Program-made: the position numbers and the translations under genes
Part shown: one piece after another, positions 1 to 61,857 of the stretch
How the letters are laid out: each line of letters starts with the position of its first letter
Position numbering within the stretch: position 1 is the first letter of the stretch
Notes under the pieces: model-generated
What the model saw: the letters and a program-made list of their open reading frames with translations, nothing else
What the model was told of the DNA's origin: nothing
Database searches by the model: none
NCBI GenBank assembly: GCA_006218045.1
Contig: VBWB01000018.1
Location: forward strand, 1 to 61,857
Length of the DNA: 61,857 nucleotides
Direction: 5' to 3'
From: Stygiobacter sp.
Lineage (GTDB): Bacteria; Pseudomonadota; Alphaproteobacteria; Rhodospirillales; Magnetospirillaceae

Positions 1-456
1 GCGCTGAACGCCACCATCGAGGCGGCCCGCGCCGGCGAGGCCGGCAAGGGCTTCGCCGTCGTCGCCAACGAGGTCAAGGCCCTGGCCAATCAGACCGCCA
101 AGGCCACCGACGAGATCGCCCGGCAGATCAGCGCCATCCAGGCCACCACTTCGGTGGCGGCGGGCGCCATGGATCAGGTCGGCGGCACCATCCGCCGCAT
201 CCATGAAACCGCCGCCGCCATCAGCGTGGCGGTGGAACAGCAAGGCGCCGCCACCGACGAGATCGCCCGCTCGGTCGCCCAGGCGGCCAGCGGTTCGCAC
301 GAGGTCAGCGACAATATCGGCGGCATTTCCCGGGCCGCCAGTGAAACCCATGCCCAGGCCGACCATGTTCACGACGCGTCCGATTCGCTGACCACCCAGG
401 CGGAGCGATTGCGCACCGCCTTGGGCCATTTCCTTGGCGGTTTGCGCGCGGCTTGA
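1..456 (+). CDS. Methyl-accepting chemotaxis protein, C-terminal part (5' end outside window)
   Basis: The reading frame is open from the first base and ends at a TGA at 454-456, giving 151 residues. It opens with [20 protein letters not shown], the highly conserved hairpin tip of the MCP cytoplasmic signalling domain that contacts CheA and CheW, and continues as the heptad-rich return helix. Repeated [16 protein letters not shown] stretches and an alanine/glutamate-rich coiled coil are typical of this family. The ligand-binding and membrane parts lie upstream of the window, so the signal sensed cannot be judged. No CheR-binding pentapeptide is visible at the C terminus, which ends GGLRAA. 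Confidence 0.93.
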
Positions 457-508
457 CCTGATGGCGGGGCTGTGGCGCAATGCGCCCTGTTTCGCTGGAG
501 GCCCCGTT

Positions 509-787
509 TTGTCACCCCGCATCATCGCCTGTCTGTGTTTGTCCCTGAGTGTTGCCGGCTGTGCCGCCCCGGTGCCGTGGCAGCACCCGACCACGCCCAA
601 GGATCAGTGGAAATCCGAGTGGAATTATTGCCATCGCTGGGCCGAGGGCGAGGTGGGCTACCGCGAAAGCGCCGCCGACAGCAATTTCCGCGATTACGAC
701 CGCGCCCAGGCGAAAAAGCGCATCAACGCCTATGTGGACATGTGCATGCGGGAACGCGGCTATGTGCCCGTGCGGCCCAGTCGATGA
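509..787 (+). CDS. Small putative lipoprotein
   Basis: A TTG start at 509 is preceded by GGAGG at 497-501 with normal spacing, a better start than the upstream in-frame codons. The 92-residue product begins with a hydrophobic signal sequence ending in a lipobox (SVAG followed by Cys at about residue 17), so it is probably lipidated and anchored in the cell envelope. The mature part is short, hydrophilic and rich in aromatic and charged residues, with two further cysteines. No known domain is recognised. It lies between the chemotaxis receptor and another small exported protein on the same strand. Confidence 0.65.
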   Translation: MSPRIIACLCLSLSVAGCAAPVPWQHPTTPKDQWKSEWNYCHRWAEGEVGYRESAADSNFRDYDRAQAKKRINAYVDMCMRERGYVPVRPSR

Positions 788-798
788 AGGATATGTCC

Positions 799-1233
799 AT
801 GCGTTTCGCCATCTTCGCCTTGTGCCTGTGCGCAGCCCTGCCCGCCGCCGCCGAGGATCTGCCGCAATTCCCGAAAATCGGCCCGCCCGGTTCGCTGCCC
901 GAGGCCCTTTGCGACCAATCCAAGGCCAGTGACGGCAATTGGTTGGTCGGTCGTTGGGTCAGCCCGCAAAGCCGGTGGGAATTCAACCGCCAGGGCCAGG
1001 GGCTGGCCTGGGGGCTGGACCGCAAGGGCAGCGTCGAGGACGGCATGGGCTGGAGCGCCGGCAGCCGCATCGATGGCAGGGTCGAGCAGATCAGTCCGTG
1101 CAGTTTCAGGCTGGGGGCGGGAGACGGTCAATTCGCCATGGATGGGGTGCTGACCGATGACGGCAAGATTTTCGCCGTCGCCGCCAATGCCAAGGGCAAG
1201 ACCGCCCGCTTCATCCTGCGGCGCGAACGCTAA
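799..1233 (+). CDS. Small exported protein of unknown function
   Basis: The ATG at 799 follows AAGGA (787-791) at good spacing, and the product opens with a clean Sec signal peptide (MRFAIFALCLCAALPAAA, cleavage near residue 19). ATGs at 784 and 793 are also in frame but leave no room for the ribosome-binding site. The 144-residue product has a mature domain of about 125 residues containing glycine- and tryptophan-rich motifs (LVGRWVSP, GQGLAWGLDR) suggestive of a small beta-barrel or lipocalin-like fold, but no family is recognised. It starts 11 bases after the preceding lipoprotein gene, so the two are probably co-transcribed. Confidence 0.65.
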   Translation: MRFAIFALCLCAALPAAAEDLPQFPKIGPPGSLPEALCDQSKASDGNWLVGRWVSPQSRWEFNRQGQGLAWGLDRKGSVEDGMGWSAGSRIDGRVEQISPCSFRLGAGDGQFAMDGVLTDDGKIFAVAANAKGKTARFILRRER

Positions 1234-1261
1234 AAGGCTGCGGAAAACTCGGATATTCCTT

Positions 1262-1346
1262 CGTCATACCCGCGCAGGCGGGTATCCAGGAGTCGCGTAA
1301 AAGGTGGGGGTGCACCCCCTGGACTCCCGCCTGCGCGGGAGTGACG
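1262..1346. repeat. Dispersed inverted repeat (copy 1), MITE-like
   Basis: Two arms of GC-rich palindromic sequence, CGTCATACCCGCGCAGGCGG on the left and CCGCCTGCGCGGGAGTGACG on the right, flank a core containing GGAGTC/GACTCC. The same unit recurs at 3993-4076 and 24140-24226. A short conserved box (AGGCTGCGgAAAACTC) precedes this copy at 1235-1250 and is repeated before copy 2 at 3907-3922. It lies between convergent genes, where it could act as a bidirectional transcription stop. No coding function is likely. Confidence 0.85.
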
Positions 1347-1387
1347 GGTGTTGCGATAGAGGTGGTTCCGATTAAACGCATGCGGCT

Positions 1388-2014
1388 CTAAAACAGCAAC
1401 GACGCCAGGGTCAGGCCACCCAATCCCATCAAAAGGGCGCCGGAAATGTGGTTGAACAGCCGCATGCGTTCCGGCGTGAAGCGGGCGCGGACGGCGATGG
1501 TCATTTCGGTCAGCACCGCCCACCACAGGGCCGAGCCGGTGAACACGCCGGCCACCAGTTGCAATTGCGCGGGCATGGTGGTGGCTTGGGCCGAGGCGCC
1601 CAGGGCGGCGAACACGCCGACCACCCCCAAGATGGTGCCGGGATTGCTGATGGTGATGACGAAGGTGGAGAGGAAGTCCCGTGCCATGCCGGGGCCGCGC
1701 ACGCCCTCGGGCGGGGCCTCCAGGCAGGTGGCGGCGGCGCGCCAGGTGTGCAGGCCCAGGCCCAGCATGAACAGGCCACCGATGCTTTTCAGCACATGGG
1801 TGTGGCCGTTGATGAATTCCGACACCACCCCCAGGCCCAATCCGACGACGGCGCCGAAAATGGTGTCGGCCAGGGCCGCGCCCAGGCCGGCGACGAAGGC
1901 GGCGACGCGGCCATCGGCCAGCGCCTTCCTGATGCACAGCAAGCCCACCGGGCCGATGGGGGCGGCGATGGCGAAGCCGATGGCGATGCCGCGCAGGTAA
2001 AGATAATCGCTCAA
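1388..2014 (-). CDS. LysE/RhtB-family amino-acid exporter
   Basis: The 208-residue product is almost entirely hydrophobic with about six predicted membrane helices. It carries the family signature near the N terminus (IAAPIGPVGLLCIRKAL, around residues 17-33), the hallmark of LysE/RhtB/CadD inner-membrane exporters, and a second conserved segment ITISNPGTIL near the middle. Length is normal for the family. The substrate cannot be read from sequence. It reads away from pyridoxal kinase on the same strand, 64 bases downstream. Confidence 0.88.
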   Translation of the reverse strand: MSDYLYLRGIAIGFAIAAPIGPVGLLCIRKALADGRVAAFVAGLGAALADTIFGAVVGLGLGVVSEFINGHTHVLKSIGGLFMLGLGLHTWRAAATCLEAPPEGVRGPGMARDFLSTFVITISNPGTILGVVGVFAALGASAQATTMPAQLQLVAGVFTGSALWWAVLTEMTIAVRARFTPERMRLFNHISGALLMGLGGLTLASLLF

Positions 2015-2078
2015 ACCAGATGATCCTGGTGATGGTGTGTGGGCGGCAGCAAAGCAGAAAGCGGCACGGCGAACAACC

Positions 2079-2906
2079 TTAGTATGGTTGCGATCCGAAC
2101 CATTGCGGCGGACTGATCACCGCGTCCTGGGCCGCCACCAGGGCCAGTTCCCGCTGACCCAGCCGATGGGTGATGTCGAGCACCGCGAACAAACGCGACA
2201 TCGCCGCCGCCAGCAGGTCCGGCGCCCCGCCATGGGTCAGGCTTTCGGCCAGCAGCAAGCCGGCCAGCAGATCGCCGGCGCCGTTGAGCGGATGGGTGAA
2301 GTCCAGGCGCGGCGTCGTCACCAGCCAGGCGCCGTCATTGGTGACGCCGGCGCAGGCCATGGAATCGCCCACCTCCAGGCTGGTGACCACCACCAGCCGT
2401 GGCCCCCGCGCCAGCAGGCTGCGGGCGGCGGTGATGGCCTGGTCGAGGCTGGCGGCGGACTGGCCGCTCAGGCTTTCCAACTCGAAAATATTGGGGGTGA
2501 CGATCTGCGCCGCTTCCAGGATCGGGCCGGACAGCATTTGGGCGATGCCGGGCCGCACATAGGACCGGCCCTGGTCGCCCATCACCGGGTCGCACAGAAA
2601 GACGGCGCCCGGGTTGGCGTGGACGGCCTGCAACAGCGGGCCGGCATTGGCGGCGTCGCCCAGATAGCCCGACACGATGCCATCATGGCCGCCGAGGAAC
2701 CCGGCATGACCCAACCCGTCGATAATTCCGGCCACGTGATCGGCGGCAAAGACGTCGCCGCCGAAAACGCCATGGCCGGGATGGTTGGAAAACTGCACGG
2801 TGTTGACGGTGGTCAGGGTGAAGCCCAACCGCTGCAACGGCAGGGTCAGGGCCGAATTGCCCACATGGCCATGGGCCACCGACGAGGACAGCGAAAGAAT
2901 CTTCAT
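2079..2906 (-). CDS. pdxY: Pyridoxal kinase
   Basis: Ribokinase-superfamily kinase of 275 residues that phosphorylates pyridoxal with ATP in the vitamin B6 salvage route. The N terminus MKILSLSSSVAHGHVGNSA matches the PdxY/PdxK substrate-binding start, and the anion-hole and catalytic motif LNGAGDLLAG places the catalytic aspartate near residue 212. FLCDPVMGD and VVTSLE are further family landmarks. Length is as expected. The gene is divergent from the malyl-CoA enzyme, with about 100 bases between the two starts. Confidence 0.92.
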   Translation of the reverse strand: MKILSLSSSVAHGHVGNSALTLPLQRLGFTLTTVNTVQFSNHPGHGVFGGDVFAADHVAGIIDGLGHAGFLGGHDGIVSGYLGDAANAGPLLQAVHANPGAVFLCDPVMGDQGRSYVRPGIAQMLSGPILEAAQIVTPNIFELESLSGQSAASLDQAITAARSLLARGPRLVVVTSLEVGDSMACAGVTNDGAWLVTTPRLDFTHPLNGAGDLLAGLLLAESLTHGGAPDLLAAAMSRLFAVLDITHRLGQRELALVAAQDAVISPPQWFGSQPY

Positions 2907-3009
2907 GGAAAAGGGGGCTCCGGCGACCTATTGTTGCGCTGCAACCTTGCCTAGCGTGGCGCAACTTGCTAGGTTCCCCAGCCTGATTTCTTTTGCAAGG
3001 GAATGTTCC

Positions 3010-3897
3010 ATGGCCGCCACCGCCCGTCCTCGCCGTTCCGTCCTCTATATGCCCGGTTCCAACGCCCGCGCCCTGGAAAAGGCCCGTGGCCTTGCCGCCG
3101 ACGGCCTGATCCTGGATCTGGAAGACGCCGTCTCCCCCGATGCCAAGGATGTGGCGCGCCAACAGGTGTGCGACGCGGTCAAGGCCGGCGGTTACGGCGG
3201 GCGTGAATTGCTGGTCCGCGTCAACGGCCTGGGCACGCCCTGGGGCTATGCCGACGTCGCCGCCGCCGCCACCTGCGGTGCCCACGGCATTCTGATCCCC
3301 AAGGTGGAAAGCGCCGACATGGTGCGTCAGGTCGAGGCCATCATGGTGGCCAACGGCGCGCCCGACGACATGGCCATCTGGTGCATGATGGAGACCCCCA
3401 AGGGCATGCTGCGGGCCGAGGAGATCGCCCTGGCCAGCCCCCGCATGGGCGGCTTCGTCATGGGCACCTCGGATCTGGCCAAGGATCTGCACTGCGCCCA
3501 TACCGCCCTGCGCCTGCCCATGATCACGTCCCTGGGCCTGTGTCTGCTGGCGGCGCGCGCCTATGGTCTGGCCGCTCTCGACGGCGTCTATCTGGACCTC
3601 AACGACGATGCCGGTTTCGAGGCGCATTGCCAGCAGGGGCTGGAACTGGGCTTCGACGGCAAGACCCTGATCCACCCCAAGACCATCGCCGTCGCCAATC
3701 AGGTATTCGCGCCGTCGGCAAAAGAGGTGGCGTGGTCCGAAACCATCATCGCCGCCCATGCGGCGGCGGCGGCGGAAGGCAAGGGCGTGGTGGTGGTCGA
3801 CGGCAAGTTGATCGAGAACCTGCACGTGGAAAACGCCAAGCGTCTGGTCGCCCTGGCCGAACAGATCGCCCAACTCGACGCCGCTTTGGCCCAGTAA
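3010..3897 (+). CDS. mcl2: (3S)-malyl-CoA thioesterase / CitE-like malyl-CoA lyase homologue
   Basis: A 295-residue HpcH/HpaI-CitE-type TIM-barrel protein. Landmarks are SVLYMPGSNARALEKA, LDLEDAV (metal-binding acidic residues), RVNG, MMETPKGM, GTSDLAKDL and GFDGKTLIHP. The sequence, including the C-terminal VVDGKLIENLHVENAK, follows the Rhodobacter Mcl2 type ((3S)-malyl-CoA thioesterase) more closely than the longer Mcl1 lyase, as judged from memory of the families. Both act in the ethylmalonyl-CoA pathway for acetyl-CoA assimilation. The next plus-strand gene is mesaconyl-CoA hydratase of the same pathway. Start chosen at 3010 because the protein begins MAATARPRRSV there, after a plausible purine-rich leader. 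Confidence 0.8.
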   Translation: MAATARPRRSVLYMPGSNARALEKARGLAADGLILDLEDAVSPDAKDVARQQVCDAVKAGGYGGRELLVRVNGLGTPWGYADVAAAATCGAHGILIPKVESADMVRQVEAIMVANGAPDDMAIWCMMETPKGMLRAEEIALASPRMGGFVMGTSDLAKDLHCAHTALRLPMITSLGLCLLAARAYGLAALDGVYLDLNDDAGFEAHCQQGLELGFDGKTLIHPKTIAVANQVFAPSAKEVAWSETIIAAHAAAAAEGKGVVVVDGKLIENLHVENAKRLVALAEQIAQLDAALAQ

Positions 3898-3939
3898 GCT
3901 GACTTTAGGCTGCGAAAAACTCTGTTTGCCCCTTCGATT

Positions 3940-4122
3940 CGTCACCCCGGCCTTCGAGCCTGTGAATTTATTGACGTCTCCACTTTTCCCGTCGTCATAC
4001 CCGCGCAGGCGGGTATCCAGAAGTCGCGGAAAAGCTGGCGATACCCCCCTGGACTCCCGCCTGCGCGGGAGTGACGGCTTAAGGGAGCGGATAAACTCAC
4101 AGGCTCCTGCGCGGGAATGACG
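3940..4122. repeat. Dispersed inverted repeat (copy 2), extended MITE-like form
   Basis: This 183-base element contains the same 85-base core as copy 1 (3993-4076) with extra flanks: TGTGAATTTATTGACG on the left and GGGAGCGGATAAACTCACA on the right. The outer ends are imperfect inverted repeats (CGTCACCC against GGGAATGACG). The same extended form is at 24096-24273. Together with the inverted repeat at 4140-4221 it fills the 347-base gap between mcl2 and mch; nothing else is seen there. Confidence 0.85.
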
Positions 4123-4139
4123 AAAGAAAAGTAGGTGTT

Positions 4140-4221
4140 AACCACAGAGACACAGAGGCACAGAGACGCTGTGCCGGCGGATGGCGCAATGCCCTCTCTG
4201 TGTCTCTGTGCCTCTGTGGTT
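4140..4221. repeat. Long perfect-arm inverted repeat of the CACAGAG type
   Basis: The left arm AACCACAGAGACACAGAGGC continues to 4165 and is mirrored by a right arm ending GCCTCTGTGGTT at 4221, with a loop of about 28 bases. The arms consist of tandem ACAGAG/CTCTGT units. A second copy lies at 27795-27893. It sits only 23 bases upstream of the mch start, so transcripts entering mch would carry a very stable hairpin in the leader. Confidence 0.85.
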
Positions 4222-4244
4222 CAATATTCTTCCCGAGGCTCGTC

Positions 4245-5300
4245 ATGACCAAGACCAATTCCGGCAATTTTTTCGAGGATTTCCGCATCGGCCAGGAAAT
4301 CCGCCACGCCACCCCGCGCACGGTGACCACGGGCGACATCGCCCTTTACACCGCGCTCTACGGTTCGCGCTTCGCCTTCAATTCGTCGGTGGAATTCGCC
4401 AAGTCCTGCGGCATGCCCGGCCAGCCGCTGGACGATCTGGCCGCCTTCCATGTGGTGTTCGGCAAGACCGTGCCCGATGTCTCGTTGAACGCGGTGGCCA
4501 ATCTGGGCTATGCCGGCGGCAGCTTCGGCGCGCCGGTCTATGCCGGCGACACCATCACCACCAAATCCCAGGTGATCGGCCTTAAGGAAAATTCCAACAA
4601 GCAGACCGGCATTGTCTATGTCCGCTCCACCGGCACCAATCAAAAGGGTGAGATGGTGCTGGATTACATCCGCTGGGTGATGGTGAAGAAGCGCGACATC
4701 AATGCCGCCACCGGGGCGGAACTGGTGCCCGACCTGCCCGATTCGGTCGCCGCCGGTGATCTGGTGATCCCGTCGGGGCTGAGCACCGCCGGCTATGACG
4801 ACGTGCTGGCCGGGTCGCCCCATCGCTGGGACGATTATGCGGTGGGGGAAAAGATCGACCACGTGGACGGCATGACCATCGAGGAAGCCGAGCACATGAT
4901 GGCCACCCGGCTGTGGCAGAACACCGCCAAGGTCCATTTCAACCAGCATACCGAGGGTCAGGGCCGCTTCGGTCGCCGGCTGATCTATGGCGGCCACATC
5001 ATTTCGCTGGCCCGCGCCCTGTCGTTCAACGGTCTGGGCAACGCCTTCAAGATCGCCGCCATCAACGGCGGTCGTCACGTCAACCCGACCTTTGCCGGCG
5101 ACACCATCTATGCCTGGTCGGAAGTGCTGGAAAAGTTCGAGATTCCGGGCCGCTCCACCCTCGGCGCCCTGCGCCTGCGGCTGGTGGCGCTGAAGAACCG
5201 CTCGGGCGCCGATTTCACCTTGAAGCTGGAAGACGGCAAAAGCTTCGACCCGGCGGTGGTGTTGGATTTCGATTATACCGTGCTGATGCCCAAGCGCTGA
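4245..5300 (+). CDS. mch: Mesaconyl-CoA hydratase (MaoC-type dehydratase)
   Basis: A 351-residue double hot-dog protein that hydrates mesaconyl-C1-CoA to beta-methylmalyl-CoA in the ethylmalonyl-CoA pathway. The first MaoC-like half (residues about 1-160) starts with FFEDFRIGQEIRHATPRTVT. The second half contains HFNQHTEGQGRFGRRLIYGG, a typical hydratase motif with its Asn/His catalytic region, and GRHVNPTFAGDTIYAWSEV. Length matches Mch. The ATG at 4245 is preceded by GAGG at 4235-4238. The companion enzyme Mcl2 is encoded directly upstream on the same strand, separated by repeats. Confidence 0.88.
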   Translation: MTKTNSGNFFEDFRIGQEIRHATPRTVTTGDIALYTALYGSRFAFNSSVEFAKSCGMPGQPLDDLAAFHVVFGKTVPDVSLNAVANLGYAGGSFGAPVYAGDTITTKSQVIGLKENSNKQTGIVYVRSTGTNQKGEMVLDYIRWVMVKKRDINAATGAELVPDLPDSVAAGDLVIPSGLSTAGYDDVLAGSPHRWDDYAVGEKIDHVDGMTIEEAEHMMATRLWQNTAKVHFNQHTEGQGRFGRRLIYGGHIISLARALSFNGLGNAFKIAAINGGRHVNPTFAGDTIYAWSEVLEKFEIPGRSTLGALRLRLVALKNRSGADFTLKLEDGKSFDPAVVLDFDYTVLMPKR

Positions 5301-5316
5301 GGCTTGCATGCGGAAG

Positions 5317-5348
5317 CGGTCCGTCTGGCAACAGGCGGGCCGTTTTTT
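5317..5348 (+). terminator. Rho-independent terminator after mch
   Basis: An 11-base stem (CGGTCCGTCTG / CAGGCGGGCCG, two G-U pairs) closed by a GCAA tetraloop is followed by six T residues. It lies 16 bases after the mch stop codon. Confidence 0.85.
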
Positions 5349-5425
5349 ATGTGGTGAAGAGATTTGACGCCTAAGCCCGTGCCCCCCATAATTTTCCAGT
5401 TTCTTTCTGCCCAAGGCTGTCGGCG

Positions 5426-6400
5426 ATGATCACTGATTTCTCCATTTCCAACTACCGTTGCTTCAGCAACCTGAGTATTTCTGGGTTGTCACAAGTGAAC
5501 CTTGTGGTGGGAAAGAATGGTTCAGGAAAGTCGGCTCTTTTGGAAGGGATTTGGCTCTCAAAGTCCATATTCCCTGCGGTAACTTGTACTGATGTGTTGC
5601 GGATTAGGGATGAATTACCCGAGGAGGGGGCATCCGAGAGTGATCTTTTGTCGTCTTATAAGTCACTCTATCTGGCGGAAGGCCATTTTTTGGTGTCGTG
5701 TTTAGATGACGGAAATTTTTATGAAAATAAAGTTGAGTTTAGTATGCTGCCGGTTAGGGGGAGAATTTCAATATATTGCTGGGATAACGATGGTAATTCC
5801 GAGATCGATATACCATCTATTTTGGCTGAGCGTGATTATGTAGTAGCTGGAATTTTCGAGCCCATATTTATTCCGTGTTCTGGATTTAATAAGAAGGCTC
5901 TATCTTCTTACTGGGATAGAATAAGTTTGACGGACCTGGAAGATGATGTCACCGAAGTTGTTAAGTTGATACGCCCAGATGGTCGGCGCATAGCTTTCAT
6001 TGGGCGGCATCCCGTTGTGCAGATACCGGGAAGAGGCCCTGTGCCCATGGCGCGGCTCGGGGATGGTGTCTTGCGCGCCTTTGGTATTGCTGTCGCAATC
6101 GCCAATTCTTCTAATCAGCCTCTTTTTATCGACGAAATCGAAACAGGTATTCACTACACCGCCATGGGTGACTTGTGGCGTTCGGTTTTTCATCTAGCCT
6201 CGAAGCTGAATGTGCAGGTTTTCGCCACGACCCATTCTTGGGATTGCATTAAGGCGTTTGGTGAAGTTGCTCAGACTTATTCCGGTACCAGCGCTCAATT
6301 GATCCGGATGGAACGAGATGAGGACGATGCCATTCGTGCTGTGCAATATGATCGCGACAGCTTGGTCGCCGCCACCAGCCAGGGTATCGAGGTGCGGTGA
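5426..6400 (+). CDS. AAA ATPase (AAA_15/AAA_21, OLD-like), likely defence gene
   Basis: A 324-residue SMC/ABC-type ATPase. It opens with MITDFSISNYRCFSNLSI, the characteristic start of AAA_15/AAA_21 and RecF/OLD-like ATPases. Walker A is GKNGSGKS at 29-36, Walker B is LFIDEIETG with acidic residues 236-237, and a switch histidine lies in ATTHS near 270. No nuclease domain is attached; the protein overlaps by one base a TOPRIM-like partner gene. Base composition is clearly AT-richer than all neighbours and rare codons are frequent, which suggests recent transfer. The closest conceptual matches are the ATPase subunits of split OLD, PARIS or Gabija-like antiphage systems, which is inference. Confidence 0.85.
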   Translation: MITDFSISNYRCFSNLSISGLSQVNLVVGKNGSGKSALLEGIWLSKSIFPAVTCTDVLRIRDELPEEGASESDLLSSYKSLYLAEGHFLVSCLDDGNFYENKVEFSMLPVRGRISIYCWDNDGNSEIDIPSILAERDYVVAGIFEPIFIPCSGFNKKALSSYWDRISLTDLEDDVTEVVKLIRPDGRRIAFIGRHPVVQIPGRGPVPMARLGDGVLRAFGIAVAIANSSNQPLFIDEIETGIHYTAMGDLWRSVFHLASKLNVQVFATTHSWDCIKAFGEVAQTYSGTSAQLIRMERDEDDAIRAVQYDRDSLVAATSQGIEVR

Positions 6401-7008
6401 TGAAGAGCAGGGTATTGTTGGTCGAAGGGGCTGACGACAAAGGGGTGTCCGTGGCGTTTTTGCAACGGAGCACGCTTGAGGTCTATGTGGAGGATGGTCA
6501 CGGCTACGAAAAACTCCGCGCTGGTTTAGGGGCTCAGCTCCTGGTCAGCGGTCGTACTCATCTGGGGGTTGTCGTTGACGCGGATGCCGATCCGGCGGGG
6601 CGTTGGCGATCCATTGCCGACGCGGTGGTGAAGTACGGTTATGTCTTGCCGGTTGAGCCTGACGCCGGCGGAACCGTGGTGCCCTCTCCGGCAAGGGGCC
6701 TGCCGGTTCTCGGTTTATGGTTGATGCCCGACAACAGTACTGACGGTATGTTGGAACATTTTGTTTCCGCCATGATCCCTGGAGATGATGTCCTGTGGCC
6801 AAGGGCCTGTGCGGTGGTGAGTGGATTGTCGGGTGAGGCGCGACCGTTTCCCGAGGTTCATCGGGTCAAGGCCGAAATCCATACTTGGCTTGCGTGGCAA
6901 AAAGAACCGGGGCGGCCCATGGGGCAGGCTATCACCAAGAAATTCCTGGAAGGAACAGCGCCGGGGGCGGCGTCCTTCCAGGCTTGGTTGGGACGCCTGT
7001 TCGCTTAG
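6400..7008 (+). CDS. TOPRIM-like protein (DUF3226-type), partner of the AAA ATPase
   Basis: A 202-residue protein starting at the ATG that overlaps the ATPase stop (ATGA), with GAGG at 6389-6392 as ribosome-binding site. An in-frame GTG at 6397 is less likely. TOPRIM-style signatures are LLVEGADDKG with Glu9, VVVDADAD with aspartates 60-64, and LMPDNSTDGMLEHF near 108-121, which is typical of DUF3226/DUF4435-like proteins. The fold binds metal and in OLD-family nucleases cuts nucleic acid. The tight coupling with an AAA ATPase indicates a two-protein complex. GC content is between that of the ATPase gene and the genome background. The gene ends four bases into the convergent hemerythrin gene. 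Confidence 0.78.
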   Translation: MKSRVLLVEGADDKGVSVAFLQRSTLEVYVEDGHGYEKLRAGLGAQLLVSGRTHLGVVVDADADPAGRWRSIADAVVKYGYVLPVEPDAGGTVVPSPARGLPVLGLWLMPDNSTDGMLEHFVSAMIPGDDVLWPRACAVVSGLSGEARPFPEVHRVKAEIHTWLAWQKEPGRPMGQAITKKFLEGTAPGAASFQAWLGRLFA

Positions 7009-7457
7009 GCCCGCAGATAATCGCGCGCGTCCATGTCCCAACTCAGCACGTGGCCCATGACCAGCTTGCGGATGAAGCGCAGCAGGCGGGCTTCCAGCTT
7101 GGCGCTGCCCAGGGTGGCGAAGCTGGCGGTAATGACCCGCAATTCCGCCTGCATCTGCCGGTGATCCTGGATGTGCCCGGTCAGGCCGGGGCAATGGCGG
7201 CGGGTCATCAGTTCTTCCTCATTGGCGAAATGGGTATCGACCAGCGCGCTCAGGCGGCGCAGTTCCTCTTCCACATCCAGGTGATGTTCGGCGTTGACCC
7301 AATCGGCATAAAAGCGGTTGAGCGCATCAATGATTTCCCGGTGCTCGTTGTCGATCATCGGGTTGCCCACCGACAAGGTCTGGTCCCAATGGATCAGTTC
7401 GCCGGTGGGAGCCGGCGGCGGCTTGCCATGAAGGTGGAGCAGATCAAGCAAGGACAT
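7005..7457 (-). CDS. Bacteriohemerythrin
   Basis: A 150-residue single-domain hemerythrin that binds O2 at a di-iron site. The full ligand set is present with family spacing: His39 (DNEH), His76 and Glu80 (HFANEE), His95 and His99, His136 and Asp141. A 20-residue N-terminal extension precedes the domain. In microaerobic bacteria such proteins store or deliver oxygen or act as oxygen sensors. It is downstream of, and probably co-transcribed with, the zinc-ribbon gene (15 bases apart). Its 3' end overlaps the TOPRIM gene tail to tail by four bases. Confidence 0.93.
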   Translation of the reverse strand: MSLLDLLHLHGKPPPAPTGELIHWDQTLSVGNPMIDNEHREIIDALNRFYADWVNAEHHLDVEEELRRLSALVDTHFANEEELMTRRHCPGLTGHIQDHRQMQAELRVITASFATLGSAKLEARLLRFIRKLVMGHVLSWDMDARDYLRA

Positions 7458-7472
7458 GATGACCTCCGCCTT

Positions 7473-7814
7473 TTATGCCGCCCAGGGCGGGTTGCCGGGA
7501 GTGGGGGGAACCGGGTCGGGCCGCACTTCACAATATTCATGGCCGTTGCGGCTGACGAACTCGCTCCAGCCGCAGGCCGGGCACAACAGCAATTCGCCGC
7601 TCTCGGCCGGGTGATGGCTCAGTGGTCCGCCGCAGGCATGGCAAAGTCGCGTTTCCGGCCGCTGCGCGGCATCGGAATGCTGATGCATATGGGGGGCCAA
7701 ATACCGCACGGCATTCAACAATTCACGCCGAAGCTCGTGCACCTCGCGACGGAGGAGGGTGATTTCCTCGGCGGTGTCGGGGGCTTTGTCGGGCAGCGTA
7801 TTGTGCGGTATCAT
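7473..7814 (-). CDS. Small coiled-coil zinc-ribbon protein
   Basis: The 113-residue product has a predicted amphipathic helix or coiled coil at 15-40 (EEITLLRREVHELRREL) and a four-cysteine zinc ribbon, Cys58-x2-Cys61 and Cys78-x2-Cys81. A histidine-rich linker (HMHQH) lies between them. No enzyme motif is seen. It starts with ATG at 7814 and reads into the bacteriohemerythrin gene, so a linked role in oxygen or metal handling is possible but unproven. Confidence 0.7.
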   Translation of the reverse strand: MIPHNTLPDKAPDTAEEITLLRREVHELRRELLNAVRYLAPHMHQHSDAAQRPETRLCHACGGPLSHHPAESGELLLCPACGWSEFVSRNGHEYCEVRPDPVPPTPGNPPWAA

Positions 7815-8085
7815 GATGCTCTCCTGTTTGTATTATTTTTATTGTTGATTATACATGATCGGAGAGTGCCTGTGCGTAATATCATTTTACAGTGGTTTTG
7901 GTAAAATTTTATACGCATGACGCGGGTAGGGCGATTCGGCTGGCGTCCATGGGGGCTCGGGCGGGGCTCTGCGTGCCTTTCATGGCTCACATGTGTGCTT
8001 CGCATGACCGGTGCTTTTAGAGGCCCCCTACCCCTTTGGGCAGGCGGCGGGTAGCTGCCCCCGCCAAAAAGTGTAGCTCACGGCG

Positions 8086-8114
8086 TTGACTCAGACGTGC
8101 CTAAACGCTAAACA
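8086..8114 (+). promoter_or_regulatory. Probable sigma-70 promoter of sdhCDAB
   Basis: TTGACT, a 17-base spacer and TAAACA lie about 70 bases before sdhC. The promoter is in the 369-base gap 7815-8183 between the divergent zinc-ribbon and sdhC genes. The rest of that gap contains an AT-rich stretch (7830-7915) likely to hold the minus-strand promoter and a tandem TTGCCGCA pair at 8116-8135. No gene is supported in it. Confidence 0.5.
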
Positions 8115-8183
8115 CTTGCCGCACATTGCCGCATGTAGGGGGCGTTTTTGCCCCGCACTTCAGAAGTCTCGGGGGCCCAATCC

Positions 8184-8564
8184 ATGAGCACGCGCAACCG
8201 GCCGCTTTCTCCGCATCTCGACGTTTATCGCCTGCCCTTGCTGGCGATCATGTCCATCACCCACCGCATTACCGGCGTCGGCCTGGTGATCGGCTTGTTC
8301 GCCCTGGCCTGGTGGCTGTGCGCCGCCGCCTCGGGCCCCGCAGAATTCGCTGTCGCCCAGGCGGTGTTCGGCTCGTTCCTGGGCAAGCTGTTCCTGTTCG
8401 GCTGGACGGTCGCCCTGTTCTTCCATCTCAGCCACGGCATCCGCCACCTGTTGTGGGATTCGGGCTGGGGCTTTGAAATTCCGCAGGCTTATCTGTCGGC
8501 CAAGGTAGCGCTGGGCGCCACATTGGTGTTGACGGTGATCGCCTGGATCATCGGTCTGGCCTAA
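8184..8564 (+). CDS. sdhC: Succinate dehydrogenase cytochrome b556 subunit
   Basis: A 126-residue membrane anchor of complex II. It begins MSTRNRPLSPHLDVYRL, the conserved SdhC N terminus, followed by SITHRITGVGL and three membrane helices. His84 in HLSHGIRHL is the expected haem b ligand. The ATG at 8184 is chosen over an upstream ATG at 8148 because family proteins start here. It is the first gene of sdhCDAB, 14 bases before sdhD. Confidence 0.95.
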   Translation: MSTRNRPLSPHLDVYRLPLLAIMSITHRITGVGLVIGLFALAWWLCAAASGPAEFAVAQAVFGSFLGKLFLFGWTVALFFHLSHGIRHLLWDSGWGFEIPQAYLSAKVALGATLVLTVIAWIIGLA

Positions 8565-8578
8565 GGGAGAACATTGAT

Positions 8579-8962
8579 ATGACCACCCTTCGCTCCCCCA
8601 TCGGTCGCGCCCGCGGCCTTGGTTCGGCCAAGTCCGGCATGGGCCATCACTGGTCGACCATCATTACCGCCGTCGGCATGATCCCGCTGACCCTGTGGTT
8701 CGTGGTGTCCATCGCCGGTCTGGCCGGTGCCGACCACGCCGTCTTCACCGCCTGGATCGCCAAGGGGGCTAATGCCGCCCTGCTGATCCTGACCATCGGC
8801 CTGACCTGCTACCACGCGTCGCTGGGTCTGACCATGGTCATCGAGGACTATGTGAGCTGCAAGGCGAAGAAGTTCGCCGCCTTGCTGGCGACCAAGCTGA
8901 TCGCTGCCCTGCTGGCGGTCGGCATGTCCGTTTCGATCCTCAAAGTCGCCATCGGAGGCTAA
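8579..8962 (+). CDS. sdhD: Succinate dehydrogenase membrane anchor subunit
   Basis: A 127-residue protein with three membrane helices. Landmarks are [11 protein letters not shown] at 16-25 and [16 protein letters not shown], whose histidine and following aspartate-tyrosine belong to the haem/quinone region. It anchors the SdhAB head with SdhC. A ribosome-binding site (GGGAGA) precedes ATG 8579. The gene is six bases from sdhA. Confidence 0.95.
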
Positions 8963-8967
8963 CCGCA

Positions 8968-10712
8968 ATGGCTGCGTACAAGATCATCGACCACACCTAT
9001 GATGTCGTGGTCGTCGGCGCCGGCGGCGCCGGCCTGCGCGCCACCATGGGCATGGGTGCCGCCGGTCTGAAGACCGCCTGCATCACCAAGGTGTTCCCCA
9101 CCCGCTCGCACACCGTGGCCGCCCAGGGCGGCATCGGCGCTTCTCTCGGCAACATGGCCGAGGATAATTGGAAGTGGCACATGTACGACACCGTCAAGGG
9201 GTCGGACTGGCTGGGCGACCAGGACGCCATCGACTTGAACATTTCGGCGTGCCGTTCTCGCGCACTCCGGAAGGCAAGATCTATCAGCGCCCGTTCGGCG
9301 GCCACATGTCCAATTTCGGTGAAAAGCCGGTGCAGCGCGCCTGCGCCGCCGCCGACCGTACCGGCCATGCCATCCTGCACACGCTGTATTCGCAGTCGCT
9401 CAAGCATTCCTGCGAATTCTTCGTCGAATATTTCGCCCTCGACCTGATCATGGAAGACGGTGTCTGCCGCGGCGTCGTCGCCTGGAACCTGGATGACGGT
9501 TCCCTGCATCGCTTCCGCGCCCACAAGGTGGTGCTGGCCTCGGGCGGCTATGGCCGCGCCTATTTCAGCTGCACCTCGGCCCATACCTGCACCGGCGACG
9601 GTCACGGCATGGTGTCGCGCGCCGGTCTGCCGTTGCAGGACATGGAATTCGTGCAGTTCCACCCCACCGGCATCTACGGTTCGGGCTGTCTGATCACCGA
9701 GGGTGCGCGCGGCGAAGGCGGCATCCTGCGCAACTCGGCGGGTGAACGCTTCATGGAGCGTTATGCCCCCACCGCCAAGGATCTGGCCTCGCGCGACGTC
9801 GTCTCGCGCGCCATGACCGTGGAAATCCGCGAGGGCCGCGGCGTCGGCAGCAGCAACGACCACATCTTCCTGCATCTGGATCACCTGGACCCGGCCGATC
9901 TGGAACTGCGTCTGCCCGGCATCTCCGAGACCTCGAAGATTTTCGCCGGCGTCGACGTGACCAAGCAGCCGATCCCGGTGCTGCCGACCGTGCATTACAA
10001 CATGGGCGGTATCCCCACCAATGTGCATGGCGAGGTGCTGCGCCCGACCGCCGACAACCCCGACGCCACCGTCGAGGGCCTGATGGCCATCGGCGAGGCG
10101 GCCTGCGTGTCGGTGCACGGCGCCAACCGTCTGGGCACCAACTCGCTGTTGGACATCGTCGTCTTCGGTCGCGCCGCCGCGCTTCGGGCCGCCGAAACGC
10201 TGAAGCCCGGCACCACCCACAAGCCGCTGGCCAAGGATGCCGGCGACAACGCGGTGGCCCGTTTCGACCGTCTGCGCAACGCCAATGGTTCCCTGCATAC
10301 CAGCGAAATCCGTCTGGCCATGCAAAAGACCATGCAGAACGACGCCGCCGTCTTCCGTACCTCGAAGACCCTGGCCGAAGGCTGCGCCAAGATGGAGGAA
10401 GTTGCCGCCACCTTGTCGCAGATCAAGATCAACGACCGTTCCACCGTGTGGAACTCGGATCTGGTCGAGGCCTTCGAGTTGGAAAACCTGATGGATTGCG
10501 CCCAGGCGACCATCGTGTCGGCGGAAGCCCGGCACGAATCGCGTGGCGCCCATGCCCACGAGGATTATCCGGATCGCGACGACGTCAACTGGCAGAAGCA
10601 CTCGCTGGCCTGGGTCGAGAACGGCAAGGTGAAGCTGGACTACCGTCCGGTCCACACCTATACGCTGACCGACGAGGTCGAGTACATCAAGCCGCAGAAG
10701 CGCGTCTACTAA
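8968..10712 (+). pseudogene. sdhA: Succinate dehydrogenase flavoprotein subunit, interrupted by a short frame-breaking deletion
   Basis: The N-terminal part (8968 to about 9237) encodes the FAD-binding start, including GAGGAGLRA and the flavinylated histidine 48 in SHTVAAQGG, and runs to [11 protein letters not shown]. The frame then changes: the normal continuation [20 protein letters not shown] is in another frame and runs uninterrupted to 10712. Compared with the family, about 13 residues (the EYMCR... segment before LEHFG) are missing, which equals a loss of about 37 bases with net frameshift near 9238. As written, translation would stop at 9447. All later motifs ([26 protein letters not shown]) are intact, so the lesion is isolated. 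It may be a sequence error, because complex II is central and the rest of the operon is intact. Confidence 0.88.
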
Positions 10713-10734
10713 GGCCGGTCAAGGAGAGAAAGAC

Positions 10735-11517
10735 ATGGTCGAATTCGCCCTGCCCGCCAATTCCCGGGTGCAAACCGGCAAGACCTACAAGGCCCCTGCC
10801 GGCGCCAAGAAGGTCAAGTCGTTCAAGATTTACCGCTACGATCCCGATTCGGGGGCCAACCCGCGTCTGGACACCTACGAGATCGATCTCGATGCCTGCG
10901 GCCCCATGGTTTTGGACGCCCTGCTGAAGATCAAGAACGAGATCGACTCGACGCTGACCTTCCGCCGCTCCTGCCGTGAAGGCATCTGCGGCTCCTGCGC
11001 CATGAACATCGACGGCGCCAACACCTTGGCCTGCTTGAAGCCCATCGAGGACATCAAGGGCGACGCCAAGATCTATCCGCTGCCGCATATGCCGGTGATC
11101 AAGGATCTGATCCCTGACCTCACCGTGCCCTATGCCCAGCTGGCGTCGATCAAGCCGTGGATGCAGACTCAGACGCCGCCGCCGCCCGATGGCGAGCGGC
11201 TGCAATCGCCGGAAGAGCGTGAAAAGCTCGATGGCATGTGGGAATGCATCCTGTGCTTCTGCTGCCAGACCAGTTGCCCCAGCTACTGGTGGAACGGCGA
11301 TCGTTATCTCGGCCCGGCGGTCCTGTTGCAGGCCGCCCGCTGGATCCACGATTCCCGCGATGAAATGACCGGTGAACGCCTCGATGCGCTGGAAGACCCC
11401 TTCAAGCTGTATCGCTGCCACACCATCATGAACTGCACCAAGACCTGCCCCAAGGGGCTGAACCCGGCCCAGGCCATCGGTTCGATCAAGACCAAGCTGT
11501 TGCAGCGCGGCGTCTGA
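10735..11517 (+). CDS. sdhB: Succinate dehydrogenase iron-sulfur subunit
   Basis: A 260-residue subunit that carries electrons from FAD to quinone. The [2Fe-2S] ligands are in [16 protein letters not shown], the [4Fe-4S] ligands in [12 protein letters not shown], and the [3Fe-4S] ligands in [17 protein letters not shown]. Length and cysteine pattern are normal. It lies 22 bases after sdhA with GGAGAG upstream of the ATG, and is the last gene before a strong terminator. Confidence 0.97.
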
Positions 11518-11536
11518 TCCGGTCTGAAACGATCAA

Positions 11537-11567
11537 CCCCGCCAGAGATGCTCTGGCGGGGTTTTTT
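11537..11567 (+). terminator. Rho-independent terminator of the sdh operon
   Basis: A perfect 11-base stem (CCCCGCCAGAG / CTCTGGCGGGG) with a three-base loop is followed by six T residues, 20 bases after the sdhB stop. Confidence 0.95.
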
Positions 11568-11571
11568 GTTT

Positions 11572-12273
11572 CTATTCCTCGAAGTGCTGGCCCCAGCTTC
11601 CCGGCGGCAGGGTGTACGAGCCCCCCGACGGGTATAACGGCGCCTGGGATGGCGGCACGGTCAGGATGGGGGCGGGGGCCATGTCCGGCTTGCCGGCGAT
11701 GTCGGCGGGGGTCAGCGGGCGATAGGGGACGGTGGCGGGGGCCGCCATGGCCGGAGCGGCGGTCCCGGCGGCCTGAGGGTCCATGCCGGCTTGGCTTGCC
11801 GCCGGCGTTTGCATGGGGGTTTGCGGGCCGGCGGGCAAGGTGGCGGACACCGCCTGTTGTTGGCCGTCCGGCAGGGCGATGCGCGGCTTCGGCTTCATCT
11901 TGCCGGTCCGCTTCTGCCATTCCGCCACCGCCTTTTCGTTAGAGGGGTTGATCAACACCCCCTTGGCATCGGTCATTTCCGGGTGATAGCAGGTAAAGGT
12001 GGATTGATGCGGCGCGGTGATCCGGCATTGATAGCGCAGGGTCTTTTGGTGGCGGCTGAAATACCCATATTCACCACAGGCATAGGCGGCTTCCGCTTCC
12101 ACCTCGGCCCAAGGGGTGCTGCCGGCATGGCATATGGTGACCGCGCCTCGGCTGGTGACGGTGTTGAGCGGCTTGTCGATCAGGCTGTCGAGGCCATGAT
12201 CGGCGAAGGGCGCCTCGGCGCAGGCGGCGAGCATGGCGGCTAAGACAAACAGGGCAAAGGGGGGGGCGCGCAT
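11572..12273 (-). CDS. Putative lipoprotein with proline/alanine-rich C-terminal half
   Basis: The 233-residue product has a signal sequence ending in a lipobox (AAMLAAC, Cys at residue 18). The first half of the mature protein contains several cysteines and an ICHAGSTPW / YQCRITAPH region. The second half is low-complexity, rich in Pro, Ala and Gln, suggesting a flexible cell-wall-spanning segment. No family is recognised. An in-frame ATG at 12291 is an alternative start; the one at 12273 gives the better signal peptide. It is convergent with the sdh operon. Confidence 0.65.
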   Translation of the reverse strand: MRAPPFALFVLAAMLAACAEAPFADHGLDSLIDKPLNTVTSRGAVTICHAGSTPWAEVEAEAAYACGEYGYFSRHQKTLRYQCRITAPHQSTFTCYHPEMTDAKGVLINPSNEKAVAEWQKRTGKMKPKPRIALPDGQQQAVSATLPAGPQTPMQTPAASQAGMDPQAAGTAAPAMAAPATVPYRPLTPADIAGKPDMAPAPILTVPPSQAPLYPSGGSYTLPPGSWGQHFEE

Positions 12274-12360
12274 GACTGGCTCGCTGAGCATGGGATGGAT
12301 GTATCTCTTGTTTATCCCACCCCCGCCCGTGGGGAAAGAGGATATAGGGTCCAGACCTTG

Positions 12361-12389
12361 TTGTTCTAAGACGTATGGCAGGGTAAGAT
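12361..12389 (+). promoter_or_regulatory. Possible promoter of the DHH phosphoesterase gene
   Basis: TTGTTC, a 17-base spacer and TAAGAT lie 32 bases before the AGGAGG-preceded ATG at 12421. The match is moderate only. Confidence 0.35.
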
Positions 12390-12420
12390 TTGCACCTTGG
12401 TTGCGGGAAGGAGGAATAAC

Positions 12421-13353
12421 ATGTCCGACGGCAAGAAATTCCGTTTGGTCACGCGCAGTGATTTCGACGGCTTGGTGTGTGCCGTCCTGCTTAAGCAATT
12501 GGATATCATCGACGATATCAAGTTCGTCCATCCCAAGGATATGCAGGACGGGGTCATCGATATCGGTCCCAACGACATCAGCACCAATCTTCCCTATGTG
12601 GATGGCGTGCACATCGCCTTCGACCACCATCTGTCGGAAACCATCCGCGTCGGCCAGAAGGACAACCACATCATCGACCCCAAGGCGCCGTCGGCGGCCC
12701 GCGTGGTCTATGATTATTACGGCGGTGCCGTGCGCTTCCCGGCGGCCTGGGACAAGATGATGGAAGAGGTCGACAAGGCCGACAGCGCCCAGTACTCGCT
12801 GGACGACATCATTTCGCCCACCGGCTGGACGGTGCTGAACTACATCATGGATGCTCGCACCGGCCTGGGTCGCTTCCGTGATTTCCGCATCTCCAATTAT
12901 CAGTTGATGATGGAACTGATCGATTATTGCCGTAACCACACCATCGAGCAAATCATGGCTCTGCCCGATGTCAAGGAACGGACCGATCTGTTCTTCGAGC
13001 ACGAGGAAAAGGCCAAGGAACAGCTGCTGCGCTGCTCCAAGGTTTACAAGAACCTGATCGTTCTTGACCTTCGTAACGAAGAGACCATCTACGCCTGCAA
13101 CCGCTTCATGATTTATGCGCTCTATCCGCAGTGCAACATCTCCATCCATGTGTTGTGGGGGCTGAAGCAGCAGAACACCGTGTTCGCCATCGGCCGCTCC
13201 ATCGTCAACCGCTCGGCCAAGACCAATGTGGGCGAGTTGTGCTTGGGCTATGGCGGCGGTGGCCATGAAAAGGCCGGCACCTGTCAGGTCGGCAACAACG
13301 ACGCCCCCAAGGTGTTGGAAGAGCTGATCGCCAAGATCAACGCCGACGGCTGA
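12421..13353 (+). CDS. DHH/DHHA1-family phosphoesterase
   Basis: A 310-residue protein. Metal-binding motifs are TRSDFDG (Asp14, Asp16), FDHH (Asp68-His69-His70) and the C-terminal DHHA1 signature GYGGGGHEKAG. Members of this group are exopolyphosphatases or nano-RNA/cyclic-dinucleotide phosphodiesterases; the exact substrate cannot be assigned. The start at 12421 has a consensus AGGAGG site eight bases upstream. It appears monocistronic, ending at a strong bidirectional terminator. Confidence 0.88.
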   Translation: MSDGKKFRLVTRSDFDGLVCAVLLKQLDIIDDIKFVHPKDMQDGVIDIGPNDISTNLPYVDGVHIAFDHHLSETIRVGQKDNHIIDPKAPSAARVVYDYYGGAVRFPAAWDKMMEEVDKADSAQYSLDDIISPTGWTVLNYIMDARTGLGRFRDFRISNYQLMMELIDYCRNHTIEQIMALPDVKERTDLFFEHEEKAKEQLLRCSKVYKNLIVLDLRNEETIYACNRFMIYALYPQCNISIHVLWGLKQQNTVFAIGRSIVNRSAKTNVGELCLGYGGGGHEKAGTCQVGNNDAPKVLEELIAKINADG

Positions 13354-13392
13354 TCGCGTCGCTGAAAAAGCGGGAAAAGGCTGGGAAAATCT

Positions 13393-13428
13393 GGAAAAGG
13401 GCGCGGGTACCCACCCGCGCCCTTTTCC
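13393..13428. terminator. Strong hairpin terminator after the DHH gene
   Basis: A perfect 16-base stem runs from GGAAAAGGGCGCGGGT to its complement, with an ACCC loop and A- and T-rich flanks on the two sides. Confidence 0.85.
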
Positions 13429-13459
13429 TTTGCCCCCCTTTGGGGTAGGCTGCGCGGCC

Positions 13460-14614
13460 ATGAACGAAGGCCCACTCTTTGAATATCGCAGCCGCCTGCG
13501 CGCGGGGCAGGTCCGCCCCGATCCGGCGCAGGAATTGGCGGTGGAAAAACTGCAAAGCCTGTCCAAGGCGGTTCGCGGCTATCGCCCCAGCGCCGGTGAA
13601 AAGGGCTGGCTGGCCCGCTTCGGCCTGGGTGGCAAGACCATGGCGCCGGCGGGGTTGCAATGGCATCCCGGCGATTGCGAGGACGGCAATCCGCGCCAGG
13701 GCCTGTACATCTTCGGCGAAGTCGGGCGCGGCAAATCCATGCTGATGGATTTGTTCTACGAATTCACCAACATGCCGGGCAAGCGCCGGGTGCATTTCCA
13801 CGAATTCATGCGCGATGTCCACGCCGCCATGCATGTATGGCGCAAATCCGGTGGTGCCGATCCCATTCCGGCCTTGGCCAAGCAATTGGCCGACAATGCC
13901 TGGCTGTTATGCCTGGACGAATTGCAGGTCACCGACATCGCCGACGCCATGATCGTCGGGCGTCTGTTCCAGCACCTGCTGGATAACGGTGTGGTGGTGG
14001 TCATCACCTCGAACCGGGCGCCCAGGGATCTGTACAAGGACGGCTTGCAGCGTCAGCGCTTCGTGCCCTTCATCGAACTGATGGCCCAGCGTCTGGACCT
14101 GCTGGAACTGGATTCGGAACGGGATTACCGGCTGGGACGCAAGCGCGGCTTGCAGGTTTACCATTTCCCCAACGGCCCGGCGGCCGAGGCGGAACTGGAC
14201 AAGAATTTCGCCCGCCTGACCGATGGGGCGGTGGCCCGGCCCGACCAGGTGATGGTCAATGGCCGGGTGTTGGACATTCCGCGCGCCGCCGTTGGCGTCG
14301 CCCGCTTCAGCTTCCGCGAATTATGCGGCCGTCCGCTGGGGCCGTCCGATTATCTGGAACTGGCCAGCCAGTTCCATACCCTGGTGCTGTCGGGTATCCC
14401 GCTGCTGTCGCCGGAAAACAAGGACGAAGCCCGGCGCTTCGTCACCCTGGTCGATGCCCTTTACGAGCACAAGGTGACGCTGATCTGTTCGGCGGCGGCG
14501 GCGCCGGAAAGCCTGTACCCCACCGGGATCGGCGCCTTCGAGTTCCAGCGCACGGTGTCGCGCCTGATGGAGATGCAGGCGGACGATTACGTCACCCGCC
14601 AGCACATCAGTTAG
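13460..14614 (+). CDS. zapE: Cell division ATPase ZapE (AFG1 family)
   Basis: A 384-residue AAA+ protein. Walker A is GEVGRGKS (Lys92), Walker B is LCLDELQVTD, and the family-specific sequences FHEFMRDVH and SNRAPRDLYKDGLQR are present. ZapE associates with the Z-ring and destabilises FtsZ polymers in E. coli; the mitochondrial relative is LACE1/AFG1. Start taken at ATG 13460, where family homology begins. Length is normal. Confidence 0.92.
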   Translation: MNEGPLFEYRSRLRAGQVRPDPAQELAVEKLQSLSKAVRGYRPSAGEKGWLARFGLGGKTMAPAGLQWHPGDCEDGNPRQGLYIFGEVGRGKSMLMDLFYEFTNMPGKRRVHFHEFMRDVHAAMHVWRKSGGADPIPALAKQLADNAWLLCLDELQVTDIADAMIVGRLFQHLLDNGVVVVITSNRAPRDLYKDGLQRQRFVPFIELMAQRLDLLELDSERDYRLGRKRGLQVYHFPNGPAAEAELDKNFARLTDGAVARPDQVMVNGRVLDIPRAAVGVARFSFRELCGRPLGPSDYLELASQFHTLVLSGIPLLSPENKDEARRFVTLVDALYEHKVTLICSAAAAPESLYPTGIGAFEFQRTVSRLMEMQADDYVTRQHIS

Positions 14615-14667
14615 TCGGGGAAAAGTACGCCAAGGCAAAGCCTACGGACTGTTTCACGGTCGACACA

Positions 14668-15987
14668 TCAGTTGAAACCGGGCAGGGTCAGGCGGAAGCG
14701 GGCACCGCCACCGGCGACGTTTTCCGCGCTCAGTTCGCCGCCATGGTCGCGGACGATGCCATAGCTGATCCACAGGCCCAGGCCGGTGCCCTGGCCCACC
14801 GGCTTGGTGGTGAAGAACGGGTCGAACACCTTGCCCAGGTTTTCCGCCGCGATGCCGGCGCCGGAATCGGTGATGTCCACCACCACCGTGCCTCCGTCCA
14901 GCCGACCGCTGACGGTGATGCGGGCATGGCTGCCCTGGCCCTCCACCGCGTCGAGGGCGTTTTCCATCAGATTGACCATGACCTGATGCAATTGTCCGGC
15001 ATGGCCGGGAACCAGCAGGATTTCCGCCAGTTCAAGATCGGGAACCGGCGGCGCCTTGCGCCCCTTGATCACCCATTGAACGGCATTTTCGGCGATCTCG
15101 GCCAGATTGACCGGCTGGGCGGCGCCGCCTTGGCTGAACGACAGCCGCTTCAGTGACTTGACGATGTCGGCGACCCGCTGCGCCCCCTCTTGGGTGCCGG
15201 CGATCAGCGCCGGAAGATCGGCCATCAGCGCGTCGACGCGCAAGGATTTGCGCAAGGACTCGCGCTCGGTCTCGCTGACGCCTTGGTGGATCACCCCCAG
15301 ATAGGCCTCCAGCCGTTCGCGGTACTTGGTCAGCGCATGGACATTGCCGACGATGAAGCTGATGGGGTTGTTGAGTTCATGGGCGACGCCGGCGATCAGA
15401 CGGCCCAGCGACGCCATCTTTTCCTGCTGCACCAATTGCGCCTGGGCTTGCTTCAAGGCCTCGTAGGCGCGGCGCAACTCGCCCACCGGGCGTCCGGTCA
15501 GCACGGTGCCGGCGGGCAGGCCGCGATGGTCCAAAAGGGTGGCGCAGGTCAGCGCCACCGGATCGGTGGTGCCGGTGCCGCCGTGGATGAAGCGGATTTC
15601 GCGGTCCTCGCCGCGGGCCGCCTCCAGCCAGTGGCTGACCGGGCCGGCGCCCGAGGCCAGCAGGGTGTCGATGGGGCGGCCGATCAGGTCGATCTCGGCC
15701 ATGTCGGTGAGGCGCAGGAAGGCCAGGTTGACCTGTTGGATGCGGCCCTTGGAATCGCAGACCACCAGGATGTCCGACACCGATGACAGCACCGAGGTGA
15801 TGAAGCGCTGGGCTTCCTCCAGCGCCGTGTTCTTTTCCTCCAGCTCGATTTCGTACTGGATCAGGTCGGAATAGACTTCCTCCATCTTGCGGATCACTTC
15901 GATCCACGCCGCTTCCTGTGCCTGGGCGATGTCGCCATCGGCCAGTTCCGGCGCCATGGGGAAGGCGGGGGGCTGCACTCCGGCCAT
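14668..15987 (-). CDS. hupT: Sensor histidine kinase HupT (hydrogenase regulation)
   Basis: A 439-residue soluble kinase. Residues 27-65 form the coiled coil IRKMEEVYSDL..., typical of HupT/HoxJ, followed by a PAS domain (about 60-170), the H box GVAHELNNPISF with phospho-acceptor His203, and a catalytic domain with N box (NLMENALDAV), DSGAGI and GTGLGLWIS. No membrane segment is present, as expected for a kinase that binds the soluble H2 sensor HupUV, which is encoded at 43023-45430. Start and stop of hupR and hupT overlap by one base (TGATG), so the two are co-translated. The HupT assignment rests on the N-terminal sequence and the linked hydrogenase genes. Confidence 0.87.
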   Translation of the reverse strand: MAGVQPPAFPMAPELADGDIAQAQEAAWIEVIRKMEEVYSDLIQYEIELEEKNTALEEAQRFITSVLSSVSDILVVCDSKGRIQQVNLAFLRLTDMAEIDLIGRPIDTLLASGAGPVSHWLEAARGEDREIRFIHGGTGTTDPVALTCATLLDHRGLPAGTVLTGRPVGELRRAYEALKQAQAQLVQQEKMASLGRLIAGVAHELNNPISFIVGNVHALTKYRERLEAYLGVIHQGVSETERESLRKSLRVDALMADLPALIAGTQEGAQRVADIVKSLKRLSFSQGGAAQPVNLAEIAENAVQWVIKGRKAPPVPDLELAEILLVPGHAGQLHQVMVNLMENALDAVEGQGSHARITVSGRLDGGTVVVDITDSGAGIAAENLGKVFDPFFTTKPVGQGTGLGLWISYGIVRDHGGELSAENVAGGGARFRLTLPGFN

Positions 15988-17423
15988 CAGTCCGGGCGCT
16001 CCAGCCCGTGACGGGCCAGCTTGGCCCGCAATCCCACCCGGCTCAAGCCCAGTTCCTCGGCGACGCGGCTGATGTTCCAGTGATGGCGTTGCAGGGTTTC
16101 GGCCAGGATGCGGGCTTCCAGCCCATCCACCTGTTCGCGCAGGGTTTGGCCCACGGGCTGGCTGGCGCTGGCCGCCGGCCGGCGGTGGCGGATGCGCGGG
16201 CTCAGCAGTTCCGGGCCGATGATCGGGGCCTCGGCCAGGGCGACCATGCGCTGCATCTCGTTCATCAATTCGCGCACATTGCCGGGCCAGTCATGGGCCG
16301 ACAACAGGGCCATGGCGGCGGGCGACAGTTGGGTGACATCCTTGCCGAAATTGCGGGCGGTGTCGGCCAGCAGCCGCGTGGTCAGGATGGCGATGTCCTG
16401 GGGGCGGTCGCGCAGCGGCGGGATATGGATGGGAAAGGCAGCCAGGCGGTAATAAAGATCGCGGCGGAAGTGTTTGTCGTGGACGTCCTGCTCCAGGTTG
16501 CGGTTGGTGGCGGCGATGACCCGCACATCGACCTTGCGGGTCAGGCGGGCGCCCAAGGGGCGGATTTCGCCTTCTTGCAGCACGCGCAGCAACTTGACCT
16601 GGAAGGCGGGCGAGGTCTCGCCGATCTCGTCCAAAAAGATGGTGCCGCCATCGGCCTGCTCGAACAGGCCGATACGGTCTTCATAGGCGCCGGTGAAGGC
16701 GCCCTTCTTGCAGCCGAACAATTCGGATTCCAGCAACTGGTCGGGTAGGGCGCCGCAATTCTCGACGACGAAGGGCTTGGATCCGCGCGGTGAATTGTAA
16801 TGGATGGCACGGGCCAGCAATTCCTTGCCGGTGCCCGATTCGCCGGTGATCAGCACCGAGATGTCGAAGGCGGCGACGCGGCTGGCCATGTCGATGGCCT
16901 CGGTCAGGGGCGAGTGCGGCGCGTGGGCGATGCGGTCGAAATGGTGGGCGCGCCGGAGCCGGCTGGTTTTTTGCGCCACTTGGCTTTCCAGCATGGCCGG
17001 AGCCACTTTGAGGTCCAGCGACGCCTGGGCCGAGGCGCTTTGCAACCGCCACAGCCGCAACCCCTCGCGGATGGTGCGGATCAGCTCGTCCGGTTCCCAC
17101 GGCTTGGTGATGTATTGGTAGATGCCGGCCTCGTTGATGCCGGCGATGATGTCTTCCGACGCGGTGTAGCCGGAAATGATCATGCGCACCGGGTCGGGCC
17201 AGCGCTCGCGCACCGTGCGCAGGAAGTCGACGCCCTGCATCCCCGGCATGCGCTGGTCGCACAAGATGGCATGGACCATTTCCTGGTCCAGCACGCTCTC
17301 GGCCTCTGCGGCGTTGGAGGCGGTCAACACCCGGAATTCGTCGCCGAGAACCCGGCGCAAGGCCTCTTGCGACTGCCGCTCGTCGTCGATAACCAGGATG
17401 ATCGGCAGCTTGCTCAAGGTCAT
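15987..17423 (-). CDS. hupR: Sigma-54-dependent response regulator HupR/HoxA
   Basis: A 478-residue NtrC-type regulator. The receiver domain (1-125) has phospho-acceptor Asp56 in LCDQRMPG. The AAA+ domain has Walker A GESGTGKE, an intact sigma-54 contact loop GAFTGA and RVIAATNR. The C terminus is a Fis-type helix-turn-helix ([20 protein letters not shown]). The intact GAFTGA implies action at sigma-54 promoters, unlike Rhodobacter capsulatus HupR, which has lost it. A matching -24/-12 promoter is in front of hybO (36207-36221). In characterised HupR/HoxA systems the unphosphorylated regulator is the active form. Confidence 0.88.
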
Positions 17424-17544
17424 GGCCTAGCCAGAGGAAAACCGGGGACATTGTGGGTGGGAAGCGGCGCCCGAATCAAGGGGCCGTTGGTGAAAATGGA
17501 TCGGCTGTTTATCGCCCGTTCAAACTGGACGCGAATGATTATCA

Positions 17545-17559
17545 CATACCTTTGGTATG
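17545..17559. promoter_or_regulatory. 15-base palindrome upstream of the PilZ gene
   Basis: CATACC-TTT-GGTATG is a perfect inverted repeat in the divergent hupR/PilZ spacer, 28 bases before the PilZ start. It could be an operator; no regulator is identified. Confidence 0.35.
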
Positions 17560-17587
17560 AAAGGTGTGTCCACCAGAGGGAGCCGGC

Positions 17588-17968
17588 ATGGGATCGATCA
17601 GCAACACCCGCAACACCAATGGCGCCATGAGCGAGCGGCGGCGCCACATCCGCTATGCCGGCGATGGTCTGATGGTATGGCTGGATGGGCGGATTTATCC
17701 GGCCATCGACGTATCGCTGGGCGGTGTCAGGCTGTCCGGCGTCCAGCCGGTGAAACGCGGCGCGGTGGTCGACCTGAAGTTGATCCCCTGTCACGGCGAG
17801 GCGATGATGCTGGCCTTGGCTGCCAACGTCCAAGGCCAAGTGCTGGCGGCGGGGCCGTCAGGGATCCGTCTGGCCTTTGTCGGGACCGGCTATTCCCTGG
17901 CCAAGACGGTGGTGCGCCATGCCCGCCGCCAGGCCCTGGATGGCGCGTTCAACTCGCCTGTTGGCTGA
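17588..17968 (+). CDS. PilZ-domain protein (predicted c-di-GMP receptor)
   Basis: The 126-residue product has both halves of the c-di-GMP-binding signature: ERRRHIRY (RxxxR) near residues 15-22 and [10 protein letters not shown] (DxSxxG) near 42-50. It is a stand-alone PilZ domain and probably controls motility or surface behaviour on c-di-GMP binding. ATG 17588 has AGGGAG at 17577-17582. The 3' end overlaps the convergent chemotaxis receptor gene by 20 bases. Confidence 0.85.
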
Positions 17969-19652
17969 CCTGGGCCAGCGAGGTGCGCACCGAATCGACC
18001 AGGGATTGACGCAGTCGGGCGATGCCGTCGGCGACCTGGGCCGACACCCCCGATACGTCGTCGGCGAGCGAGCCGGTGGTCGAGGCTTCTTGCGACACGT
18101 CATGGATGCGGGTGGCCACTTCCTGCGCCGCCGCCGTGGTCTGGGTGACGTTGCGGGCGATTTCCGCCGTCGCCGCCCCTTGCTGATCGACGGCGGCGGC
18201 AACGGCGGTGGACAGGCTTTCCACCGAACCGATGGCGCCGACGATGGCCGTGACCGCCGCCACCGCCTCACGGGTGATGGCCAGGATTTGGGTGATCTGG
18301 GTGCCGATCTCGTCGGTGGCGCGAGTGGTCTGGTTGGCCAGGGATTTGACTTCGCCGGCGACAACGGCGAAGCCTTTGCCGGCGTCGCCGGCGCGGGCCG
18401 CCTCGATGGTGGCGTTGAGCGCCAGCAAATTGGTCTGGCTGGCGATTTCGTTGATCAACTGGGTGACTTCACTGATGCGGCCGACGGTTTCCGACAGCCG
18501 ACCGATGGTGTTCTGGGCCGTGTTGGCGGTCTGGCTGGCTTCGCTCGCCGCCTGATGGGCGGTATGGATGGAGTGGCGGATTTCGTCGATGGAGGCGCTT
18601 AGCTGTTCCGACGCCGCCGCCACCGTCTGGGCGTTGGCCAGGGACTGGGCCGCCGCCGCCGCCACCCCTTGGGCATTGGCGTGCACGCTGCCGGCCGAAC
18701 GCGCCATGCTGCCGGCATTGCCGGTCAGCCGCTGGGTGAGCTGCGAAACCTGGGTCACCGCCTGATCCGCCTGGGTTTCGATGCTGTCGGCCATGCGGGC
18801 AAGCGCGTGTTGCTTTTGCCGCTCGGCTTCCGCTTCCTGTTGCCGCTGGGCTTGGCGCAGCCGTTCCGCCTCGATGGCGTTGACCTTGAAGACCGCCACC
18901 GCCTTGGCCATTTCCCCCACTTCGTCGGTGCGTCCGGTATAGGGGATGGTGCTGTCCATGGCGCCGCCGGCCAGGGCATGCATGATGCCGGTCATGCGGG
19001 TGACCGGACGGATCACCCCCAGGGCCATGGCGCTGACGCCGGCGACCACCAGGGCGATGCCCAGGCCCGCCACGCTCCAGGCCAGGGTCATCAGGCTGCC
19101 TTCGCGTTCGCCGGCCAGTTTTTCGGTGGCGGCGTTCATGGCCTCGGCGGCGGCGACGATGGCGTCGACCTCGGCTCGATGGCCGGCATAGGCGCGGCTG
19201 AGACGGTCATAGGATGGGCGCGCCGTCGCCATGTCGCCGGCTTTCAGCGCCGGCAGGAACACCGTGTCGGCTTCGGCGAAGAAAGCGGCGGCGAAATCAT
19301 GCGAGTTCTTGGTCAGTCTGTCGCGGATCGGCTGGTCCAGCGGCGCGGCCAGCCAGAACTGGTGACGCAGATCGTAATCGGCGCGCAGTTTGGCCAGACG
19401 GGCGGTGCGGGCTTCGGCGCTGGCCGGCTCGTTCAGGGCCAGGGTCGCTTCCAGATAGGCTTCGATGATGTATTCCGGCGGCGGCAGGATGTCGGCCACC
19501 AGATCCTTGCCCAGCACGATGCGTTCGTACAGCGGCCCGCTCACCTTCAACTCGTTGATGGCGCGCATGCCGGTGGCGGCAATAGCCAGGATGCTGGCCA
19601 GGACGATGACGGCGAACAGATGTGTCAGAACCGAAATACGCAGGCGGGGCAT
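17949..19652 (-). CDS. Methyl-accepting chemotaxis protein
   Basis: A 567-residue receptor. It has an N-terminal membrane helix (about 8-30), a periplasmic helical sensor region of about 160 residues (four-helix-bundle type), a second membrane helix near 190-215, a HAMP domain with VIRPVTRMT, and the signalling domain with the tip sequence [20 protein letters not shown]. The ATG at 19652 has GGAG at proper spacing. The conserved receptor tip closely resembles that of the partial receptor at 1-456. It is downstream of a sensor kinase gene on the same strand. Confidence 0.93.
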
Positions 19653-19748
19653 CGACGATCTCCGACTTATGACTGAATTGCGAGCATACGAAAGACGGTG
19701 CTCACAAAATGTGCATAATCGCAAGATCAGCAATGTGCAACATTATTG

Positions 19749-21641
19749 TCATGCGGAAGGCGTCGTCGTCGTGACGGGCAGGGTGAAATGAAGGGTGGTG
19801 CCGTGGCCCAGTCGGGAGTGCAGCCCGATGGTGCCGCCATGGCGCTCGACGATGCGTTTGGCGATGGTCAGGCCCAGACCGCTGCCGGGATACTGGTCGG
19901 GGCCATGCAGGCGGCGGAACAGGTCGAAGACGCCGTCCTGGAACGGCGTGTCGATACCGATGCCGTTATCGGCGATGGTGATGGCCCAAAAATCCTGGGC
20001 GGCGGTGGCCGAGATGGAAATCTCGGCCCGATTGCCGGGCGGCTGGAATTTGAGGCCGTTGCCGATCAGGTTGCTGAACAACTGGCGCAATTGTGCCGGA
20101 TCGCCACGGACGATGGGCAGCGGGCGGCGGTGCAGGACGGCCTGATGTTCGTCCAGGCTGACCCGCAATTCGTCCAACACCCAATCGAGAACCTGATCAA
20201 GGTCGACCGACTGAAAGGGGGCCGGACTGGTGGAGGCGCGGGAATAATTCAGCAAGCCTTGAATCTGTTCGCGCATGCGGATGGCGCCGCGACTGAGAAA
20301 GCCCAGATATTCCCGCCCTTCCGCCGACAGCCCGGGGCCGTCGCTGCGGTCGAGCAATTGCGAGAAGCTGCAAATGGTGCGGCAGGGCTCTTGCAGATCA
20401 TGGGCGGCCACGTGGGCGAAGCGTTCCAACTCCCGGTTCGAGCGTTCCAACTCGGCCAATGACCGGCGCAGCAATTCCTCCTGCCGCTTGAATTGGGTGA
20501 CGTCGCGGGCGACGAAGATCATGCAATCCTTGTCGTCGACGCGGAATTGTTCGACCGAGACCAGGGCGTCGAAGATTTCGCCATTCTTGCGCTTGGCCCG
20601 GCTTTGGAAATTGACCAGGCGGCCTTGCTGCATCAGGGCGGTGACCAGGGCGGCGCGGTCGTCTGGGCTGGCCCAGATGCCGAACTCGAACGACGAGTGT
20701 CCGATGACGTCCTCGCGCTTGTGGCCCAGATAGGTTTCAAAGCCGCCATTGACCTCGAGGAAGCGACCGGTGTCGCGTTCGCTGATGGTGACGATGTCGG
20801 GGCTGGCTTCAAAGATGGTGGCGAATTTCAACTGGGTCCGGCGCTTTTCCCAGGCTTCCTGCTTCAGATGCTCGAGACCACGGGCGATATCGCCGATTTC
20901 GTCACTGCGTCCGGTATCGGGAATGGTGCTTTCCGGATCACCTTCATTGATGTGCTGCATGGCATTGCGCAGCCGGGCCAGCGGCGCGGTGATGGCCAAG
21001 GTCAGGATCGTCGAGATGATTCCGCCGGAAATCAGGGCGATGGCGATGAAGGCAAGGACGGTTTCACGCAATTCGTGGCGCAAGGCTTCCGAGGTGCCGA
21101 CCCGTTCGCTGGCCAGGGCGTTGGCGGCGATCATGACGTCGGTGATGGTTTCGACGATGTGGTCGAACACCCAACGGCCTTGGTGGTGGAAGACCTCGTG
21201 GACAGCGTCGATATTGCCGGTGTTGATGGCCTCGACGCTGCGGTCGATGAAGGCCCGAAGCGGCGGCCACGCCGTCTGCACCGCCTCCAGGTTCAGGCCG
21301 GGGGCGTCATCCCGGGCGGTGGCGGCGAGGTTCTGTTCGATGATGTCCTGGTGGCGCCGGATCTCGGCGATCCAGGAACGGGGCTCGGATTGGCCGGGGA
21401 AGGCCATGTTGTGGGCAAGGATGCTCTTGATCTCGAAGATGCGGTTGCGCACCTCGCCCAGGGCATGACTGGTGGTGTAGGCGTGGCGATACAGCTCGGC
21501 GGTGCCCCGGGCGGCGCGGTCGATGAAGAGGACGCTCAAGCCTCCCAGTCCCGCCAGCAGCAATTGCAGGACGACGAAGCCCAAGGCGATGCGATGCTTC
21601 AGGCGGATCGACGGCACGCGGATATCCCTATACCCATACAC
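19749..21641 (-). CDS. Membrane-bound PAS sensor histidine kinase
   Basis: A kinase of up to 630 residues: N-terminal membrane helix (about 15-40), helical periplasmic sensor, second helix near 195-220, HAMP (TAPLARLRNAMQ...), PAS domain (about 275-400; TISERDTGRFLEVNGGFE), H box AAHDLQEPCRTICSF, and an ATPase domain with NLIGNGLKF, DNGIGID and GSGLGLTIAKRIVE. No receiver domain or adjacent response regulator is seen. It resembles phytochrome-type HWE/HisKA kinases of the DLQEP class. A GTG at 21617 with a better upstream purine run is an alternative start. Confidence 0.88.
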   Translation of the reverse strand: MYGYRDIRVPSIRLKHRIALGFVVLQLLLAGLGGLSVLFIDRAARGTAELYRHAYTTSHALGEVRNRIFEIKSILAHNMAFPGQSEPRSWIAEIRRHQDIIEQNLAATARDDAPGLNLEAVQTAWPPLRAFIDRSVEAINTGNIDAVHEVFHHQGRWVFDHIVETITDVMIAANALASERVGTSEALRHELRETVLAFIAIALISGGIISTILTLAITAPLARLRNAMQHINEGDPESTIPDTGRSDEIGDIARGLEHLKQEAWEKRRTQLKFATIFEASPDIVTISERDTGRFLEVNGGFETYLGHKREDVIGHSSFEFGIWASPDDRAALVTALMQQGRLVNFQSRAKRKNGEIFDALVSVEQFRVDDKDCMIFVARDVTQFKRQEELLRRSLAELERSNRELERFAHVAAHDLQEPCRTICSFSQLLDRSDGPGLSAEGREYLGFLSRGAIRMREQIQGLLNYSRASTSPAPFQSVDLDQVLDWVLDELRVSLDEHQAVLHRRPLPIVRGDPAQLRQLFSNLIGNGLKFQPPGNRAEISISATAAQDFWAITIADNGIGIDTPFQDGVFDLFRRLHGPDQYPGSGLGLTIAKRIVERHGGTIGLHSRLGHGTTLHFTLPVTTTTPSA

Positions 21642-21697
21642 ACAGCCCGCAGCATAAGGGCGACGGTGTCGCCGCCCTAGCTATCCTGAGTATAGAG

Positions 21698-21703
21698 TAT
21701 AAT
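21698..21703 (-). promoter_or_regulatory. AT-rich control region between sensor kinase and secreted protein
   Basis: The 283-base gap 21642-21924 contains no gene. It holds an AT-rich block (21690-21740) with a TATAAT hexamer on the plus strand at 21698-21703, an AATACcTTAGTATT dyad beside it, and near the next gene an inverted repeat GTAGAT...ATCTAC (21888-21911). The direction of the promoter is uncertain. Confidence 0.25.
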
Positions 21704-21924
21704 ACCTTAGTATTGTAAATATCATTTCGTAAAAATTACTTCTGGCGATGCGGCGGATGACGTTTTCACGAAGACGGGGAAGCCCAGGGTTCTGCGGCTT
21801 TCAGGAAAAGTCACGAAAATGTGGTGAGGCGGTAGTAAGCCGAGGTAATGACCGTCACAGGTGGATTGCCGAGGGCTTTCTGATCCAGTAGATTCCCCTA
21901 AAGATATCTACAGATAGGTGGACG

Positions 21925-22341
21925 ATGAAGCGACTGGTTGCGCGAGTCTTCAAAGGGGCGGCGATTCTTGTCGCCGGATTGGCTGCGTCGGGCGTTCATG
22001 CCCAATCGAGTAACTATCTTCCGCTGCCAGAGAACCCTCATGCCCTGGAACCGGCGATGCATCGATTTATGTTGGCATTCGCAATTAATGAAAAATGCCA
22101 GATACTGAGTGAGCCGGAAAAACTTAACCTAACTGTCGCCGCCGCGCAGTGCGAGGCTATGCATCCGTCAAAAAACGTAGACAGGATTGAGCGTCATTTA
22201 GTGGCGGTCGAGAAAGCCAGCAAGGACAAGCTATGTACTCCTGCGCTCACTGATTTCATTAAGAAGCAGACGGAAGTTGCTCAGCCAAACTACGGGCACC
22301 CTCCGAAAGGGGATTATTGTTTTGTGCCCAGCAAACGCTAG
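21925..22341 (+). CDS. Small secreted protein with four cysteines
   Basis: The 138-residue product has a Sec signal peptide (cleavage after VHA near residue 26). Cysteines at 58, 76, 104 and 132 could form two disulphides in the periplasm. The mature part is mostly helical and charged. Codon use is less GC-biased than its neighbours, suggesting a lineage-specific or acquired gene. The ATG is preceded by AGGTGG. No family is recognised. Confidence 0.65.
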   Translation: MKRLVARVFKGAAILVAGLAASGVHAQSSNYLPLPENPHALEPAMHRFMLAFAINEKCQILSEPEKLNLTVAAAQCEAMHPSKNVDRIERHLVAVEKASKDKLCTPALTDFIKKQTEVAQPNYGHPPKGDYCFVPSKR

Positions 22342-22461
22342 TCACATCATGGTACAGTCCCTGGCTACCTGCGGAACGGCTCCGATAATGTGATCGAGAC
22401 AAGCTGTAGGCTTTCACCGTGCGCAAAAGCTATCCGTGTTCGCGCTTATCCAAATTGGTGA

Positions 22462-24078
22462 TCACTTGCTCCTATGGCGAGCGAGGTATAGGGGCGTCCT
22501 CGCCTTGGGAGATCGGCGGATGAAGGTCCAACGGGCGACGTGATAGCTGGGGTCGAAGCCGTAGAAATTCAGCTTCATCCGCTCCAATTCCTCGGCCCGA
22601 TAGTCAGCCAGCGGCTTTTCCGCTTCGTCGGCTATGCGGGCCAGCCGTTTGGCCGCCAGCTTGGCATCCATATCGATGGTCGCGGCCAGACTTTCCGCCT
22701 GGGCCACCACCTGGGCGCGGAACGCCAAGGGAGTGCCGGGGAAAATGCCGTCGATCAGCCCCAAGTCCAGGGCTTGGGCGGCGCCCATGGGCAGGCGGGC
22801 CTGAACCACCTGTTCCGCCTTTAGGGCGCCGCAACGCTTGGGCAGCAGATAGGTCCAGTACTCGGACCCGTACAGATTGCCCATGCCCTTGTAATGGGGG
22901 TTCAGGATGATGCCGGCGCGGGCCAGCACCATGTCGGCGGCCAGGGCCATGAACACGCCGCCGGCCCCGGCATTGCCGTGCAGGGCGGCGATGGTCAGAT
23001 GGCTGGGGCAGGTGATGATGGCCTGGCACAGATCGTTCATGGCGTTGATGTTGCGCCATGATTCGTCGGCGGGGCTGAAGGCGGCTTCGATGGTCGACAG
23101 ATGGATGCCGTTGGACCAGAAATCCAGGCCGCCCATCAGGCAGATGACCTTGGTCGGGCGGCTGGTGGCGGTGACGAAGGCGGCGCGCAGGCGCTGGCAC
23201 TGATCGGTGCTCATGGCGCCGTTGTGGAAGGGGAAGTGCAGATAGCCCACCCCGTGGCGTTCGTCGTACCAGATGTCGTGATGGCCGGGGATCACCGGCA
23301 AATCCGCTGCATTCGGCAACACCTGGGCGGCGGGCAGCTTGAGCGAGGCTTTTTCCGCTCTGCGCATCCGCCCGATCCACACGGCGCCATCGCTGGTGGC
23401 GCGTGCCAGTCGTCCATCCTGCTGGCCGATCCAGGCGCCCGGCGGACCCGACAGGCCATCGGCGGGGTGGCCGTCGAACAGGTAATGATCGCCGTCCAAC
23501 ACGCCCGGGCTGCCATCGGCGGCGCGCAGCTTGCGCAAGACCGTGGCGGTGTCGTCGCTGTGCCAATCGATGGCCCGGTCGGCTTGGGTCATGGCCGGTC
23601 GCCAGACGGTTTGGCCGGGGCGGCGGGGTATTGGCTTGTCCAGGGCTTCCAGCACCGCTTCCACCGCTGCCTCGGTCACTTCGTTGCGGTACAGGCTGGA
23701 TTTGGGCGCGGGGCGCAGGGGAAAGCTGCGGCTGGCCCAGACCGGGCCGCCATCCATCTCGGCTTCCGCCTGCAACACGGTCACCCCCCAGCTTTCGGCG
23801 CCGTTCATGACGGCCCAATCCAGGGCGGCGGGGCCGCGGTCGCCCACCGGACCGGGATGGACCACCAGACAGGTATGGTTTTTCCACACCGCCTCGGGGA
23901 TGGCGCGTTTCAGGAACGGGGCGATGATGATGTCGGGCCGGGCCAACTCCACCGCCTCAAGGGTCACCGCGTCGTTGATGTCGAGCTCCAGGCTGACGGC
24001 GTGGCCGGCGGCGTCCAGTTCCACCCACAGGCGCTGGGTCAGGCTGTTGAAGGAATGGGCCAATAACAGGATTTTCAT
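22462..24078 (-). CDS. hypX: Hydrogenase maturation protein HypX/HoxX (CO-forming)
   Basis: A 538-residue two-domain protein. The N-terminal half resembles formyl-THF transferases (VVHPGPVGDRGPAALDWA near 71-88). The C-terminal half is an enoyl-CoA hydratase/crotonase fold (HGNAGAGGVFMALAADMVLA). HypX makes the CO ligand of the [NiFe] active site from formyl-THF, and is found mainly with hydrogenases made in the presence of oxygen. It is the last gene of the hyp block, separated from hypE by a 178-base dispersed repeat. The ATG is at 24076-24078. Confidence 0.92.
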   Translation of the reverse strand: MKILLLAHSFNSLTQRLWVELDAAGHAVSLELDINDAVTLEAVELARPDIIIAPFLKRAIPEAVWKNHTCLVVHPGPVGDRGPAALDWAVMNGAESWGVTVLQAEAEMDGGPVWASRSFPLRPAPKSSLYRNEVTEAAVEAVLEALDKPIPRRPGQTVWRPAMTQADRAIDWHSDDTATVLRKLRAADGSPGVLDGDHYLFDGHPADGLSGPPGAWIGQQDGRLARATSDGAVWIGRMRRAEKASLKLPAAQVLPNAADLPVIPGHHDIWYDERHGVGYLHFPFHNGAMSTDQCQRLRAAFVTATSRPTKVICLMGGLDFWSNGIHLSTIEAAFSPADESWRNINAMNDLCQAIITCPSHLTIAALHGNAGAGGVFMALAADMVLARAGIILNPHYKGMGNLYGSEYWTYLLPKRCGALKAEQVVQARLPMGAAQALDLGLIDGIFPGTPLAFRAQVVAQAESLAATIDMDAKLAAKRLARIADEAEKPLADYRAEELERMKLNFYGFDPSYHVARWTFIRRSPKARTPLYLARHRSK

Positions 24079-24095
24079 GGCAGGAATCCCAAGGT

Positions 24096-24273
24096 CGTCA
24101 CCCCTGCGGCTGTGAATTTATTGACGGCTCCACCTTTCACCTCGTCATATCCGCGAAGGCGGGTATCCAGGAGTCGCGCAAAAGGCGGAGGTGCACCCTC
24201 TGGACTCCCGCTTTCGCGGGAGTGACGGCAAAAGGGAGCGGATAAATTCACAAGCTCCTGCGCGGGAATGACG
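24096..24273. repeat. Dispersed inverted repeat (copy 3), extended MITE-like form
   Basis: It matches copy 2 (3940-4122) over its whole length, including the TGTGAATTTATTGACG flank, the core, and the GGGAGCGGATAAA...GGGAATGACG flank, with scattered changes. The core palindrome differs from copies 1 and 2 at paired positions (CGCGAAGG against CTTTCGCGG), so base pairing is kept. It fills the gap between hypE and hypX inside the operon. Confidence 0.85.
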
Positions 24274-24280
24274 GGATACA

Positions 24281-25330
24281 TCAGCAAATCCTCGGCAATT
24301 GCTCGCCGGCCAGCCAATCGACCACGCGGGTGCCGCCCATGGCGGTCTTCATGCGGACGAAATGGTGGGGGTCGGCATCGCATTGGCCGATGATGGCGGC
24401 ATCCACGCCCAGGGGATGGGCGCGCATGGCCGCCAGCACCGTATCGGCGGCATCGGCGGCACAGATGCAGATCAGCTTGCCTTCATTGGCGACGTAAAGC
24501 GGGTCGAGGCCCAGCAGCTCGCAGGCGCCCAGCACCTGCGGCTTGATCGGGATGGCGGTTTCGCCGATTTCCATGCCCACCCCCGATTGGGCGGCGATTT
24601 CGTTCAAGGTGGCGGCAAGGCCGCCGCGTGTCGGATCGCGCAAGACGCGGATGCCCGGCGCGGCGGCGATCATGGCGGCGACCAGATCATGCAGCGCCGC
24701 CGAATCCGACAGGATCTCGGTGTCGAAGCCCAAGGATTCGCGCTGGCTCATCACCGCGATTCCGTGGTCGCCCATGCTGCCGGAGACCAGGATGACGTCG
24801 CCGGGGCGGGCCAGATCGCCGGAAATATGGATGCCCGGCGGCACCATGCCGATGCCGGCGGTGGTGATGAAGATACCGTCGCCCTTGCCTTTTTCGACAA
24901 CCTTGGTGTCGCCGGTCATCACCGGCACGCCGGCGGCTTTCGCTGCGGCGGCCATGGATTTGACGATGCGCTCCAGATCGGCCAGGGCGAAGCCTTCCTC
25001 GATGATGAAGCCCGCCGACAGGCCGATGGGACGGGCGCCGGCCATGGCCACGTCGTTGATGGTGCCGTGCACCGCCAGACTGCCGATATCGCCGCCGGGG
25101 AAGAACAGCGGCGAAATGACATAGCCGTCGGTGCTGATGACCATACGGCCCGCATTCACGTCGAAGGCGCCCTGGTCGTTGCCCTGGGACAGCACCGCGT
25201 TGTCGAAGGCGGCGACGAACAATTCGTCGACCAATTGGGCCATGGCCCGGCCGCCGCCGCCATGGGTGAGGTCGACGCGGCCATGCTTGAGGTCGAGCGG
25301 GCGGGGATGGGAACGGCGGGGCAGGCTCAT
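24281..25330 (-). CDS. hypE: Hydrogenase maturation protein HypE
   Basis: A 349-residue PurM-like protein that dehydrates the carbamoyl group on its own C-terminal cysteine to make the cyanide ligand. The C terminus is the required PRIC. Other landmarks are HGGGGRAM, GDTKVVEKGKGDGIFI and DPTRGGLAATLNEIA. The ATG at 25330 overlaps the hypD stop (ATGA), and the protein begins MSLPRRSHPRPLD there. Works with HypF and then delivers CN to HypCD. Confidence 0.96.
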   Translation of the reverse strand: MSLPRRSHPRPLDLKHGRVDLTHGGGGRAMAQLVDELFVAAFDNAVLSQGNDQGAFDVNAGRMVISTDGYVISPLFFPGGDIGSLAVHGTINDVAMAGARPIGLSAGFIIEEGFALADLERIVKSMAAAAKAAGVPVMTGDTKVVEKGKGDGIFITTAGIGMVPPGIHISGDLARPGDVILVSGSMGDHGIAVMSQRESLGFDTEILSDSAALHDLVAAMIAAAPGIRVLRDPTRGGLAATLNEIAAQSGVGMEIGETAIPIKPQVLGACELLGLDPLYVANEGKLICICAADAADTVLAAMRAHPLGVDAAIIGQCDADPHHFVRMKTAMGGTRVVDWLAGEQLPRIC

Positions 25331-26466
25331 GGGGCGGGGGCTTTCGTGTCGCGGAAACGGCCATAGGTCCAGTGGGCGGCGCAGGCGCCCTCGGCGGAAA
25401 CCATGCACGAGCCCATGGGGTTCTCGGGCGTGCAGACGGTCCCGAACAATTTGCAGTCGATGGGCTTTTTCACGCCCCGGAGGATGGCGCCGCATTCGCA
25501 TGCCTTGTTGTCGGCGACACTGTCTTGGGGGACGTCCCAATGGCGTTCGGCATCGAAGGCCGCGTAGCTTTCCTTGAGGCGCAGGGCCGAATAGGGCACC
25601 AGCCCCAGGCCGCGCCATTCAAAGCTTTTGCGCAGCTCGAACAGGTCGGCGACCAGGGCCTTGGCCTTGGCGTTGCCGTCGCGGCTGACGGCGCGGGAAA
25701 ACTCGTTTTCCACCTGGAAGCGGCCATCATTGATCTGGCGCACCAGCATGCGCACCGCTTGCAGCACGTCCAACGGCTCGAAGCCGGCGATGACCACCGG
25801 GCGCTGATATTCCTCGGCGAAATATTCGTAGGGCTGCGAGCCGATGATGGTCGACACATGGGCCGGGCCGATGAAGCCGTCGAGCTTGACGGTGCCAAGC
25901 TCGCGCACTTCCGGGCTGTCGAGAATCTGGGCGATGGCCGAGGGGGTCAGCACATGGTTGCAAAAGACGAAGAAATTGGAAAGACCCAGCGCTTGCGCCT
26001 GTTTGATGGCCACGGCGGTGGGCGGGGTGGTGGTCTCGAAGCCGATGGCGAAGAACACCACCTTGCGGTCCGGGTTGTTTTGCGCCAGCTTGACCGCGTC
26101 GAGCGTCGAATAGACCATGCGGATGTCGTGGCCCAGGGCCTTGGCCTTCAGCAGGCTCAGGCGCTTGGAGCCGGGCACCCGCAGCATGTCGCCATAGGTG
26201 CATAAAGTGACGTCGGGCTGACCGGCCAGCCAGATGGCGGCGTCGATGCGGCCCACCGGCAGCACGCAGACCGGGCAACCCGGCCCGTGCACCATGCGCA
26301 CATTGGCGGGCAGGATGTCTTCCAGGCCATAGCGGGAAATGGCGTGGGTGTGACCGCCGCAAAATTCCATCAGGTGATAGGTGCGGGATGGATCGGCCTC
26401 GGCCTTGATGCTGGCCGCCAATTGCCGGGCGAGGTCGCCGTCGCGGTATTCCTCGATATATTTCAT
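25327..26466 (-). CDS. hypD: Hydrogenase maturation protein HypD
   Basis: A 379-residue iron-sulfur scaffold on which the Fe(CN)2CO unit is built together with HypC. Conserved motifs are MEFCGGHTHAI, HGPGCPVCVLP, GFETTTPPTA, and the C-terminal cysteine set CECGAIL...CKLFG..C. Length is normal. The ATG at 26466 overlaps the hypC stop by four bases (ATGA). Confidence 0.96.
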   Translation of the reverse strand: MKYIEEYRDGDLARQLAASIKAEADPSRTYHLMEFCGGHTHAISRYGLEDILPANVRMVHGPGCPVCVLPVGRIDAAIWLAGQPDVTLCTYGDMLRVPGSKRLSLLKAKALGHDIRMVYSTLDAVKLAQNNPDRKVVFFAIGFETTTPPTAVAIKQAQALGLSNFFVFCNHVLTPSAIAQILDSPEVRELGTVKLDGFIGPAHVSTIIGSQPYEYFAEEYQRPVVIAGFEPLDVLQAVRMLVRQINDGRFQVENEFSRAVSRDGNAKAKALVADLFELRKSFEWRGLGLVPYSALRLKESYAAFDAERHWDVPQDSVADNKACECGAILRGVKKPIDCKLFGTVCTPENPMGSCMVSAEGACAAHWTYGRFRDTKAPAP

Positions 26467-26693
26467 GCGGGCTCCCCCGCCGCCGCCATCTGGGCGAACA
26501 GGGCCAGGGTCTTTTCCGCCTCGACCGGGTCGACCTTGGTCAGGGCATAGCCCACATGGACGATGACGTAATCGCCCACGGCGACGTCTTCCACCAGGGC
26601 CAGCGAGATGGCCTTGGTGACGCCGCCCAGATCGACCTTGGCCTGATCGTCGTCCAGCAAGGCGACCACGCGCGACGGCAGGGCAAGACACAT
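26463..26693 (-). CDS. hypC: Hydrogenase maturation chaperone HypC
   Basis: A 76-residue chaperone starting MCLALPSRV, with the essential Cys2 that binds the iron unit. The central VAVGDYVIVHVGYAL is the family's OB-fold core. Start set at 26693 because of the obligatory MC start. It begins two bases after the hypF stop and overlaps hypD. Confidence 0.95.
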   Translation of the reverse strand: MCLALPSRVVALLDDDQAKVDLGGVTKAISLALVEDVAVGDYVIVHVGYALTKVDPVEAEKTLALFAQMAAAGEPA

Positions 26694-26695
26694 GG

Positions 26696-27775
26696 CTAAA
26701 TCTCCGTTCGGGCGGCGATCCACGCTTGGCCCAATGACAAGCCGGGATCGCCCGGCGACACGGTGATGGCGGTCAACGCGGTCAGGCCACGCTGGTTAAG
26801 GGCCGTCACCAGACCCGCACTCAGGACTTTATTGAAGAAACAGCCGCCGCCCAAGACAATGGTGCGGCACCGGCTCCGATGCGCCGCCTGTTCCGCCCAG
26901 TGGGCCAGACCGGCGATCAAGGTGCCGTGGAACAGATTGGCCCCGGTCACCGGCTCGGGGTGGTCGGCCAGATGAGCCAAAAGCGGGGCGAAATCCAGCA
27001 CGCCCCCGGCCACACTCCAGCCGTCGGCCAGGATTCGCGGATCGGTGGCCAGGGCTTCCAGGGCCATGGGGGCCTGGCCCTCGTACTCGGCCAGCGGATG
27101 GATGCCGAGCAGCCCGCAGGCGGCGTCGAACAGCCGTCCGGCGGACGAGGTGGGCGGGCTGTTCAGGCCTTTGTCCAGAATGCTCGACAGCAGGCCAGCG
27201 GGCTTGATTTGCGGCCAGCGGCTGGCGATCTCGGCCCCGCGTCCCAGCTTGTGCAGGGCGGCGGCGGCCATGCGCCAGGGCTCGCGCGCGGCCCGGTCGC
27301 CGCCGGGCTGGCGTAAGGGGGCCAGATGGCCCAGGCGTTGATAGGTGGCGCCGTGGCAGGCCAGCAATTCACCGCCCCAGGCCTGATTGTTGGGGCCGAG
27401 GCCGAAACCGTCCAGCGCCAGGGCCAGCACCGGGGCATCCACGCCATGTTCGGCGGCGATGCTGGCCGCATGGGCATGGTGGTGCTGCACCGGGATGTGC
27501 GGCAGGTCGAGGCCGAGGGCGAAACGGGTGGAATGAAAATCCGGGTGCAGGTCGTGGGCGACCCGGGTCGGGGTGGTGTCCAGTTCGGCCAGCATGGCGG
27601 TGACCGAATGGTCGAAGGCGTTGATGGCCTCGGGCGTGCCCAGATCGCCATGGATGGGCGACAGATAAGCGCGGTCGTCCTTGGTGACGCAGATGGTGTT
27701 CTTCAGGAACGCCCCCACCGCCAAGGTGCACGGCACCGGGGCGGGTAGGGCGATGGTCTGGGCGATGGCGGTCAT
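26696..27775 (-). CDS. hypF: Short HypF: only the C-terminal carbamoyltransferase (Kae1-like) part
   Basis: The product is 359 residues, about half the usual HypF of about 750. It contains the Kae1/HypF C-terminal region, with the metal-binding HHHAHAAS near 100, ALALDGFGLGPN, SSAGRLFDAACGLLG and VLGGGCFFNKVLS. The acylphosphatase, zinc-finger and YrdC-like carbamoyl-adenylation domains are absent. The upstream bases 27776-27902 are a repeat, not a lost N terminus. Cupriavidus necator (Ralstonia eutropha) carries a similarly short HypF1 in the same gene order. Either this domain works with another YrdC-type enzyme, or a full HypF is encoded elsewhere. Confidence 0.87.
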   Translation of the reverse strand: MTAIAQTIALPAPVPCTLAVGAFLKNTICVTKDDRAYLSPIHGDLGTPEAINAFDHSVTAMLAELDTTPTRVAHDLHPDFHSTRFALGLDLPHIPVQHHHAHAASIAAEHGVDAPVLALALDGFGLGPNNQAWGGELLACHGATYQRLGHLAPLRQPGGDRAAREPWRMAAAALHKLGRGAEIASRWPQIKPAGLLSSILDKGLNSPPTSSAGRLFDAACGLLGIHPLAEYEGQAPMALEALATDPRILADGWSVAGGVLDFAPLLAHLADHPEPVTGANLFHGTLIAGLAHWAEQAAHRSRCRTIVLGGGCFFNKVLSAGLVTALNQRGLTALTAITVSPGDPGLSLGQAWIAARTEI

Positions 27776-27794
27776 GCCCAAGCCCGAAGAAAGC

Positions 27795-27893
27795 AAACCA
27801 CAGAGACACAGAGACACAGAGGGATCATGCCGGACGGAAGACGCCGATGTTTCCGCGAGACAGGCCTCTCTGTGCCTCTGTGCCTCTGTGGTT
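27795..27893. repeat. Long inverted repeat of the CACAGAG type (copy 2)
   Basis: The left arm AACCACAGAGACACAGAGAC and a right arm ending GCCTCTGTGGTT enclose a loop of about 40 bases. It is the same family as 4140-4221. It separates hypB from hypF within the operon and would form a very stable hairpin in the mRNA. Confidence 0.85.
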
Positions 27894-27902
27894 CATATCC
27901 AA

Positions 27903-28772
27903 TCATCCCAAATTTGCCTTGGCGGTTGCCAATTTGGCTTCCAGCAGCTTGATCCGTTCGGCGATGGCGCGGCGGCGGCCTTCGTTCACCCAGGCCAGCC
28001 ACTCATCCATGCCCTGGCCGGAACGGGCCGAGACCTGTAACACCACGATGTCCGGATTGACGCGCCGCGCGAACTCGATGCACCGGGCCACGTCGAAATC
28101 CAGGTAAGGCAGCAGATCCACCTTGTTCAGGACCATCATCGAGGCGGCGGCGAACATGTCGGGGTATTTCAGCGGCTTGTCCTCGCCCTCGGTCACCGAC
28201 AGGATGGCGACCTTATAGGCCTCGCCCAGGTCGAAGGCGGCGGGACAAACCAGATTGCCGACATTTTCGATGAACAGCACCGAATCCTCGGCCGGCTTCA
28301 GCCGCTCGAAGGCGGTGGCGACCATGTGGGCGTCCAGGTGACAGCCCTTGCCGGTATTGATCTGGATGGCCGGGGCGCCGGTGGCGCGGATGCGGTCGGC
28401 GTCGTTGCTGGTCTGCTGGTCGCCCTCGATCACCGCCAGCGGATAGCGCCCGGCCAGGGCTTCCACCGTCTTGCACAACAGCGTGGTCTTGCCCGAGCCG
28501 GGGCTGGACACCAGATTGAGGGCGAAGATGCCGCGCTCGGCCAGCCAGGCGCGGTTGACATCGGCCAGCGATTTGTTGTGGCCCAGGATGTCCTGCTCGA
28601 TCTGGATGATGCGGCTTTGGCTGAGGCCGGGCACATGGATTCCGGCGATGCCTTTGCCAAAATGCACGTCTTCGCCGTGGTGGTGGTCATGCCCGTGATC
28701 ATGGGGGTGATCATGATCATGATCGTGGGTGTGTTCCACCTGGGCGTTGCCGCAGCCGCAAACCGTGCACAT
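27903..28772 (-). CDS. hypB: Hydrogenase/nickel GTPase HypB
   Basis: A 289-residue SIMIBI GTPase that loads nickel into the large subunit with HypA. It begins MCTVCGCGN (high-affinity metal site CxxCGC), followed by a histidine-rich stretch of alternating HDHDH units at 15-33 that stores nickel. The GTPase has [13 protein letters not shown] (P-loop), IEGDQ and LNKVDLLPY. The ATG at 28772 overlaps the hypA stop by one base. Confidence 0.96.
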
Positions 28773-29116
28773 CACTCCACCTCCAGTTCCTTGATCCGCA
28801 TGTCGCCGCCGCCGGTGACCTGAAGCGCCCAGCCGCCGCATTTGGGACAGCCGTCGCCGCGCTTGGACAATGGCACGGTGTCGGCGCAATCCAGGCAATA
28901 AGCTTGGCCGGGAATGGTGACGATTTCCAGCTTTGCCTCGGCCGCCACATTCGATCCGCGGGCGATGGCGTCGAAACAGAACAGCATGGACTCGGGGTCG
29001 ACCTGGGAAAGTTCGCCGATTTCCAGCCACACCGTCTTGACCTTGGCGAAGCCGTGGGTGGCGGCCTGTTCCTCCAGGATACGCACCACGCCTTCGGTCA
29101 GGGACATCTCATGCAT
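28772..29116 (-). CDS. hypA: Hydrogenase nickel chaperone HypA
   Basis: A 114-residue protein starting MHEMSLTEG, where His2 and Glu3 bind nickel. A structural zinc site is formed by CLDC and CPKC. It is the first of the hyp genes, three bases after the hupK stop, and is translationally coupled to hypB. Confidence 0.96.
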
Positions 29117-29119
29117 GGC

Positions 29120-30265
29120 TTACTCCAAGGTGATGGTGCAGGCCACGCACGGGTCCAGGGCGTTGACCAGAAGCCGGGCCTGCCACTCCAGATCCGGGTC
29201 GGCGGGCAGGCCATGCAGCGTGCGCACCAGCGGCCCTTCGGGGTGGAAGTTCCACTCGGTCGGCGCCAATATCTGATATTGGCTGATCTTGCCGTCGTTC
29301 AACACCACCCGATGGGCCAGCAGGCCGCGCGCCGCCTCGGTCAGGGCCAGTCCCTCGCCGCTCAGGCCGGGCAGCGAACAGGCGGGTTCGGTGCGCAGGT
29401 CGCGCGCCAGTTCCTCCATCTCGTGCAGGCCTTCGGCCAGGGCGACCAGACGCGCCGCCAGACGCGGCAGCAGCCCGGTGCCGTGGCGATCCATCAGATC
29501 GCGGATCAGCGGATGCCAGGCCCAATGGGCCAGCGCGCCGGTCTCGAACACCCGACCGGCGCAATCGGGGCGGGCCAGATATTGGCCGTCGCGGTCGGTG
29601 GCCATGCGGGCGGCCAGATCGGGGGGGCCCATTTCCGGCATGGGCAGGAAGGGGGCGGCGCCGAGGCCGGCCCAGCCCTTGGCCCGGACCAGACCGGGCA
29701 GATGGCCGGGATCACGTTCCAGCCACGCCTGGAAGGCGATGGGTAAAACCAGTTCGCCGATATCGTGGCCCATCAACTGGGTGATGGACTGACGGGCCTG
29801 ATCGATGGCGGCGCAGATGCGGTCGCAATCGGCGGTCAGGGCTCCGCCGCCGGGGCTCAACCAGTCGCCTTGCGGATACAGTACGGACCGCAGGCCGGCC
29901 AGGGCGCCGCGAATGCGCTTGGCGTGGTCCAGTCGCGGTTGTCCACCGGCCAGGGTCGGCCAGTCGCGGGCGATGGTCAGGCCGTGTTCGGTCACCGTCT
30001 CGGCCTGCACCAGCAAGGCGCGGGCGGCTTTTTGCGCGGGACTGGCGGTGATGGCGGCGGCCTTTTCCATGGCGGCCAAGCCGGTCATCGCCTGGGCGGT
30101 GCCGCACAGGGAAAACACCGCCGGCAGCAAGTGCAGCACTTCGGCGTGCGGACGTTTGGCGAACAACCGTGCCGCCCGGACCATGCGGGTCGAGCGGATC
30201 AGCACCGCCGCCACCGCGCCGTCACGGATGCGCAAGCCGATGGAAATGCCGGATTCGGAGAACAT
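29120..30265 (-). CDS. hupK: Hydrogenase maturation scaffold HupK/HoxV
   Basis: A 381-residue protein related to the hydrogenase large subunit. The C-terminal LDPCVACTITLE keeps the DPCxxC motif, while the N-terminal CxxC pair is reduced to a single cysteine (SLCGTAQ), the signature of HupK/HoxV. It acts as an intermediate scaffold carrying the Fe(CN)2CO group between HypCD and the large subunit, chiefly in aerobically expressed systems. The start at 30265 gives MFSESGISIGLRI and overlaps hupF by one base. Confidence 0.88.
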   Translation of the reverse strand: MFSESGISIGLRIRDGAVAAVLIRSTRMVRAARLFAKRPHAEVLHLLPAVFSLCGTAQAMTGLAAMEKAAAITASPAQKAARALLVQAETVTEHGLTIARDWPTLAGGQPRLDHAKRIRGALAGLRSVLYPQGDWLSPGGGALTADCDRICAAIDQARQSITQLMGHDIGELVLPIAFQAWLERDPGHLPGLVRAKGWAGLGAAPFLPMPEMGPPDLAARMATDRDGQYLARPDCAGRVFETGALAHWAWHPLIRDLMDRHGTGLLPRLAARLVALAEGLHEMEELARDLRTEPACSLPGLSGEGLALTEAARGLLAHRVVLNDGKISQYQILAPTEWNFHPEGPLVRTLHGLPADPDLEWQARLLVNALDPCVACTITLE

Positions 30266-30498
30266 CAGGCCAAGCCGTCCTCGAGCACCTGGGCCAGATA
30301 GGCGATGGCGGCCAGGGCGGTTTCCGCTGGCACCTTCTCGGCGGCGAAATTGCCGCCGGCGCCCAAGATCAGGTAATCGCCCACCGCCACCTCTTCGTCC
30401 AGCATCATCAGGCTGGTCCGGCGGGTCTGGCCGAAGGCCTCGACCACCGCCATTTGTCCATCGATGGCGATCACGCGTGACGGCACCGCCATGCACAT
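30265..30498 (-). CDS. hupF: HypC-family hydrogenase chaperone HupF/HoxL
   Basis: A 77-residue HypC paralogue starting MCMAVPSRVIAI, with Cys2, and VAVGDYLILGAGG. In Rhizobium and Cupriavidus, HupF/HoxL protects the large subunit or carries the iron cofactor under oxygen and partners with HupK/HoxV, which is the next gene here. The stop overlaps the hupK start (TGATG). Confidence 0.9.
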   Translation of the reverse strand: MCMAVPSRVIAIDGQMAVVEAFGQTRRTSLMMLDEEVAVGDYLILGAGGNFAAEKVPAETALAAIAYLAQVLEDGLA

Positions 30499-30500
30499 GA

Positions 30501-30986
30501 TCAGGCGGCCTTGGCCGTGGCGGTGATGCCGAAAGCGGCCAACTCGGCCAGCAAATCGTCGATCACCCGGGGCAGCACGGCGGCGATGGCCGGGGTCAAT
30601 TCCATGCTGGTGTCGAAGGAGGCCGGCTGCACCCCGATCAAAACCACCTTCTTGGGCGAGATGCCGTGGAAGCAACAGGCCGCCAGCACGTCGGAGAGGC
30701 CGACCTGATGGGGCGAAATCTTGGTCTTGAACCAGGCGTTGATCTGGTCGTCGGCCAGCCGGGTGATGTCGCCCGGCTGCTTGCCGGGGCTGCGCATGCA
30801 ATCGGCGATCAGCAGCAGATCGGCCTCGGCGATGCGGTCCAGGCAATCCATGCCCGAGGTGCCGCCGTCGATGATCTCGACGCAATCGGGCAGGTCGTAG
30901 CCATCCATCAGGGCGGTGACCGCGTGAACGCCGATTCCTTCATCGGACATCAGGATATTGCCCACACCCAGCACGACCAACCGCAT
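30501..30986 (-). CDS. hybD: Hydrogenase maturation protease HybD/HupD
   Basis: A 161-residue endopeptidase that removes the C-terminal extension of the large subunit after nickel insertion. The nickel-sensing residues Glu16, Asp62 and His93 fall at the same numbers as in E. coli HybD. Sequence landmarks are LGVGNILMSDEGIGV and SPHQVGLSDVLA. Its likely substrate is HybC, encoded directly upstream, whose tail after DPCLACAVH is 15 residues. The gene is two bases from hupF. Confidence 0.93.
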   Translation of the reverse strand: MRLVVLGVGNILMSDEGIGVHAVTALMDGYDLPDCVEIIDGGTSGMDCLDRIAEADLLLIADCMRSPGKQPGDITRLADDQINAWFKTKISPHQVGLSDVLAACCFHGISPKKVVLIGVQPASFDTSMELTPAIAAVLPRVIDDLLAELAAFGITATAKAA

Positions 30987-31006
30987 TGACGCTTCCCTTG
31001 GCAAGA

Positions 31007-31033
31007 ACTGCCGCCCCAGGCCGGGGCGGCAGT
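31007..31033 (-). other. Intercistronic hairpin between hybC and hybD
   Basis: A perfect 11-base stem (ACTGCCGCCCC / GGGGCGGCAGT) with a 5-base loop sits in the 74-base gap between hybC and hybD. No T run follows on the minus strand, so it is more likely an mRNA-stabilising or partial-termination element that lets the structural genes be expressed above the maturation genes. Confidence 0.6.
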
Positions 31034-31060
31034 CGATCATACATCACTCAGGCTAGCCGA

Positions 31061-32767
31061 TTACAAGGCCTTGACCTGCACGATCTCGCGCTGTTCGTCG
31101 TCGTGGACATGCACGGCGCAAGCCAGGCAGGGGTCGAACGAGTGGACGGTGCGCAGCACTTCCAAGGGCTGTTCGGGATCGGCGATGGGGTTGTCCATCA
31201 ACGACGCTTCGTACGGGCCGATTTCGTCGTTTTCGTCGCGCGGGCCGGCATTCCAGGTGCTGGGGACCACGCATTGGTAATTGGCGATCTTGCCGTCCTT
31301 GATCACCGTCCAGTGCGACAACAGGCCGCGCGGCGCTTCGTGCATGCCGAAGCCCATGACTTCACCCTTGGGGAAGACCGGCTTGTTGAAGGTGGTGTGG
31401 TCGCCCTTGCCGATATTCTCGATCAGCATGGACCAGTTTTGCGCCAGCACCTCGGCCATGACGCCGGAACGGATGGCTCGCGCCGCGTGACGACCGATGG
31501 TGGAATGCAGGATTTCCGGCCCCACCTTGCTGCCCAACAGGGTCGAGACGGTGTTCAGCATCTGGGTGGCGTAGGTGGCGGTGGGCTGATGGCCGGCGGC
31601 CAGACCACACAGCACGTTGGCCAACGGGCCGACCTGGGCGCGCTTGCCATAGAAGGTCGGCGCCTTCAGCCAGGAATACTTGCCGTCATCCTGGAAGTCG
31701 GTGTAATGCGGCGTGGTTTCGCCCTGATAGGGGTGCAGCGCGCCGGGCTTGGAATAGGTGTACCAGGCGTGCTTGACCGATTCCTCGACGCCGTCGCGCA
31801 GGTATTGGTCGCCAAAGGCGGTGAACGGCTTGTACTGGGCTAGGTCGGCGTCGGGGATGTGACCGCCGGGGACCATGAACTGGGTGCCCTTGGAATCGGT
31901 GGGGAATTCCGGCGACGAGATGTAGTTGGTGATGCCCTTGCCGTACTTGGTCCAATCGGCATAGAAGGCGCCGATGGCGGCGACGTCGGGCAGATAGACC
32001 TTGCGGGTGAATTCCGACAGGGCGTCGATGTGTTCCTTGACCGCCAGCAGGCGTTCCACCGTCAGCACCGATTGCGAATCGGTGGCGATGGGGTTGGCGA
32101 CGCCGCCCACCGCCAGATTCTGGATGTGCGGCGACTTCGAGCCCAAGATGGTGACGATCTTGGACGCATGGCGCTGGGCTTCCAGCGCTTGCAGATAGTG
32201 GGCGACGGCCAGCAGATTGACCTCGGGGGTCAGCTTCATGGCCGGATGGCCCCAATAGCCGTTGGCGAACGGACCCAACTGGCCCGAGCCGACGAAGGTG
32301 GCCAGCTTTTCCTTGGTCTGGGCCATCATGTGCTTGGAGTTCATCGGCCAGTCGCTGAGCGATTCCGCCAGCTTCGAGGTGGCTTCCGGATCGGCCTTCA
32401 AGGCCGAGACCACGTCGACGAAATCCAAAGCCGACAGGTGATAGAAGTGGACGATGTGATCATGCAGCGCATGGGCCGACGCGATCATGTTGCGGATGAA
32501 CTGGGCGTTGACCGGAACTTCCAGGCCCAGGGCGTTTTCCACCGCGCGCACCGAGGTGATGGCGTGGACAGTGGTGCAGACGCCGCAGATGCGCTGGGTG
32601 ATGGCCCAGGCGTCGCGCGGGTCGCGCCCCAGCAGGATCAGTTCGACGCCGCGCCACATCTGGCCGGACGACCAAGCCTTGGTCACCTTGCCGTTATCGA
32701 CTTCGACGTCGATGCGCAGATGGCCTTCGATCCGGGTAATGGGGTCGATGGTGATACGCTTTGACAC
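31061..32767 (-). CDS. hybC: [NiFe]-hydrogenase large subunit (uptake, Hyd-2 type)
   Basis: A 568-residue catalytic subunit that oxidises H2. The nickel ligands are in RICGVCT near residue 60 and in the C-terminal DPCLACAVH. A 15-residue tail (VHDDEQREIVQVKAL) follows and is the substrate of HybD. The neighbours hybO, hybA and hybB mark it as the hyb (group 1c) type. It works on the outer face of the cytoplasmic membrane after Tat export with the small subunit. Confidence 0.96.
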   Translation of the reverse strand: MSKRITIDPITRIEGHLRIDVEVDNGKVTKAWSSGQMWRGVELILLGRDPRDAWAITQRICGVCTTVHAITSVRAVENALGLEVPVNAQFIRNMIASAHALHDHIVHFYHLSALDFVDVVSALKADPEATSKLAESLSDWPMNSKHMMAQTKEKLATFVGSGQLGPFANGYWGHPAMKLTPEVNLLAVAHYLQALEAQRHASKIVTILGSKSPHIQNLAVGGVANPIATDSQSVLTVERLLAVKEHIDALSEFTRKVYLPDVAAIGAFYADWTKYGKGITNYISSPEFPTDSKGTQFMVPGGHIPDADLAQYKPFTAFGDQYLRDGVEESVKHAWYTYSKPGALHPYQGETTPHYTDFQDDGKYSWLKAPTFYGKRAQVGPLANVLCGLAAGHQPTATYATQMLNTVSTLLGSKVGPEILHSTIGRHAARAIRSGVMAEVLAQNWSMLIENIGKGDHTTFNKPVFPKGEVMGFGMHEAPRGLLSHWTVIKDGKIANYQCVVPSTWNAGPRDENDEIGPYEASLMDNPIADPEQPLEVLRTVHSFDPCLACAVHVHDDEQREIVQVKAL

Positions 32768-32779
32768 GGGCGTGGCTCC

Positions 32780-33964
32780 TTACTTGGTGTGCGCCGCGGC
32801 CAGTTCGGCCGGCGTAAGCTTGTGGGTGTAGAAAACCGGGAACTTCCGGACGAAGACGATGTAAAGCAGGATCTCGGCGGCGATGATGCCGATGGTCACC
32901 AGCAATTCCTGCACGGAGGGGAAGTAGCTCCAGCCGGCCCCGGTCTGATAGGCGACCAGGAAGGCATCCAGGCGGTAAAGCGCGCCGGCCAGCAGCAGGC
33001 AGCAGGCGCCGATCCACAGGAACTTCTTGCTGGCGCGCTTGGACGGCGACGAGAACAGCACCACCGGGGTGGCGAACAGGGCGATCTCGATCAGGAACAT
33101 CACCGACTTGATCCCCGAGGTGAAGATCGCCCCCAAGGCGCCGCGCACCGCCAGGTCACCGAAGCGGACCACCAGATAGACGATCATCATGGTGCGGATG
33201 ATGGCGGCCAGCTTGCCCAGTTGCGGCATCTCGTGCCTGACCGAGCGGTGGAAGCCGCCGGCGCCCAGCAGGGCCTCGAACACGACGATGGAAAAGCCCA
33301 TGGTGATGGCGCTCATCAGGAACAACAGCGGCAGGATCGGGGTCTGCCACAATTCATGGATCTGATAGCCCATGACCACCAACAGCGTGCCGAGCGAGCT
33401 TTGGTGCATGGAGGGCAGCAGCACGCCCAGCGCGATGAACACGAACAGCACGCGGTCCAGCTTCTTGCGCAAATGCAGCAGCTTGAAGCGGGTGAGGAGG
33501 GTCGGGGCGAACTCGACCCACAGCACCAGGATATAGGCCATGACGCACAGGGCGACCTCGAACATCACCGAGTTGGTCTGCATGTAGCCGGGCACCAGGA
33601 TGTGCCAGGCGTTCCACCAGCGGCCCAGATCGAAGACGATGGAAATACCGCCCAAGGTGTAGCCGAAGCACGACGCCAGCAGGGCCGGACGGACCAGCGG
33701 GTGGTATTCGCCCTTGTTGAGGATATAGGTCAGCACCGCCATGGCATAGCCGCCGCAGGCGAAGGCCGTGCCGATGACCACGTCATAGACGATCCACAAT
33801 CCCCAGGGATAGCCGTTGTTGAGATTGGTGACCGCGCCCAGGCCGAGGACCATGCGCTTGGCCAGCAGTACCACGGCGATGAAGGCCAGGATGCCGCAGA
33901 TGATGGTGGTCTTGGAAAGGATCGAACCGCCCAGGGGTTCGTGTTCGTTATGGAATCCAGCCAT
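32780..33964 (-). CDS. hybB: Hydrogenase integral membrane subunit HybB (NrfD/PsrC family)
   Basis: A 394-residue protein with about ten membrane helices. It contains NNGYPWGLWIVYDVVIGTAF and FDLGRWWNAWHILVPG, which are typical of NrfD/PsrC/HybB quinone-reducing membrane subunits. It connects the HybA ferredoxin to the quinone pool. It is the third gene of hybOABC, 7 bases from hybA. Confidence 0.94.
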   Translation of the reverse strand: MAGFHNEHEPLGGSILSKTTIICGILAFIAVVLLAKRMVLGLGAVTNLNNGYPWGLWIVYDVVIGTAFACGGYAMAVLTYILNKGEYHPLVRPALLASCFGYTLGGISIVFDLGRWWNAWHILVPGYMQTNSVMFEVALCVMAYILVLWVEFAPTLLTRFKLLHLRKKLDRVLFVFIALGVLLPSMHQSSLGTLLVVMGYQIHELWQTPILPLLFLMSAITMGFSIVVFEALLGAGGFHRSVRHEMPQLGKLAAIIRTMMIVYLVVRFGDLAVRGALGAIFTSGIKSVMFLIEIALFATPVVLFSSPSKRASKKFLWIGACCLLLAGALYRLDAFLVAYQTGAGWSYFPSVQELLVTIGIIAAEILLYIVFVRKFPVFYTHKLTPAELAAAHTK

Positions 33965-33970
33965 GTCCGC

Positions 33971-34954
33971 TCACTCCTCCGGGTGTTCGTCGTCGATGTG
34001 GGACGCCCGCTTGGCCGCCCACACCAGCCCGCCCAGCACCAAGGCCGGGGCGATCAGCCCCTTGTACAAGGTGTGCTGGATGCCTTCGGATTCGGAGGCG
34101 AACGATTTTTCGCGCAAATTGGGATAGCCCAGCTTGTCGAAGGGCACGCCGGCCATGTGGCGGAACTGGGTGCCGCCCACTTCGGTCTCGCCATAGACGT
34201 GGTTGACGTATTGGGCGGCGGGACGCTCATGGGTGTCGCCGGAACCAAGGGTGCGACGCTCGAACACATTGGCCTCGCCCGCTTTCATGGCGCGGCGGCG
34301 ATTGATTTCCTCGGTGATGGCGGTCAATGGCCCGAAGATGGTGGCGCCCGTCGGGCACACCTCGGCGCAGGCCGGGATCTTGCCCTCGGCCTGACGATGA
34401 CGGCACATCTCGCATTTCCTGATCTTGGGCGTCGGCGTGTCGAATTCCGATTGCGGCACGCCGAACGGGCAGGACGCGACGCAATAACGGCAGCCGATGC
34501 AGATGTCGGCGTTGTAGCCGACGATGCCGGTCTGCTTGTCCTTGGTCATGGCCGAAACCGGGCAGACCGAGACGCAAGACGGGTCGACGCAGTGCATGCA
34601 CGACTTCTTGATGAAGGCGAAGCCGTCCTTCTCCTGGTCCTTGTGATCGGCGGTGCCATCGGCATAGAGCTTGATGACGTTGTAGGTCTTGGGGCCGATA
34701 TCCAAGGGCGTGTCCCACAGGGCATCATCGGTGTTCACGTCCGCCGGCAGGCCGTTGGCCTCCTTGCAGCCGGCGACGCAGGCCTTGCAGCCGACGCACA
34801 AGGTGGAATCGTACAACAGCCCCACCGCGTTGGGTGACATTTCCAGATTGGGCCGGGCCTGGGCGGGGGACGGAACCGACACCACCGCCGCTGTCGCCAG
34901 CGCGGCGCCGCCTCCGGCAGCCCCCTTGATGAAGTCTCGACGGTTGACACTCAT
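33971..34954 (-). CDS. hybA: Hydrogenase ferredoxin-like subunit HybA
   Basis: A 327-residue electron-transfer subunit. It begins with a twin-arginine signal (NRRDFIKG), carries four cysteine groups for [4Fe-4S] clusters (CVGCKACVAGC, CMHCVDPSCVSVCP, CIGCRYCVASCP, CEMCRHR...CAEVCP), and ends with a C-terminal membrane helix (about 295-312). It passes electrons from HybO to HybB. Start at 34954 gives the correct Tat signal and lies five bases after the hybO stop. Confidence 0.94.
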   Translation of the reverse strand: MSVNRRDFIKGAAGGGAALATAAVVSVPSPAQARPNLEMSPNAVGLLYDSTLCVGCKACVAGCKEANGLPADVNTDDALWDTPLDIGPKTYNVIKLYADGTADHKDQEKDGFAFIKKSCMHCVDPSCVSVCPVSAMTKDKQTGIVGYNADICIGCRYCVASCPFGVPQSEFDTPTPKIRKCEMCRHRQAEGKIPACAEVCPTGATIFGPLTAITEEINRRRAMKAGEANVFERRTLGSGDTHERPAAQYVNHVYGETEVGGTQFRHMAGVPFDKLGYPNLREKSFASESEGIQHTLYKGLIAPALVLGGLVWAAKRASHIDDEHPEE

Positions 34955-34959
34955 GTCGG

Positions 34960-36081
34960 TTACTCGCCGTCCGTGGTTTCGCTCTTGCCCAGATTGCCGG
35001 CGATCTTCATGCCGGCACCGATGGCCAGACCGGCGACACCGGCGACCACCGCCGCCGCGGCCAGACTGGCACCGGCGCCCTGTTCCTCGACGATGCGCGG
35101 ATAGCTGGTCGGCGGGTTGGTCTTCAGCGTCGCCAGGGCATGGATGGGCTTCTCGAAGCCGATATGCTTTTCCGTGCAGCCGATGCAGGGATGGCCGGTG
35201 CCCACCGGCCACGAGCCGGTGCCGACGTCGTTGAACAGGATGGACGGGCAATTGGCGTAGGTTTCCGGCCCCTTGCAGCCCAGCTTGTACAGGCAATAGC
35301 CCTTGCGGTGGCCGGGATCGCCGAATTCCAAAGCGAAACGGCCGGCGTCGAAATGGCTGCGGCGCTCGCAATTGTCATGGATCAGGCGGCCATAGGCGAA
35401 GGTCGGGCGGCCCAGTTCATCCACCTTGGGCAGGGCGCCGAAGGTGAGGAAATGAACGATGGTGGCCAGGATGTTATAGGGGTTGGGCGGGCAGCCGGGG
35501 ATGGTGACCACGTCCTTGCGGCCCAAAGCCTCGGCCACGCCGGTGGAGCCGGTGGGGTTGGGCGGCGTCGACGGCATGCCGCCCCAGGAGGCGCAGGAAC
35601 CCACCGCGACGATTGCCGCGGCATCAGCCGCCACTTCCTTGGTCAGCTCGTACGAGGTCTGGCCGCCGATCTTGCAGTAGATGCCGCCATCCTTCATGGG
35701 GATGGCGCCTTCGACCACCAGGATGTACTTGCCCTTGTTCTTTTCCATGGCCGCCTTGCGGGCGGCTTCGGCCTGATGGCCGGCGGCGGCGAACAGGGTC
35801 TCGTGGTAATCCAGCGAGATGATGTCGAGGATCAGCTTTTCCAGCGTCGGGTGTTCGGACCGCAGCAGCGATTCGGAACAACCGGTGCATTCCTGGTGAT
35901 GCAGCCAGATCACCGAGGGGCGTTCCTTCTTGGTGATGGCGGCGGCGATCTGCGCATCGGCGCCCTTGGGCAAGCCCATGGTGGCGGCCATGGCGGCGCA
36001 GAACTTGAGGAAATCGCGGCGCGAGACGCCGAAGCGGGTCTCGACATCGGTTTCAAATTTGGCGGCGCTGTCGTCGTACAT
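34960..36081 (-). CDS. hybO: [NiFe]-hydrogenase small subunit (uptake, Hyd-2 type)
   Basis: A 373-residue subunit with three iron-sulfur clusters. The Tat signal is SRRDFLKF near 20-27, and a C-terminal membrane helix (about 345-365) anchors it. The proximal cluster motif is ECTGCSES, the standard form, and not the CTCCS form that gives oxygen tolerance in group 1d enzymes. The medial cluster region HPCIGCTE is also standard. The ATG at 36081 follows AGGTGGGGA. It is the first gene of the hyb/hyp operon. Confidence 0.95.
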   Translation of the reverse strand: MYDDSAAKFETDVETRFGVSRRDFLKFCAAMAATMGLPKGADAQIAAAITKKERPSVIWLHHQECTGCSESLLRSEHPTLEKLILDIISLDYHETLFAAAGHQAEAARKAAMEKNKGKYILVVEGAIPMKDGGIYCKIGGQTSYELTKEVAADAAAIVAVGSCASWGGMPSTPPNPTGSTGVAEALGRKDVVTIPGCPPNPYNILATIVHFLTFGALPKVDELGRPTFAYGRLIHDNCERRSHFDAGRFALEFGDPGHRKGYCLYKLGCKGPETYANCPSILFNDVGTGSWPVGTGHPCIGCTEKHIGFEKPIHALATLKTNPPTSYPRIVEEQGAGASLAAAAVVAGVAGLAIGAGMKIAGNLGKSETTDGE

Positions 36082-36206
36082 CCTATCCCCACCTCTCCAA
36101 GGGCTCATCCGGCGCGAAGGACGGGGGGCAGGGGACGACCCTTGGGGTCGTTCCGCGTCGTTTGCCTCCCGCCATTCTTCTTTTCATTTGGCTGACGGAT
36201 AGTTCC

Positions 36207-36221
36207 GCAAGGACCGTGCCA
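36207..36221 (-). promoter_or_regulatory. Sigma-54 promoter of the hydrogenase operon
   Basis: On the minus strand the sequence reads TGGCAC-GGTCC-TTGC, a full match to the -24/-12 consensus with correct spacing. The predicted start of transcription is near 36196, about 115 bases before the hybO ATG. The HupR regulator encoded at 15987-17423 has an intact sigma-54 contact loop. The site lies in the 367-base gap 36082-36448, which otherwise holds a palindrome (36345-36356) and the terminator of the opposite neighbour. Confidence 0.85.
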
Positions 36222-36344
36222 ACTCCATCGGGTAGGAATTGCTGCATTGCGGGGGAGGGTTTAGGTGGCGGAGACCCTGGATTCCCTGTTGTTCAGTGGT
36301 TTCGCCGCGGGGGTGGGGCACTTCGCTTGAGTGGAAATTATTTA

Positions 36345-36356
36345 TCCATTAATGGA
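36345..36356. promoter_or_regulatory. Palindrome upstream of the sigma-54 promoter
   Basis: TCCATTAATGGA is a perfect 12-base palindrome about 125 bases upstream of the -24 element, with a further half site TATCCAT at 36364-36370. The distance fits an enhancer site for an NtrC-type regulator, but it does not resemble the TTG-N5-CAA HupR site. The surrounding AT-rich block could also bind IHF. Confidence 0.3.
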
Positions 36357-36381
36357 AAGTTAGTATCCATTTTTCTGTTTT

Positions 36382-36421
36382 CGCAAAAAAATAAGCCGGG
36401 CTGGGTTTCCCCCGGCCCGGC
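36382..36421 (-). terminator. Terminator of the charged-repeat protein gene
   Basis: On the minus strand an 11-base stem (GCCGGGCCGGG / CCCAGCCCGGC, one G-U pair, 5-base loop) is followed by TTATTTTTTT. It lies 28 bases after the stop of the minus-strand gene at 36449, which supports that strand as the coding one. Confidence 0.85.
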
Positions 36422-36448
36422 GCTTTTGTCATGGACGGTCGGCGAGGT

Positions 36449-36775
36449 TTAAGTGCCGCTGCCGTCGCGGCGCTCCTTGCGGTCATCACGGCGGTCATCA
36501 CGACGATCCTTGCGCTCGTCCAGGCGCTCCTTGTGGTCGTCGCGGCGCTGGTCCATCTGCTGTTTGCGATCATCGCGGCGGTCTTCGGCGCGGTCCTTGC
36601 GCTCGTCGCGGCGGTCTTTCCGGTCGTCGCGGCGCTCATCCAGGCGATCCTTGCGGTCTTCCAGACGCTGTTCGCGGCGGTCCTGCGGCGCCGAATTGTC
36701 CTGGGCCAGGGCGGCGGACCCCAGGCTCAGGCTGGTGACCATGGCCAAGACCAGGATGCGGGAAACTGACGGCAT
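36449..36775 (-). CDS. Exported highly charged disordered protein (DR/ER/DK repeats)
   Basis: The 108-residue product has a Sec signal peptide (cleavage after ALAQ near residue 25) followed by about 80 residues made almost only of Asp, Arg, Glu and Lys in degenerate repeats such as RRDDRKDRRDERKDR. It is predicted to be an intrinsically disordered or single long charged-helix periplasmic protein with alternating charges. ATG 36775 has AAGGA at good spacing and a terminator follows the stop. The plus strand of the same stretch is open too and would encode a fully hydrophobic protein, but it lacks these signals. Confidence 0.75.
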   Translation of the reverse strand: MPSVSRILVLAMVTSLSLGSAALAQDNSAPQDRREQRLEDRKDRLDERRDDRKDRRDERKDRAEDRRDDRKQQMDQRRDDHKERLDERKDRRDDRRDDRKERRDGSGT

Positions 36776-36997
36776 GGTTTTATCCTTTTCATCATCGGGT
36801 GAATGGGGCGAACCCTGTTTTCACGTTCAGGCGTCATAATGCTGGCGCAGGATGGCGAAACTAGGATGAGATCGCGGCGGGATCAAGGCGGCGGCAAGGC
36901 GGCGCCAAGGCGGCATGGTGTCAAATTTTCGTTGCCGTATGGACGCTGCCGTCCGTCCGGGTTAGCCTCTATACACCACTTTCAGAGGGAGACGCCC

Positions 36998-39124
36998 GTG
37001 ACCGCACCCGCCGCGCCGCATGTCTGGAGGTTTTTCCGGGCCGGGGGCTTCGATCAGGTCCGCATCGAGACCGGCGCCGACCTGCTGGCCTTGGACCAGT
37101 TGGACCAGAAATTGTGGGTGGCGCTGGCCTGTCCGACCAAGGGGATCGAATTCGACCGCCGCGCCCTCGATTTACTGGACAGTGACGCCGATGGCCGGAT
37201 CCGCGCCAACGAGATTTTGGCGGCGGTGCGCTGGCTCGGTCTGGTGCTCAAGCATGGCGACGAGTTGGTGCAACCGGGCAGTGCCGTCAGTCTGGACAGC
37301 ATCGACGACACCACGCCCGAAGGGGCGCGGGTGCTGGCTTCGGCCCGGCGCATCCTGGCCAATCTGGGCAAGGCCGAGGCCGCGTCCATCGATCTGGAAG
37401 ACACCCGCGACACCGGGCGCATCTTCGCCCAGACCCGTTTCAACGGTGACGGCATCATCCCGGTCGAGGCTGCCGACGATGCGGATTTGCGCGCCGCCAT
37501 CGCCGATATCATGACGACCATGGGTGCGGAAACCGACCGGTCCGGCCAGCCCGGCATCAGCCAGGACAAGGTCGACGCCTTTTTCGCCGAGATCGAGGCC
37601 TATAGCGATTGGCTGGGAGAAGGCGGCGACATCGCCGTCGCGCCCGAGGCCGGCGCCGCCTTGGAAGCGGTGCGCGACAAGATCGACGGTTTCTTCCTGC
37701 GCTGCCGCATGGCGGTCTATTCCGACGCAGCCGCCCTGACCGTCAATCCGGCGGTGGAAACCTTTTTGCCCCTGACCGGGGCGGCTACCAACGACGCCCT
37801 GGCGGCATTACGCCCGCTGCCCCTGGCGGCGGTGTCGCCCCAGGCCGATCTGCCGCTGTTGCGCGGCCTCAATCCGGCCTGGGAAGCCGAGATCACCGCC
37901 TTCCGCCGGTTGGTCGCCAATGATCGCCTGTCGTTGTCGGAAAACGAGTGGCTGGAAATGAAGACGCGTTTCGCCGCCCACGGCCAGTGGCTGGCGAAAA
38001 AGCCGCTAACCCAGGTGGCGAAACTGGGCGACGACCGCATCCGTGCCCTGCGCTTTTCCGACACCCAGCCCGCCTTGGACGCGCTGGTGGCCGAGGACAA
38101 GGCGTTGGAGGGCGAGGCCAATGCCATCGACGCGGTCGAGCGTCTGGTGGTCTATCGCACCCATCTGTTCCGTCTGGTCAATAATTTCGTCAGTTTCAAG
38201 GAATTCTATGCCCGCCAGGATCGCGCCGTGTTCCAGGCCGGCACGCTTTATCTGGATGGGCGTAGCGCCGATCTGTGCCTCCACGTTGCCGATGCCGCCA
38301 AGCACGCCGGTTTGGCGACGCTGTCGCGCATCTATCTGGTCTATTGCGATTGCGTCCGTCGCGGCACCGACGAGAAGATGACCATCATGGCCGGCTTCAC
38401 CTCGGGCGATTCAGACCAGTTGATGGTGGGCAGGAACGGCATCTTCTACGACCGCCAGGGCCGCGACTGGGATGCCACCATCAGCAAGCTGGTCGAGCAC
38501 CCGATCAGCATGCGCCAAGCCTTCTGGTCGCCCTACAAGCAATTGGGCCGCTTCATCGGCGGCCAGATCGAGAAGCTGGCGGCGGCCAAGGCGAAGGCGG
38601 CGGAAACCAATCTGCAAACCAGGGTGGCCGGTCAGGTGCTGGCCCCCGGCGCGGCGGCGGCGGCCCCCGCTCCGCCCAAGGAAAACTTCGACGCCGGCAA
38701 GTTCGCCGGTATCTTCGCCGCCCTCGGGCTGGCGGTGGGGGCCATCGGCACCGCCATCGCCTCGGTGGTCACCGGCTTCCTCAACCTGACTTGGTGGCAG
38801 ATGCCGCTGGCCCTGTTCGGTCTGGTCATGGCGGTGTCCGGCCCCAGCATGGTCATCGCCTACATGAAGTTGCGTCAGCGCAATCTCGCCCCTATCTTGG
38901 ATGCCACCGGCTGGGCGGTGAACGCCCGGGCCACCATCAACATTCCCTTCGGCGGTTCGCTGACCGCAGTGGCGCAATTGCCGGCGGGGGCGGAACGCTC
39001 CCTGGTCGATCCCTTCGCCGAGAAGACACGCCCGTGGAGGGAATATCTCGTTTTGCTGGCGCTGATCGTCGGCGGGGCCGTCGCCGCTTGGCGCTTCGGC
39101 ATGTTCAACAGGTTCATGGGCTGA
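36998..39124 (+). CDS. EF-hand-containing membrane protein of unknown function
   Basis: A 708-residue protein from a GTG start with AGGGAG upstream. Residues 61-72 (DSDADGRIRANE) form a textbook EF-hand calcium loop, and a second degenerate loop (FNGDGIIPVE) lies near 150. A long soluble region of about 550 residues follows. An alanine/proline linker leads to three membrane helices in the last 140 residues (about 570-600, 605-625 and 680-700). The N terminus therefore probably faces one side as a calcium- or partner-sensing domain. No catalytic motif is recognised. It is two bases from the CorC/HlyC-type gene, so they likely form an operon. Confidence 0.75.
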   Translation: MTAPAAPHVWRFFRAGGFDQVRIETGADLLALDQLDQKLWVALACPTKGIEFDRRALDLLDSDADGRIRANEILAAVRWLGLVLKHGDELVQPGSAVSLDSIDDTTPEGARVLASARRILANLGKAEAASIDLEDTRDTGRIFAQTRFNGDGIIPVEAADDADLRAAIADIMTTMGAETDRSGQPGISQDKVDAFFAEIEAYSDWLGEGGDIAVAPEAGAALEAVRDKIDGFFLRCRMAVYSDAAALTVNPAVETFLPLTGAATNDALAALRPLPLAAVSPQADLPLLRGLNPAWEAEITAFRRLVANDRLSLSENEWLEMKTRFAAHGQWLAKKPLTQVAKLGDDRIRALRFSDTQPALDALVAEDKALEGEANAIDAVERLVVYRTHLFRLVNNFVSFKEFYARQDRAVFQAGTLYLDGRSADLCLHVADAAKHAGLATLSRIYLVYCDCVRRGTDEKMTIMAGFTSGDSDQLMVGRNGIFYDRQGRDWDATISKLVEHPISMRQAFWSPYKQLGRFIGGQIEKLAAAKAKAAETNLQTRVAGQVLAPGAAAAAPAPPKENFDAGKFAGIFAALGLAVGAIGTAIASVVTGFLNLTWWQMPLALFGLVMAVSGPSMVIAYMKLRQRNLAPILDATGWAVNARATINIPFGGSLTAVAQLPAGAERSLVDPFAEKTRPWREYLVLLALIVGGAVAAWRFGMFNRFMG

Positions 39125-39125
39125 T

Positions 39126-40430
39126 ATGTCACTCGCCTTCGAGATTGCCGTCATCGTTTTCCTGGTCGTATTGAACGGCTGTTTCGCCATGTCGGAAATG
39201 GCCATCGTCTCGTCGCGCAAGGCCCGGCTGGCGGCGCGCGCCGCCGAGGGCAGCGATGGCGCCCAGGCGGCCATGCTGTTGGCGGAAAATCCGGGGCGCT
39301 TTCTGTCGTCGGTGCAGATCGGCATCACCTTGGTCGGCATCCTGGCCGGCGCCTATTCCGGCGCCACCTTGGCCGGACATCTGGAAATCTGGCTGAACGG
39401 CTTCCCCATCCTCGATCCGGTGGCGGAGATCCTGTCCATCGCCCTGGTGGTCGGCGCCATCACCTATGCGTCCTTGATCATCGGCGAACTGGTGCCCAAG
39501 CAGATCGCCCTGGCCAACCCGGAAGCGGTGGCCATCGCCGTCGCCCGCCCGATGACGGTGGTGGCGCGGGTGGCGTTGCCCCTGGTGTGGCTGCTGGAAG
39601 GCTCGAGCAAGCTGGCCCTGCGCCTGTTGCGCATCAAGAAATCCGACGACCAGACGGTGACCGAGGAAGAGGTCAAGGCGATGATCGCCGAGGGCACCCA
39701 ATCGGGCGTCTTCGAGCCCGAGGAACAGGAATTGCTGGCGGGTGTCCTGCGTTTCGGCGACCGTCGCATCAGGGGCATCATGACGCCCAGGAACGAGATG
39801 ATGTCCATCGACCTGGATTGGGGCCAGGACCGCATCATCCAGGCGTTGCGCGACAGCCCGCATTCACGCCTGCCGGTCTATCGCGGCAATTCCGACGACA
39901 TCATCGGCGTGGTCCAGGCCAAGGATCTGCTCAACCTTTTTCTGTCCGGCCAGGAGCTGGATCTGGCCGCCGCCGTCAAGCCGGTGGACGTGGTCCACGA
40001 CAATTCCCCCGCGCTCCAGGTGCTGGATACGCTCAAGCGCTCGTCCATCCATCTGGCCCTGGTGGTGGATGAATACGGCAGCGTCGAAGGTATCGTCACC
40101 GCCGCCGATATCCTGTCGGCCATTCTGGGCGGCCTGTCGGAACACGGCGAGGAATACGAAGGCGCCATTACCCTGCGTCAGGACGGATCGTGGCTGGTGG
40201 ATGGCTCGGTCGCCGTCGACGTCGCCCGCGACCGTTTGGGCTGCCGGGTGATGGAGGGCGAGGACGGCGATTACGACACCGTGGCCGGCTTCGTCCTGTC
40301 GCGGTCGCGCAGCATCCCCAGCGCCGGTGACTTCTTCGTCTGGCAGGGCTGGCGCTTCGAGGTGGTGGACATGGACGGCCGGCGCATCGACAAGGTGCTG
40401 GTCAGCCGTCAGGATGAAGACGGCGGCTGA
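39126..40430 (+). CDS. CorC/HlyC-type membrane protein (DUF21-CBS-transporter-associated)
   Basis: A 434-residue protein: DUF21/CNNM membrane domain with about four helices (1-190, including NGCFAMSEMAIVSSRKARL and IGELVPKQIAL), two CBS domains (about 205-330, MTPRNEMM and LVVDEYGSVEGIVT), and a CorC_HlyC domain at the C terminus. Proteins of this group are linked to magnesium or cobalt efflux; older annotations call them haemolysins. Likely co-transcribed with the EF-hand protein, which makes a joint role in divalent-cation handling plausible. Confidence 0.88.
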   Translation: MSLAFEIAVIVFLVVLNGCFAMSEMAIVSSRKARLAARAAEGSDGAQAAMLLAENPGRFLSSVQIGITLVGILAGAYSGATLAGHLEIWLNGFPILDPVAEILSIALVVGAITYASLIIGELVPKQIALANPEAVAIAVARPMTVVARVALPLVWLLEGSSKLALRLLRIKKSDDQTVTEEEVKAMIAEGTQSGVFEPEEQELLAGVLRFGDRRIRGIMTPRNEMMSIDLDWGQDRIIQALRDSPHSRLPVYRGNSDDIIGVVQAKDLLNLFLSGQELDLAAAVKPVDVVHDNSPALQVLDTLKRSSIHLALVVDEYGSVEGIVTAADILSAILGGLSEHGEEYEGAITLRQDGSWLVDGSVAVDVARDRLGCRVMEGEDGDYDTVAGFVLSRSRSIPSAGDFFVWQGWRFEVVDMDGRRIDKVLVSRQDEDGG

Positions 40431-40528
40431 TCAGCCGCTATCACCATTGAGCCCGAGGGCAAGGTCGGCTACTCTCCCCCCAACACCGATGTTCACGACG
40501 TGTTTCCACTCTTTCACGGTGCGAGGAC

Positions 40529-40960
40529 ATGAGTAGCGAACCCCTTCGTCACCCCGAGCTGATCGCCCTTTATCAATTCTGGCTCTATCGCGGCGGCACC
40601 GAGGGCGTGCCCTCGGCTGCCGATCTCGAACCGGCGCAGCTGCGCCGCTGGCTGGACAATCTGGTGGTCATCGACACCCCCGAAGGGGGGGAGTTGCGCT
40701 ATGCCTATTATGGCGCCAACCTGACCAGGGCCTTCGGCATCGACATGGTCGGCAAGTCCATCGACCAGTTGGCGGCGCCGCAGCGTTCCATCCTGGCGCA
40801 GGAATACGAGGCGGTGCGCAGCCAGTCGAAACCGGCGGCCCGTATCTACAGCGCCGATTTCGATGGCGACAACCAGACCTGGGAGCGGCTTTTGCTGCCG
40901 TTTTTCAACCCCGAGGGCGCGGTCGAGAAAATCCTGGTCGCCGTCTACAGACTGAGCTGA
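40529..40960 (+). CDS. PAS-like (PAS_5) domain protein
   Basis: The 143-residue product is a single alphaproteobacterial PAS_5-type domain, with the usual LIALYQFWLYRGG start, PSAADLEPAQLRRWL, and the YYGANLTRAFGIDMVGKSID core. These stand-alone domains may bind a small ligand; none is known. GAGGAC precedes ATG 40529. It ends one base before the FtsK-like gene, so the two are probably co-transcribed. Confidence 0.8.
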   Translation: MSSEPLRHPELIALYQFWLYRGGTEGVPSAADLEPAQLRRWLDNLVVIDTPEGGELRYAYYGANLTRAFGIDMVGKSIDQLAAPQRSILAQEYEAVRSQSKPAARIYSADFDGDNQTWERLLLPFFNPEGAVEKILVAVYRLS

Positions 40961-40961
40961 G

Positions 40962-42854
40962 ATGACCAAAACCGCAGAAGACAGCATGAGCGCCGCCGAT
41001 TTCAATTTCTGGTGCGCGGTCAATTCCAAGCCCTTCCGTCTGCTCCGTCACACCTGGGATGACGGCGCGACGGAATGGGACATCGAGGTGTTTCCCGGCA
41101 GGCCCGAGGCGACCACCGCCTATGGCACCGGCCAGACCGACGAAAAGCTGGCGGCCATCGCCGCCTTCGCCTTCATCGCCGGGGTGGAATGGGGCGAATG
41201 CTTCGCCCGTGATCAGGATGTGCCGCAAGACGAATTGTCGCTGACCGCGCCGGATCTCCCGCTGGAAGACGAAGACGACGAAATTGACGAGCCGCCGGTG
41301 CCGGCGCTGCCCGTCGTCGTCGCTTCGCGCGGCGCCGGACCCTATCGCCTGCCGGCGGTGGACCTGTTGCAAGCGCCGCCGCCCCGGACCGAGGCGGTGG
41401 ACGACGAGGATTCCCTGGCCGCCAATGCCCGCGCGCTGGAAACGGTGCTGCGCAACTTCAAGGTCCGCGGCGAGATCATGGAGGTCCACCAAGGTCCGGT
41501 GGTCACCTTGTACGAGTTCGAGCCGCTGCCGGGGACCAAATCCTCCACCGTCATCAATCTGGCTGACGACATCGCCCGCTCCATGCGCTCGATCACCACC
41601 CGCATCGCCATCGTGCCGGGGCGCAGCGTCATCGGCATCGAGTTGCCCAATCCGGTGCGGGAAAAGGTCTATTTCCGCGAAATCCTGGAAAGCAAGGCCT
41701 TCACCGAATTTTCCGGCCATCTGCCCCTGGCCCTGGGCAAGGACATCGCCGGCGAGGCGGTGGTCGCCGACCTCGCCCGCATGCCGCATCTTCTGATCGC
41801 CGGGACCACCGGCTCGGGCAAGTCGGTGGGGGTCAATTCCATGATCCTGTCGCTGCTTTACCGTTTCAAGCCCGAGGAATGCCGGCTGATCCTGGTCGAT
41901 CCCAAGATGCTGGAGCTGTCCATCTATGACGGTATCCCCCATCTGCTGACCCCGGTGGTCACCGCGCCGGACAAGGCGGTGCGCACGCTGAAATGGGCGG
42001 TGCGCGAGATGGAGACCCGCTATCGCGCCATGTCGCTTTTGGGTGTGCGCAATATCGAGGGCTTCAACGCCCGCCTGCTGGAATTGGCGCGGACCGGGCA
42101 AAAGATGACCCATCGCATCCAGGTCGGCTTCGACAAGGGCACGCGTGAGCCGGTCTATGAGGAACAGCCCATCGATCTGCGCCGCTTGCCCCATATCGTC
42201 ATCGTCGTCGACGAGATGGCCGATCTGATGATGGTGGCCGGGCGCGAGTTGGAAGCGGCCATCCAGCGTCTGGCCCAGATGGCCCGCGCCGCCGGCATCC
42301 ATCTGATCATGGCGACGCAGCGCCCGTCGGTGGATGTGATCACCGGCACCATCAAGGCCAATTTCCCCACCCGTATTTCGTTCCAGGTGACCAGCCGCAT
42401 CGACAGCCGCACCATTTTGGGCGAATCGGGGGCGGAACAATTGGTCGGCCAGGGCGACATGCTGTACATGGCCGCCGGCGGTCGCATCACCCGCGTGCAC
42501 GGCCCCTTCGTCTCCGATGCCGAGGTCGAGCAGGTGGTCAACCATCTGAAGGCCCAGGGCGAGCCGGAATATCTGGACTCGATCACCGATGACGACGAGA
42601 CCGAGATGGAGGGCGGCGGCACCGACAGCGAAGGCGGCGGCTTCACCACCGGCGACGATCTCTATGATCAGGCGGTGGCCCTGGTGCTGCGTGAGCGCAA
42701 GGTGTCCATCAGCTTCGTCCAGCGTCATCTTCAGGTGGGCTACAACCGCTCGGCCCGGCTGGTCGAACGCATGGAGGACGAAGGCATCGTCACTCCGGCC
42801 AACCACCAGGGCAAGCGCGAGGTGCTGGGCCGGCGCGGCGGCGATTTCGACTGA
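40962..42854 (+). CDS. ftsK: FtsK/SpoIIIE-type DNA translocase lacking membrane segments
   Basis: A 630-residue protein. From about residue 155 it has the alpha/beta/gamma architecture of FtsK: the alpha domain (VRGEIMEVHQGPVVTLYEFEP), the RecA-like motor with Walker A GTTGSGKS near 281-288 and Walker B IVVDEMADLMM, and a C-terminal winged helix (RKVSISFVQRHLQVGYNR) that reads KOPS-like sites. The normal four-helix membrane anchor is missing. Instead the first 90 residues are a soluble domain with aromatic residues (FNFWCAVNSKPF, TWDDGATEWDIEVF), followed by an acidic linker. ATG 40986 is an alternative start. Confidence 0.88.
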   Translation: MTKTAEDSMSAADFNFWCAVNSKPFRLLRHTWDDGATEWDIEVFPGRPEATTAYGTGQTDEKLAAIAAFAFIAGVEWGECFARDQDVPQDELSLTAPDLPLEDEDDEIDEPPVPALPVVVASRGAGPYRLPAVDLLQAPPPRTEAVDDEDSLAANARALETVLRNFKVRGEIMEVHQGPVVTLYEFEPLPGTKSSTVINLADDIARSMRSITTRIAIVPGRSVIGIELPNPVREKVYFREILESKAFTEFSGHLPLALGKDIAGEAVVADLARMPHLLIAGTTGSGKSVGVNSMILSLLYRFKPEECRLILVDPKMLELSIYDGIPHLLTPVVTAPDKAVRTLKWAVREMETRYRAMSLLGVRNIEGFNARLLELARTGQKMTHRIQVGFDKGTREPVYEEQPIDLRRLPHIVIVVDEMADLMMVAGRELEAAIQRLAQMARAAGIHLIMATQRPSVDVITGTIKANFPTRISFQVTSRIDSRTILGESGAEQLVGQGDMLYMAAGGRITRVHGPFVSDAEVEQVVNHLKAQGEPEYLDSITDDDETEMEGGGTDSEGGGFTTGDDLYDQAVALVLRERKVSISFVQRHLQVGYNRSARLVERMEDEGIVTPANHQGKREVLGRRGGDFD

Positions 42855-42895
42855 TATCCGCCACGGGGAAAATGGTGGGCTGCCGCCCACGCCCG

Positions 42896-42925
42896 CTCGG
42901 GGTTCACCCCGAGCCTCTTTTATTT
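42896..42925 (+). terminator. Terminator after the ftsK-like gene
   Basis: A seven-base stem CTCGGGG / CCCCGAG with a TTCA loop is followed by a T-rich tract. The spacer beyond it (to 43022) ends with GGGAGTGACGGGTGTT, a leftover of the dispersed repeat seen at 1338-1353. Confidence 0.6.
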
Positions 42926-43022
42926 TTATCAATAGAATCAAAGGGGGGTGGGGTTTACCCCAAATGGGTTCGGGCGATGGCCCGATAGATTCATCGGGCA
43001 CGGGAGTGACGGGTGTTCCTGT

Positions 43023-44438
43023 TCAATGCACCGTGCACACCATGCACGGGTCGAAGCTGCGGACGATGTGCTGCACCGTCACCGGACTGGTTTCGTCCTC
43101 GTGCACGGTGGCGCCGACCAGCGCCTGTTCCAGCGGGCCGGGATTGCCGTCCCGGTCGCGCGGGCTGAAATTCCAGGTGGTCGGCGCGATGATGGCATAG
43201 TCGCGGATGATGCCGCCGTCGCAGGTCAGGCGGTGCGACAGCGCCCCGCGTGCCGCCTCCACCAGCCCCAGGCCGCTGCCGCGTAAGGGCAGCGGGGATT
43301 CGACGCAGAATTGCTGGCCGGGGCGGATGTCGCGCACCCAGCCCTCCATGGCCACGACCAGCCGGGCCAGTTCCACCAACCGCATGATCACGCGGGCGGC
43401 GACGGTGCCGCCCTGGGGCGCCAACGATCGGGCCAGCGGATCGCCGGCCACCCACTGGCGGGCCAGGGCGCCGGTTTCCATGGTGGTGCCGTCCAGGCGC
43501 GGGGCCTTGCACCACGAATAGGCCCCCGGCTTGTCGGCATCGGGGCGGGTGGGGGAATCCATCCAGGCATGGCTCAGGTCTTCGCTGACCTGTGCCGGGT
43601 CGAAGGCGGCGGGAACGCCGTCGCGGACGATGCCGGCGGGCCACAGGCCGAAACTGCCGTGCGAGATGAAGCGCGCCGGCCCCCGGCCCAGGCGGTCCAA
43701 CTCCAGATCGCGGGCGATGTGCAGGAACAGGCGGAAATCGCCTTGGTCCAGGGGGGCGGCATCGGCCCAGGCATCAAGGGTTTGGGCGCTGTCGAGACTG
43801 GCGATATGTTCCAGCCGGTCGGCGAACAAGGTGGTTTCCAGGGCGGCGCGGAAATCGGCGAGGATACCCAATAGGCGGATGCGTTCGCTGGTGTCGACGC
43901 CCTTGGTGACGCCGCCGGGCTGTACGGCGAGGGAATGCGGCCATTTGCCGGCCAGCAATCCCATCAAGTGCAGGAAACGGGCACGCGCCGGCACCAGACT
44001 TTGCCCCGCTTGACCGCCCTGGGCGGCGAAGCGTGTTTGCGCTGCCCTGAACCATGGCCGCCCGGCATAAACCGGGCGGGCGAAATCGGGCATGAAGAAC
44101 AAGATGAAATGGGTCAGGTGGTCGGCGGCGTTCTCCGCCGCCAGCACCAGATCGGTGACTAGGCGGCCATTGTCGGGCATGGGGGCGCCGGCGATGGCGG
44201 CGATGGCGCGGGCCGCCGCCACCGATTGCGACACCGAACAGATGCCGCAGATGCGCGGGGCGATGACCAGGGCGTCTTCCGGCGGGCGCCCGGCCAGGAT
44301 CTGCTCGAAACCGCGATAGAGCGGCGCGGTGACCCGGGCCGATTGTACCTGACCGGCGGAGACGTCCAGGCTGACTTCCAGATCGCCTTCGACCCGGTTG
44401 AACGGGCCCATGATCAGGCGGGTGGGTTTGGCGGTCAT
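43023..44438 (-). CDS. hupV: Regulatory [NiFe]-hydrogenase large subunit HupV/HoxC
   Basis: A 471-residue H2-sensing subunit. It has both nickel-binding motifs, RICGICS near 62-68 and the C-terminal DPCMVCTVH, and stops exactly at that histidine. The missing C-terminal tail means no maturation protease is needed, a hallmark of HupUV/HoxBC sensors. The protein starts MTAKPTRLIMGPFNRVEGDL; ATG 44438 overlaps the hupU stop (ATGA). It signals to HupT. Confidence 0.93.
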   Translation of the reverse strand: MTAKPTRLIMGPFNRVEGDLEVSLDVSAGQVQSARVTAPLYRGFEQILAGRPPEDALVIAPRICGICSVSQSVAAARAIAAIAGAPMPDNGRLVTDLVLAAENAADHLTHFILFFMPDFARPVYAGRPWFRAAQTRFAAQGGQAGQSLVPARARFLHLMGLLAGKWPHSLAVQPGGVTKGVDTSERIRLLGILADFRAALETTLFADRLEHIASLDSAQTLDAWADAAPLDQGDFRLFLHIARDLELDRLGRGPARFISHGSFGLWPAGIVRDGVPAAFDPAQVSEDLSHAWMDSPTRPDADKPGAYSWCKAPRLDGTTMETGALARQWVAGDPLARSLAPQGGTVAARVIMRLVELARLVVAMEGWVRDIRPGQQFCVESPLPLRGSGLGLVEAARGALSHRLTCDGGIIRDYAIIAPTTWNFSPRDRDGNPGPLEQALVGATVHEDETSPVTVQHIVRSFDPCMVCTVH

Positions 44439-45430
44439 GACGATTGTTTCGGCGGCAGGCGGGCGGGGGGGATGACGACGTGGTCGGCATGGGCGTTGGC
44501 GCGCACGCGTTTGGGCGTCGCCGATTTCGACAAGGCGGCCAGGGCGACGAACCACGCCTTGGGCATGTCCACCGGCAGGCCCACCGGGATGCCGGCAACC
44601 TTGGCGGTTTCCTGGAACGGCGCGCCGGGATCCTGGAAGCCGGGCGAGGTGCAGTTGATGCAGGTATAGCCGCCATCGGTGCACGAGCCGAAGCCGTTCC
44701 AGCGGCGGATGTTGCAATCACCGGGCGCCTGGGTCGCCTTGCAGCCCAGGTTCTCCATCAGGCAGCCACGATCCGACGCCCGCGCCGCCGAGGCCTTGAA
44801 TTCGTAGAACTCGTTGCGGCTGCAGCCATGATGGGCGAGATGGTCGGCGAAACTGCGTGGACGGCCCAGGCTGTCGAGCGCGCACGAGCCCGACAATGCC
44901 AACTCGGCCAGGGTTTCGATCAGCCAGCCGGGATGGGGGGCGCAGCCGGCGATGTTGATCACCGGCAGACCGGCGCGGCCGCGAAAATCAGGCCCCAGCA
45001 GGCCGGTGTCGCCATATTGCAGGCCGACCGCGTCGGTGGGGTTGGCCTCGGTCGCCGGAATGCCGCCGAAGGCTGCGCACGAGCCCACCGCCACCACGTG
45101 CTCGGCCTGGGCGGCGATGGCCTTGATCCAATGGATCAGCGGCAGGGCCGTGCCCGACATCATCTGAAAGCGGCCCGATCCATGCGGTCCGGTCAGCGCG
45201 GCCCCTTCGACGCAAAGCGCATCGACCTTGGTTTTGCCGCCGGCGCAATCGGCCAGGATGGAAAGGGCGTCGGCGCCGGTCTCTTCCGATAGCGACGGAT
45301 GCCACAGCAGGCGGATGCCGAAGCGGGACAGCGCCTGCACCAGCCCGACATCGTCGGCGGCCAGGGCCGACATGGTGCAGCCGCCGCACGAGCCGGCTTG
45401 AAGCCAAAGGATGGAGAAGGGGGTGCTCAT
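44435..45430 (-). CDS. hupU: Regulatory [NiFe]-hydrogenase small subunit HupU/HoxB
   Basis: A 331-residue subunit with no Tat signal: the mature protein begins directly with SILWLQAGSCGGCTMSA, so it stays in the cytoplasm. Further cluster ligands are in VGSCAAFGG, NIAGCAPHPGW, GCLMENLGCKA and CINCTSPGF. No C-terminal membrane helix is present. With HupV it forms the soluble H2 sensor that controls HupT. The start codon lies inside a 12-base inverted repeat (45425-45459). Confidence 0.93.
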   Translation of the reverse strand: MSTPFSILWLQAGSCGGCTMSALAADDVGLVQALSRFGIRLLWHPSLSEETGADALSILADCAGGKTKVDALCVEGAALTGPHGSGRFQMMSGTALPLIHWIKAIAAQAEHVVAVGSCAAFGGIPATEANPTDAVGLQYGDTGLLGPDFRGRAGLPVINIAGCAPHPGWLIETLAELALSGSCALDSLGRPRSFADHLAHHGCSRNEFYEFKASAARASDRGCLMENLGCKATQAPGDCNIRRWNGFGSCTDGGYTCINCTSPGFQDPGAPFQETAKVAGIPVGLPVDMPKAWFVALAALSKSATPKRVRANAHADHVVIPPARLPPKQSS

Positions 45431-45459
45431 GAAGGCAGCTTAGGCTGGCCTTCATGAGC
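45425..45459 (-). promoter_or_regulatory. Inverted repeat covering the hupU start codon
   Basis: GCTCATGAAGGC and its exact complement GCCTTCATGAGC are 11 bases apart. On the minus strand the hupU AUG lies in the distal arm, so the transcript can fold with the start codon paired. It also lies 12 bases after the stop of the glucan synthase gene, where it could slow read-through. Confidence 0.55.
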
Positions 45460-45471
45460 CATGCAACAGCG

Positions 45472-48117
45472 CTATTCGGCGGCGGCGGGCGTGGGGGTGC
45501 CGGGCGCCCGTTCCGCCGGGGCCGGGCGCGAGGGCAGGGTCGAGATGACCGAGCTGACCAGCGCCGCCAGGAACGGCATGCTTTGCACCACCAGCACCAC
45601 CGCCCACAACCGGATTTCCGGGTCTTGGGCATTGGGGCCGGGGATCAGCACCGCCGCCGCCGCCGCCCAATGCAGCAGCATCAGGGTGGTCTCCTCGGCG
45701 GTCATCTTCACCGCATCCTTCAGGCCGACCTTGTCGGCCATCTTGGGCGTGCGCATGAACGGCGTGTGTTTGGTGAAGATGCCCTGCCACATGGCCCAGG
45801 CGATGGCATAGGTCAGGCCCATGCCGGCCACCGCCGACAGCAGGCGCTGCTTCCAGCCGCATTTCACCCGGGTGGTATAAAGGAAGATGTGGTGGATGAT
45901 CTTGGCGATGAACACGCCCACCGTCGGCAGGATGAAGAAGGCCAGGGGGGTGTCGAAGTAACGGGGCGCCAGCACCATGCCCGCCGTCCAGAACAGGCTG
46001 GTCAGGCAGAACATCAGATAGAAGCCGTCGGCGAACCACGGCAGCCAGCCCGAGACGAAATGGTATTTCTGCCCCGCCGTCAGGCCGGTCTCCTTGAACG
46101 GGATCAGGCTCTTCCAATGGGCCTTCAAAATCTGCACGGCGCCATAAGCCCAGCGGAAACGCTGCTTCTTGTAGGCCATGAAGCTGTCGGGAACCAGACC
46201 ATGGCCCATGCGTTCCTGGATATAGACCGATTCATAGCCCAGCTTCATCATCCTGAGGCCCAGCTCGGCATCCTCGACGATGCACCATTCGGCCCATTTG
46301 CCGGCGTCGTCCATGGCCTTCTTGCGCACCAAGGTCATGGTGCCGTGCTGGATGATGGCGTTGGCCTCGTTCCTGAACACCATGCCGATATCGAAGAAAC
46401 CGGCATATTCCCAGTTGATCATTTCCTTGAACAGGTCGCGTTCCCAGTCGCGGTGATCTTGCGGCGCCTGCACGTGGCCGACCTTGGGATCCTCGAAATA
46501 AGGCACCAGCGACGACAGCCAGTCGGGGCGGACCTGATAGTCGGAATCGACGACGCCGATGATCTCGGCTTCCGGGTCGGTGACCGACAGGCCGAAATTA
46601 AGGGCGCCGGCCTTGGCCCCGGGCCAGGGCGCCAGATGATAGAACTTCACCTTGTCGGGGAACTGGGCGCAATAGGCCTCGACCGGCTTCCACACCTCTT
46701 CCTTTTTCGTGTTGTTGTCCAACACGATGATCTCGAAATTGGGGTAGTCCAAGGCCAGCAGGCTGTCGAGGGTCAGCTTGACCATCTCGGGCGGTTCGTT
46801 ATAGCAGGGCAGATGCAGCGACACCTTGGGGTAACGCTTGATGACGTCGCGGGCATGGGGCTTGAAGCCGCGCTTGAGGCGCCCCGACCACGTGAGTTCG
46901 GTCACCTCGATGCCGTTGATCAGCACCACCACCAGCAACAGCAATTGCGCCGGCAGCAGGACGAAGATCATCAATTCGGTGGCCGGGGCCAGATCGCGGA
47001 CCACCGGTGTCGACATGGTCCAGATGACCAAGGTGGCGGCGAACTGCACCAGCATGCCGAAGAACACCTTGCCGGCCAGACGCAAATCCTTCCAGCGCAT
47101 CAGGAACCACACCACCGGCAAGAAGGCGATCAAGGTGGCGGCGGCGGCCTGGAACGGCCATTCCTTGAATTCGATGACCGGGCCGATCCAGTCGAATTTG
47201 GGCGTACGTTCGACGGTGAAGACGCCCCAATGTTTTTCCGACGCGGTCCCGTCCAGATTGACTTTCCACGGTTGGTCGAAGGCCTCGACCACGTTGTAAT
47301 CCAGTCCTTCCTCGTTGGCCCAGTTGAGGAAGCGGCGCAGGAACAGCGCCTGGTTGACCAGGCTGGGCTCGGCCCGACCATAGGATCGGCCCGCCGACGG
47401 CCAGCCCACTTCGCCGATGAACAGGGGCTTGTCGGGATAGGCGGCCTTGACCTCGTGCACCATGCGCTGGGTGAAGGGCAGCGCTTCGTCGATGTCGACC
47501 CGCTCCCAGAACGGCAGGGTGTGGATGGTGATGTAATCCACTTCCTGGGCCAGCTCGGGGTGTTCCAGCCAGATCGACCACGCTTCCGCCGTGCTGATCT
47601 TGACCCGCGCCGGCACCTCGGCGCGGACGCGGCGGATATAGCGGATCATCTGTTCCGGCGTCAGGCGGTGCAGGGTCAGGTTTTCGTTGCCGACAATGAT
47701 GCGCTCGACGTTGGGATTGTCGCGCGCGATGCGGATGATGTTTTCGATCTCGCGCTCGTTGCGGCCCAGGCGTTCGTCCAGCCAGGCGCCGGGCAGCGCC
47801 TTCAGGCCGTGCTTGCCGGCCAGTTCGGGCACCTGATCCAGCCCTTCCAAGGTGGAATAGGTCCGGACCATCTGCACCGTGCCCGACAGCATGGCCAAGT
47901 CTTCGTCCATCTCCTCGCGGGTGGCGAGAAGGGTGTCTTCCAGATGCGGCATCAGCCGGGCGATGGTCGGGTCGTCATCGGCGCGCGACGGCGAGAACGA
48001 CACCGATTGGATGGCGCCGGACCACGGCAACCCGGTCTTGGGCTGGTTGAGCGCGGACCAAAAGCCCAGATTGGCGAGCATGATGACGAGAAGGACCAGA
48101 AAGCCGGAAAAACGCAT
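45472..48117 (-). CDS. Beta-glucan synthase, GH17 + GT2 fusion (NdvB-like)
   Basis: An 881-residue inner-membrane protein. After an N-terminal helix, residues about 35-300 are a glycoside hydrolase family 17 domain with both glutamates in conserved settings (VGNENLTL, FIGEVGWPS). Two membrane helices follow. A processive family 2 glycosyltransferase then carries VVDSDYQ (DxD), VEDAELG and QRFRWAYG (QxxRW), with three or more helices at the end. This order matches NdvB of Pseudomonas, which makes cyclic beta-1,3-glucan that stays in the periplasm. It is transcribed towards hupU. The start at 48117 gives the expected signal-anchor. Confidence 0.87.
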   Translation of the reverse strand: MRFSGFLVLLVIMLANLGFWSALNQPKTGLPWSGAIQSVSFSPSRADDDPTIARLMPHLEDTLLATREEMDEDLAMLSGTVQMVRTYSTLEGLDQVPELAGKHGLKALPGAWLDERLGRNEREIENIIRIARDNPNVERIIVGNENLTLHRLTPEQMIRYIRRVRAEVPARVKISTAEAWSIWLEHPELAQEVDYITIHTLPFWERVDIDEALPFTQRMVHEVKAAYPDKPLFIGEVGWPSAGRSYGRAEPSLVNQALFLRRFLNWANEEGLDYNVVEAFDQPWKVNLDGTASEKHWGVFTVERTPKFDWIGPVIEFKEWPFQAAAATLIAFLPVVWFLMRWKDLRLAGKVFFGMLVQFAATLVIWTMSTPVVRDLAPATELMIFVLLPAQLLLLVVVLINGIEVTELTWSGRLKRGFKPHARDVIKRYPKVSLHLPCYNEPPEMVKLTLDSLLALDYPNFEIIVLDNNTKKEEVWKPVEAYCAQFPDKVKFYHLAPWPGAKAGALNFGLSVTDPEAEIIGVVDSDYQVRPDWLSSLVPYFEDPKVGHVQAPQDHRDWERDLFKEMINWEYAGFFDIGMVFRNEANAIIQHGTMTLVRKKAMDDAGKWAEWCIVEDAELGLRMMKLGYESVYIQERMGHGLVPDSFMAYKKQRFRWAYGAVQILKAHWKSLIPFKETGLTAGQKYHFVSGWLPWFADGFYLMFCLTSLFWTAGMVLAPRYFDTPLAFFILPTVGVFIAKIIHHIFLYTTRVKCGWKQRLLSAVAGMGLTYAIAWAMWQGIFTKHTPFMRTPKMADKVGLKDAVKMTAEETTLMLLHWAAAAAVLIPGPNAQDPEIRLWAVVLVVQSMPFLAALVSSVISTLPSRPAPAERAPGTPTPAAAE

Positions 48118-48302
48118 GGACTCTGCAATCCGCCAAGTGAGGAATAGATCATCCGGACAGTATTCCCTATGGAATCGGCTGTCCAGAGACCACGATGGCA
48201 GCACGGGCATGCGGCGAAATCGGGGCGGGGTGTTTAAGCTTCCCCCCACGGGCCGGGCGCGCTAAACAACACGGTTCAAGCTGAACCATCAATGGATGCT
48301 CG

Positions 48303-50657
<2,355 letters not shown>

Positions 50658-50661
50658 GTCC

Positions 50662-51891
50662 ATGCGTCCATTGGCGATCCTGGTCCTGATGCTGTGTGCC
50701 GCCGCTCCGGTGCGGGCGGCTGGCCCCACCGGAGCCAGCGACCCGTCCATCGTCATAGGCTTCATCGCCACCCGCTCGGGCGGCGGGGCGGTGGCCGGGC
50801 TGGATGGTGTCGACGGCTTCACCCTGGCGTTGCGGCAATTGGGCGGGCGCTTCAGCAATCAGGAAGTGCGGGTGGTGGCGGTGGACGACAAGGGCTCGCC
50901 CGATATCGCCCGCAAGCAGGTGGCCCGGCTGATCCAAAGCGAACGCCTGGACATGATCGTCACCGCCGTCTCCATGCCGTCGCTGGCGGCCATGCAGCCG
51001 GTTTTGGCCCAGGCGCGCCTGTTCGTGCTCAACCTGGAAATGCCGCCGCCGGCGGTGGCCGGGGCCGAGTGCAGCGCCAACATGTTCACCCTGGCGCCGC
51101 CCATGGATGCCGCCCATGTGCTGCTGGGCCAGCACCTCAACACCGACGGTGTCCGCAAACTGGTGGTGGTCGCCCCCGAAGCCGGGATGGCCGCTCAGGC
51201 GGTGACGGCGCTGAAATCCAGTTTTCCCTTCGACGTCACCGTACTGCACGCCAAGCGTGGCGCCGCCACCTTTGAGCGCGAATTGCGGCGCATCGGCGAG
51301 ATCAGGCCGGACGCCGTCTATTCGCTGCTGGTGGGCGGCATGGGCGGGGCGTTCATCCGCGCCTACGATGCCGCCGACGGCAAGGAGATGGCACCGCTTT
51401 ACGTGGCCTCCGACGCCGTGGCCCGGCCCCTGCTGCCGGCCATGGGCGAGGCGGCGCTGGGCGTGCGCGCCGTCGCCAACTGGACCCCCGATTTGGAGAG
51501 TTCCGGCAACAAACGTCTGGTCGGCGATTTCGACGGTGAATTCGGCAGACCGGCGTCGGAGCGGGCGGCCCGGGGCTTTGACGCCGCCCTGCTGCTGGAC
51601 GCGGCGGTCAAGGCCAATAACGGCAAGACCCACGATGTCGAGGCCATGCGCGCGGCGTTCCGACGGGCGGAATTTCCGTCGGTGCGTGGAGCCTTCCACT
51701 TCAACCACAATCACCAGCCGATCATGGCCTATCACCTGGTTCAGGTCGGGCGCGACGCCAAAGGGCGGTTGACGCATGAAACCATGGCCACCTTGTCGCG
51801 GGAATGGCGCGACCCGCATACGGCATCGTGCGGATTGCACTGGCCGGAAGAATACGTGTCGCCTGTACCCAAACCGGTGAAGAAAAATTAG
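50662..51891 (+). CDS. Periplasmic binding protein, branched-chain amino acid type
   Basis: The 409-residue product has a Sec signal peptide (cleavage after VRAA near 20) and a type 1 periplasmic binding fold like LivJ or AmiC (IVIGFIATRSGGGAV, VRVVAVDDKGSPDIARKQVARL). ATG 50662 follows GGGGTGA, four bases after tex. No transporter genes are adjacent, so it may be an orphan binding protein or a receptor part. The ligand is unknown. Confidence 0.83.
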   Translation: MRPLAILVLMLCAAAPVRAAGPTGASDPSIVIGFIATRSGGGAVAGLDGVDGFTLALRQLGGRFSNQEVRVVAVDDKGSPDIARKQVARLIQSERLDMIVTAVSMPSLAAMQPVLAQARLFVLNLEMPPPAVAGAECSANMFTLAPPMDAAHVLLGQHLNTDGVRKLVVVAPEAGMAAQAVTALKSSFPFDVTVLHAKRGAATFERELRRIGEIRPDAVYSLLVGGMGGAFIRAYDAADGKEMAPLYVASDAVARPLLPAMGEAALGVRAVANWTPDLESSGNKRLVGDFDGEFGRPASERAARGFDAALLLDAAVKANNGKTHDVEAMRAAFRRAEFPSVRGAFHFNHNHQPIMAYHLVQVGRDAKGRLTHETMATLSREWRDPHTASCGLHWPEEYVSPVPKPVKKN

Positions 51892-51907
51892 GGCATCATC
51901 GGCATGA

Positions 51908-53122
51908 CTACCGCCCCAGCAGCTTGGGCACCCGGTTGCCGCGCAACCTGAAGGCGTCGGGCATGCCCTTGCCCAACAGCGGGCGCAGATACAGGCGGAA
52001 GGCGTCGGTGACGTCGGTGCCGGAGGCGGCGATGAATTCGTCTTCCATCACCCGGGTCTTGCCGGCCACGTCCTCCAGCGGCAGCAGCTTGTAATCCACC
52101 GAATAAAAGCCGGTGCGCTGGATGGTGACGGACCCGTCCTGCTGTCCCCACATGGCGAATTGCACCGCCTTTTCCCCCACCTCGCGCGCCTCGCGCTGGT
52201 CGATGTCGGAGACGCAGCCGACGAACGAGCGTTGCAGATAGCCGAAGGTGTCGCCGCGCACCCGCTTGATCCCCAACTGGTCCTTGATTTCCTGGCACAA
52301 CAGGTCGGCCAGGGCGCCGGTGCCGGAAAGCTGGATGTTGCCGTGGGCGTCCTTTTCGATTTCCTTGGCCAATTGGCTGATGATCGGGTTGCCCGATTCG
52401 TCGTGGATGCCCTCGGACACGGCGATGACGCAGCGACCATACTTGTCCATGGTCGCCCTGACGTCGCCCAAAAAGCTGTCGACCTTGAAGGTGCGCTCCG
52501 GCACATAGATCAGATGCGGGCCATCATCGGGAAACTTCTTGCCGAGCGCCGAGGCGGCGGTCAAAAAGCCGGCATGCCGGCCCATGACCACCGCCAGATA
52601 GACGCCGGGCAGGGCCGCATTGTCCAGATTGGCGCCCATGAACGATTGGGCGACGAAGCGGGCGGCGGAGGGAAAGCCGGGCGTGTGGTCGTTATGGACC
52701 AGATCGTTGTCGATGGTCTTGGGGATGTGGATGCATCTGAGCGGATAGCCGGCCTTGCGCGCCTCTTCCGAGACGATGCGCACGGTGTCCGACGAATCGT
52801 TGCCGCCGATATAGAAGAAATAGGCGATGCCGTGGGCTTGCAGGACTTTAAAGACGTCCTGGCAATACTTCAGATCGGGCTTGTCGCGGGTCGAGCCCAG
52901 GGCCGAGGACGGGGTGTCGGCGACCATTTCCAGATTGTGGCTGGTCTCTTGGGTGAGGTCGAGGAAGTCCTCGTTGATGATGCCGCGCACGCCGTGATAG
53001 GCGCCGTACACCAGATCGACATTGCGGAACTTCCTGGCTTCCAGCACCACGCCGGTCATGGATTGATTGATGACGGCGGTGGGGCCGCCCCCTTGCGCCA
53101 CCAGAACCTTGCCGTGCAACAT
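51908..53122 (-). CDS. pfp: Pyrophosphate-dependent 6-phosphofructokinase
   Basis: A 404-residue PfkA-superfamily enzyme that interconverts fructose 6-phosphate and fructose 1,6-bisphosphate. Two residues mark PPi use: IGGNDS has Asp where ATP enzymes have Gly (GGDGS), and PKTIDND has Lys where they have Gly. Catalytic TIDND and MGRHAGFLT are intact. The reversible enzyme can replace fructose bisphosphatase and is common in Rhodospirillales. ATG 53122 has AGGAGG upstream. Confidence 0.92.
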   Translation of the reverse strand: MLHGKVLVAQGGGPTAVINQSMTGVVLEARKFRNVDLVYGAYHGVRGIINEDFLDLTQETSHNLEMVADTPSSALGSTRDKPDLKYCQDVFKVLQAHGIAYFFYIGGNDSSDTVRIVSEEARKAGYPLRCIHIPKTIDNDLVHNDHTPGFPSAARFVAQSFMGANLDNAALPGVYLAVVMGRHAGFLTAASALGKKFPDDGPHLIYVPERTFKVDSFLGDVRATMDKYGRCVIAVSEGIHDESGNPIISQLAKEIEKDAHGNIQLSGTGALADLLCQEIKDQLGIKRVRGDTFGYLQRSFVGCVSDIDQREAREVGEKAVQFAMWGQQDGSVTIQRTGFYSVDYKLLPLEDVAGKTRVMEDEFIAASGTDVTDAFRLYLRPLLGKGMPDAFRLRGNRVPKLLGR

Positions 53123-53270
53123 GGGACGTCCTCCTGCTGTTTCCATCAGCATAAGCCGAAAAATCCGACCACCGCCAGGGACAAGGGGGCTTGTCCGACC
53201 AATGGGTCGGTCCCATCTTGGGGGGGCAGCAGCCCGAACGGGTGGTTGAACCGGAGAAATAGAGTTGAGC

Positions 53271-53432
53271 GTGGAATCCCCCTGTATTTCCGTGTGTCAG
53301 ATGGATGATGACGGCTATTGCATCGGTTGCGGTCGCACCATCGACGAAATCCGCGGCTGGAAACGGTCGTCGGACAACGAAAAGACCGAAGTCCTGAGCC
53401 GGGTGGCCGAGCGCCAGGGGCAATCGGCGTGA
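53271..53432 (+). CDS. DUF1289 small cysteine-rich protein
   Basis: A 53-residue protein with the DUF1289 pattern ESPCISVCQMDDDGYCIGCG followed by RTIDEIRGW. Its four cysteines (C-x3-C-x8-C-x2-C) could bind zinc or an iron-sulfur cluster. The start is GTG 53271 or TTG 53265; GGAGA at 53252-53256 fits the TTG slightly better. The stop overlaps the start of the DUF924 gene (GTGA), so the two are translationally coupled. Confidence 0.8.
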   Translation: MESPCISVCQMDDDGYCIGCGRTIDEIRGWKRSSDNEKTEVLSRVAERQGQSA

Positions 53433-53977
53433 CCGATCCGCGCGCGCTCCAATTGCTGGATTTCTGGTTCGCCCCCGGCATGGAGCGGCGCTGGTTCGCC
53501 GCCGATACCGATCTTGATCACCAACTGGCCGAACGCTTCGGCCAGGATCTGGCCCGGGCCGCGCAAGGGCAGTTGGATCACTGGCTCGATGACGTCCAAG
53601 GCGCCCTGGCCCTGGTGATTCTGCTCGATCAGATGCCGCGCAACGTCTTTCGCGGCAAATATCAGGCCTTCGCCTTCGATTCCAAGGCGTTGGCGGTGGC
53701 CGAGGGGGCCTTGCTGCGTGGTCATGCCGCCCACCTGCCGCCCCTGCGCCGCCGCTTCCTGTATCTGCCGTTCGAGCATTCCGAATCCCAGGCCGACCAG
53801 AAATATTGCGTGGCGCTGTTCGAGGCCGATGGCGATGACCCGGAGGGGCTGGATTACGCCCGCCAGCATCTGGCGGTGATCGAACGCTTTGGCCGTTTCC
53901 CCCATCGTAATGCGGCGTTGGAGCGGGAAGACACGCCGGAGGAAGCGGACTATCTGGCCCAGGGTGGCGGGTTTTAG
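53429..53977 (+). CDS. DUF924 family protein
   Basis: A 182-residue helical (TPR-like) protein: LQLLDFWFAPG at the start, WFAADTDLDHQLAERFG, VILLDQMPRNVFRG in the middle, and FGRFPHRNAALERE near the end, all signatures of DUF924. The biochemical role is unknown. The GTG at 53429 is chosen for family fit and for the four-base overlap with the DUF1289 gene. Confidence 0.85.
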   Translation: MTDPRALQLLDFWFAPGMERRWFAADTDLDHQLAERFGQDLARAAQGQLDHWLDDVQGALALVILLDQMPRNVFRGKYQAFAFDSKALAVAEGALLRGHAAHLPPLRRRFLYLPFEHSESQADQKYCVALFEADGDDPEGLDYARQHLAVIERFGRFPHRNAALEREDTPEEADYLAQGGGF

Positions 53978-53985
53978 CGACATAT

Positions 53986-54011
53986 GGTGATATCACCCGC
54001 AATATGATATC
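53986..54011. promoter_or_regulatory. Probable operator of the toxin-antitoxin pair
   Basis: GGTGATATCACC (53986-53997) is a perfect palindrome, and a second GATATC-centred site is at 54006-54011. Both lie within 34 bases of the toxin start, as expected for autoregulation by a ribbon-helix-helix antitoxin. Confidence 0.5.
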
Positions 54012-54019
54012 GTCGTCTC

Positions 54020-54442
54020 ATGCGCTATGTTTTGGACACGGATGTCATCGTTGCCGCCATGCGCAGTCCGACCGGAGCCTCGGCGGCTTTGCTGTTGGCT
54101 GTGCTTGAGGGGCGTTTGTCCATGGTGTTGAGCGTGCCGCTTGCCATTGAATATGAAGCGATCTGCCTGCGCCAGGAACATCGGCTTGCCGCCGGATTGA
54201 GCGAAGATCAGGTCCAACAGTTCCTGGACGGTGTCGTCACCTTGTCGGAACCGGTGGGAAGCCATTTTTTATGGCGTCCCCGCTTACGCGACCCGGAAGA
54301 TGAAATGGTGTTGGAAGCTGCGGTCAACGGCCGTGCGGATGCCATTATCACCTTTAATGCCCGTGATTTCGGTACGGTGCCGTCGACATTCGGTGTATCG
54401 GTCCTAAGCCCAGCGGAAGCCTTGCGGAGAACCCGGCCATGA
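54020..54442 (+). CDS. PIN-domain toxin (predicted ribonuclease)
   Basis: A 140-residue PIN-domain protein of the 'putative toxin-antitoxin system toxin component' type. The probable metal-binding acids are Asp6 (LDTDV), Glu44 (YEAI), Asp94 (RDPEDEMVLEAA) and Asp116 (TFNARDF). It would cleave RNA unless bound by its antitoxin. The gene overlaps the antitoxin gene by four bases (ATGA), with the toxin first, which is the reverse of the commonest order. Confidence 0.87.
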   Translation: MRYVLDTDVIVAAMRSPTGASAALLLAVLEGRLSMVLSVPLAIEYEAICLRQEHRLAAGLSEDQVQQFLDGVVTLSEPVGSHFLWRPRLRDPEDEMVLEAAVNGRADAIITFNARDFGTVPSTFGVSVLSPAEALRRTRP

Positions 54443-54687
54443 AAGCAACTCCAACCTACCCCTTGCGCCTACCGCGCTCGATCAAGGCGGCGGTGGAAAG
54501 GCTGGCGCGCGAGGAAGGCATCAGCCTCAACCAGTTCGTCTCTACGGCGGTGGCGGAAAAGTTGGCGGCCATGAACACCGCTGTTTATTTTGCCGAACGC
54601 ACGGGGCGGGCCGACCTTGACGCTTTCCGTCGCCTGCTGACCCGACAAGGCGGCGAACCGCCGCGACAGGGCGACGAAGCCGTTTAA
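54439..54687 (+). CDS. Ribbon-helix-helix antitoxin
   Basis: An 82-residue protein. Residues 5-45 form a ribbon-helix-helix DNA-binding unit (YPLRLPRSIKAAVERLAREE then SLNQFVSTAVAEKLAA), as in HicB/CopG-type antitoxins. The tail (YFAERTGRADLDAFRRLL) probably wraps the PIN toxin. It likely represses its own promoter through the palindromes at 53986-54011. Confidence 0.85.
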   Translation: MKATPTYPLRLPRSIKAAVERLAREEGISLNQFVSTAVAEKLAAMNTAVYFAERTGRADLDAFRRLLTRQGGEPPRQGDEAV

Positions 54688-54730
54688 AGTCGGCGCCGAG
54701 GCAGGGCTCGCCCCGACAAGGCTTTGCTGT

Positions 54731-54757
54731 GCCCGGACCCCATGCTATGGTCCGGGC
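54731..54757 (+). other. Hairpin and possible promoter in the msbA leader
   Basis: GCCCGGACC and GGTCCGGGC form a perfect 9-base stem 16 bases before the msbA start. A TTGCTG-N16-TATGGT promoter-like pair (54724-54751) overlaps it. Either role is tentative. Confidence 0.35.
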
Positions 54758-54772
54758 GCCATTCCGCCGCAT

Positions 54773-56543
54773 ATGGGCAACCAATTGAGCAAGAACAAGA
54801 TTTCACTGGACCTGTCGTCCCGATCGCTGATGCGCCGCCTGATCAAGGAAGGCATGCGTCCCTATCTGGGCAAAGTGGTCCTCGCCGCCCTGTGCATGGG
54901 CATTTCCGCCGGCGCCACCGCCGGCTACGCCCTGCTGATGGACCCGGTGATCAACGACATCTTCGTCAACCGCCGTGCCGACCTGTTGTGGCCCCTGGCC
55001 CTGGCGGTGCTCGGGACTTTCGTCGCCAAGTCCTTCGCCGGCTACGGCGAGGCGGTGTTGCTGTCCAAGGTCGGGCTTCAGGTCATCGCCGACATGCAGA
55101 ACCGCCTGTTCCGCCACCTGATGCGCCTGGACGTGCAGTTTTTCCACGACACCCAGACCGGGCGCATCCTGTCGCGGCTGACCAATGATGTCGCCGCCAT
55201 GCGCTTCGCCGTCTCCAACGCCTTGACCGGCCTGTGCAAGGACGCCGCCGAGGCCAGTTTCCTGATCGCCGCCATGTTCTACAAGGACTGGCAATTGGCC
55301 GCCTTCAGCTTCCTGTTCTTCCCCATCGCCGTGCTGCCCATCGCGCGTTTGGGCAAGCGCATGCGCAAGGTCAGCGCCAATACCCAGGAACAGCAGGCGC
55401 AATTGACCATCTATCTGGAGCAGGCCATTCAGGGCATCCGCGTGGTCAAGGCCTATGGCATGGAGGAATACGAGAACCGCAAGGTCGGCGGTCTGGTCGG
55501 CACGCTGCGCGATCTCACCTTCAAGGCCGCCCGCGTCCGCTCGGCCTCGTCGCCGATCATGGAGTTTCTGGGCGGCTTCGCCATCACCGTGGTCATCGTC
55601 TATGGCGGCTCGCGCGTGATCGAAGGCCCGACCACGCCGGGCGCCTTCCTGTCCTTCATCACCGCGCTGATGCTGGCCTATCGACCGCTCAAGAATTTGG
55701 CCAACCTCAACACCAATTTGCAGGAAGGCTTGGCCGCCGCCTCGCGCTGCTTCGCCGTGCTCGATACCGACAGCACCATCAAGGACCGCCCCGGCGCCCA
55801 GGATCTGGTGCTGCGTGAAGGCAATGTGCGCTTCCACGGCGTGTTCTTCACCTATGACGGCGTCAAGGCGGCCTTGGACGGGGTCGACATGGACATCCCC
55901 GGCGGCAAGACGGTGGCTTTGGTCGGGCCGTCGGGCGCCGGTAAAAGCACCATCCTGAATTTGCTGCCGCGCTTCTACGACGTCACCGACGGCCATATCA
56001 GCATCGACGGCACCGATGTGCGCGACGTGACCATGGACAGTTTGCGGGCGCGCATTTCCCTGGTCAGCCAGGAAATCGTGCTGTTCGACGACACCGTCCG
56101 CGCCAACATCGCCTATGGCCGTTTCGGTGCCACCGATGAGGAAATCGAGGCGGCGGCGCGGGCCGCCGCCGCCCACGACTTCATCCTGTCGCTGCCGGAA
56201 GGCTATGACACCATGGTGGGTGAACGCGGACTCAACCTGTCGGGTGGCCAGCGCCAGCGTCTGGCCATCGCCCGGGCCATGCTGAAGAACGCCCCGATCC
56301 TGCTGCTGGACGAAGCCACCAGCGCGCTTGATACCGAATCGGAACGCCACGTGCAGACGGCGCTGGAACATCTGATGAAGGGGCGCACCACCATCGTCAT
56401 CGCCCATCGCCTGTCCACGGTGGTCAATGCTGGAATCGGGCGACCACAACGCGCTGTTGGACCATGGCGGCGTCTATGCCCGCCTCTATGCCATGCAATT
56501 CGCCGAGGAAACCACCGCCACCGGTTTCGGGCGCGGCAGCTGA
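54773..56543 (+). pseudogene. msbA: Lipid A export ABC transporter MsbA, C terminus broken by a short deletion
   Basis: An ABC half-transporter with six membrane helices (1-320) and an ATPase with Walker A GPSGAGKST, signature LSGGQRQR, Walker B ILLLDEATSALD and switch HRLST. Directly after HRLSTVVNA the frame changes. The expected ESGDHNALLDHGGVYARLYA is in another frame and ends at TGA 56541-56543. About 12 residues between NA and ESGDH (normally the DRI-V-G-R segment) are missing, a loss of about 35 bases with frameshift near 56430. Read straight on, the old frame gives an arginine-rich tail to 56593. MsbA is normally essential, so a sequence error or a partly functional variant must be considered. 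Confidence 0.87.
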
Positions 56544-56561
56544 GCACGGGGAGGGACCGGA

Positions 56562-57254
56562 TTGGGCCTGGCCAAGCGCATCGGCAAGAGTGAAACCATT
56601 CGCGGCTTTCTGTGCTGGCTGGGCGGTCAGTATATCCGGCTGATCTGGCTGACCGGGCGCTGGCGGGTGGAAAACGGCCATATCCCCGCCGCCTACTGGG
56701 ATCGCGGCCAGCCGTTCATCTTGAGCTTCTGGCATGGCCGGCTGTTGATGATGATGAAAAGCTGGCGGCGCGGCCTGCCCGTTTTCATGCTGACCAGCGA
56801 GCATCGCGACGGCCAGCTGATCGCCCGCACGGCGGCCCCTTTCGGCATCGGCACCATCACCGGATCATCCACAAGGGGCGGTGCCGGCGGCTTGCGGGCG
56901 TTGCTGAAGGCGCTGAAATCCGGCGCCTATGTCGGCATCACCCCCGATGGCCCCAAGGGGCCGCGCATGCGCGCCACCGACGGCATCATCACCCTGGCCA
57001 AGCTGTCGGGGGTGCCGATCATCCCCCTGACCTATGCGGCCTCGCCGCGCTGGCTGCTGAAATCGTGGGACCGCTTTTTGCTGCCCGGCCTGTTCGGACA
57101 GGGCGTATTCATCTGGGGCGAGCCCATCCATGTGGCCCGCGACGCCGATGCCGAGCAGTTGGAACACTGGCGCCGGCATCTGGAAAACACCCTGAACGGC
57201 CTGACCGACCAGGCCGACCAAAGAGTCGGCCAGCCACTGGTGCCGCCGGCATGA
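56562..57254 (+). CDS. DUF374 family lysophospholipid-type acyltransferase
   Basis: A 230-residue protein with the DUF374 features PFILSFWHGRLLMMM, FMLTSEHRDGQLIA and GITPDGPKGPRM, a relative of LpxL and PlsC acyltransferases. It lies in the lipid A cluster between msbA and waaA, which suggests a role in lipid A or outer-membrane lipid acylation. The start is TTG 56562, with GGGAGGGA upstream. It overlaps waaA by four bases. Confidence 0.85.
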   Translation: MGLAKRIGKSETIRGFLCWLGGQYIRLIWLTGRWRVENGHIPAAYWDRGQPFILSFWHGRLLMMMKSWRRGLPVFMLTSEHRDGQLIARTAAPFGIGTITGSSTRGGAGGLRALLKALKSGAYVGITPDGPKGPRMRATDGIITLAKLSGVPIIPLTYAASPRWLLKSWDRFLLPGLFGQGVFIWGEPIHVARDADAEQLEHWRRHLENTLNGLTDQADQRVGQPLVPPA

Positions 57255-58516
57255 TCCACGGGCTGTACCGCATCGCCTCGCATCTGTTGGGGCCGGCCAT
57301 CTCGGTTTATCTGAACCGGCGCATGGCGCGGGGCAAGGAAGACCCGGCCCGTTTCTCCGAGCGCATGGGCGTTGCCGGCAGGGACCGACCGCCGGGGCGG
57401 CTGGTGTGGCTGCATGCCGCCAGCGTCGGTGAGGCGCTGTCGTTGCTGCCTTTGGTCGATCGTCTGCTGGCCCGCGACCTGCGGGTGTTGATGACCACCG
57501 GCACGGTGACCTCGGCCAAGCTGATGGCGGAACGGCTGCCACCGGCGGCCATCCATCAATTCGTGCCGGTGGACCGGCCCGCCTGGGTGCGCCGCTTCCT
57601 CGATCATTGGCGCCCCGATCTGGTGCTGTGGAGCGAATCCGACTTCTGGCCCAACATCCTGGCCCAGGTCAAGGCACGCGGCGTCCCTTTGATCCTGGTC
57701 CAGGGCCGGGTCTCGGCCAAATCCCTGGCCGGCTGGCAAAGGGCCAGGGACTTCATCGCCACCCTCTTGGGCCATTTCGATCTGTGCCTGGGACAAACCC
57801 CCGGCGATGCCGAGCGGCTGCGCCAGTTGGGCGGGCGCGACTGCCGTTGCTTGGGCAATCTCAAGCAATCGGTGCCGCCCTTGCCGTGCGAGGCGGCGGA
57901 ACTCGATGACTTACGGCGGATGGTGGCGGACCGTCCGCTGTGGCTGGCCGCCAGCACCCATGCCGGCGAGGAACGCATCGTCGCCCGCGTCCATGCCCAT
58001 CTGGTCCAGCGCTTTCCCTGCCTGCTGACGGTGATCGCGCCACGCCACCCCCATCGCGGCGTCGAGGTACAGAACGAATTGAAGGCCATGGGGGTGAGCT
58101 GTTCTTTGCGCTCGGCCGGCGAGGTTCCCGCCGATGGCATTTATGTGGCCGATACCATGGGTGAATTGGGGCTGTTCTATCGGCTGGCGCCCATCGTCTT
58201 CATGGGCAAGAGTCTGAGTGTGGAGGGCGGCCAAAATCCGTTCGAGCCGGCGCGGCTGGGGGCGGCGGTGCTGTTCGGCCCGCGCATGAGCAATTTTCCC
58301 GACATGGTGCTGTCCATGCTGGAAAGCGGCGCCGGCGAAATGGTGGTGGACGAGGACGATCTGGCCCGCGCGGTGGCCGCCTTGCTGGCCGATCCGGCCC
58401 TGTTGGCCTGCCGCCGCACCGCCGCGCAAGCCTGGAGCGAGGCCGAGGCCGGCGCCTTGGATGCGGTGATGCAGGCGCTGTCGCCCTGGTTGGAGAGTTT
58501 GGATGCGTGCCCCTGA
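57251..58516 (+). CDS. waaA: 3-deoxy-D-manno-octulosonic acid (Kdo) transferase
   Basis: A 421-residue GT30 glycosyltransferase that adds Kdo to the lipid A precursor. Landmarks are the N-terminal membrane segment, VWLHAASVGEALSLLPL, LWSESDFWPNIL, LAASTHAGEE and GGQNPFEPARLGAAVLFGP. The ATG at 57251 overlaps the upstream stop (ATGA). It overlaps lpxK by 14 bases. Confidence 0.95.
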   Translation: MIHGLYRIASHLLGPAISVYLNRRMARGKEDPARFSERMGVAGRDRPPGRLVWLHAASVGEALSLLPLVDRLLARDLRVLMTTGTVTSAKLMAERLPPAAIHQFVPVDRPAWVRRFLDHWRPDLVLWSESDFWPNILAQVKARGVPLILVQGRVSAKSLAGWQRARDFIATLLGHFDLCLGQTPGDAERLRQLGGRDCRCLGNLKQSVPPLPCEAAELDDLRRMVADRPLWLAASTHAGEERIVARVHAHLVQRFPCLLTVIAPRHPHRGVEVQNELKAMGVSCSLRSAGEVPADGIYVADTMGELGLFYRLAPIVFMGKSLSVEGGQNPFEPARLGAAVLFGPRMSNFPDMVLSMLESGAGEMVVDEDDLARAVAALLADPALLACRRTAAQAWSEAEAGALDAVMQALSPWLESLDACP

Positions 58517-59471
58517 GTTCTGGCGCCATGATGGATTGTGGCCGCGCCTGCTGGCGCCGCTGGGGGGGCTTTATGCCCGTGCCGGGCGCCGCCGCCGTCT
58601 GGGCGGCGAAGGCTTCGCCGCCGCCATGCCGGTGATCTGCGTCGGCAATATCGTCGCCGGCGGTGCCGGCAAGACCCCGGTCTGCCTTGCCGTCGCCCGC
58701 CATTTGCGGGAACGTGGGCGGCAGCCGCATTTCCTCACCCGTGGCTATGGCGGCACCGAGGCCGGGCCGCGTCTGGTCGATCCCGTGCGTCATCCGGCGG
58801 CGCGGGTCGGCGACGAAGCCTTGTTGCTGGCGGCAGAGGCGCCGACCTGGGTGGCCCGCCATCGCCCCGACGGCGCGGCGGCGGCGGCGGATATGGGCGC
58901 GCAAGTGCTGATCATGGATGATGGCTTCCAGAACGGATCGCTGCGTCAGGATATGGCGCTGGTGGTGGTGGATGGCGGCTATGGTTTCGGCAATGGCCGG
59001 GTCATCCCCGCCGGTCCCTGCCGCGAAAGCGTGGAAGAGGGCATGGCCCGCGCCCGGGCCATGGTGCTGATCGGCGACGATGTGACCGGGGCGGCGGCCC
59101 TGGCCGGCGGCAAGACGGTGCTGCGCGCCCGTCTGCACCCCGGCCCCGAGGCCGCGGATCTGGCGGGGGTGCGGGTTGTCGCCTTTGCCGGCATCGGGCG
59201 GCCGGAAAAGTTCTTCGCCAGCTTGCGGCAGGCCGGGGCCGAAGTGGTGGCCACCCACGCCTTCGCCGATCATCATCCCTATGGTCGTGGCGAAATGGAG
59301 CGTTTGCGCCGGCACGCCGCCAGCCTGGGGGCGCAGCTCTGGACCACCGCCAAGGATGCGGTTAGGCTGCCCCCCGAGGCGCGGGCGGAAGTCCGCGTGT
59401 TGACCGTGTCGCTGGTCTGGGACGATCCGGCGGCGATGGATGCTTTGCTTACAGGGATGGTTTGTCCGTGA
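58503..59471 (+). CDS. lpxK: Tetraacyldisaccharide 4'-kinase
   Basis: A 322-residue membrane-associated kinase that phosphorylates the 4' position of the lipid A precursor. The P-loop is VGNIVAGGAGKTPV near 44-57. It also has LTRGYGG, the catalytic-region MDDGFQN, and FAGIGRPEKFF. Length is normal. The stop overlaps the next start (GTGA). Confidence 0.95.
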   Translation: MRAPEFWRHDGLWPRLLAPLGGLYARAGRRRRLGGEGFAAAMPVICVGNIVAGGAGKTPVCLAVARHLRERGRQPHFLTRGYGGTEAGPRLVDPVRHPAARVGDEALLLAAEAPTWVARHRPDGAAAAADMGAQVLIMDDGFQNGSLRQDMALVVVDGGYGFGNGRVIPAGPCRESVEEGMARARAMVLIGDDVTGAAALAGGKTVLRARLHPGPEAADLAGVRVVAFAGIGRPEKFFASLRQAGAEVVATHAFADHHPYGRGEMERLRRHAASLGAQLWTTAKDAVRLPPEARAEVRVLTVSLVWDDPAAMDALLTGMVCP

Positions 59472-60340
59472 ATGCCGTGATGATCCGCCGTCGGCTGGAA
59501 GCCGTGCTCGCTTATGCCGTTCTTGGTTTTTTCGCCGCCTTGCCGGTGGATTGGGCTTCTGACCTGGGCGGCTTCCTGGCGCGGAATGTCGGGCCTCGTC
59601 TCAAGGTTTCCAACTTCGCCCGGCGCAATCTGGCCCGGACTTTCCCGGAAAAGTCGGCGGCGGAAATCGAGACCATCGTCACCGAAGTGTGGGACAATCT
59701 GGGCCGGGTGGCGGGCGAGTTCCCCCATATCGATTGGCTGATGCACAATCGGGTGGAACTGGTCGGGCGCGAAAATCTGGAATTGCTGCGCGATGACGGC
59801 CAACCCGGCCTGTTCGTCGCCGCCCATCTGGGCAATTGGGAACTGGCCGGGACCACCGCCGCGCTCCAGGGCATCCCCATCATTCTGGTCTACCGCGAAG
59901 CCAATAACCCGTGGGTGGAAAAGCTGTATCGCCGCTATCGCGCCCATTCAGCCCCGGGTGGCCAGATCGCCAAGGGGCCGGAAGGCGCGCGCGAGATCAT
60001 GCAGGCGCTGAAATCCGGCGGCCATGTGGGCATGCTGGTGGATCAGAAGATGAATGACGGCATCGCCGCACCGTTTTTGGGGCGCGAGGCGATGACCGCC
60101 CCGGCGGTGGGGCGCTTCGCCGTGCGCTTCAAGTGCCCGGTGGTGCCGGCCCGGGTCGAGCGGCTGAAGGGCGCCCATTTTCGCGTCACCATCTGTCCGC
60201 CGCTCCAGCATACCCTGTGCGGCGACGCCCATCAGGACACGCTGAACCTGATGACCGTCATCAACGACCAGATCGGCGCCTGGATTCGCGAACGCCCCGG
60301 CCAATGGCTGTGGCTGCACAAACGCTGGCCGGAAAACTAG
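59468..60340 (+). CDS. lpxL: Lipid A lauroyl-type acyltransferase
   Basis: A 290-residue LpxL/HtrB-family protein. Residues near the N terminus form a membrane anchor. HLGNWEL is the HxxxxE catalytic motif, and GHVGMLVDQKMNDGIAAPFLG and WLWLHKRWP are family signatures. The GTG at 59468 overlaps the lpxK stop; TTG 59462 is an alternative. Its own TAG stop (60338-60340) is where the IS630-type element inserted. The stop is kept because the element begins with G. Confidence 0.93.
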   Translation: MNAVMIRRRLEAVLAYAVLGFFAALPVDWASDLGGFLARNVGPRLKVSNFARRNLARTFPEKSAAEIETIVTEVWDNLGRVAGEFPHIDWLMHNRVELVGRENLELLRDDGQPGLFVAAHLGNWELAGTTAALQGIPIILVYREANNPWVEKLYRRYRAHSAPGGQIAKGPEGAREIMQALKSGGHVGMLVDQKMNDGIAAPFLGREAMTAPAVGRFAVRFKCPVVPARVERLKGAHFRVTICPPLQHTLCGDAHQDTLNLMTVINDQIGAWIRERPGQWLWLHKRWPEN

Positions 60341-61386
60341 AGCGGTTCGCGATCTGACTGAATCGCGGGGGATTCACAGGCGCGGCTAATCGTGATTCAC
60401 TTCCTGTGGAGGTGGCCCACGATGACTCGAGCTTTATCCGTAGATCTGCGCGATCGTGTTGCGCGCTATGTTCTGGCCGGCCATTCGCGCCGACAGGCGG
60501 CCAGCGTCTTCAATATCTCGGTGAGTTCTGCGGTACGTTATGTGGCGCAATATCTGTCGAGTGGGACGGTGGCGCCAAAGCGGCAAGGCGGTGATCGGCG
60601 CAGTAAATTGGGCGATCATCGGGCCTATGTGCTGCTGCGTGTCAGGCAGGTTCCGGATATCTCCCTGGCCGATCTGACCAAGGAACTGGCCGAGCGGGGC
60701 GTTCAAATCCATCTTTCCAACCTTGCCCGGTTTCTGCGGGCACAGGGGCTGACCTATAAAAAAAACGTTGGTCGCTTCCGAGCAGATGAGGCCGGATGTC
60801 CGGTTGCTGCGCGAGGAGTGGATTAAGGGCCGCCAACCGCTGATGCGGCGTCAGGCCCATCGTCTGGTGTTCCTCGACGAGACCGGGACCAATACCAAAA
60901 TGAGTCGCCTGCGGGGCCGCTCACCCAAAGGGACACGGCTGAAAGCCTCTGTGCCCTTCGGACATTGGAAGACGGAGACTTTCATTGCCGGCCTGCGCCA
61001 GGATGGCCTGGTGGCCCCCTTTGTCATCAATTGCCCGATGAACCGGAAGATGTTCGAGGCCTATATCGAAACCCAACTGGCCCCAACCCTGGAACCGGGC
61101 GACGTCGTGATCCTCGACAATCTCGCCGCCCATAAAAGCCCTCTGGCGGAACGGATCGTCCGGGATCGCGGCGCCTTCATGCTGTTCCTGCCGCCGTACT
61201 CTCCCGACCTCAATCCCATCGAAATGGCCTTCTCGAAGCTCAAGGCACACCTCCGAAAAAAGGAGGCCCGGACAATTCAGGACCTGTGGGACGCCATCGG
61301 CCGAATCTGCGATCTCTACCAGCCCGAAGAGTGCAGGAATTTCTTCAAGGCTGCTGGATATGAACCAGTGTGATCGCGAATCGCTC
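60340..61386 (+). mobile_element. IS630-family insertion sequence
   Basis: A 1047-base element bounded by inverted repeats GAGCGGTTCGCGATC (60340-60354) and GATCGCGAATCGCTC (61372-61386), one mismatch. It is flanked on both sides by a TA dinucleotide (60338-60339 and 61387-61388), the target duplication typical of IS630/Tc1-mariner elements. It encodes a DDE transposase whose frame is interrupted by an A8 run. Confidence 0.93.
60422..61373 (+). CDS. IS630-family transposase, two frames joined at an A8 run
   Basis: The first frame (60422-60826) is a helix-turn-helix DNA-binding region ([37 protein letters not shown]). The second (from about 60768 to 61373) is the DDE domain: [22 protein letters not shown] and [11 protein letters not shown]. 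The frames meet at eight A residues (60758-60765). Dropping one A joins GLTYKK to [12 protein letters not shown], giving a single 316-residue protein. IS630 elements often use slippage at such runs, so this may be programmed and not a defect. Confidence 0.88.
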
Positions 61387-61420
61387 TAGGTGTTTGGTCC
61401 CGGAGTGTGATGGTGCATCA

Positions 61421-61857
61421 TTAACCCGTCAGGGGGAGGATGCTGGCGAGCTTGATGAAGCCGAGGAAATTGGTGGCGAGCTTGTCATAGCGCGTGGCGA
61501 TACGTTGAGCTTGGCAAAGAAGCCTTCGATGCCCCATCGGTTCTTATAGGCGATGCGCTCATAGTCGCGCGGCAGCTTGCGATGGCTGCGCGGCGGGATG
61601 ACGACGCGCCCTCCCCGGGCCTCGATTTTTTCACAAAGGCTATCTGCATCATAAGCCTTGTCGGCCAGCACCTGCTCCGCCTCAAGGCCATCGATCAGTT
61701 CGTGTGCCGGCGCCATGTCATTCTGCTGGCCAGGCCCCAGAGCCTGGGCTTCCTGTCCCCCCTTTTTTGCCGCGCTCCGGCAGCTTGGGCTTGAGCACGG
61801 ATGACGGTCGCATCGATGGCGATCCATTCCATGTCCGGATCGCCCGAAACAGCCTCG
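61421..61857 (-). pseudogene. IS5-family (IS427-like) transposase remnant, cut by window edge
   Basis: Read on the minus strand from the window end, it begins MEWIAIDATVIRAQAQAAG and later has LADKAYDADSLCEKI, VIPPRSHRKLPRDYERI and the C-terminal YDKLATNFLGFIKLASILPL, all typical of IS5-group transposases. The pieces are in different frames. One break is near 61765; a stretch of about 20 residues is missing between AQALG and PGQQNDMA; a further small loss near 61505 shifts the C-terminal part. It is not functional as written. Confidence 0.8.

Follow-up and report, generated by a model that had tools for sequence, protein, structure and literature searches.

Two genes of the alphaproteobacterium Stygiobacter sp., here called A and B, stand between mch and a hemerythrin gene in the window, i.e. 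the whole stretch of 61,857 nucleotides that was analysed, and the question raised by this locus is whether the pair is an antiviral system and, if so, whether it is of a kind already described. The first-pass annotation had read positions 5426-7008 as a cassette of an ATPase and a TOPRIM-like protein, and the two ORFs were indeed found there, open and in the same direction, with matches to AAA_15/AAA_21 and DUF3226 (Table 1). The two genes share one base as had been proposed, within the sequence TGATG and not ATGA; B could alternatively start from a GTG at 6397, which would produce a 4-base GTGA overlap. On the other side, based on sequence reading, the stop codon of B (7006-7008) overlaps the stop codon of the hemerythrin gene on the opposite strand (7005-7007). 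The description of the unit as AT-richer is accurate for A (GC 47.5%, GC3 0.49) and milder for B (GC 59.9%, GC3 0.64), the flanking genes having GC 62.5% and GC3 0.84 (mch) and GC 61.8% and GC3 0.79 (hemerythrin). The genome contains a single copy of B.

Table 1. Features of the A-B locus, in window coordinates.
Feature	Position	Strand	Remarks
Putative mch terminator, hairpin and T run	5317-5348	+	By eye; left border of insert
Promoter-like TTGACG-N17-CATAAT	5364-5392	+	62 bp upstream of the A start codon
Gene A	5426-6400	+	324 aa, OLD/AbiLi/AriA-like ABC ATPase, PDC-M38A
Walker A GKNGSGKS	5510-5533	+	A residues 29-36
Hypervariable AT-rich middle of A, residues 46-165	5561-5920	+	Candidate trigger-sensing module
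Walker B acidic pair D236 E237	6131-6136	+	Sequence and alignment of 28 A proteins
H270, presumed H-loop histidine	6233-6235	+	Sequence and alignment of 28 A proteins
A/B stop-start overlap TGATG	6398-6402	+	Stop 6398-6400, ATG 6400-6402, one shared base
Gene B	6400-7008	+	202 aa, DUF3226 member, TOPRIM features, PDC-M38B
E9, TOPRIM motif I glutamate	6424-6426	+	Invariant in 27 B proteins; pairs with the VEG glutamate of OLD TOPRIM
D60-A-D62, TOPRIM DxD	6577-6585	+	D60 invariant, D62 nearly so
B stop (+) / hemerythrin stop (-) overlap	7005-7008	.	Right border of insert

Gene A is an OLD-type ABC ATPase, as Walker A, the DE pair of Walker B, the H-loop and the ABC fold are all present. Its Pfam matches are AAA_15 (2.7e-20) and AAA_21 (7e-17), and its PADLOC matches PDC-M38A (8.7e-66), AbiLi (1.3e-51) and AriA (1.1e-22), while the structure model (pLDDT 81.9) resembles in fold PtuA, the heads of Rad50 and SMC, and OLD (6p74). 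The motifs predicted for A, including H270, which we take to be the H-loop histidine, were confirmed in an alignment of 28 A proteins (L008, L094, L096 and the interrupted L100 were left out), in which G29, N31, G34, K35, D236, E237 and H270 are invariant. The same is true of the last residue, R324, which stands just before B at a point that in a fused OLD counterpart would be near the linker, and may touch B. The window protein is short, 26 of the 27 other aligned A proteins measuring 342-392 aa and the remaining one (L088) 321. A relative of 731 aa (L096, G150:C167, 2361-4556) is extended by about 385 residues at the N-terminus, and most of its length is covered by a match to the PDC-M38A model PDLC04607.

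Gene B belongs to DUF3226 (2.1e-57), a family whose function is annotated as unknown, and matches PDC-M38B (2.5e-46); these are its only matches in Pfam (up to E 1) and PADLOC, respectively, and PADLOC includes models of AriB and AbiLii. In profile-profile comparisons (HHalign), performed with family alignments built for this analysis and with E-values that refer to a single pair and not to a database, the B family matched the OLD TOPRIM (probability 83%, E 8.5e-6) and DUF4435 (79%, 1.7e-5), with RloB more distant than these two TOPRIM families (22%, 0.001), whereas the controls, hemerythrin and gene A, stayed at 0.2% and 0.3%. These alignments, which used 12/12 OLD-TOPRIM, 10/14 DUF4435 and 16/16 RloB loci and in which one row (L114) seems to start upstream of its own TOPRIM motif, align E9 with the motif I glutamate and D60/D62 with the DxD. 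The acidic residues singled out by the first-pass annotation (Glu9, Asp60-64) are conserved in 27 aligned B proteins, E9 and D60 being invariant and D13 and D62 nearly so (D62 is replaced by N in the B protein of G043). From this alignment L006 (incomplete start), L008 (39-residue remnant), L100 and L103 were dropped, as well as L094 and L096, in which B was undefined with the starts chosen.

The TOPRIM fold consists of alternating strands and helices with a glutamate after the first strand and DxD after the third. The AlphaFold2 model of B, obtained from 8 sequences (mean pLDDT 79.3, below 70 at residues 111-130 and 161-190), contains the elements E4-8, H11-22, E29-32, H36-47 and E54-60, a strand order that fits this fold. 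Structure prediction had been proposed as a check on the TOPRIM reading and agrees with it in this respect, Foldseek taken alone giving a weak signal: no match fell below E 0.001, an acylhydrolase ranked first (4.7e-3) and the OLD TOPRIM 6njv second (9.3e-3, probability 0.90), and the 50 matches listed include AriB, topoisomerase I and the RNase M5 TOPRIM, with several lipases, designed scaffolds and others ranking beside them. A search of the PDB with the single B sequence produced nothing relevant (one chance-like match, E 0.33); with the profile of the 27 proteins two AriB entries came to the top (E 0.13 and 0.15, not significant), and next came a designed protein and a pair of small TOPRIM proteins, no match being significant by itself. 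Based on the profile-profile matches with clean controls, the strand order of the model and the placement of E9, D60 and D62, B can very probably be counted among the TOPRIM proteins.

The pair is already catalogued. PADLOC-DB 2.0.0 lists it as the phage-defence candidate PDC-M38 (PDC-M38A plus PDC-M38B), a name that reportedly goes back to the preprint of Payne et al. 2024 on embedded defences. The PDC-M38A model is matched by 28/28 aligned A proteins and PDC-M38B by 27/27 B proteins, those of the window included, and with both genes adjacent, in the same order and without any defining difference, the window pair is a member of this catalogued candidate and not a new kind of system. The earlier suggestion that a DUF3226 partner may mark a less described variant is refined by this listing. 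A literature search, with bioRxiv and most subscription papers outside its scope, found no mention of "DUF3226" or "PDC-M38".

The linkage of both genes is tight. The distance between A and B is -4 to +9 bases in 27/27 measured pairs (starts chosen by the analyst), and in the loci read DUF3226 almost always comes after an OLD-type ATPase: A adjoins B in 8 of the 9 loci of one homologue set, the ninth (L008, ~8000-8125) being a 39-residue B remnant without ATPase, apparently a decayed copy, in 12/12 stretches of a second set, and in all 8 plasmid records read, although in L100 the ATPase is interrupted. One genome contains two A-B pairs in tandem (L092, G281:C199, 8713-12081), with B proteins 22-26% identical to that of the window. 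In G175 (L090, G175:C262, 634-11209) the gene order is HmaA, PDC-S06, A, B, HmaB, so that the pair is embedded inside an Hma defence operon. Along with the PDC-M38 matches and the HHalign results, this copy bears out the first-pass view of the layout, an OLD-type ATPase with a stand-alone TOPRIM protein, as a defence candidate. OLD-ABC plus TOPRIM has also been found beside BREX loci (PMC12839542).

The distribution is patchy. The DUF3226 profile (PF11536) was detected in 4 of the 99 genomes examined, the window's own genome among them, which correspond to 3/13 of the genus and 4/55 of the family, and in 0/44 other genomes of the order; among 398 sampled Pseudomonadota, own included, it was above the cut-off in 12 and at E 0.001 in 15. 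One of 14 control genomes, that of Methanocaldococcus jannaschii, was matched as well, and relatives also occur in Bacteroidota, Chloroflexota and Hydrogenedentota. A pair that was core to the whole group and always at this locus would have spoken against the defence reading; with DUF3226 in 3 of 13 genus genomes, this is not what was observed. The window copy itself is located among housekeeping genes, as are many of its chromosomal relatives (neighbours by reading, few scanned). A cellular role in repair or in the cell cycle, in which an OLD-type ATPase would work with a TOPRIM protein, would fit the position among core genes and has a parallel in Cran1, an archaeal class 5 OLD ATPase that acts outside defence, in the cell cycle (PMC12796447); given the absence of DUF3226 from 10/13 genus genomes (some of them incomplete), the plasmid copies and an identity far below that of the neighbouring mch, we regard such a role as very improbable.

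On plasmids, the pair family is present in 9 of 72,556 records, six of 4-14.3 kb, two of 39-40 kb and one of 396 kb. Toxin-antitoxin genes also occur on 4 of the 8 records read, whose gene tables are incomplete: BrnT/BrnA adjoins the pair in two, RelE/NadS adjoins it in one, and a further plasmid has BrnT/BrnA elsewhere; one plasmid carries tet(39). The record NZ_CP070094.1 (L103, 4071 bases) is a ColRNAI-type plasmid with the ATPase and two other listed genes, on which an unlisted B crosses the record start. On one plasmid the pair is preceded, at a distance of 3.3 kb, by phage tail genes. A phage-borne origin was considered and discarded, with 0 matches in 50,697 phage records and 0 of 166 viral-contig pattern matches confirmed. 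A collection of 5,426 E. coli genomes contained no near match to the pair from Klebsiella (1281 bases) or to that from Citrobacter. Altogether, A and B form a real, intact and portable ATPase plus TOPRIM pair.

Portability of this sort would also be expected of a toxin-antitoxin-like addiction or plasmid-competition module, with B as toxin and A as its keeper and phage defence incidental or absent. Besides the plasmid copies, it agrees with this that AAA:TOPRIM_OLD pairs have been tested as antitoxin and toxin (PMC10440598) and that an AbiLii homologue inhibits E. coli growth; the AbiLi partner failed, however, to neutralise AbiLii (PMC3985639), one copy of the pair is embedded in the Hma operon, and the variable middle of A described below suggests recognition of changing partners. 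Taken together we consider a pure addiction module unlikely.

The insertion site of the pair is itself informative. The pair is found between mch and sdhC in four genomes, that of the window (G000), G002, G006 and G043, and relative to the window copy the three others are 78-82% identical in mch, 35-37% in A and 49-56% in B. Among 13 genus genomes this junction holds the pair in 3, is empty in 5, contains other material in 4 and coincides with a contig end in 1 (G012, whose contig ends within mch and which is absent from the mch tree). The empty junctions measure ~55 bases between mch and hemerythrin in G007, G008 and G011 and ~110 in G005, and ~180 bases between mch and sdhC in G009. Other material is present in G001, G003, G004 and G010, by reading a periplasmic binding protein in G004 and an XRE/HigA-like antitoxin gene in G003 (L083, G003:C218, 2776-3189); the occurrence of the latter at the same place suggests that insertions may have a small hotspot here. 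In G043 a large repetitive gene, adhesin-like by reading, is located between mch and the pair (L074, G043:C19, ~5700-9000; L001 is the same stretch and was counted once). In the mch tree the window groups with G007, G005, G011 and G008 (100/99), all four of which are empty, so that the more economical explanation is a gain of the pair in the lineage leading to the window; the comparison with the empty site of G007 sets the limits of the insert from the putative mch terminator to the hemerythrin stop.

The four same-locus copies are preceded by TTGACG-N17-CATAAT or CATACT at a distance of 58-62 bases from the A start codon. The pattern TTGACN-N16-18-CATANT, picked after the four sequences had been seen, occurs once per sequence in the four scanned (61.9 kb and three of ~20 kb), and a looser one has matches in front of two of the 23 other A genes. 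The three other copies in the same interval, with the same promoter-like site, imply that mch-sdhC is not a random landing place. The horizontal transfer previously proposed for the segment between mch and hemerythrin is favored by its foreign-looking composition and its absence from the closest relatives, but the site and the three same-address copies depart from the picture of a chance arrival.

Simple vertical inheritance at the locus is disfavored by AU tests, in which the groups were named after the trees had been seen and long branches are present. The four same-locus proteins form a clade in the A tree (100/97; 98/97 with the flanks of A alone) and group weakly in the B tree (59/86). 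For B, the groups G000+G002+G006 (p-AU 0.0013) and G002+G006+G043 (0.005) were rejected, while for A the values were 0.060 for G000+G002+G006, 0.068 for G000+G006+G043 and 0.013 for G000+G043, and for the flanks of A 0.133 for G000+G006+G043. As the B tree rejects a G000+G002+G006 clade and A does not quite do so, there is a hint in these trees that copies may have been exchanged at mch-sdhC.

Gene A has a hypervariable middle. Over 378 pairs the mean identity is 50.3% at residues 1-45, 17.5% at 46-165 and 38.8% at 166-324, the limits 46 and 165 having been set by eye from the alignment. The GC3 of the middle is lower than that of its own flanks in 23/28 members (Wilcoxon 1.3e-5; the members are related and the trials not independent), including 12 of the 14 with flank GC3 >0.5, and not lower in the other 5/28. 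At four-fold sites, evaluated in 7 of the 28 members, the contrast is present in G043, G002, G006, L085 and L088 (p from 6e-8 to 4.6e-4) and not clear in the window copy (p 0.16) or in L090 (0.083); for the window copy it is modest in GC3 as well (p 0.0084). Variability alone explains part of this at most, since in the flanks variable and conserved columns are similar in GC3 (0.88/0.85 in G043, 0.82/0.86 in G002, 0.73/0.74 in G006), while the variable columns of the middle show 0.53, 0.57 and 0.45, respectively; in the window copy these values are 0.57 and 0.53 for the flanks and 0.39 for the variable columns of the middle (p 0.018). The contrast is not uniform, however, because the variable columns of B are 0.04-0.11 lower in GC3 than the conserved ones and the conserved columns of the G043 middle keep 0.79. 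A clean replacement of the middle in the window copy found no support as such, as weak matches remain to the middles of G002 and G006 (E 0.0024 and 0.0035 among 28 sequences), which makes rapid divergence an equally good account.

A variable middle whose codon composition is unlike that of the flanks in most members is new here and goes, like the shared address and the shared promoter, beyond what the first-pass annotation had found. We read residues 46-165 as the likely sensor, a role for which the segment is a candidate. A more extended proposal is tentative: the middle may be an exchangeable or fast-renewing sensor in a cassette with its own promoter that is gained, lost and exchanged at mch-sdhC across the family, so that renewal of the AT-rich segment would shift phage specificity while the ATPase flanks and the nuclease are kept.

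Based on the available evidence, which for a defence role is contextual, A and B probably constitute a self-contained two-gene antiviral system of the abortive-infection type and of the split OLD kind, in which B, once triggered, would cut nucleic acid. The PDC-M38 matches, the tight A-B spacing, the TOPRIM profile, the Hma embedding, the plasmid copies, the patchy spread and the analogy with AriA/AriB favor this reading, and the housekeeping surroundings, the Foldseek result, the low-pLDDT parts of B, the non-significant AriB match and the Cran1 precedent weigh against it. We infer complex formation, inhibition, trigger, target and antiphage phenotype as follows: A would hold B inactive until a phage signal frees or activates it; B would then cut nucleic acid by metal-dependent TOPRIM chemistry (E9, D60, D62), halting phage growth and the cell with it. 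The target would more likely be host RNA, for instance tRNA, as AriA sequesters AriB and freed AriB cleaves tRNA (PMC12409363), with DNA as the alternative. The latter leads to a variant that overlaps with this reading and differs in target and release, namely ATP-regulated DNA cutting in the manner of GajA/OLD, in which B would stay on A and nick or degrade DNA. It is a possibility to which we give less credence: the resemblance of B to the OLD TOPRIM is no weaker than that to DUF4435, and among the OLD classes OLD and GajA are DNA nucleases (PMC10568477), but the arrangement in two genes is shared with PARIS and AbiL, whose TOPRIM protein is described as a toxic effector. Now that B can be related to the TOPRIM nucleases, and catalytic residues and a candidate sensor segment can be named, the catalogued candidate becomes open to direct testing, and the same-address copies offer a natural set for studying how a defence unit changes its specificity.

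Domains are shared among defence systems (PMC10952713). PARIS (AriA plus AriB, class 4 OLD) also consists of a separate OLD-type ATPase and a TOPRIM protein. In a profile comparison of the kind called for by the first-pass annotation, the window A did match AriA, yet PDC-M38A and AbiLi score far better, and B is a DUF3226 protein of 202 aa with no match to DUF4435 up to E 1 and a remote profile similarity only, AriB measuring 308-316 aa. AbiL (AbiLi plus AbiLii), for which the ATPase match of A is second only to PDC-M38A, is likewise composed of an ATPase and a TOPRIM-related partner, but AbiLii is described as RloB-type (PMC10440598) and no match of the window B to RloB was seen up to E 1, in line with the low HHalign probability. 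In the case of MADS, A matches the MAD3 ATPase far below the cut-off (48.7 vs 420 bits), and mad4 is matched by 1 of 27 B proteins (9.4e-4), not by that of the window. Gabija GajA and the class 1 OLD nucleases have the same two domains in the same order; here these are on separate genes, and the neighbours are, by reading, mch and hemerythrin and no helicase. As the partner protein of PARIS, AbiL and Gabija was looked for in each case and not found, the pair is not filed under any of them. By analogy, it most likely works like PARIS or AbiL while falling outside the definition of either.
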